Origin: a virus
DNA length: 21,730 bases
Direction: 5' to 3' (one strand)
IMG/VR virus record: IMGVR_UViG_3300006810_000469
Span: 1-21,730 of that record
Below are positions 1 to 21,730 of the stretch, in pieces. Below the pieces are notes generated by a model. The model was given only the letters and a program-made list of their open reading frames with translations, did no database searches and had not been told where the DNA came from. Numbering within the stretch: position 1 is the first letter of the stretch; every line of letters starts with the position of its first letter. A program made the translations under genes and the position numbers.

Positions 1-29
1 ATTGGCCCTACCACTCAGACGATCTCTAA
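1..29 (+). CDS. C-terminal end of an upstream gene (partial)
   Basis: Frame 3 reads WPYHSDDL and then a TAA at 27-29, two bases before the ATG of the next gene. That spacing matches the tight packing elsewhere in this plus-strand block, so this is probably the tail end of an upstream structural gene. Only nine codons are visible, so no function can be given. A rival reading in frame 1 stays open to a TGA at 76-78 and would overlap the next gene by 47 bases, which is less likely here. Confidence 0.35.
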
Positions 30-31
30 TC

Positions 32-1051
32 ATGGCCCTGAATCTCTCAGATCTCACCAGTCCCTCAACATCCGATGATGTTCTGAGCGACATCTACACG
101 ACCGCGGATCAGGGTGACGGGATTGCGCTGATGGACGACCTCTCGCCCAACGACATCGACGCCACTCAGTCCACTGCGCTCCACCAACCAATCGCCTACG
201 TCAACTCAGCCGATGGCACGTTCGCCAGATTTGATGGCAGCGACGACCACATGTCGTTCACGCTGGCCGACCCGATCACAAATGGAACGGTGTTCTTCGC
301 GACCAAAAAAGGCAGCTACGCCGCCAACATTAACCTTGCGGCTGGCACACATAATTTTGATGGGAACAAGATTTCCACATATCACAGTTTTGCAAACGAT
401 CTGGTTGCTTTACTCTTGTTTGATTTCGTTTTGGGCCAATCGCAAATTGACCAACTAAAATCTTATTTTGTCGCTAAAGGTGCGGTTGAGGATTATGGGA
501 CGGAAACCTCTCTCGCTAACGCATGGTTTTTCGCTGAAAACCTTGTTAATTTCCCACCAATCAAAACTGGTCTTGTAACTGATTTTAATTTCACTTGGTC
601 TCAATGCAAAAATCTTATCAATTTTGCGTTAATAGACGTTTCTGCCGGAGAAAGTTTTATTGAAACTTGGAATAGATGCAAATTTGTTAGTTTTCCTGCC
701 ATTTCAATGGTGCATGGGAGACGTTTTGGTTTTGCTTGGCTTGCTTGCTCCAGTTTAGAAAATTTTCCATCTGGAGTTTTTGATAATTGGAATCCGGCTT
801 CTATATTTAGTGGTGTATTCAATGGCACATGGGGCGGCTGCACATCCCTCACCTCTCAATCCGTCGAGAACATCCTAACCTCGATCGACACGAGCGGGAA
901 ATGGGCGACCACCAACGGCACAAGCGGCGGAACAGCTCTAAATGATCCCGTGATTGATATCGACTATGATGGCAGCGGGCTGACACCTGCGACGACAGCC
1001 GCGATAACTAGCCTTCAAGGCAAAGGTTGGGGGATTAACATTAGTCCATAA
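32..1051 (+). CDS. Tail fibre / receptor-binding protein with DUF285-BspA-like repeats
   Basis: Predicted virion protein of 339 residues, probably exposed on a tail fibre and contacting the host surface. Residues about 50-150 resemble the LamG/concanavalin-like domains of phage fibres. Residues about 160-280 hold roughly five degenerate repeats of about 24 residues on the pattern AWxxCxSLxxFPxI followed by a G-containing turn (for example ETWNRCKFVSFPAI and AWLACSSLENFP), as in DUF285/BspA-type leucine-rich repeats. The tail SLTSQSVENILTSIDTSG is typical of the same family. The ATG at 32 was preferred to an in-frame TTG at 2 because it follows a likely upstream stop by two bases; the reading frame does open into the window edge. 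The repeat segment is much more AT-rich than its flanks, suggesting acquisition. The family assignment is pattern recognition, and the receptor is unknown. Confidence 0.7.
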   Translation: MALNLSDLTSPSTSDDVLSDIYTTADQGDGIALMDDLSPNDIDATQSTALHQPIAYVNSADGTFARFDGSDDHMSFTLADPITNGTVFFATKKGSYAANINLAAGTHNFDGNKISTYHSFANDLVALLLFDFVLGQSQIDQLKSYFVAKGAVEDYGTETSLANAWFFAENLVNFPPIKTGLVTDFNFTWSQCKNLINFALIDVSAGESFIETWNRCKFVSFPAISMVHGRRFGFAWLACSSLENFPSGVFDNWNPASIFSGVFNGTWGGCTSLTSQSVENILTSIDTSGKWATTNGTSGGTALNDPVIDIDYDGSGLTPATTAAITSLQGKGWGINISP

Positions 1052-1359
1052 TGACCGACGAAACTCACAGGTTTTTCGCGTGCGAGGCAGCGACCTACAC
1101 TCAACTTGCTGACGCAGTTGACCAGTCACGGGGCTACCCGCGAGGTGTCGGAACTAAGGCCGTGACATTGCGCGGCCTGCCGCCCTTCGATGAACTCACC
1201 ATTGCCAACGATGGCAGCGGGCGCGGGCTCATCGCGATTGACAAGTGGCGATTTACACCAGCCGACGAAGAACTCCTCGCGCCAGCCATCGGGGCCGGAT
1301 TGATCGAGGAATTAACTCTCTCCGAATATCAAAACTTAAAACCCGAACCCATACCATGA
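1051..1359 (+). CDS. Hypothetical phage protein (102 aa)
   Basis: I do not recognise this protein. It is 102 residues, mildly acidic, with no membrane segment or signal peptide, and looks like a small soluble domain. Its ATG shares the last A of the preceding TAA (TAATG), and its own TGA overlaps the next ATG, so it is probably translated together with the fibre gene and the lysis genes. Its position between a receptor-binding protein and the lysis group would fit a fibre-associated protein, such as a chaperone or accessory subunit, but nothing in the sequence shows that. Confidence 0.7.
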   Translation: MTDETHRFFACEAATYTQLADAVDQSRGYPRGVGTKAVTLRGLPPFDELTIANDGSGRGLIAIDKWRFTPADEELLAPAIGAGLIEELTLSEYQNLKPEPIP

Positions 1360-1673
1360 ACGCCCTCGCATCATACATCCGTCATCTAATTGTCACCGGC
1401 CTAGTCATGGCCGTTGAAAAGATTGGCCTTCCGACCGAAGGACTAGCAGAAGGGGCTGACGTGATCGCCCTCGCCGTTGTTGTCACTCTGTCTTGGCTGG
1501 CGGTGAAATACGTCGCGCCATACCTTAAGCCGTCCACTCTGCTTCTGATAGCCCTCTGCGGAATCCTGACTATTGCCCTGCCATCCTGCGGCACATCGTT
1601 TTCGATTTCGGGACCGCTCCCTGACGATCTGGGAGGAGGAAGCGCAACCATTATCATCACGCCGGAGAAATGA
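1356..1673 (+). CDS. Small membrane protein, holin- or spanin-like, with lipobox-like LPSC
   Basis: A 105-residue protein with two strong hydrophobic segments, about residues 35-57 and 60-77, after an amphipathic N-terminus. The second segment ends in LPSC (Cys78), which resembles a lipoprotein processing site; 27 polar residues follow. The start is the ATG at 1356, overlapping the previous TGA as ATGA; a longer reading from 1245 runs through the preceding gene and is not credible. It lies directly before the endolysin and overlaps it, so a holin, or a holin joined to an outer-membrane spanin-like lipoprotein, is the natural guess. If the LPSC site is used, a Gram-negative host is implied. 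No family-level match is claimed. Confidence 0.65.
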   Translation: MNALASYIRHLIVTGLVMAVEKIGLPTEGLAEGADVIALAVVVTLSWLAVKYVAPYLKPSTLLLIALCGILTIALPSCGTSFSISGPLPDDLGGGSATIIITPEK

Positions 1674-2158
1674 TCTGTCGCCACCCTGATCCATACCAAG
1701 AGACGGTGAAACTTTCGCCCAATCGAGGCGATACGATTGTGCCGCTCTACATCATTTTGCACCATTCTGGAGGATCATTTGAGGGTGGAGTTTCGTGGAT
1801 TCTCAACCCGAAAAGCAAAGTCTCGTATCACTACCTAATCGACCCTGAGAACGGGAACCGTGTGCAAATGGTATGGGATTCAAAACGGGCGTGGCACGCA
1901 GGCCGGAGCCAATGGCAGGGACGCACTGGGCTCAACCCTCACAGTGTCGGGATTGCCTTTTCAGGGGACACCAACAAGCGAACACCCTCTGAGATCGAGA
2001 TCGACTCGGTGGCTCACAAGTGCGTCTACCTGATGAACAAATTCAAGATCAAGAAAGACGGAATCCTGACCCATCAAATGATCGCTCCTCAACGGAAGAA
2101 CGATTGTTCGCCTGAAACCTATCAGCTTGTGATCGAGCGCATCGACGAATTGTTATGA
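1670..2158 (+). CDS. N-acetylmuramoyl-L-alanine amidase (T7-lysozyme-like endolysin)
   Basis: Predicted zinc amidase of the Amidase_2 (PF01510) family, 162 residues, which cleaves the bond between N-acetylmuramic acid and L-alanine in peptidoglycan to release progeny. The core pattern is present: IILHHSGG with the first zinc ligand near H31, SYHYLID near residues 52-58 with Y53/Y55 in the region of the catalytic tyrosine, HAG at 76-78, and LTHQM...RKNDCSP, where H135 and D145 or C146 would complete the zinc site. There is no signal peptide, so it should need a holin-type pore, and small membrane proteins lie on both sides. Start and stop each overlap a neighbour (ATGA). Length is about that of T7 lysozyme (about 150 residues), with no extra wall-binding domain. 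Confidence 0.9.
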   Translation: MICRHPDPYQETVKLSPNRGDTIVPLYIILHHSGGSFEGGVSWILNPKSKVSYHYLIDPENGNRVQMVWDSKRAWHAGRSQWQGRTGLNPHSVGIAFSGDTNKRTPSEIEIDSVAHKCVYLMNKFKIKKDGILTHQMIAPQRKNDCSPETYQLVIERIDELL

Positions 2159-2415
2159 GTGACGAAATCCTATACGCCCTCGGCACCGCCCTCGTGGGAG
2201 CCATCACAATCCTCTGGCGAGTGGTCATCAAACGTGCGAACGATTGCGAAGCTAAACACGAGAAGACAACCGGCGAGCTGATGAACATGAAAGAAGAAGT
2301 TGGCGAGCTTCGCGGAAAGGTTGATCTGGCCCGACAAATTGGCCCGAAGATCGACAAGCTCACAGATTTGGTGGCAGCGAAAACCGGCGAAGGGTCAACA
2401 AATCCCGAAAATTGA
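2155..2415 (+). CDS. One-helix membrane protein with coiled coil (holin or i-spanin candidate)
   Basis: An 86-residue protein with one N-terminal hydrophobic segment (about residues 5-25, ending WRVVIKR) followed by a highly charged helical region (about 30-75) with heptad-like spacing. This layout is shared by inner-membrane spanin subunits and by several small phage holins, and the sequence does not decide between them. Its ATG overlaps the amidase TGA (ATGA), placing it in the lysis group. The stop at 2413-2415 is followed by the longest non-coding gap in the window, so the lysis transcript may end nearby. Confidence 0.75.
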   Translation: MSDEILYALGTALVGAITILWRVVIKRANDCEAKHEKTTGELMNMKEEVGELRGKVDLARQIGPKIDKLTDLVAAKTGEGSTNPEN

Positions 2416-2562
2416 CCCCGAACGCTGCGAAATAAGAGCAATCGGGCAAGAATTTGAGCCAGAGTTCCTAACTCTCGGACGGTGTATGATTACATGGCGT
2501 AAGGATCAGGCTTAAGGGCTTGCTTTTTGGCTGATACAATGTTTACATACCTGCTGTAGACG
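2416..2562 (+). other. Longest intergenic gap (147 nt), contents unclear
   Basis: No gene of credible length lies here. The stretch TGATACAAT at 2532-2540 resembles an extended -10 element, but the hexamer at the expected -35 distance (about 2512-2517, TTAAGG) is poor, so I do not call a promoter. ATCAG at 2504-2508 and CTGAT at 2530-2534 could form a weak 5-bp stem, with no T-tract after it. Being the only sizeable gap in the plus-strand block, it is the likeliest place for a boundary between the lysis and tail transcripts. Confidence 0.4.
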
Positions 2563-2904
2563 ATGGCCGCCGCAATCCACAATATCATTTTTGCCAAAGA
2601 AGAGGATTTTACATTCACATTGACTGTGAATGACACAGAAGGCAGTCCGGTCGATATTTCCGGTAATTCGTTCACAGCAGAGATTAGACGGGCACCTGAT
2701 AGCCCGCTAGACGCATCCTTTACCTGCACCATTGTCGGGGATGGCTCAACCGGTCAGGTGCTCTGCCAGCTTCCGAAGACAGAAACCACGAAGCTCAACG
2801 CTTATGGCAAATATCAATGGGATCTTTTCCGCACGTTTGACGGGCAGCGAACACAATTGATTTATGGTGACGCCACTGTAACCGCCAACATCACCGATTT
2901 CTAA
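2563..2904 (+). CDS. BppU-like N-terminal / Ig-like tail adaptor protein
   Basis: A 113-residue all-beta domain. The layout of an N-terminal strand (EDFTFTLTV), VDISGNSFTAEIRR, a central region with GQVLCQLP, YQWDLFRTFDGQRTQLIYG and a final strand ATVTANITDF matches the small beta-sandwich found at the start of baseplate upper proteins (BppU/DUF2479 type) and in many free-standing phage tail adaptors. It probably links receptor-binding or spike proteins to the tail. It follows the 147-nt gap, and its stop shares an A with the ATG of the tail spike (TAATG), a common neighbour of such adaptors. There is no ribosome binding site resembling AGGAGG. The assignment rests on fold pattern and context. 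Confidence 0.65.
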   Translation: MAAAIHNIIFAKEEDFTFTLTVNDTEGSPVDISGNSFTAEIRRAPDSPLDASFTCTIVGDGSTGQVLCQLPKTETTKLNAYGKYQWDLFRTFDGQRTQLIYGDATVTANITDF

Positions 2905-4757
2905 TGCCCGCAATTGTTACCGAAACCCCGCGACATTCGCTCACTGTTAATAGCTCAGATTATCAGCTGACGCTGAATGGCGGCCCAATTACGCTTCCGG
3001 CCAGCACTTATGGCTACCTGAACCCGATTGCCTTTGGCGCTGACCCAACTGGTGCTACGGATTCCGCGCCCGCCATCCAGTCTGCTATTACGGCGGCCAT
3101 TGCGCGTGGTACCGGCGTCGAAATCACGTCCGGAACTTACCTGCTGGAGACCTACGCGGTCAGCACGATCCACCTAACCCTTTTCGAAACCAACTCGATT
3201 TCAGCCAATTCCCGCTGTGATGTCGTTGGCAACGGACGGGTGATTCTTACAACCGCTCAAGCTGGTTCGACCATCCTCCGCCTACAGGGCAGCAGCCGTA
3301 ATGCCCAGATTCGCAATATTCACTTTCGGAACACAGCGGTTGGCACAACCAGCCTTTCATACGGCATCAACTCAATTAGCGGAGGCACAGGCATCATTAA
3401 CCCACTCATTGCGGATAACCTGTTTGAAGGATTCGCCGTTTCAGTTGGCCTGTCTGGCGTAGAGGGTGCCCGCATCACCCGTAACCGGTTCCTTGCGCCG
3501 AATGGGCGCGACAGCGGAACTGCAACAAACACCGCACCAAACGTTTTCATCCGGTGTGACTCAAGCGTTAGTGGCGGTGCGGTAAAAAACACCATCGTCA
3601 CTGATAACTTTTTCGATGGCTATTCTGGCACAAACGGGATCGCGACCGACGCACCCCTTACACGGGCCACAATGGATGGTTCGATTTGGGGTGACACAAA
3701 CGGCCTGATCTTCACGAATAACACAATTCAGAATTTTGGTTTCGAAGGCATTCAATGCACCCGCGAGTTTGACGACGGCAGCTCTGAAAATCCGATTATT
3801 ATTTCCGATAATTCGATTAACTGCGCAGTTCCGATTGGTGCTTATAATTTCCCGACAACTGAGCCAGCTGGCCGTTCTTCGATGTGGCCAATCTGGTGTG
3901 CTTCGAGTTACGCCATTATTTCTGGAAACAATATTCAGGAAGCCGTCTCACCCCTCACTGTTGTTAACCCGCCATCGTCGGCAAACAGTCGGTCAACACT
4001 GGTGACGGGCAACATTATTAATACGTCTTCGACTATTGAGCCCAGCCGGTGTATTGACGTCTTTACAGTTCCACCTGACCAGACTTCCAATGTTGCTATT
4101 CGCAACAACCACATCTACTACAACTATGAAAGTGAGCACACCGAATCAGAATACCTAATTGGTGTCATCCGGTGTGACGATTCACTGGTTGAAGGAAACA
4201 CGATACACTTTACGGGGTTCACGACGGATTCAGGTGCGGAGTATGTGAAGTCAATTTTCCGCATGTTCAACTGCGACAACGTCAACATTTTTAATAACCA
4301 CGCCAACGACGGGGACTCTTTTTTGGATGACAACGACGGAACTGAAACCAGAATTAAGCTTTACGGCAACACCTTCAAACGGTCGGTTAACGTCTTTAGT
4401 GGGAACACGCCAGAAGGATATTCGTTCGTAACAGGTGAACAGAACGGGGAACACGTTATTGACGTAACAGGCGGTGTTGTTACGCCGGACGCTGGCAACG
4501 GCTTGAGGCAACGGATGGTTATCACCGAAAACATCACTAGTTTTAACGAGCCGACCAACCTTGATGACGGGCAAGAGCTTATTGTGCTGGTCCAACAGGG
4601 CGACCCCGCACGCTCTTTCGTTTTCAATGCTAACTTCGCGTTGCTATGTGTGACCAACTCATCTATTTCGAACATCCCAGCAGGTGGCTATGGTCAAATT
4701 CGTATTACCCGCTTCGATTCAAAGTATCTCGTAAACGTAATCTCATCCGTTCAGTGA
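2904..4757 (+). CDS. Tail spike with right-handed beta-helix (pectate-lyase-3-like)
   Basis: A 617-residue predicted tail spike. After a short attachment region of about 35 residues comes YLNPIAFGADPTGATDSAPA, the classic entry to the Pectate_lyase_3 (PF12708) beta-helix. From about residue 75 to 480 there are regularly spaced short strands and asparagine turns (for example ITRNRF, IVTDNFF, IFTNNTI, IISDNSI, VAIRNNHIYYN, VEGNTIHF, VNIFNNH), as expected of parallel beta-helix rungs. A C-terminal domain of about 100 residues follows and could serve in trimerisation. Such spikes bind and often cleave surface polysaccharide; I cannot assign catalytic residues, so binding without cleavage is possible. 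It overlaps the upstream adaptor (TAATG) and the downstream gene (GTGA). Confidence 0.85.
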   Translation: MPAIVTETPRHSLTVNSSDYQLTLNGGPITLPASTYGYLNPIAFGADPTGATDSAPAIQSAITAAIARGTGVEITSGTYLLETYAVSTIHLTLFETNSISANSRCDVVGNGRVILTTAQAGSTILRLQGSSRNAQIRNIHFRNTAVGTTSLSYGINSISGGTGIINPLIADNLFEGFAVSVGLSGVEGARITRNRFLAPNGRDSGTATNTAPNVFIRCDSSVSGGAVKNTIVTDNFFDGYSGTNGIATDAPLTRATMDGSIWGDTNGLIFTNNTIQNFGFEGIQCTREFDDGSSENPIIISDNSINCAVPIGAYNFPTTEPAGRSSMWPIWCASSYAIISGNNIQEAVSPLTVVNPPSSANSRSTLVTGNIINTSSTIEPSRCIDVFTVPPDQTSNVAIRNNHIYYNYESEHTESEYLIGVIRCDDSLVEGNTIHFTGFTTDSGAEYVKSIFRMFNCDNVNIFNNHANDGDSFLDDNDGTETRIKLYGNTFKRSVNVFSGNTPEGYSFVTGEQNGEHVIDVTGGVVTPDAGNGLRQRMVITENITSFNEPTNLDDGQELIVLVQQGDPARSFVFNANFALLCVTNSSISNIPAGGYGQIRITRFDSKYLVNVISSVQ

Positions 4758-5977
4758 ACCCAACCCGCCAGAGACAGAGAGTCATTTCGTTCCCGACACC
4801 GAACGTCAATGACTACTTGTTTTTTGAAACTGTCGATGCGCAGCGTATCGGTTCGGAGAAGACTGCTATTCCGGAGTATGGTTCGAAGCATCCGGATACC
4901 ATTAAGTGGCCAAACCACCGTCTTGTCCATGTTGAGCCTGCGGACGAAGAGCTTAACTTCTATAAATATTATTACGCTGCGGATCAACTTGATCAGGACG
5001 AAGATAACTGGGCATTCACCAAAGCGGATATTGGGGGCACAAAGTTTGATGCGGTAACACGAGATTATGTTATTCGACGAACAGAGTTTGACGCAGATAC
5101 ACCGGCAATGGCCGCGACCATGCCCAACACTCCTTCTGATAAGTTTTCCGGAACATACGTGCTAGCCGAACGGGAGCAACGACCAATTGATAACAAGGTG
5201 CTGAATGGCCTTTACGTCATCGAGCGCAGAACATATGTAAAAAAAGTTCCGCTTACCCGTTTGGATTTCGACGAGTTCTTTAACACCAGCAATTATACGA
5301 CTCAGACTCTCTTGCACAAAGACGAGTTCGGGCCAGATACTTCGACGTCAATTGAAGATCTTGTTGCAAATGCTGGGGGCGCTTTCGATTCCTACTGGGA
5401 AGTCAGCGCCTATGGTGTGCTGCGAACAGCAGAGCAGCTGTCGGACCAGTGGTATGTTCTAAACGAACGTGAAGTTGTTAACACCGGCGGAACAGGCACT
5501 ACGACAATCACGCTAAACCAGTCAATGAACTACCGCTGGCCACCAGTCCTTGACGACGTCGTCTTTGATACGTGGAACTTGCGGAGTGGGGGCACCCGCA
5601 CTTACCCACGCGTAACTTACACCAGAGGGCCTTACTCCGGCCCGTGTTCCGCAACAGTCGCCCGCACGTGGACGAAAGCGAAGCCCGCATCTGCTGGTGA
5701 CGCCGACCCAACGATGCAGCCAGAGCCAATTTCTTTTTCGACGCCTTACTTTCGGGTGAGTGTTCCGCCGACACTTCATGTCGCCCGAAACTTTGTTGGC
5801 ACGAATGGAACAGAAGATGAAACTTTTGAGTACACAAACTGGGCTTACAATAAAGACGCGACTAACTACACTGACTGGCCTTCTAGTCTCGTTGTATCGT
5901 CATCAGTACGTCCCTTCAGAGGGGGCTGGCTGCTTGAGGAAGTGACTGTCTTTAAACCCGAAACGACCGTTGTATAA
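4754..5977 (+). CDS. Putative virion structural protein (407 aa, GTG start)
   Basis: I do not recognise a named family. The protein is 407 residues, rich in aromatic and acidic residues and in predicted beta strands, with repeated motifs such as YVIRRTEFDADTP and YVIERRTYVKKVPL, and no membrane segment. It probably belongs to the tail or baseplate because it sits between the tail spike and another probable structural gene. The frame is open from 4646, but that would overlap the spike gene by 112 bases. A GTG at 4754 overlaps the spike TGA (GTGA), the same coupling used elsewhere here, so I start it there. Confidence 0.75.
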   Translation: MNPTRQRQRVISFPTPNVNDYLFFETVDAQRIGSEKTAIPEYGSKHPDTIKWPNHRLVHVEPADEELNFYKYYYAADQLDQDEDNWAFTKADIGGTKFDAVTRDYVIRRTEFDADTPAMAATMPNTPSDKFSGTYVLAEREQRPIDNKVLNGLYVIERRTYVKKVPLTRLDFDEFFNTSNYTTQTLLHKDEFGPDTSTSIEDLVANAGGAFDSYWEVSAYGVLRTAEQLSDQWYVLNEREVVNTGGTGTTTITLNQSMNYRWPPVLDDVVFDTWNLRSGGTRTYPRVTYTRGPYSGPCSATVARTWTKAKPASAGDADPTMQPEPISFSTPYFRVSVPPTLHVARNFVGTNGTEDETFEYTNWAYNKDATNYTDWPSSLVVSSSVRPFRGGWLLEEVTVFKPETTVV

Positions 5978-5978
5978 A

Positions 5979-6995
5979 GTGGAAGACGAATTGAATCTCG
6001 ACCAATATTCCAACATTGATACGGAGTGGAAAGCGGACCAGCCAGAAGTCGAAGTCTTCGAAGATGATCCAGCTTACAAGCCTTTTCCTTTTGCGTTGAG
6101 GCCAGCGCCAGACGAGCAGATTCACATCTACTTTGGTGTGCTGGTGCACCAAATCAACAAGATGTATTTCAGTTCAGATGGTCTTGTTTCACAGACTGGT
6201 CTACTCGATCCAGAAATCTTTGTCCCCTCTAATTTCGTTGTCGATGAGAACCGCTATCGGTTTTACACGCTGAACTGGCGCGGCGACGTTTACCTGTATT
6301 GGGAAACCGACTCCGAAGGCAATGTGACCCTCTGCGACGTAAGGGGGCCTGCTGCGCCCCCATCCCGCTCACTACCAAATGATTTGGGTGGCCAGTTCAG
6401 CGTTCGCTTAGGCACTGTCGCTTCTGGCGCGGCTGGTTACGAGATTGATTCGCTGGACCAAAACATCTCAACGGACGTCTATTGGCTTTCGGCATTCGGG
6501 GAACAGTTGGATGATACAGGTTCTGACTCCAGTTCTGACTCCAGTTCTGCCTCCAGTTCCGACTCTGAATCCGATTCGGGCTCGGATAAATCGACCGCTA
6601 TTGTACCAATGCCGTGGCATAAAAAAGGTTACGGTGCTTTGTTCACGATGGAATCCAATGAAGTTCTCTTTGAGTTCGTCATGCGTGACATCGAAATCAC
6701 GGATTCCGTTCAGTATGTCCCGATTAGTAAAAGGCACCTATATGTTTGCGCTCCAGACACAATTTGCGTCGCGGGCGCACCGTGCGGCGATAAAGGTCTT
6801 GCCGTAGGAGCGGAGGTATCAGGCAGCTTTATCATCTTGCGGACCAGCAAAATCCCGTTCTTGCGTCCAAACAAAGTTACTCTTAAACTTACTGGAGTTC
6901 GTAAAGGCTTCAACGGAATGGATATGCCGGAGCGTAGCCGGACTCAGTTCGAAGCCAACGAGCGGTTCATTAACTCAGCCTACCCTAAAGAATAA
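5979..6995 (+). CDS. Putative virion structural protein with Ser/Asp-rich linker
   Basis: A 338-residue protein of unknown family. Two parts are joined by a low-complexity Ser/Asp linker at about residues 181-204, encoded by a 12-bp tandem repeat. The N-terminal part is acidic and rich in Tyr/Phe; the C-terminal part holds VCAPDTICVAGAPCG with three cysteines and a beta-rich tail. Two starts are possible: a TTG at 5970, inside the previous gene, and a GTG at 5979, one base after its TAA. I chose the GTG, without certainty. The protein is probably structural because of its position after spike and tail genes. The linker would be flexible and is a plausible acceptor for the sugar-modifying enzymes encoded just downstream. 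Confidence 0.7.
   Translation: MEDELNLDQYSNIDTEWKADQPEVEVFEDDPAYKPFPFALRPAPDEQIHIYFGVLVHQINKMYFSSDGLVSQTGLLDPEIFVPSNFVVDENRYRFYTLNWRGDVYLYWETDSEGNVTLCDVRGPAAPPSRSLPNDLGGQFSVRLGTVASGAAGYEIDSLDQNISTDVYWLSAFGEQLDDTGSDSSSDSSSASSSDSESDSGSDKSTAIVPMPWHKKGYGALFTMESNEVLFEFVMRDIEITDSVQYVPISKRHLYVCAPDTICVAGAPCGDKGLAVGAEVSGSFIILRTSKIPFLRPNKVTLKLTGVRKGFNGMDMPERSRTQFEANERFINSAYPKE
6521..6562 (+). repeat. 12-bp tandem repeat coding for a Ser/Asp linker
   Basis: TTCTGACTCCAG occurs at 6521-6532 and 6533-6544, then with one change (TTCTGCCTCCAG) at 6545-6556, and decays into related TCC/GAC codons up to about 6588. It encodes repeats of Ser-Asp-Ser-Ser. The unit is a multiple of three, so copy-number change would lengthen or shorten the linker without breaking the frame. 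Confidence 0.85.
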
Positions 6996-7087
6996 TGTCA
7001 GAATCAGAATCAGAAGGATCAGCAAAGACGTCTTCGTCTGTCTCAGAGTCGATGTCCAGCGAAAGTTCAAGTTCAAGCGGATCGTGA
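6995..7087 (+). CDS. 30-residue serine-rich peptide gene
   Basis: An ATG at 6995 shares an A with the preceding TAA (TAATG), and the reading frame runs to a TGA at 7085-7087, which overlaps the GTG start of the next gene (GTGA). The product has 30 residues, 17 of them serine, with five glutamates, one threonine and one lysine; it begins MSESESEGSAKTSSS and ends in a five-serine run followed by GS. There is no hydrophobic segment. The stop and start overlaps on both sides argue that it is translated, though a short low-complexity frame can arise by chance. It lies directly before glycosyltransferase genes, so it may be a hydroxyl-rich acceptor, or simply a spacer that keeps ribosomes moving. 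Function unknown. Confidence 0.55.
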   Translation: MSESESEGSAKTSSSVSESMSSESSSSSGS

Positions 7088-7758
7088 AGAACTTAACCGA
7101 CTGGTTCGACCGCGTCTACGTGATTAACTGCCAGACACGACCCGACCGGCTACAGGAAACGAAAGACCACCTGTCCGAAACTAAAATGGCGGACATCGGA
7201 AAGGTCGTTTTTTACCCAGCTATTATCGGAAGCTGGACCACTGTTCCAGCTGACTGGCTTTCCGGTGAAGGCGCATGGGGTTGCCGAAACACGCACGCCC
7301 GCATTCTTGAAGACGTCATTCACACACGCAACGACGAAGGCGAGATGACCCTTAAAAATATTTTGATTCTTGAAGATGATGTTGTTTTCGTGGATAAAGC
7401 GCTGCAAAAGTTTAATGAGTTCATCGTGAACGTGCCCGTCGATTGGGGCCAAATCTATTTAGGCGGTCAGCACAGGGGCCGCAAACTTGAAACGGAACAT
7501 GACAACGTAATTGACGCAACCTCCATAAACCGCACACACGCCCATGCGATTAATAAACCGTATTATCAGCAAGTTTACCGGCATATCACTTATGCGTCGG
7601 ACTACAGGGGCAAGAAAAACCACCACGTTGACCACCAGCTTGAAGTCGCCCATCGGCGCGGAGACTGGCCCGTCTACTGCCCGAAAAAATGGTTGGTCGG
7701 ACAGCGTGCTGGAAAATCCGACATTAGCGGGAAAACAAACCCAACAAAATTTTGGTGA
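7084..7758 (+). CDS. Glycosyltransferase family 25-like protein (1)
   Basis: A 224-residue predicted glycosyltransferase of the GT25 (LPS/LOS biosynthesis) type. The N-terminal VYVINCQTRPDR (residues 11-22) matches the family's opening strand and Arg motif; GAWGCRNTHARILEDV (63-78) is the conserved GC-x3-H helix region; ILILEDDVVF (93-102) carries the acidic EDD motif expected to bind metal and sugar nucleotide. It would act in the host cytoplasm on a virion protein or a host glycan. The GTG start at 7084 overlaps the TGA of the serine-rich peptide. It is first of three transferases; the second shares the same motif layout and is probably an ancient duplicate. Donor and acceptor cannot be read from the sequence. 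Confidence 0.8.
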   Translation: MKNLTDWFDRVYVINCQTRPDRLQETKDHLSETKMADIGKVVFYPAIIGSWTTVPADWLSGEGAWGCRNTHARILEDVIHTRNDEGEMTLKNILILEDDVVFVDKALQKFNEFIVNVPVDWGQIYLGGQHRGRKLETEHDNVIDATSINRTHAHAINKPYYQQVYRHITYASDYRGKKNHHVDHQLEVAHRRGDWPVYCPKKWLVGQRAGKSDISGKTNPTKFW

Positions 7759-8402
7759 TGGCTGTTATTGACTTAGACGCAATACGAATTATCTCTTTGG
7801 AAGAGCGGACAGACAGGCGGGAGCAGTCTACCTCTGAGTTTCAAAAAGCTGTTGACGCCGGTATTTTTCCAGATATCAAACCAGAATTTGTTAACCGCCT
7901 TAAACCTGCTGGCTCTTTGTGGCCCGCAAGTTTTTCTGGTCACAGAGGCTATTATCAGGCGACATGCGAACACATCCGGATTCTCGAAGAGCTGTTCCAG
8001 AACAAAAAGGATCTTGCGCTTATTCTGGAAGACGACTTCGTGTTCACGAAGAGCTTCTTCGACCACTTCGAAACTTTTTGGCAGGAGATCCAAACGGACG
8101 CGCCAGACTGGCTTGCTTTATTCTTAGGTGGCACAGATCAAAACGGTCGGTCACCTATTAAGGGCACAACACAAGTCGCGCTTAATAAAGGATCTACCCG
8201 CAGCCACGCTTACATCGTGAACAGGGCAGGGATGTGGCGGTTGTATGACCATCTTTTCTGCGATAGGCGGGTAGTCGATTGGTCTTATGTGAACATGATG
8301 TCTTCGGACGCTTGCTGCTACTCACCATCTAAAGAGTGGTATGTGGAGACCAGAGAATCGTGGAGCAATAACAGGCAGTGCATCGCCAAATACGGATCAT
8401 GA
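7758..8402 (+). CDS. Glycosyltransferase family 25-like protein (2)
   Basis: A 214-residue predicted transferase with the same architecture as its upstream neighbour: IRIISLEERTDRR (9-21), GHRGYYQATCEHIRILEE (61-78, with YYQATCEHI where the first copy has GCRNTHARI) and ALILEDDFVF (87-96). LFLGG at 121-125 matches IYLGG of the first copy. Conservation of the acidic motif argues that both are active, although this copy lacks the GC before the helix. The ATG at 7758 shares a base with the previous TGA (TGATG); in-frame TTG (7752) and GTG (7755) codons just upstream are less likely starts. The two may act in sequence on one glycan. Confidence 0.75.
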   Translation: MAVIDLDAIRIISLEERTDRREQSTSEFQKAVDAGIFPDIKPEFVNRLKPAGSLWPASFSGHRGYYQATCEHIRILEELFQNKKDLALILEDDFVFTKSFFDHFETFWQEIQTDAPDWLALFLGGTDQNGRSPIKGTTQVALNKGSTRSHAYIVNRAGMWRLYDHLFCDRRVVDWSYVNMMSSDACCYSPSKEWYVETRESWSNNRQCIAKYGS

Positions 8403-9016
8403 ATATAGGACTCAGCTACAGCCTTTTCGGTGAAAATGAAAAATACTGGACTGGAATCGAGAAAAACTACCGGAAGATAAATAGTATCTATCCGGAGGCC
8501 ACGATGATTGTGCATACAGACGACCCGAAACGGGTGGCACAATTGTGCCCCAAAGCGGCTATCTTTGCACACCAGACGCCAGCTGACTTGGGGGGAACTT
8601 TCTGGCGCTTTCTATCCTACAACTGCGCGGACGCTGTCCTGTTTCGCGATGCCGATAGCTTAATCAACGTTCGAGAACGAGCTGCGGTAGATGAGTGGCT
8701 GGAATCGGGCTTAGGCTTACACGCCATGCTGGACCACGCTTCGCACACTAAATCTGAATGGCCTGTTCTGGCGGGTATGTGGGGGGCACGCAAAGACAGC
8801 ATTCCGTTTGACTTCAACCACCTAACCTTCTGGTGGCTGGCCAACAAGGGGAGCTTCAAATACACCTCTGACCAATGGTATCTTCGACGATACATTTGGC
8901 CACTTATAGTGAGTGGTGATGGCCTACTCCACAGCCGCTATCCGGCGCACAAATGGGGTGGGCTTGACTGGCCAAAACATCCCGAATATAACTCTTTTGT
9001 AGGATCAAGAATATGA
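8399..9016 (+). CDS. Putative glycosyltransferase with DxD motif
   Basis: A 205-residue protein opening with NIGLSYSLFG and an alpha/beta pattern like a GT-A nucleotide-sugar transferase. FRDADS at 82-87 supplies a DxD (D84, D86) after a hydrophobic strand, the usual place for metal and sugar-diphosphate binding; ATMIVHTDDP (35-43) resembles another Rossmann strand. It differs from the two GT25-like genes and probably belongs to another GT-A family, which I do not name. The ATG at 8399 overlaps the previous TGA (ATGA); a start at 8378 would extend into the previous gene. Operon position between transferases and a methyltransferase supports a role in the same modification. Confidence 0.65.
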   Translation: MNIGLSYSLFGENEKYWTGIEKNYRKINSIYPEATMIVHTDDPKRVAQLCPKAAIFAHQTPADLGGTFWRFLSYNCADAVLFRDADSLINVRERAAVDEWLESGLGLHAMLDHASHTKSEWPVLAGMWGARKDSIPFDFNHLTFWWLANKGSFKYTSDQWYLRRYIWPLIVSGDGLLHSRYPAHKWGGLDWPKHPEYNSFVGSRI

Positions 9017-9645
9017 AAGAGAACGAAGAAGTATTTGAAGACATTTATGTAAACCGTAAGTGGGGGTTTGGGCCGCGTTCTGGCGGTGGGTCCTCTCTTA
9101 ACCAGACTCGTGTTTTGGCAGAGCGCTTGCCAGAGTTGGTTTACAGTTTGGATCTTGAGAAGATTTTAGACTGCGGTTGCGGAGATTGGACATGGATGAA
9201 GAACGTCGATCTAAAAGGCGCAAAATACACCGGTCTCGACGTTTCGCCTTCAGCCATCGCGGACCTGCAGGCGAAGTTTCCAGACCGGAAATTCAAAGTG
9301 GCTGATATCTGCCGCGACAAACTTCCGAAAGCGGACCTCGCTCTCTGCCGCGATGTGCTGGTTCACTTGCCGTTTGACAATATTTGGGACTTCATTTCCA
9401 ATCTAAAAAGTAGTAAAATACGATATTTAGCCACAACCGCTTTCCCTTCCCGAACCCTGAACCGCGATTGTGAAACCGGAGACTGGCGGCCAATTAACTA
9501 CGAGATCGCCCCATTTAACTTCCCACTGCCTTTTTTGACCATCAACGAGCGTCTGGAAGCGCACGGCGGGCATTATCGGGACAAGTCCACCTGCATCTGG
9601 CACGTGGATAGCCTGCCTAGCCGACCATTGACTTTTGAGACGTAA
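9013..9645 (+). CDS. Class I SAM-dependent methyltransferase
   Basis: A 210-residue predicted methyltransferase with a full Rossmann-type SAM site: ILDCGCGDW (51-59, motif I), YTGLDVSPSAI (72-82, acidic end of strand 2), FKVADIC (94-100) and ALCRDVLVHLP (110-120, motif IV and helix). The layout resembles small-molecule or glycan methyltransferases (Methyltransf_11/25 type) rather than DNA methylases: no DPPY/NPPF or PC motif is seen. It overlaps the last transferase (ATGA) and ends the cassette, so O-methylation of the sugar added by the upstream enzymes is the simplest proposal. Methyl capping of glycans is known in other systems; here it is inferred from position only. Confidence 0.8.
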   Translation: MKENEEVFEDIYVNRKWGFGPRSGGGSSLNQTRVLAERLPELVYSLDLEKILDCGCGDWTWMKNVDLKGAKYTGLDVSPSAIADLQAKFPDRKFKVADICRDKLPKADLALCRDVLVHLPFDNIWDFISNLKSSKIRYLATTAFPSRTLNRDCETGDWRPINYEIAPFNFPLPFLTINERLEAHGGHYRDKSTCIWHVDSLPSRPLTFET

Positions 9646-9662
9646 TTTATTAGTCTCTAGCC

Positions 9663-10598
9663 ATGCCCGCTATTAGTGTAAAGTCTATTCGCAGATATCT
9701 TGCGGACTACGTGAGGCCGGACGAGGATTTAGTAACGAAGCTGAATTTTGTAATGCCACGGCTCTACTCAATGGGTATGTGGCGAGATTTGGTCTACGAG
9801 TGGACCATCACGACTAGCAATACGTATTTCTCGTTACCGGAGCATTCTGAGTCGCTGCTGGGCGCAATGGTTGACAACGCTCCTTCTGAGATCAAAGCAG
9901 TATGGCACGACTACAGGATTCAAGGCTACACCAACGAAGGGCCTTCGCCACTGTTCGGCGTTGTGGATGACGGCTGGTCAGTCATCAGAGAAGACCTCTT
10001 GACGGGCGATAGCGACGACTACGAGATCGAACTGCGACCCGTCTCTCCCGCCACGGCCTTACCGAATATAGGCGAAGTCTCGATCAGTTTCACGATTCGT
10101 GATGAATCCGACTTTGAAGAAGATTTCGAGATGGCTGGTCAATCCACCGCAACCAGCAGCCGTTCTACTGTAACGGAAATATCTGAAATCCAGTTTTCGG
10201 GCCTGAACGAAGCTATTGACGTTTATGCGATCCACCAGAACGGAGGAACAGACATCAAACTTGCCACCATCAAAGGTGACGGGATCACCCGTTACCGACG
10301 CTTTAGGCTCTACAACGCGGACGGCACAGTTAAGAGCGTGAAGACGCTTCTGAAGCGTGCGTGGCAGCCTGTGTTCAATGATGACGACGTGGTCTATTTG
10401 GGAAACTTGAACGCCATCAAGCATGGCCTGTTGGGCATGTTGGCTGAAGACAATGCGGACCTGCAACGCGCTGAATACCATTGGCGGGTGTGCGAAAAGC
10501 TTTTGAACGAAGAGATGGATGCCACCAGAGGCGCAGCAAAGCCTAAACTCCGATTGAAACCGGACGGCGGGTCTTTTGCGGTAACCAATATCATGTAG
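9663..10598 (+). CDS. Connector / tail-tubular-like virion structural protein
   Basis: A 311-residue predicted structural protein. Its final third, with KHGLLGMLAEDNADLQRAEY followed by HWRVCEKLLNEEMDAT and a Lys/Pro-rich end, is a pattern I associate with podophage tail tubular A or head-tail connector-like proteins: a helix with small residues, then a charged helix ending in KLRLKPDG. The N-terminus (ISVKSIRRYLADYVRPDEDLVTKLNF) is helical, and the middle is beta-rich. It would sit at the portal-tail junction. It begins 17 bases after the methyltransferase stop with no visible ribosome site, so the modification cassette appears inserted between structural genes. Assignment is by pattern memory. 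Confidence 0.55.
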   Translation: MPAISVKSIRRYLADYVRPDEDLVTKLNFVMPRLYSMGMWRDLVYEWTITTSNTYFSLPEHSESLLGAMVDNAPSEIKAVWHDYRIQGYTNEGPSPLFGVVDDGWSVIREDLLTGDSDDYEIELRPVSPATALPNIGEVSISFTIRDESDFEEDFEMAGQSTATSSRSTVTEISEIQFSGLNEAIDVYAIHQNGGTDIKLATIKGDGITRYRRFRLYNADGTVKSVKTLLKRAWQPVFNDDDVVYLGNLNAIKHGLLGMLAEDNADLQRAEYHWRVCEKLLNEEMDATRGAAKPKLRLKPDGGSFAVTNIM

Positions 10599-10599
10599 C

Positions 10600-10818
10600 A
10601 TGAGGGACTACAAAAAAGAGTATCGGGAATACCACGGCAAACCGGAGCAGCGTAAGAGACGCTCTAGCCGCGTAATGGCCCGCCGCCTCATGAAAAAGCG
10701 TTTGGGCGCAAAGGCATTAGCGGGCAAAGACGTTGACCACAAAGATGGCAACCCACGCAACAACTCTCCGTCCAACCTTCGCGTGATGAATAAATCGCGT
10801 AACCGATCCAAAAAATGA
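10600..10818 (+). CDS. Small HNH-type (HNN variant) protein
   Basis: A 72-residue, strongly basic protein. KDVDHKDGNPRNNSPSNLRVM (43-63) matches the HNH core: D46-H47 as the first pair, then DG, then N54-N55 and N59 before the NLR strand. The last metal-binding His is replaced by Asn in NKSRN (64-68), so this is an HNN-like variant, and no zinc-knuckle cysteines are present. It could be a small nicking homing endonuclease or a packaging-related nuclease; the truncated size makes activity uncertain. The ATG at 10600 follows the previous TAG by one base, and its TGA overlaps the next ATG. Confidence 0.7.
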   Translation: MRDYKKEYREYHGKPEQRKRRSSRVMARRLMKKRLGAKALAGKDVDHKDGNPRNNSPSNLRVMNKSRNRSKK

Positions 10819-10988
10819 AGTCGCGAGTCAACGAAGCAGGCAACTACACAAAGCCTACGATGAGGAAGCGTCTTTTCAACGAGATAAAGGCCGGAACCAA
10901 AGGCGGCAAAGCTGGCCAGTGGTCTGCTCGCAAAGCACAACTACTTGCTGCTCGCTACAAAAAAGCCGGAGGAGGCTACAGAGACTAA
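10815..10988 (+). CDS. Small basic protein, DUF5872-like N-terminal half
   Basis: A 57-residue basic protein that starts with an ATG overlapping the previous TGA (ATGA) and ends in a TAA sharing a base with the next ATG (TAATG). The stretch IKAGTKGGKAGQWSARKAQL and then AARYKKAGGGYRD resembles the first part of the DUF5872-type proteins I recall from marine phages and large DNA viruses, where the SARKxQ...YKxxGGxY module usually precedes an SLxxWxxxKWxTKSGKPS module. Here the second module is a separate gene in the same reading frame. A DNA- or RNA-binding role would fit the charge, but no function is known to me. Confidence 0.65.
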   Translation: MKSRVNEAGNYTKPTMRKRLFNEIKAGTKGGKAGQWSARKAQLLAARYKKAGGGYRD

Positions 10989-11269
10989 TGCCAAAACGAG
11001 CACCACAGAAATCATTGGACAGCTGGACTCGCGAGAAGTGGGGGACCAAATCTGGCAAACCTTCGCTTGAGACTGGCGAGAGGTATTTACCAAAGGCCGC
11101 ACGCGATGCTCTTACTGATGAGGAGTATACCAGAACTTCGAGAAAGAAACGGGAAGGGATGCGCAAAGGCAAGCAGTTCGTCAAGCAGCCTAAGTCCATC
11201 GCGGAGAAGACCGCGAAATACCGTAGCAAGAAGAGGCTACTTCAATCAGCGCGTAAGCGCAAAGGATGA
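10988..11269 (+). CDS. Basic protein, DUF5872-like C-terminal half
   Basis: A 93-residue, very basic protein. SLDSWTREKWGTKSGKPSL (9-27), TGERYLPKAARDALTDEEY (29-47) and GKQFVKQPKSIAEKTAKYR (61-79) match the conserved blocks I recall from DUF5872-type phage and giant-virus proteins. The ATG at 10988 shares a base with the stop of the preceding gene and lies in the same frame, so only the TAA separates the two modules. A Lys/Arg-rich tail follows. It overlaps the nuclease gene by four bases (ATGA). It may bind nucleic acid in the virion or during packaging; that is inference from charge and position. Confidence 0.7.
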   Translation: MPKRAPQKSLDSWTREKWGTKSGKPSLETGERYLPKAARDALTDEEYTRTSRKKREGMRKGKQFVKQPKSIAEKTAKYRSKKRLLQSARKRKG

Positions 11270-11778
11270 GCCGATTTATAGTCTATAAGCCCACCAAAGA
11301 AGATGTCGCTGAAGCCTTCAGCCGATCCCAAAAACTTGGCATCACGCCTTCGTCGTTTACTCGCGGCAAAGGCCGTATGATTGGGTTCTTGGGCGAAGTC
11401 GCCTTTGAGCGGACATTTCCGCAGGCCATTTACGTTGGCGACAAATCCTACACGCATGACTACGAGCTGAATGGCAAGAACATCGACGTGAAATCCAAGT
11501 CATGCAGCAGCCGACCGATGGTTCACTACATCGCTTCGGTCAACAAGCCAAAAGGCAAGAAGCTGCCCAAAGGTAACTTATATTTTTTTATGCGTGTTCG
11601 CACAGACTTTTCGCGTGTATGGTTGTGCGGTTGGACGACGCAGCAGGCGATTGAAAAGCCGAAATATTACAAAAAGAAAGGTGAATCCGACGATGCCGGA
11701 TTCACCTTCTTGTCTGACGGGTATCACCTACCGATTCGCAACACCCGTAGAGCCGACTCCCTTCTCGTTACGGCGTAG
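11266..11778 (+). CDS. PD-(D/E)xK-type nuclease
   Basis: A 170-residue predicted Mg-dependent nuclease. MIGFLGEVAFERTFP holds an early Glu (E44), HDYELNG supplies D65, and NIDVKSKS gives D74-V-K76, together forming the E...D...(D/E)xK core of the restriction-endonuclease-like fold. A following strand (YIASVNKP) and LYFFMRVRTDFSRVWLCGW complete a plausible alpha/beta core. Roles in phages include Holliday-junction or branch cleavage, host DNA breakdown and packaging. It is last in the plus-strand block; its final 11 bases overlap the end of the opposing primase-helicase gene. The substrate cannot be read from the sequence. Confidence 0.7.
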   Translation: MSRFIVYKPTKEDVAEAFSRSQKLGITPSSFTRGKGRMIGFLGEVAFERTFPQAIYVGDKSYTHDYELNGKNIDVKSKSCSSRPMVHYIASVNKPKGKKLPKGNLYFFMRVRTDFSRVWLCGWTTQQAIEKPKYYKKKGESDDAGFTFLSDGYHLPIRNTRRADSLLVTA

Positions 11779-13927
11779 CGCCGATGTCATAACTGTCGGA
11801 GAGATTAATCTTCCAAAGCTTGCCGCCACCCTTTCCGGATGATGTGACCGGTCGGATGGTCCGGTTCACACGGCTGGCTTCTTCGAGTGTTGCCATGCCG
11901 CGCCGGACAAATTCCAGATTGTTTGACATGCCCACTGAGCGACCATTGTTGAAATCATGCAACATGACTTGAAACTCTGTCAGCGTCCCGCTCCATTGCA
12001 TCGTAGACGGATCAGCTTCACGGCAGCGCTTCGAGAAGAACTCAACGAGTTCCGCAATAGCACTCCGACTGGAGTTGTCATAAGCAGCATCAGCAATAGC
12101 TGGATCAATGTAACTCTTCACACCGAACCTGCCAGTGTCGCGAACCTCTTTCGGCGGAACGTAATCCAGCAGGAACTTCGCAAAGAATGGCAGCTCTTCG
12201 TTGATCGTCGTTTCAAGAACGTGATTGGCTGGAAAGTTGTCAGTCGCATCTTCGCGAACCAGCATGGCCATGATTTTGTCGCGGTTGCTGCTATCGAGCG
12301 AGGGAATCACCGAAAGGCTGTTCGCGTCCATGTTCAGTGACAGCGTCACGCGACCAGACCACGGCACGGACAGAGCATCCGCATACTTCGCTTGATACTC
12401 AATTCGGGGATTTGCAACCGCCCGCTTGAGCAATTCGGTCGCCCTACGCTGGTCCTGAAAGGACGCTGCCGAAGTAGTGTCGTCTATGACCCAACTAGCC
12501 ACGCGGCCCAGATCTTTGTTGAACTTAGTCTGGCCTGACAAGTAGTCAGAGGCATCCGAAAAGCCCCCAACAAGCCCGCTGATGATACGGTTTGAAAGCA
12601 GCGATTTACCACGACCGGTAGGCCCAACAAGAACCATGGCTTGACCTTGTAGATTCTTTTTGAAGTAGACCGCTTCATAGAACCGCTTAAGCCATGCGTA
12701 GAGGTAGTCCAGAGATGGCACATTGCTAGAGTCAACGAACAGCTGTTTGAGCCAGCCATGAATAAAGGGCCAGTTTTGTGGCTTACCGTTCGCCTCCGGT
12801 TGGACAATTTGCAGATTAGAGCAATTGAGAATGCGGCTGCCGTTGTAGCTCACAATACGATCAGCCGAAAACACCACCGGCGCAATTTCATCAATCCGGT
12901 TGTGGTTACTAACTGTGAGGATTGCGGACTCCACTTCGCTGATGGTGTGCCCTTTCTTCAGTCGCGGGGAAAAGCCTGCTTGCCGGAGTTCGAGAATAAG
13001 TTGCTCTTTCGGAATAGCGACAGCGTTGTCGTGCAGCAGCTTAAAGAAGCTACGACCGTTGAACCAATACTCGTCCAGAAGCGAGGTCAGTTTCCTATCT
13101 TCGTAATCTTTCACGAAGGACTGGCCGAAGATATCTGCCCAGCTCATGAAACCTTTACCCGCACGGTCAGAGTAACATACTACACCGTCCTCAACGACCT
13201 GACAGCCGTCGCGGTCAATTCCGTCGTCAATCCAGACCAGCGGCCCGCGTGACCCAACTTCGAAAGGCCCCTTCCAACGGTTCGGGAATCGGTCTTCAAT
13301 TTCTTTTGCCACCACATCAATCGGGATGTTCGTGTCGCCCGATTGTGGCGGTTTGCTGGAGATAGTTTTCGCGAGAACACTGTGAAGATAAGACTCTTCG
13401 AGCGGGTCACCGAGTTTGGTCCAGTTCTTTCCCAATTCGAAATACTGACCTGCTTTGAGTGACGTTTCATCAAAGCCTCCGAAAGAAGACGGAATGCGAA
13501 GTTTCTTCGCGAGTTCAGTCATGAATGACGTATAGGTCTCCGGTGCAATCGGTAGAGTTGATTCGAACTCCCACACAAGACGCATGTAACCGGATTCTGT
13601 TTCGGTATAATACGTCGGCGGATGGTCTTTGAAGCGGACCTCCAAATCAGTTTTGATGGTGCCCCAATTGACGTTCACACCTGCATCGTAGTCTGCAACA
13701 ATCCCGCTGACTTTGTTCACCGGATTGTCATTGCTAATGCGCTTTGCCGGTGCCCGACCTTCTGCCAGTGAGTAAAACACGTGGTCTGTTTTCGGGTCGC
13801 TGCACCATTTTCGGTATTGCGCTTTGTTCGCGAATTTAGGCTTCTGCTTCTTAATGGTGCAGAGACTGGCTGCAGCTTGCGCTTTGTGGTCGCGCAGATT
13901 TTTCAAGTATCGGTAGTTAATGCTCAT
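11768..13927 (-). CDS. Primase-helicase (superfamily 3 ATPase, DUF5906-like)
   Basis: A 719-residue replication protein. The C-terminal ATPase has Walker A GPTGRGKS (435-442), Walker B WVIDD (479-483) and a motif C-like strand RVTLSLNMDA (526-535) before SSNRDKIMAM, the order expected of superfamily 3 / D5-type phage helicases. The N-terminal part contains GIVADYDAG (75-83), where D79-x-D81 could be the metal pair of an archaeo-eukaryotic primase domain, and YYTETESGYMRLVWEF (107-122), a common partner block in phage primase-helicases. It would unwind and prime at the fork. The frame is open to an upstream ATG-less region at 13972 inside polA; the ATG at 13927, four bases after the polymerase stop, is chosen. 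Its 3' end overlaps the opposing nuclease gene. Confidence 0.8.
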   Translation of the reverse strand: MSINYRYLKNLRDHKAQAAASLCTIKKQKPKFANKAQYRKWCSDPKTDHVFYSLAEGRAPAKRISNDNPVNKVSGIVADYDAGVNVNWGTIKTDLEVRFKDHPPTYYTETESGYMRLVWEFESTLPIAPETYTSFMTELAKKLRIPSSFGGFDETSLKAGQYFELGKNWTKLGDPLEESYLHSVLAKTISSKPPQSGDTNIPIDVVAKEIEDRFPNRWKGPFEVGSRGPLVWIDDGIDRDGCQVVEDGVVCYSDRAGKGFMSWADIFGQSFVKDYEDRKLTSLLDEYWFNGRSFFKLLHDNAVAIPKEQLILELRQAGFSPRLKKGHTISEVESAILTVSNHNRIDEIAPVVFSADRIVSYNGSRILNCSNLQIVQPEANGKPQNWPFIHGWLKQLFVDSSNVPSLDYLYAWLKRFYEAVYFKKNLQGQAMVLVGPTGRGKSLLSNRIISGLVGGFSDASDYLSGQTKFNKDLGRVASWVIDDTTSAASFQDQRRATELLKRAVANPRIEYQAKYADALSVPWSGRVTLSLNMDANSLSVIPSLDSSNRDKIMAMLVREDATDNFPANHVLETTINEELPFFAKFLLDYVPPKEVRDTGRFGVKSYIDPAIADAAYDNSSRSAIAELVEFFSKRCREADPSTMQWSGTLTEFQVMLHDFNNGRSVGMSNNLEFVRRGMATLEEASRVNRTIRPVTSSGKGGGKLWKINLSDSYDIGATP

Positions 13928-13931
13928 TTTT

Positions 13932-15698
13932 CTATTTCTGGTAACGTTCAAGGATATCGCCTTCGGAATCAAGAGGGATATCAGTAATCCACGGTGGTGG
14001 TGTTGACATGATTCTGGTCAGATCTGTCGCGACCTGTTCAGCTTTGTCTTCATCGCACTCGACGACAACTTCATCATGCACATGAAGAATGATGTCGTGG
14101 CCCGCTTTGTCAATCTTCAACATCATGTAGCAGAAGATATCACGAGCAAGTTTCTGGGACAGATTTTCCGCGACGACCCCGCCCCAAAGCTTCATCGGCT
14201 GTTTCTTGCCGTTGCGCTCAACCATGGCGACGTGTTGCGCTTTCCCGTTGTATCGCATTTGACGAATCCGACCGTAGCCCATCGAATTGCCAGACGGCAA
14301 GTCAATCGTGAGCGGAGCACCTGCAGTGTGGGCTGCACGGATTTGGCTATTAAGATTGCGCCAATAGGCTGGAATCTTGCGGAGCTTGCGGCGATACAGC
14401 TGCACGGACTTCTCTGCTTCGGCCAACGGCATTCCGGTAATGGCCGCAAACGTGTTGGGGCCACTGCCATAGCCACAGCCCAACACCATAGATTTCACGG
14501 AGTGCCTCAATGCTGGATCTTCTTTTTTGAGAACGCCTTTGTCTTTTGACCAAAGACCAAACCGAATTGCGAAAGCCTCATAGATGTCATCGCTCGCTTC
14601 GATTTCAGCCAGTGTATCGTGGTCACCAGCAAGCCAGCAGAGCGTGCGGACTTCGATTTGCGAGAGGTCGGCGACAACAAGCTTACGACCTTTAGGTGCT
14701 TCAATAAGGTGCCGCATGTTGACGCCAAACATCTCCTCTCGGGGCATATTCTGCAAGTTAAGGTTGCCACCGCTGCCGCTGAAGCGTCCGGTGTGGCCAC
14801 CCCAATACTTAATGTTTCCGTAATAACGGTTATCAGACATCGTCCCAAAATCAAAGGCATCCAGTTTTTTAGCGAGCGAGTTAATCCGCCGCCAGTTGCT
14901 CACAGCGGACACCCAACGGTATTTTTTGCCGTGTGTTGCAATCCACTTCTGTGCGTCCTCATCAGTCTGTGCAAGTGACGCAGGCGGCTCAATACCACAC
15001 TTGATGCACTCATCATCGAAGGCTTTACGGCTCAACAATGGTCTTTCTCCGTTCCACGGAATACAAGACTCTGCTTCAAACAGCGCGGACTTCACTTTCT
15101 CCCGCGCAAGCTTTAAAGACTCTGGATTCATCGGGACACCTCTTTGCGCAATCGTCCGGTTAAGGCGGCTGATATCCTGTTCGAATTGGAGCCAATCACC
15201 GTTGTGTTTTTGCCAGAGCTTAAGACACAATTCCGAATCCTTTATCGCGTATTCCGCAACTTCTTTTTGGAAGCCTTCTTCCATGTCCTCCCAGCGCTTG
15301 CCCTTCATATTGTCGCGAGTCTCTTTGCTCACATCCAACTTGAATGAAGCCGCCGAAGCGCCCTTCAACGAGCGTGGTAAACCAACTGCCGCGCACATGT
15401 CCGCCGTGCAGGACCATTGTGCGTATTCAACTTTTGGCCACCAGTTTTGGGATACACCATACAGGTAAAGGGTTTCATCGAAGCCTGCATTGTGCGAAAG
15501 AACAACATTACCAATCAACAAAGACCAGTCGAACTCTTTTGGGTGTCCGACAAACTCATAACCGTCGTCACCTACGATGGACACCATATAAGCATCGAAA
15601 TCGTGGTGTGAGAAGTAGCCCAACGGCCCTAACTTTGTGATGGAACATTCTTTATCGTAATACGATTCAAAGTCCAATGCATATGTTTTTTGTTTCAT
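13932..15698 (-). CDS. polA: Family A DNA polymerase with 3'-5' exonuclease (Leu762 type)
   Basis: A 588-residue replicative polymerase. The exonuclease domain shows LDFESYYD (D9, E11), LSHNAGFDE (N70, D74) and EYAIKDSE (Y150, D154). The polymerase domain has the fingers/palm entry TGRFSGSGGNLNLQNMPR (303-320), motif A VVADLSQIEVR (catalytic D344), motif B RHSVKSMVLGCGYG (R398, K402, L406, Y410) and motif C HVHDE (D542, E543). All catalytic residues are present. Leucine 406 aligns with E. coli F762. It lacks the 5'-3' nuclease domain, as usual in phages. The ATG at 15698 has an A-rich leader without AGGAGG, and an intrinsic terminator lies about 30 bases upstream, so its expression probably differs from the genes before it. 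Confidence 0.93.
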   Translation of the reverse strand: MKQKTYALDFESYYDKECSITKLGPLGYFSHHDFDAYMVSIVGDDGYEFVGHPKEFDWSLLIGNVVLSHNAGFDETLYLYGVSQNWWPKVEYAQWSCTADMCAAVGLPRSLKGASAASFKLDVSKETRDNMKGKRWEDMEEGFQKEVAEYAIKDSELCLKLWQKHNGDWLQFEQDISRLNRTIAQRGVPMNPESLKLAREKVKSALFEAESCIPWNGERPLLSRKAFDDECIKCGIEPPASLAQTDEDAQKWIATHGKKYRWVSAVSNWRRINSLAKKLDAFDFGTMSDNRYYGNIKYWGGHTGRFSGSGGNLNLQNMPREEMFGVNMRHLIEAPKGRKLVVADLSQIEVRTLCWLAGDHDTLAEIEASDDIYEAFAIRFGLWSKDKGVLKKEDPALRHSVKSMVLGCGYGSGPNTFAAITGMPLAEAEKSVQLYRRKLRKIPAYWRNLNSQIRAAHTAGAPLTIDLPSGNSMGYGRIRQMRYNGKAQHVAMVERNGKKQPMKLWGGVVAENLSQKLARDIFCYMMLKIDKAGHDIILHVHDEVVVECDEDKAEQVATDLTRIMSTPPPWITDIPLDSEGDILERYQK

Positions 15699-15726
15699 TA
15701 TTTGTTTCCATTTTTGCTTTGGAGAT

Positions 15727-15770
15727 AAAAAAGCCCCGTCCGCGAAAGCAACAAAAACGGACGGGGCTTT
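15727..15770 (-). terminator. Intrinsic terminator ahead of the polymerase gene
   Basis: A perfect 13-bp inverted repeat, AAAGCCCCGTCCG at 15730-15742 and CGGACGGGGCTTT at 15758-15770, encloses a 15-base loop. Read on the minus strand, the hairpin is followed by a run of six T (15732-15727), the standard form of a factor-independent terminator for transcription coming from the coiled-coil protein gene. On the plus strand only three T follow, so it is directional. Confidence 0.9.
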
Positions 15771-15787
15771 AGGTGTGCTACGTATGA

Positions 15788-15967
15788 CTATTCAGCAACA
15801 AATTCTAACTCAAGTTGGCCGCTGTCGCTGAGTGCGTCCGACAATACTTTCCGGAGAGTAGTGAACTTCTCAAGAGATTCTTGTGCATCAGCAATGGACG
15901 ATTCGATTTGGGCAATCATGCCATCCAGAGTATCAACTTCTGATCGGAGGATTTCTGTAGTGTCCAT
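15788..15967 (-). CDS. Small coiled-coil protein (59 aa)
   Basis: A 59-residue acidic protein that is almost entirely helical with heptad-like hydrophobic spacing (MDTTEILRSEVDTLDGMIAQ, then IESSIADAQESLEKFTTL), so probably a coiled-coil dimer. Family not recognised. The ATG at 15967 lies one base after the stop of the putative DNA-binding protein; an in-frame TTG at 15976 is a weaker alternative. It is the last gene before the strong terminator at 15727-15770, so it closes the transcript carrying the recombination genes. Confidence 0.7.
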   Translation of the reverse strand: MDTTEILRSEVDTLDGMIAQIESSIADAQESLEKFTTLRKVLSDALSDSGQLELEFVAE

Positions 15968-15968
15968 C

Positions 15969-16610
15969 TTAAGCAAACTTTTGGGTGAACAAAGTTACTT
16001 CTTCCGGAGTGTCCTCTTTAGTGGCCGTCAACGATGGGTTGTACCATGTGTATTTGCCTCTAGTGATTTGCTCCGAAGTGAAATTCCAATAACGGGAAGA
16101 AACCGGAACGTTCTGGTTCAACGCGGCAAACGTCGCGAGACGTTTAAACGTAGAGCGGTAGGCATTTTTAGCTACATTGATTTTACCCAATGCGTAGTCC
16201 TTATCGCCCAGCGGAATCTGGAAAGCGGAATCATCGTCACAGTCGTCGGGCTTCTCAATGAGAAGGGTGATTTCTGCAAATTCGATCATCCCCCAATCGG
16301 ATTCAGCCTCGATAAAATCGCGTTGCTCTTTTGACCATGCAATTTGTGGGACATCATCTTCGTCGAACGGGATATCTTCCCGCCAACCTTTCTGCGCTGC
16401 AACAGCGACCACACGGAGTGGCGTATCTGGTGCAGCGAGGACACAACGCTTGTCAAAGAGAACCGAACCAACTGGATCATCTGACTCACTCATCTTCTGG
16501 ACCACGTTAATGCGCGGGATATCAAGATCAGTAGGATCAATTTCAAAACCTCCTCCGGCTACCAGAGAGTTGGTGGGCTTCTCAATTACTGCAGTGTTTT
16601 CTTCACTCAT
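15969..16610 (-). CDS. Putative phage single-strand DNA-binding-like protein
   Basis: A 213-residue acidic protein. The block DLDIPRINVVQKMS, then VGSVLFDK, LRVVAVAAQKGWREDIPFD and IAWSKEQRDFI recurs, as I recall, in phage proteins encoded beside Cas4/RecB-like nucleases and family A polymerases, often annotated as hypothetical or OB-fold DNA-binding proteins. The beta-rich middle (MIEFAEITLLIEKP, DSAFQIPLGDKDYALGKI) would suit an OB fold. That role is inferred from context: this replication block otherwise lacks a single-strand binding protein. The leader before the ATG reads AAATAGAAATAGAAATATG, with no AGGAGG. Confidence 0.5.
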   Translation of the reverse strand: MSEENTAVIEKPTNSLVAGGGFEIDPTDLDIPRINVVQKMSESDDPVGSVLFDKRCVLAAPDTPLRVVAVAAQKGWREDIPFDEDDVPQIAWSKEQRDFIEAESDWGMIEFAEITLLIEKPDDCDDDSAFQIPLGDKDYALGKINVAKNAYRSTFKRLATFAALNQNVPVSSRYWNFTSEQITRGKYTWYNPSLTATKEDTPEEVTLFTQKFA

Positions 16611-16635
16611 ATTTCTATTTCTATTTGGTTTTGGT

Positions 16636-17757
16636 TTAGCGCACCTCTACGACACTGAATCGTTCGGGCGACTTTTGGACAATACCTGCATCTTCACAGG
16701 CGTCAAGGAAGTTTTGCTTTTTTTCTGCTTTTTCTTCACGGGGCATGCCTTCGACAACGAGACCCGCGAGTTTGGATAGGGAAAGGCTGGCCACCGACAG
16801 TGCTTCTTCTGGTGACACACCGTGCTGTTCAGCGACCTTCATAAGAGTCTCGGTGTCGCTGCAGGTCTTTGCCTGACCCATCGAGCGGAGCTTGAAACCT
16901 TCGATCTGTTCGCCGTCCAGCATGTGTTTGCGGCCTTTTTCTTTCACTGTTTTGGCCCAGCTCTCAACCACTTTTGCAATACGCAAAAGCTTAGGCAAGT
17001 GTTCAAGATCATCAAAAGCATTCGGGTCAATGTCTGACAAACTATCTGTCAGCTTGTTCTTGATGTCCACCGCCATGTGGCCCAATGCCGGACAGCGATC
17101 TTCGTAGGCACAAAAGCGGCAGTTGTCAGACGGAGTAAAATCGTCGAAAGCCGGTGTGCCAGAATCCCATTTCGGGCGGACACGTTCACCTTCTTTGATC
17201 ACATGAGAGAGTTCTTTAACGAGCTGGTCGAGATCGGAGCGGTGGAAGGTGCTGTGCAGACAGGCGTCGTGGAGCGGGACGTAGAAAACAAAGTCAATTT
17301 GTTTAACATCCGGAAAGAGTTGAAACGCGCCAACAACATATGCTTTTGACTGCCAATTCGATTCCGGTGGGTCAATTACGCTGATTCCTGTTTTGTAATC
17401 AGCCATGACTGCGGTTTCACCGCCCTCAAGAATCAGGAACCGGTCACAGGTTCCAAATGTGCTGGTTCCGGTTAAGGCAACGTCAACTTGGATTTCGTTA
17501 TATTCTTCAGCGACACCAACAAAGTTTGACATGAAATCTTTCTCCATCTTGACGATGTCGTTGTAGATATCCAGTTCTTCTTCGTCGTGCAGTGAAGACG
17601 GGTCAAACACTTCCAGCGCTTCATGAATGCGCGTGCCTCTTTCAGCTGCTTCGGAAGTTCCACTGCGGCCTTTGTAGGCTGCGCATTTCGCGACATACTT
17701 AAGGCTGGACGGTGAAAACTCCGCGTGACCTCTATCCGCGTGGTTTGGTTGTTTCAT
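16636..17757 (-). CDS. Cas4/RecB-like exonuclease (PD-(D/E)xK with four cysteines, DUF2800-like)
   Basis: A 373-residue predicted nuclease. Motifs in order: a cysteine near the N-terminus (C25 in YVAKCAAYKG), GTRIHEAL with H45, GTCDRFL with D105, VMADYKTG with D120 and K122, a QxxxY-like pair at Q136 and Y140, and a three-cysteine group CRFCAYEDRC (C213, C216, C222). The four cysteines would bind a 4Fe-4S cluster as in Cas4/AddB-type nucleases. Its likely role is 5' or 3' end resection for recombination, or processing of replication intermediates, with the adjacent putative SSB. Its first 26 bases overlap the end of a small gene upstream. Confidence 0.8.
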   Translation of the reverse strand: MKQPNHADRGHAEFSPSSLKYVAKCAAYKGRSGTSEAAERGTRIHEALEVFDPSSLHDEEELDIYNDIVKMEKDFMSNFVGVAEEYNEIQVDVALTGTSTFGTCDRFLILEGGETAVMADYKTGISVIDPPESNWQSKAYVVGAFQLFPDVKQIDFVFYVPLHDACLHSTFHRSDLDQLVKELSHVIKEGERVRPKWDSGTPAFDDFTPSDNCRFCAYEDRCPALGHMAVDIKNKLTDSLSDIDPNAFDDLEHLPKLLRIAKVVESWAKTVKEKGRKHMLDGEQIEGFKLRSMGQAKTCSDTETLMKVAEQHGVSPEEALSVASLSLSKLAGLVVEGMPREEKAEKKQNFLDACEDAGIVQKSPERFSVVEVR

Positions 17758-17902
17758 TTCTTAGTAACTCACACACAAGTTTATTAAATTCGGGACTGCC
17801 TTCATCTGAGTTTTCTAACAAACAGAGCAGCACCCGCTTTGTAATTTTAGCAGCTTCATCCTTCATAATGTCATTAAGCGAATTAGAACTGTTACTACAC
17901 AT
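17732..17902 (-). CDS. Small hypothetical protein (56 aa) filling the gap before the nuclease
   Basis: An open frame from ATG at 17902 to TAG at 17732-17734 encodes 56 residues, starting MCSNSSNSLNDIMKDEAAKI and ending LLRNETTKPRG, with a helical middle (ITKRVLLCLLENS). Its start overlaps the preceding gene's TAG (ATGTGTAG) and its end overlaps the nuclease start by 26 bases. It fills what would otherwise be a 137-base gap in a block where gaps rarely exceed 30 bases. No family recognised. A second ATG (Met13) is an alternative start. Confidence 0.5.
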   Translation of the reverse strand: MCSNSSNSLNDIMKDEAAKITKRVLLCLLENSDEGSPEFNKLVCELLRNETTKPRG

Positions 17903-18188
17903 AAGGCAGAATTGCTTTTACGGCGGACATCAAATCCTGATCATCGAAGTGGTAAAGTTCCGTGCCTTCGTTGGTTTCAACTTCAACACACGGTTTATCC
18001 CCTAAAGCGGTGCGTAGTGCTCTAACCGCCATCAGCATTTCTTCTTCATGTGCTTCGGTCAGTTCGAACCGTTGCTTGATCCACCGAACGGTTTTTCGGT
18101 AAACACGACGGATGAAAGACTCGCCGCAGAAGCTGTTCAAGACATCTTCTATCATGTTATCATCACGGATTTCTTTTCTGGTCCTCAT
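17895..18188 (-). CDS. Hypothetical phage protein (97 aa)
   Basis: I do not recognise this 97-residue protein. It is mostly helical in its first two thirds (with FIRRVYRKTVRWIKQRFELT and then EEEMLMAVRALRTALG), with a short beta-like and acidic end (VEVETNEGTELYHFDDQDLM). There is no membrane segment. It overlaps the DnaA-like gene by 26 bases upstream and the small 56-residue gene by eight bases downstream, so it is in the same transcript. Confidence 0.65.
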   Translation of the reverse strand: MRTRKEIRDDNMIEDVLNSFCGESFIRRVYRKTVRWIKQRFELTEAHEEEMLMAVRALRTALGDKPCVEVETNEGTELYHFDDQDLMSAVKAILPYV

Positions 18189-18534
18189 TTTTGTAGACGT
18201 TGATAATTCCGATAATGGTGTCTCTAAGGTCGTTGTCCGTCAAGACTCGCGGGTCCATACGTCGGCAAGCCGAAATCACCGCAGATGGGTGGCTGTATTC
18301 AAAATGGCGGCTGATAACAGAAAAGCTAAGTTTCAAGATCGACCGGAGCAAACTCATCGCAACGGCACGCGGCTCGCTGTGCTTTGGTGCCCGTGATTTG
18401 ATGTAGAGGTCGGATACTGGAATCCGATATTCATCTGCCACTGTCTGGATAAGGCGCTCTGCTTTGCGGCCTTTTTTCTGCGGGACGCCTCTAAAGGGCC
18501 TCACCCTGTTTGGTTCAATTACTGTTTCATTCAT
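18163..18534 (-). CDS. Stand-alone DnaA domain IV-like DNA-binding protein
   Basis: A 123-residue protein whose residues about 25-115 match the C-terminal DNA-binding domain of bacterial DnaA (Bac_DnaA_C, PF08299). LIQTVADEYRIPVSDLYIKS (28-47) corresponds to the family's opening helices, EPRAVAMSLLRSI (54-66) to the RQ-x-AM-x-L block, and ISRHFEYSHPSAVISACRRM (74-93) to the DnaA signature around GRDHTTVLHACRKI. It lacks the AAA+ ATPase and the DnaB-contact domain. It could bind DnaA boxes to recruit or block host initiation, or mark the phage origin. Only about 25 poorly conserved residues precede the domain. The start ATG lies five bases after the helicase fragment. Confidence 0.8.
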   Translation of the reverse strand: MNETVIEPNRVRPFRGVPQKKGRKAERLIQTVADEYRIPVSDLYIKSRAPKHSEPRAVAMSLLRSILKLSFSVISRHFEYSHPSAVISACRRMDPRVLTDNDLRDTIIGIINVYKNEDQKRNP

Positions 18535-18539
18535 TGTTT

Positions 18540-19157
18540 CTAAGAGTAGTGCAGCTTGCCCAAGTTCGCAAGTTTTTTCTCGATTGATTCAATAACTTTT
18601 TCCTCAATGGAATCGCAGGCCACCAGAATCTTCTGCAATGCATCGCTTTTAGCGCCATTGCGGTGGATGCGGCCCAGCGCCTGCAGGTGGTCTTTCGCAC
18701 TGAAAGAAGGTGATATCAGGCTGACACGGTTCCGTTTACCGTTTATGTCGTGCAGCGAGATACCGGTTCCGCCAGCTGCTATATTCACCACAAGAATGTG
18801 TTCTTTGTCCTCTTGAAAGGAATCAATGGCCTGCTGCCGTTCATCTGAATCCTGATCGCCGTAGATGCCACCACATTTCAGCTCTTCACGTAGGGCCTCT
18901 AATGTGTCTCGAAAGTTGACAAAGATCACCACGCTCTTGTTCTGATCAACCAGATCCTTTGCCATCTCTGCGATGTCCTTTACTTTGAAAGCTTCTGCGA
19001 GCTGTCGGGCGCGGAGCAGGTTGACAAGAACGTATTCACTGTCCTCAACAGTCCCGTTCTCAATCAGGTCTTCCACAATAGCGGGCGTGATACCCAATTC
19101 GTCATAGGCTTTTACGATCTTCGCTCGATTGGAAAAATTGACGGGTTCAACAATCAC
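18540..19157 (-). CDS. SNF2/SF2 helicase, C-terminal fragment (in-frame with upstream half)
   Basis: A 205-residue RecA-like second lobe. KSVVIFVNF, the block VVNIAAGGTGISLHD and QALGRIHRNGAK match SF2/SNF2 motifs IV, V and VI, with the arginine finger region in the last. Read alone it starts at a GTG (19157), seven bases after the TAA that ends the ATPase half. The two pieces are in the same frame, separated by TAA, AAT, CGA, and together make 432 codons, about the length I recall for single-chain phage helicases of this type. The fragment may be made by reinitiation, or the stop may be a mutation or error. Confidence 0.75.
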   Translation of the reverse strand: MIVEPVNFSNRAKIVKAYDELGITPAIVEDLIENGTVEDSEYVLVNLLRARQLAEAFKVKDIAEMAKDLVDQNKSVVIFVNFRDTLEALREELKCGGIYGDQDSDERQQAIDSFQEDKEHILVVNIAAGGTGISLHDINGKRNRVSLISPSFSAKDHLQALGRIHRNGAKSDALQKILVACDSIEEKVIESIEKKLANLGKLHYS

Positions 19158-19163
19158 TCGATT

Positions 19164-19835
19164 TTATTTGAAGGAATCCGGAAAGTCGGAGACGGTTAAG
19201 CGTTTGGCGACCACGCCATACATGTTCTTATGCAGGACACGTAGTTTGGATGCGTTCTTTAGTTCCCACTGGTTCCACATGTTTTGGATGCAGCCATATT
19301 GTTTCATCCAACCATACCAATTCGGATACGGGGGTTTGGATGAGTTTAGATTGTGCAAGCCCAGCGCGTAACCAATAGCCCGCATTTCAGTTGGGTCTTG
19401 TGACGCCGTTGCGGACATCATATGTACATTGAACTTTTGGGCAACAAGTGAGATAAGTAACTGAGCATTGATCGTATATGGCCCTTTGCATTTATGGCAT
19501 TCGTCAATGAACACCATTGTGTGTTCAGGCAAATTCCACTTCATGGATTTCTTGCCTCTCTTCGACATATACGGAGTGTTACCAGTGCGGATCTTTTCGT
19601 AGTTCAAAACGAATACGGGCTCAATGCCAAACTCTGCCAGCTCGCGTTGCCATGATGGGATAACCGCTTTCGGGCACAGCACTGCCACCGGTCGCTCTAA
19701 TGCGCGTGCGACATATGCCGCCACAATCGTCTTGCCAGTTCCGACATCGCTGGTGTCCAGCGTGTTTCGTCCGGTCGCGAGTGTGTTAATAAAAAAGGCG
19801 GCAGCTTCCTTCTGCTTCGGGTAAAGTGTTTTCAT
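19164..19835 (-). CDS. SNF2/SF2 helicase, N-terminal ATPase fragment
   Basis: A 223-residue first RecA lobe of an SF2 DNA helicase or translocase. LYPKQKEAA (4-12) resembles the Q-motif/motif I entry, SDVGTGKT (29-36) is Walker A, AVLCPKAVIPSWQRE (51-65) is motif Ia, VFIDECHK (108-115) is the DEAH-like Walker B, and HMMSATA (138-144) is motif III. The reading frame stops at TAA (19164-19166) exactly where the inter-lobe region would continue, and the second lobe follows in frame. Without it this half should bind ATP but not couple it to translocation. Probable role: fork restart or recombination, as in phage UvsW/SNF2-like proteins. No AGGAGG upstream. Confidence 0.8.
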   Translation of the reverse strand: MKTLYPKQKEAAAFFINTLATGRNTLDTSDVGTGKTIVAAYVARALERPVAVLCPKAVIPSWQRELAEFGIEPVFVLNYEKIRTGNTPYMSKRGKKSMKWNLPEHTMVFIDECHKCKGPYTINAQLLISLVAQKFNVHMMSATASQDPTEMRAIGYALGLHNLNSSKPPYPNWYGWMKQYGCIQNMWNQWELKNASKLRVLHKNMYGVVAKRLTVSDFPDSFK

Positions 19836-19858
19836 TCTTCATTTTCATTGGTTTGGTG

Positions 19859-20110
19859 TCAGTCAATAATGCTCTTCACCGCTTCAGCGACCTCTTGAGC
19901 AAATTCTTCGTAACGCATGCCATCATACACCGATGCGACGATGGCGCGAGCGAAATCGTCCAGAAAATCAGGCCGGTGTGTTTTTACAGATCGAATGCTG
20001 CAGGATGGGGTGAAGGCAATGACGGACCAGCCGCTAACATGGCTTGTATCTCGTCGGCTTTTAATTTCAACAACGACACCTTCAATGTCTACTTCAGTGA
20101 TTGTTTTCAT
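19859..20110 (-). CDS. Hypothetical protein (83 aa)
   Basis: An 83-residue protein I do not recognise. Its N-terminal half is beta-like (EVDIEGVVVEIKSRR, then SGWSVIAFTP) and the second half helical (DFLDDFARAIVASVYDG and EEFAQEVAEAVKSI). No membrane segment. It overlaps the resolvase gene by 17 bases at its start and lies 23 bases before the helicase start, so it is in the same transcript. The fold is not assigned. Confidence 0.65.
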   Translation of the reverse strand: MKTITEVDIEGVVVEIKSRRDTSHVSGWSVIAFTPSCSIRSVKTHRPDFLDDFARAIVASVYDGMRYEEFAQEVAEAVKSIID

Positions 20111-20582
20111 GTTTTAAATAATATTTTGCGATTAAGTAGGCATCAATAATGCCATCATGTGGGGTTTTACATCTTTTATTTGCCAACCAATTCTGGTCCG
20201 GTTCTAACTTTTTTGCAAGAGCTAATGCGGCGGGTTTGGTTTTGCCTTTTGGCAACCGGCCCAGCATATCAGTCTGCCAGTCACGGACCTCCACACATTC
20301 GACGTCGAAACCAGCGGCATCCGCCATGCCCAACAGCTTGCCGAACGAGATCGACATTGATCGCATGGATTGCGAAGAGGGCGCGTGTCGAAGCGGTTCT
20401 TCGATCACCAAAACAAAAGGCGTGTTGAAATCCAGAAGCCATTGTTTGATGGGTTTGGGGTCAATTTCACTTTTGCCTTTTCGCTTTAACGTGGGCATCT
20501 TGATGTAAGAGATCACGTCGCCATTAAATTTCGAAAGCGCACACAGGCCCCCATCCAGACCATTATCTACTCCAACTACCAT
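20094..20582 (-). CDS. RuvC-like Holliday junction resolvase (RNase H fold)
   Basis: A 162-residue predicted junction endonuclease. VGVDNGLDGG (3-12, catalytic D6), VLVIEEP (57-63, E61 or E62) and PHDGIIDAYLIA (141-152, D143 and D147) give the four acidic residues of the RuvC/RNase H active site in the right order. The stretch CVEVRDWQTDMLG (96-108) resembles the strand before the nuclease core's last helices. It would resolve branched replication or recombination intermediates before packaging. It begins 33 bases after the preceding stop and has no AGGAGG motif. Length is near that of cellular RuvC (about 170 residues). Confidence 0.85.
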   Translation of the reverse strand: MVVGVDNGLDGGLCALSKFNGDVISYIKMPTLKRKGKSEIDPKPIKQWLLDFNTPFVLVIEEPLRHAPSSQSMRSMSISFGKLLGMADAAGFDVECVEVRDWQTDMLGRLPKGKTKPAALALAKKLEPDQNWLANKRCKTPHDGIIDAYLIAKYYLKHENNH

Positions 20583-20615
20583 TTAGCTAGAATAGTAATG
20601 GCCTGCATCTTTAGG

Positions 20616-20903
20616 TCAATAGCTGGTTTGGGTTCGGGCGATGGTCTCCGCAATCGAATCTTTAAGTGGCTGGGCTACCATTGGTTCATCCAGAACGGCC
20701 ATGAGCAGGCGGCGCATTTCTTTGGATTCAGCCATCAAGTAAGCGTTGGCCAGAGCAGCTCGCTTGTCTTCCGGATCTTCTGCGTCACCACAAACAGCAA
20801 CACATATATCGGTATTAATCACTCCAATGCAAACACGCTTTCCGTCAAAGACTTCAAGCTCTTCCATTACGGACCAATCTCCGCTAGTCGTCTCGTCCAA
20901 CAT
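20616..20903 (-). CDS. Hypothetical protein (95 aa)
   Basis: Not recognised. The product is 95 residues, acidic, opening MLDETTSGDWSVMEELEV, then a hydrophobic beta stretch (VCIGVINTDICVAVCG) and a helical end (RAALANAYLMAESKEMRRLL). The ATG at 20903 was chosen: it overlaps the preceding gene by 20 bases, whereas an earlier codon at 20951 would overlap by 68 and add a poly-Lys segment encoded by the reverse of that gene's Glu-rich end. No function inferred. Confidence 0.6.
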   Translation of the reverse strand: MLDETTSGDWSVMEELEVFDGKRVCIGVINTDICVAVCGDAEDPEDKRAALANAYLMAESKEMRRLLMAVLDEPMVAQPLKDSIAETIARTQTSY

Positions 20904-21225
20904 TGTTCCGTTCTTCTTCTTCTTTGATGATTGCTTTCGCCAGCACTGCATAGTTCAGCAGGTCGTCACAAGCGTCTTCAGCGGGCTCGCCAACAACGCG
21001 CAGCTCTCCGTCTGCCGCGAATGAGTTGAGCCGCATAATCTTATCCTGCATTCGTAGTAGCAGGCCAACAAGCGGGTGCATGCCTAATGCGCTCGCGGAT
21101 TTGAAATTAGCAAGTGCATCAACGGCCTTCTCGCCGCCAGTGTAATCGCTATTTTTACTTTTCATGATGTTTCGCGCTTTAGCGCACGTCAGCTCATGTA
21201 GATGTAGCAGGTCTTCGGGTTTCAT
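20884..21225 (-). CDS. MazG-like NTP pyrophosphohydrolase-type protein (NMAD1/DUF1599-like)
   Basis: A 113-residue, mostly helical protein resembling the nucleotide modification associated domain 1 (PF07659, DUF1599). KSKNSDYTGG (22-31), ALANFKSAS (38-46), LLRMQDKIMRL (57-67) and EDACDDLLNYAVL (83-95) follow the family's spacing of acidic and basic residues expected to hold Mg and a nucleotide. The family is often encoded by phages and may hydrolyse unusual nucleotides or take part in DNA modification. No base-modifying partner is visible in the window. Start at ATG 21225, three bases after the upstream TAA. Confidence 0.75.
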   Translation of the reverse strand: MKPEDLLHLHELTCAKARNIMKSKNSDYTGGEKAVDALANFKSASALGMHPLVGLLLRMQDKIMRLNSFAADGELRVVGEPAEDACDDLLNYAVLAKAIIKEEEERNNVGRDD

Positions 21226-21228
21226 CGT

Positions 21229-21510
21229 TTATTTGGTGGTTTGGTTTGGTTTGTTCAACAAAACGTCTTTGATCCAATTAAGTGTGTGAGGCGACCAGCT
21301 TAACACTTTGGTGTGGCTGAAACTGTTAACGTCCATGGTGTAAAAATATACACCAAATTGGACTCGCGACCAGAGACGTTTTAGTTCGTCAGACCACTCG
21401 TTAAATTTAACAAGTGATACATCATTGCTGATTAGTTCTTCGAGTTTATTGTTATGGTTTTCCCATTCACTATAGACCCATTCAAGATATGGTTGGTGGT
21501 TTTTTATCAT
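21229..21510 (-). CDS. Hypothetical protein (93 aa)
   Basis: A 93-residue protein not recognised. It is rich in Trp, Asn and Glu, helical at the start (YLEWVYSEWENHNNKLEEL), with a mixed end (VQFGVYFYTMDVNSFSHTKV) and the closing LNKPNQTTK. The ATG at 21510 shares a base with a possible 12-codon frame's TAA just upstream. The block's A-rich CCAAACCAAACC stretch near 21235-21250 is the coding sequence for this protein's tail, not a regulatory repeat. Confidence 0.65.
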   Translation of the reverse strand: MIKNHQPYLEWVYSEWENHNNKLEELISNDVSLVKFNEWSDELKRLWSRVQFGVYFYTMDVNSFSHTKVLSWSPHTLNWIKDVLLNKPNQTTK

Positions 21511-21548
21511 TATTCAGTAGGATATTTTTCTTTGCGGTTGCTGTTCAT
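21510..21548 (-). CDS. Possible 12-residue leader frame
   Basis: ATG at 21548 to TAA at 21510-21512 encodes MNSNRKEKYPTE, and its TAA shares a base with the ATG of the next gene (TAATG). It is too short to judge; it could be a leader peptide passing ribosomes to the downstream gene, or chance. Nothing else coding is seen between 21511 and 21561. Confidence 0.2.
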   Translation of the reverse strand: MNSNRKEKYPTE

Positions 21549-21561
21549 TTCTCTGTTCGCA

Positions 21562-21702
21562 TTAAATAAACATCAAGCAGCACCCGACAACGCTCCAGAT
21601 TGCAGCCGCTTCCCCGTGCCCGTTTAAGAGCATGGGAACAGACACAATCAGCATGGCGCACCCCGCAAGGATGCGAACAAGGCGTTTAAATCGAATGCTC
21701 AT
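21562..21702 (-). CDS. Small two-helix membrane protein (46 aa)
   Basis: A 46-residue protein with a basic N-terminus (MSIRFKRLVR), a hydrophobic segment about 11-26 (ILAGCAMLIVSVPMLL), a short polar turn (NGHGEAA) and a second hydrophobic segment to the end (AIWSVVGCCLMFI). The charge pattern predicts both ends in the cytoplasm. Its ATG at 21702 overlaps the preceding gene's TGA (ATGA); an in-frame ATG at 21711 would add three residues. Small membrane proteins in early phage blocks sometimes act on host envelope or exclusion functions, but none is indicated here. Confidence 0.55.
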   Translation of the reverse strand: MSIRFKRLVRILAGCAMLIVSVPMLLNGHGEAAAIWSVVGCCLMFI

Positions 21703-21730
21703 TCTTCGCATCGTTTAACTTCAGCGTTCG
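21699..21730 (-). CDS. C-terminal end of an upstream minus-strand gene (partial)
   Basis: Reading into the window from its right edge on the minus strand gives NAEVKRCEE and a TGA (21699-21701) overlapping the ATG of the next gene. Only nine codons are visible. The ATGA overlap, used repeatedly in this block, is the reason to believe it is the end of a real gene rather than chance. Confidence 0.45.
   Translation of the reverse strand, partial: NAEVKRCEE

What the first reader, a model, noticed from the sequence alone, without database searches (positions are those of the whole stretch)
6995..9645. Serine-rich 30-residue peptide coupled to a transferase-methyltransferase cassette
The 30-codon frame at 6995-7087 shares bases with both neighbours (TAATG before, GTGA after) and encodes 17 serines in 30 residues. 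The next four genes, also overlapping, are two GT25-like enzymes, a DxD glycosyltransferase and a SAM methyltransferase. The overlaps and motifs are seen directly; the family assignments are established patterns. That the peptide is the glycosylated acceptor, or the primer for a methylated glycan on the virion, is inference. A tiny acceptor gene placed directly ahead of its modifying enzymes would be a compact and, as far as I know, undescribed arrangement.
Basis: partly seen in the sequence, partly recalled or inferred. Interest (0 to 1): 0.72.

Follow-up and report, generated by a model that had tools for sequence, protein, structure and literature searches.

The report
Smallest allele of phage serine-tail gene
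The 30-residue serine-rich peptide is a real but stripped-down version of a highly variable gene in a group of uncultured phages; all versions keep one short sequence tag and nearly all sit beside sugar-attaching enzymes, so the peptide is probably the bare, sugar-bearing anchor of a protein that other relatives carry with an extra domain.

Summary
Observation confirmed: 6995-7087 encodes MSESESEGSAKTSSSVSESMSSESSSSSGS (17 Ser of 30), TAATG overlap in, GTGA overlap out, then GT25a, GT25b, a DxD transferase-like gene and a methyltransferase, each overlapping the next. It is not an isolated tiny gene. In related phages the same slot, between the orthologue of 5970-6995 (g5970) and GT25a, holds genes of 62-886 codons. 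Bodies are interchangeable; the constant part is a serine-rich segment with the motif GS[AS]K[ST]xxSVSE[SG]. The window's 30-mer is that segment without a body; L006, L072 and L092 also lack a body. Motif codons change mostly synonymously (pS 0.88, pN 0.17). A scan of 2.9 million viral contigs with the degenerate motif hit 21 contigs, all in this slot. GT25a is constant; the genes after it differ between phages and are mostly glycan enzymes. Best reading: a phage protein-glycosylation locus with a hypervariable, probably virion-displayed, serine-rich acceptor, here in its minimal allele. Glycosylation itself is inferred. One clade (L077-L083) has GT25a without the slot gene, so the enzyme does not need the peptide. 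The 'dedicated tiny acceptor' idea is partly supported.

The parts
6995..7087 (+). 30-codon slot gene: body-less allele of the hypervariable serine-rich gene
7016..7051 (+). conserved motif GSAKTSSSVSES inside the peptide
   Evidence: degenerate motif scan of viral contigs
5970..6995 (+). g5970, conserved gene immediately upstream, stop overlaps the peptide start; TTG start uncertain; probable structural protein (inferred from position)
   Evidence: no family match
6519..6611 (+). serine-rich linker of g5970 ending in the invariant GSDKSTAIVPM, sharing GSxK[ST] with the slot motif
7084..7758 (+). GT25a, the constant GT25-like glycosyltransferase of the locus
7758..8402 (+). GT25b, second GT25-like enzyme, variable part of the cassette
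8399..9016 (+). DxD (RDADS) transferase-like gene, family not assigned
   Evidence: no match
9013..9645 (+). SAM-dependent methyltransferase
9663..10598 (+). next gene conserved in the relatives; right border of the variable cassette

Best explanation
The peptide is the shortest allele of a hypervariable slot gene. Shown: slot genes share a serine-rich segment with the tag GS[AS]K[ST]xxSVSE[SG], placed C-terminally, internally or N-terminally, while the rest of the protein is swapped or, as here, absent. Shown: the slot lies between a conserved gene and GT25a, usually with overlapping or abutting stops and starts; GT25a is constant and the genes after it are exchanged between phages for other, mostly glycan, enzymes. 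Inferred: the slot protein is a virion decoration; its serine-rich segment, and perhaps the matching linker of g5970, is O-glycosylated, GT25a adding the first sugar and the variable enzymes extending it and, in the window, methylating it. In the window only the tagged acceptor or anchor remains. Likelihoods: body-less allele of the slot gene about 0.95; protein-glycosylation locus about 0.6; serines of this segment as the acceptor about 0.45. The confidence below is for the whole chain.
For: Slot and motif in 29 slot genes, 23 of them matching the strict motif. Protein-level constraint, pooled pS 0.88 against pN 0.17 over 18 comparisons, with conserved serines written in both TCN and AGY codons. 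Degenerate motif scan of 2.9 million viral contigs: 21 contigs, all this slot, 20 with GT25a following and one ending before it. The search by g5970 alone leads to the same slot and a GT25 wherever the contig is long enough. Four body-less alleles in different lineages stay open. GT25a keeps an invariant EDD and its confident model (pLDDT 88.8) is closest to mimivirus R655 and human COLGALT1. Variable downstream genes include GT8, GT25 and GT32-type enzymes, UDP-galactopyranose mutase, methyltransferases and an acyltransferase-like protein. Literature: mycobacteriophages glycosylate capsid and tail-tube proteins, reported at their C-termini (PMC12619734, PMC12363180).
Against: No direct evidence of glycosylation or of virion location. 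L077-L083 have GT25a with neither slot gene nor motif. The 30-codon allele is seen in one lineage only (window and L002, identical there). GT25 enzymes also act on LPS and other glycans. Several cassette genes match no family, and L014 has no extra enzyme between GT25a and the next conserved gene.
Confidence: 0.45

Rival explanations
1. The motif is a docking or assembly tag, not a glycosylation site: it fixes the slot protein to a virion partner, perhaps the one that holds the GSDKS segment of g5970; the serine runs are flexible spacers; the neighbouring glycan enzymes modify the host surface or another protein.
For: The least variable residues are Gly, Lys, Val and Glu and not only Ser; g5970 has an invariant GSDKSTAIVPM; GT25a exists without the motif in L077-L083; the motif moves between termini like a portable tag.
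Against: Does not explain why a serine-rich segment and GT25a stay neighbours across distant members, nor the exchange of glycan enzymes at this place.
Confidence: 0.3
2. The frame is only a translational bridge: ribosomes ending g5970 restart on it and are carried to the GT25a start; the peptide itself does nothing.
For: Overlaps on both sides; overlapping or abutting starts are common in relatives; no promoter or terminator found between the genes.
Against: A bridge needs no particular sequence, yet the motif is held at protein level; L077-L083 do without a bridge; most alleles are long proteins.
Confidence: 0.12
3. The window allele is a decaying remnant: a deletion removed the body and the remaining frame is not yet lost.
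For: Only one lineage carries the 30-codon form; it is the shortest of all alleles.
Against: The motif is intact and differs from relatives mainly at synonymous sites; three other lineages keep body-less alleles open; both overlaps are intact.
Confidence: 0.1
4. The frame is a C-terminal extension of g5970 made by -1 frameshifting.
For: The frame is -1 relative to g5970 and resembles a C-terminal tail.
Against: By inspection no slippery heptamer at the junction, and a stop in the -1 frame three codons before the ATG (LP*RIM); relatives start the slot at an own ATG at several spacings (TAATG, TAAATG, TAAAATG, ATGA); no stable RNA structure (z +0.70).
Confidence: 0.03

Closest known systems
Mycobacteriophage virion glycosylation (Che8, Corndog, Myrna; Freeman et al. 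2023 as cited in PMC12363180, PMC12619734, PMC11256854)
   Same: Phage-encoded glycosyltransferases; glycans reported at C-termini of capsid and tail-tube proteins, comparable to the C-terminal serine segment in close relatives of the window.
   Different: There the modification is measured and the acceptors are capsid and tail-tube proteins; here it is inferred, and the candidate acceptor is a hypervariable serine-rich gene with a short constant motif directly ahead of the enzyme.
Serine-rich repeat proteins with their glycosyltransferase clusters (Gram-positive aSec/SecA2-SecY2 loci; review PMC6973325)
   Same: Serine-rich acceptor gene co-located with a constant initiating enzyme and a variable number of further glycosyltransferases; variable binding domains on a serine-rich stalk.
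   Different: No accessory secretion genes were recognised; initiating enzymes there are GtfA/GtfB, not GT25; here it is a phage locus and the serine segment can stand alone.
GT25 glycosyltransferases (COLGALT1, mimivirus R655, LPS beta-1,4-galactosyltransferases)
   Same: Sequence and predicted fold of GT25a.
   Different: Donor and acceptor of GT25a unknown; collagen hydroxylysine chemistry is not implied.
Swappable Ig-like and other display domains of phage virion proteins (from own knowledge)
   Same: Exchangeable domains, including Ig-like repeats (L041), at one genomic position.
   Different: The constant element here is a short serine-rich tag, and body-less alleles exist.

Membership tests
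Slot-gene family defined in this work | position between g5970 and GT25a, serine-rich segment, motif GS[AS]K[ST]xxSVSE | tested here: met
   window frame meets all three
Glycosyltransferase family 25 (PF01755), for GT25a | profile match at the curated cut-off | tested here: not met
   21.2 bits against a cut-off of 24; GT25b 23.7 bits. Hence called GT25-like by profile alone
Glycosyltransferase family 25 (PF01755), for GT25a | GT25 fold and acidic metal-binding motif | tested here: met
   invariant EDD; profile finds COLGALT1 and R655; predicted fold closest to the same proteins
Phage virion glycosylation system | phage-encoded glycosyltransferase beside structural genes | tested here: inconclusive
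   glycosyltransferases present; structural role of g5970 and its neighbours is inferred, no family match
Phage virion glycosylation system | glycans measured on virion proteins | not testable with these tools
   needs mass spectrometry
Serine-rich repeat glycoprotein (aSec) locus | SecA2/SecY2 accessory secretion genes | not tested
   no dedicated search; none recognised among the window genes scanned
Serine-rich repeat glycoprotein (aSec) locus | serine-rich acceptor beside a variable set of glycosyltransferases | tested here: met
   that it is an acceptor is inferred

The most novel reading that the evidence does not exclude
A phage-specific short linear code (GSxK[ST] beside serine runs), carried by two neighbouring proteins, marks them for a dedicated GT25-like initiating enzyme; the phages exchange both the displayed domain and the glycan-finishing enzymes around this constant code, and in the window the code is expressed as a free 30-residue glycopeptide or primer with no protein attached.
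Probability: 0.15. Interest if true: 0.8.

Novelty: new variant of a known kind. Interest (0 to 1): 0.5.

Why it matters
If the reading holds, a group of uncultured phages diversifies its particle surface in two linked ways: swapping the protein domain hung on a serine-rich tag and swapping the enzymes that build the sugar on it. That would extend virion glycosylation beyond mycobacteriophages, supply a short candidate acceptor that can be tested in a tube with one enzyme, and warn annotators that 30-codon frames in such slots can be real alleles of much longer genes.

Tried and rejected
Searches of isolated phage records: no DNA match, no relative of g5970, only two remote GT25 matches. Frameshift fusion to g5970: rejected. 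RNA element: rejected, fold no better than shuffles and codons vary synonymously. Structure of g5970: model too weak to search (mean pLDDT 54). Literature searches for phage serine-rich acceptors beside glycosyltransferases found none described, but the library lacks most subscription papers. Collagen-like hydroxylysine modification, suggested by the COLGALT1 similarity and the motif lysine, was considered and left as speculation: no hydroxylase was seen among the cassette genes scanned. The motif search favoured Gly, Lys and Val when placing the motif, so the full invariance of those residues is partly by construction; 23 of 29 match the strict pattern.

Full report
Observation. The frame at 6995-7087 reads MSESESEGSAKTSSSVSESMSSESSSSSGS, 17 serines in 30 residues. 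It shares an A with the stop of the upstream gene (TAATG) and its TGA overlaps the GTG of the next gene (GTGA); the four following genes overlap one another. The family names are right in outline: GT25a and GT25b are just under the PF01755 cut-off, the last gene is a clear methyltransferase, while the third enzyme has no family match and only a conserved RDADS motif.

What it is. The window is a 21.7-kb virus record without close relatives among isolated phages. GT25a found 22 related viral loci; g5970 and the GT25a profile found more. A genome scan found three contigs in Verrucomicrobiota assemblies (L091, L092, L097) with g5970, slot and GT25a in the same order. In these relatives the place of the peptide holds a gene of very different size: 62 aa (L092), 63 (L072), 84 (L006), 122-164 (ten loci), 183-276 (L097, L044, L088), 392-551 (L047, L015, L041, L045, L016, L018, L008) and 886 (L076). 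Bodies include tandem Ig-like repeats (L041: PF16403 E 9e-30), a propeller-like repeat body (L008, L016, L018; judged by eye only) and unassigned bodies. What recurs is a serine-rich segment with GS[AS]K[ST]xxSVSE[SG]. In close relatives it ends the protein next to or overlapping the GT25a start; in L015, L041 and L045 it is internal; in distant phages it begins the protein, as MSYGSAKSSGSVSES in L044. The window peptide is this segment alone.

Is the motif real. Shuffling the residues of the peptide reproduces the strict motif in 35 of 200,000 trials. Of 29 slot genes 23 match the strict pattern; L018, L019 and L087 deviate slightly, L076, L088 and L097 more. Across 18 comparisons with the window, pooled synonymous difference is 0.88 per site and nonsynonymous 0.17, and conserved serines are written with both TCN and AGY codons, so the protein and not the DNA is conserved. 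These comparisons are not independent and synonymous sites are near saturation, so the ratio is a guide and not a formal test. A degenerate DNA form of the motif was scanned against 2.9 million viral contigs: 21 contigs, one match each, all of them contigs already known to carry the slot, 20 with GT25a after it and one (L046) ending before it. A second pattern for the window's Thr form hit only the contigs of L002 and L072, and a third, for the N-terminal form, hit only that of L044. These scans remove the bias of having found loci through GT25a. The search by g5970 alone (25 contigs) also gave slot and GT25 wherever the contig ran far enough.

How it may work. GT25a is the constant enzyme: invariant EDD, confident model, nearest solved folds mimivirus R655 and human collagen galactosyltransferase. 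The genes between GT25a and the next conserved gene (9663-10598 in the window) are exchanged: GT8-type, a second GT25, GT32-type (Gly_transf_sug), UDP-galactopyranose mutase, Methyltransf_24 and FkbM-type methyltransferases, a protein with methyltransferase and GT29-like parts, a hexapeptide acyltransferase; L014 has none, and several genes match no family. A constant first enzyme plus variable finishing enzymes is the pattern expected for glycan diversification on a constant acceptor. The candidates for that acceptor are the slot segment and the g5970 linker, which share GSxK[ST] after serine- or glycine-rich stretches. That they receive sugar is inference. In mycobacteriophages, phage enzymes do glycosylate virion proteins, reported at C-termini (PMC12619734, PMC12363180). 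Serine-rich repeat proteins of Gram-positive bacteria are a further functional parallel: a constant initiating enzyme and a variable number of extra glycosyltransferases beside the acceptor gene (PMC6973325).

Limits. L077-L083 keep GT25a at 47-51% identity next to a g5970-like protein and have no slot gene or motif. So GT25a does not depend on the peptide, and g5970 may be the more basic substrate. The 30-codon allele is seen in one lineage only (window and L002, identical there), so constraint on this allele itself cannot be measured; the case rests on the conserved motif and on three other body-less alleles (L006, L072, L092). Virion location is inferred from neighbours, which have no family match.

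Verdict. Observation confirmed; interpretation partly supported. It is a new variant of a known kind: a probable phage glycosylation locus with a modular, hypervariable, serine-tagged candidate acceptor, of which the window carries the smallest allele.

Noticed in passing
L092 6909-8090: GT25a of this Opitutae-assembly contig is interrupted in frame, at its invariant Cys67, by about 394 residues with intein hallmarks (starts Cys, ends Ser-Asn before Cys; weak match to the Pfam intein splicing domain, E 0.001): probably an intein in a glycosyltransferase.
   Followed up: partly
L014 6229-8514: The homologue of window gene 4646-5977 is 761 aa against 443 and carries an insertion that looks trypsin-like by eye (NNDSGSP); Pfam found no match. 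Similar splits of the match are seen in L004, L008, L009, L011 and L016.
   Followed up: partly
L091, L092, L097: Related loci lie in Verrucomicrobiota genome assemblies (Verrucomicrobiales, Opitutae), hinting at the host; L091 has the same slot protein as viral contig L015.
   Followed up: no
window 6519-6611: g5970 has a serine-rich linker of variable length followed by an invariant GSDKSTAIVPM in all 13 aligned relatives, echoing the slot motif.
   Followed up: partly
L076 3190-5850: Slot gene of 886 aa, built largely of long GSNPGS-type repeats after an N-terminal SYGSAKSSGSS.
   Followed up: no
L089 6001-9018: A distant locus with GT25a (33%), a closer GT25b relative (43%) and a weak methyltransferase match in a row, in a 211-kb viral contig.
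   Followed up: no

Follow-up and report, generated by a model that had tools for sequence, protein, structure and literature searches.

A private in-frame TAA in a phage SF2/SNF2-like helicase gene is probably a one-base sequencing or assembly error

In the 21,730-nucleotide stretch of viral DNA analyzed here (the window; IMG/VR record IMGVR_UViG_3300006810_000469), a helicase gene on the minus strand is interrupted by an in-frame TAA between its two lobes. This TAA is probably one base miscalled or misassembled in an ordinary phage SF2/SNF2-like helicase gene. A near-identical record carries an intact copy, the uninterrupted frame is conserved among relatives, and the differences between the two records look random. 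From these comparisons we infer that the change arose technically and is not a genuine rare allele: an error at one base during sequencing or assembly would have turned a sense codon in the inter-lobe linker into TAA, and the phage population most likely makes a single two-lobe helicase of 431 residues. Most likely, then, the window's gene is an ordinary, conserved helicase of phage in which one base makes a stop seen in this record alone, and no novel form of split helicase is involved. The case is a caution that one base in one metagenome contig can look like a split gene; most of that question is settled by comparing the contig with relatives and with a nearly identical record.

A two-lobe helicase in one reading frame

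The first part of the gene is an open reading frame that starts at the ATG at 19835 and ends at the TAA at 19166 to 19164 (codon 224), encoding 223 amino acids. It corresponds to lobe 1 (19167 to 19835, minus strand), which carries ATPase motifs I, II, and III and matches the Pfam DEAD/ResIII families (PF00270/PF04851). After the TAA come AAT CGA (19158 to 19163), encoding Asn225 and Arg226, and then a GTG at 19157, encoding Val227. This GTG is the first codon of lobe 2 (18540 to 19157), which carries motifs V and VI and matches Helicase_C (PF00271); from it the same frame stays open for 205 amino acids to the terminal TAG at 18542 to 18540. Both parts lie in one frame of 432 codons including the final stop, which when read through gives 431 amino acids. 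Conservation leaves no doubt that the two predicted lobes form one gene with a single interruption, and the frame, coordinates, and codon count given in a preliminary description of this DNA were confirmed.

The read-through protein contains GTGKT (residues 32 to 36), DECH (111 to 114), SAT (141 to 143), AGGTGIS (354 to 360), and QALGRIHRNG (385 to 394). Motifs I, II (DExx), III, V, and VI are thus all present on two RecA lobes, as in SF2 enzymes, and most motif residues are invariant across 35 relatives, including Asp111, Glu112, and His114 of motif II. Among PHROGs phage families the top match was phrog_62, DNA helicase (E value of 2e-51, residues 3 to 421). Like that SF2, SNF2-like phage helicase, the window's protein has two RecA lobes in one chain; it differs in the in-frame stop between the lobes, which the fetched relatives lack. 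An AlphaFold2 model, built from a 35-member alignment of relatives, had a mean pLDDT of 82 and a pTM of 0.69. When the model was compared with the PDB by Foldseek, the top 50 matches were SNF2-family remodellers or repair translocases (TMq of about 0.4 to 0.67), and profile searches also pointed to SWI2/SNF2 motors. The highest-ranking matches to the model were SWI2/SNF2 ATPase cores (PDB 1z63, 6k1p, and 8kcb; E values of about 1e-13 to 1e-14); in sequence, such cores match lobe 2, and the whole chain matches 1z63 weakly. Unlike them, the window's protein is a minimal core of 431 residues, with 14 to 20% identity and no accessory domains seen. As predicted from sequence and model, the gene product is a minimal SNF2-like SF2 helicase of phage. 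The earlier label "SNF2-type" is borne out by the fold and by motif VI, although the Pfam SNF2 model PF00176 (SNF2-rel_dom) matches just 6 of the 35 family members (best E value of 2e-5) and does not match the window's own protein. In the model, residue 224 (the stop) lies just ahead of the first strand after lobe 1, within a predicted linker of low confidence (residues 221 to 230, pLDDT of about 60).

The stop site in relatives and in a near-identical record

Two scans of IMG/VR yielded 102 distinct homologous genes. The alignment of homologues at the site, which the preliminary description had proposed as a check, showed no internal stop in any of the 102; the codon there was a sense codon in every one (GCG, GAG, AAG, GAT, GAA, GAC, AAC, CAG, GCT, GCA, AAT, or ATG). 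Asn225 and Arg226 were invariant in all 102, indicating that AAT CGA is conserved coding sequence and not a spacer. Val occupied residue 227 in 96 of the homologues and Ile in the other 6; hence, the GTG at 19157, put forward earlier as a possible start, encodes a conserved residue and gives no evidence of initiation. On this alignment, the mid-gene stop is a trait of this one record and not of the helicase family. Among isolated phages, a nucleotide search gave no match, and the relatives recovered by a protein search did not exceed 39% identity; lobe 2 had no relative in the bacterial genomes scanned.

A near-twin of the window was found in IMG/VR record IMGVR_UViG_3300025853_000224 (40,247 bp), which spans window positions 150 to 21730 and differs from it by 12 substitutions but no indels across the 21,581 bases aligned. 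Its codon at the site is GAA in place of TAA, and, with the stop taken as Glu, the two 431-residue helicases are identical throughout. The single-base change suggested beforehand, with GAA to TAA as the example, is accordingly the difference seen. A pattern search of IMG/VR with the changed base left free matched the near-twin as the sole record, and the TAA version occurred in none of the records searched, a set that left out the window's own. The twin's sample number, for which a literature search gave no hit, falls in what we take to be the JGI range for re-assemblies of older read sets, and the two records might share reads.

Five of the 12 substitutions are clustered at 940 to 946 (plus strand), in a stretch otherwise 99.9% identical; this cluster looks like local real sequence diversity or recombination. 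The remaining seven are isolated. Six of these change the protein (A/S, V/G, P/S, C/G, K/N, and Glu/stop) and one is synonymous, and five of the seven are G:C<->T:A transversions. At position 1937, in an amidase-like gene, the window has Pro while the twin and three relatives of about 95% identity have Ser; in the gene at position 11038, the twin has Asn while the window has Lys, as do 75 of 80 relatives. At these two sites, the ones besides the stop that had informative relatives, the residue that departs from the consensus belongs to the window in one case and to the twin in the other, a pattern that errors in both records would produce. For the first gene, with a difference at 533, homologues were found in the twin only; further differences lie at 1483 and 4647.

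Error, real allele, or split helicase

To judge the isolated differences we used a comparison spectrum drawn from 14 close pairs of relatives that share no member, covering helicase genes only, in which 44 of 377 differences (12%) were protein changing and 73 (19%) were of the G/T type. Against these close-pair rates, the binomial probability was about 2e-5 for six protein-changing differences in seven and about 0.004 for five G:C<->T:A changes in seven, with the caveat that within-population polymorphism may hold more protein-changing variants than between-lineage divergence does. Random substitutions in these genes would be protein changing in 77% of cases and would include a stop in about 25% of sets of seven, so that one stop here, at about one random set in four, is unsurprising. 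Although the set is small (n = 7), the isolated differences have a random-looking, error-like pattern, and this pattern, together with the off-consensus changes in both records, favors a technical error.

Both a sequencing error and a recent nonsense mutation were among the options in the preliminary description, and these are now the two leading explanations. A recent, real nonsense mutation in one phage lineage, truncating the helicase after lobe 1, would equally be expected to appear as a one-base difference from an intact, near-identical phage in an otherwise intact frame. Such an allele would probably harm the phage and not last long, or else be tolerated because helicases of the host, or other phage helicases, stand in for the missing one. 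However, the isolated differences that accompany the stop show an error-like spectrum, and the gene is intact in all 102 distinct relatives, which indicates that loss of the helicase is not commonly fixed. We therefore consider a real nonsense allele unlikely, if still deserving of weight.

Two further options raised earlier, by which the stop would be functional, fared worse. Reinitiation at the GTG at 19157 would give two polypeptides assembling as a two-subunit helicase, and the position of the stop in a linker modeled as flexible, the immediate resumption of the frame, and a GTG only 6 bases past the stop speak for such an arrangement. Ribosome-binding (Shine-Dalgarno) strength at this GTG is at background, as it is for most window genes, and is neutral on the point. 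Against reinitiation, a start at this conserved Val/Ile codon would lose the invariant Asn-Arg, none of the 102 distinct homologues has its lobes as separate genes, and the stop is private to the window's record; we regard it as highly improbable. Readthrough of the stop or reassignment of TAA would account for a frame open on both sides of the codon, and nothing else speaks for it. Seven further predicted genes of the window end in TAA, in keeping with the earlier view that reassignment was unlikely because TAA ends many genes; neither a recurrent in-frame TAA nor a suppressor tRNA was found, with only the one TAA seen and no tRNA gene detected in either the twin record or the window, and relatives show nothing similar at the site. 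Readthrough or reassignment is, in our judgment, exceedingly improbable. A real, functional stop would make this a naturally split SNF2-like motor, for which we found no support here; that a real phage lineage makes its helicase as two polypeptides, or by readthrough, via a freshly acquired inter-lobe stop is very hard to credit. The reading that best fits these data is still a base error in an intact gene.

Gene neighborhood and other features of the window

The helicase lies within a phage replication module with PolA, a DUF2800 nuclease, and a RuvC-like gene, the last named from sequence alone. Among 80 fetched relatives, homologues of the RuvC-like gene occur near the helicase in 75 and those of the DUF2800 gene in 60. 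Directly downstream of the helicase, at 18163 to 18534 (minus strand), is a stand-alone gene taken up for the most part by a DnaA domain IV DNA-binding module (PF08299, E value of 2e-14), with homologues near the helicase in 29 of the 80.

Elsewhere, two adjacent, mutually similar genes at 7084 to 8402 and 9013 to 9645 (plus strand) lie amid other phage genes. The first of the pair has a weak match, below the Pfam cutoff, to glycosyltransferase family 25, and a SAM methyltransferase was also noted with these genes. Across the whole window, a Shine-Dalgarno-like leader is not above background for most predicted genes, a hint that the host depends little on such leaders.
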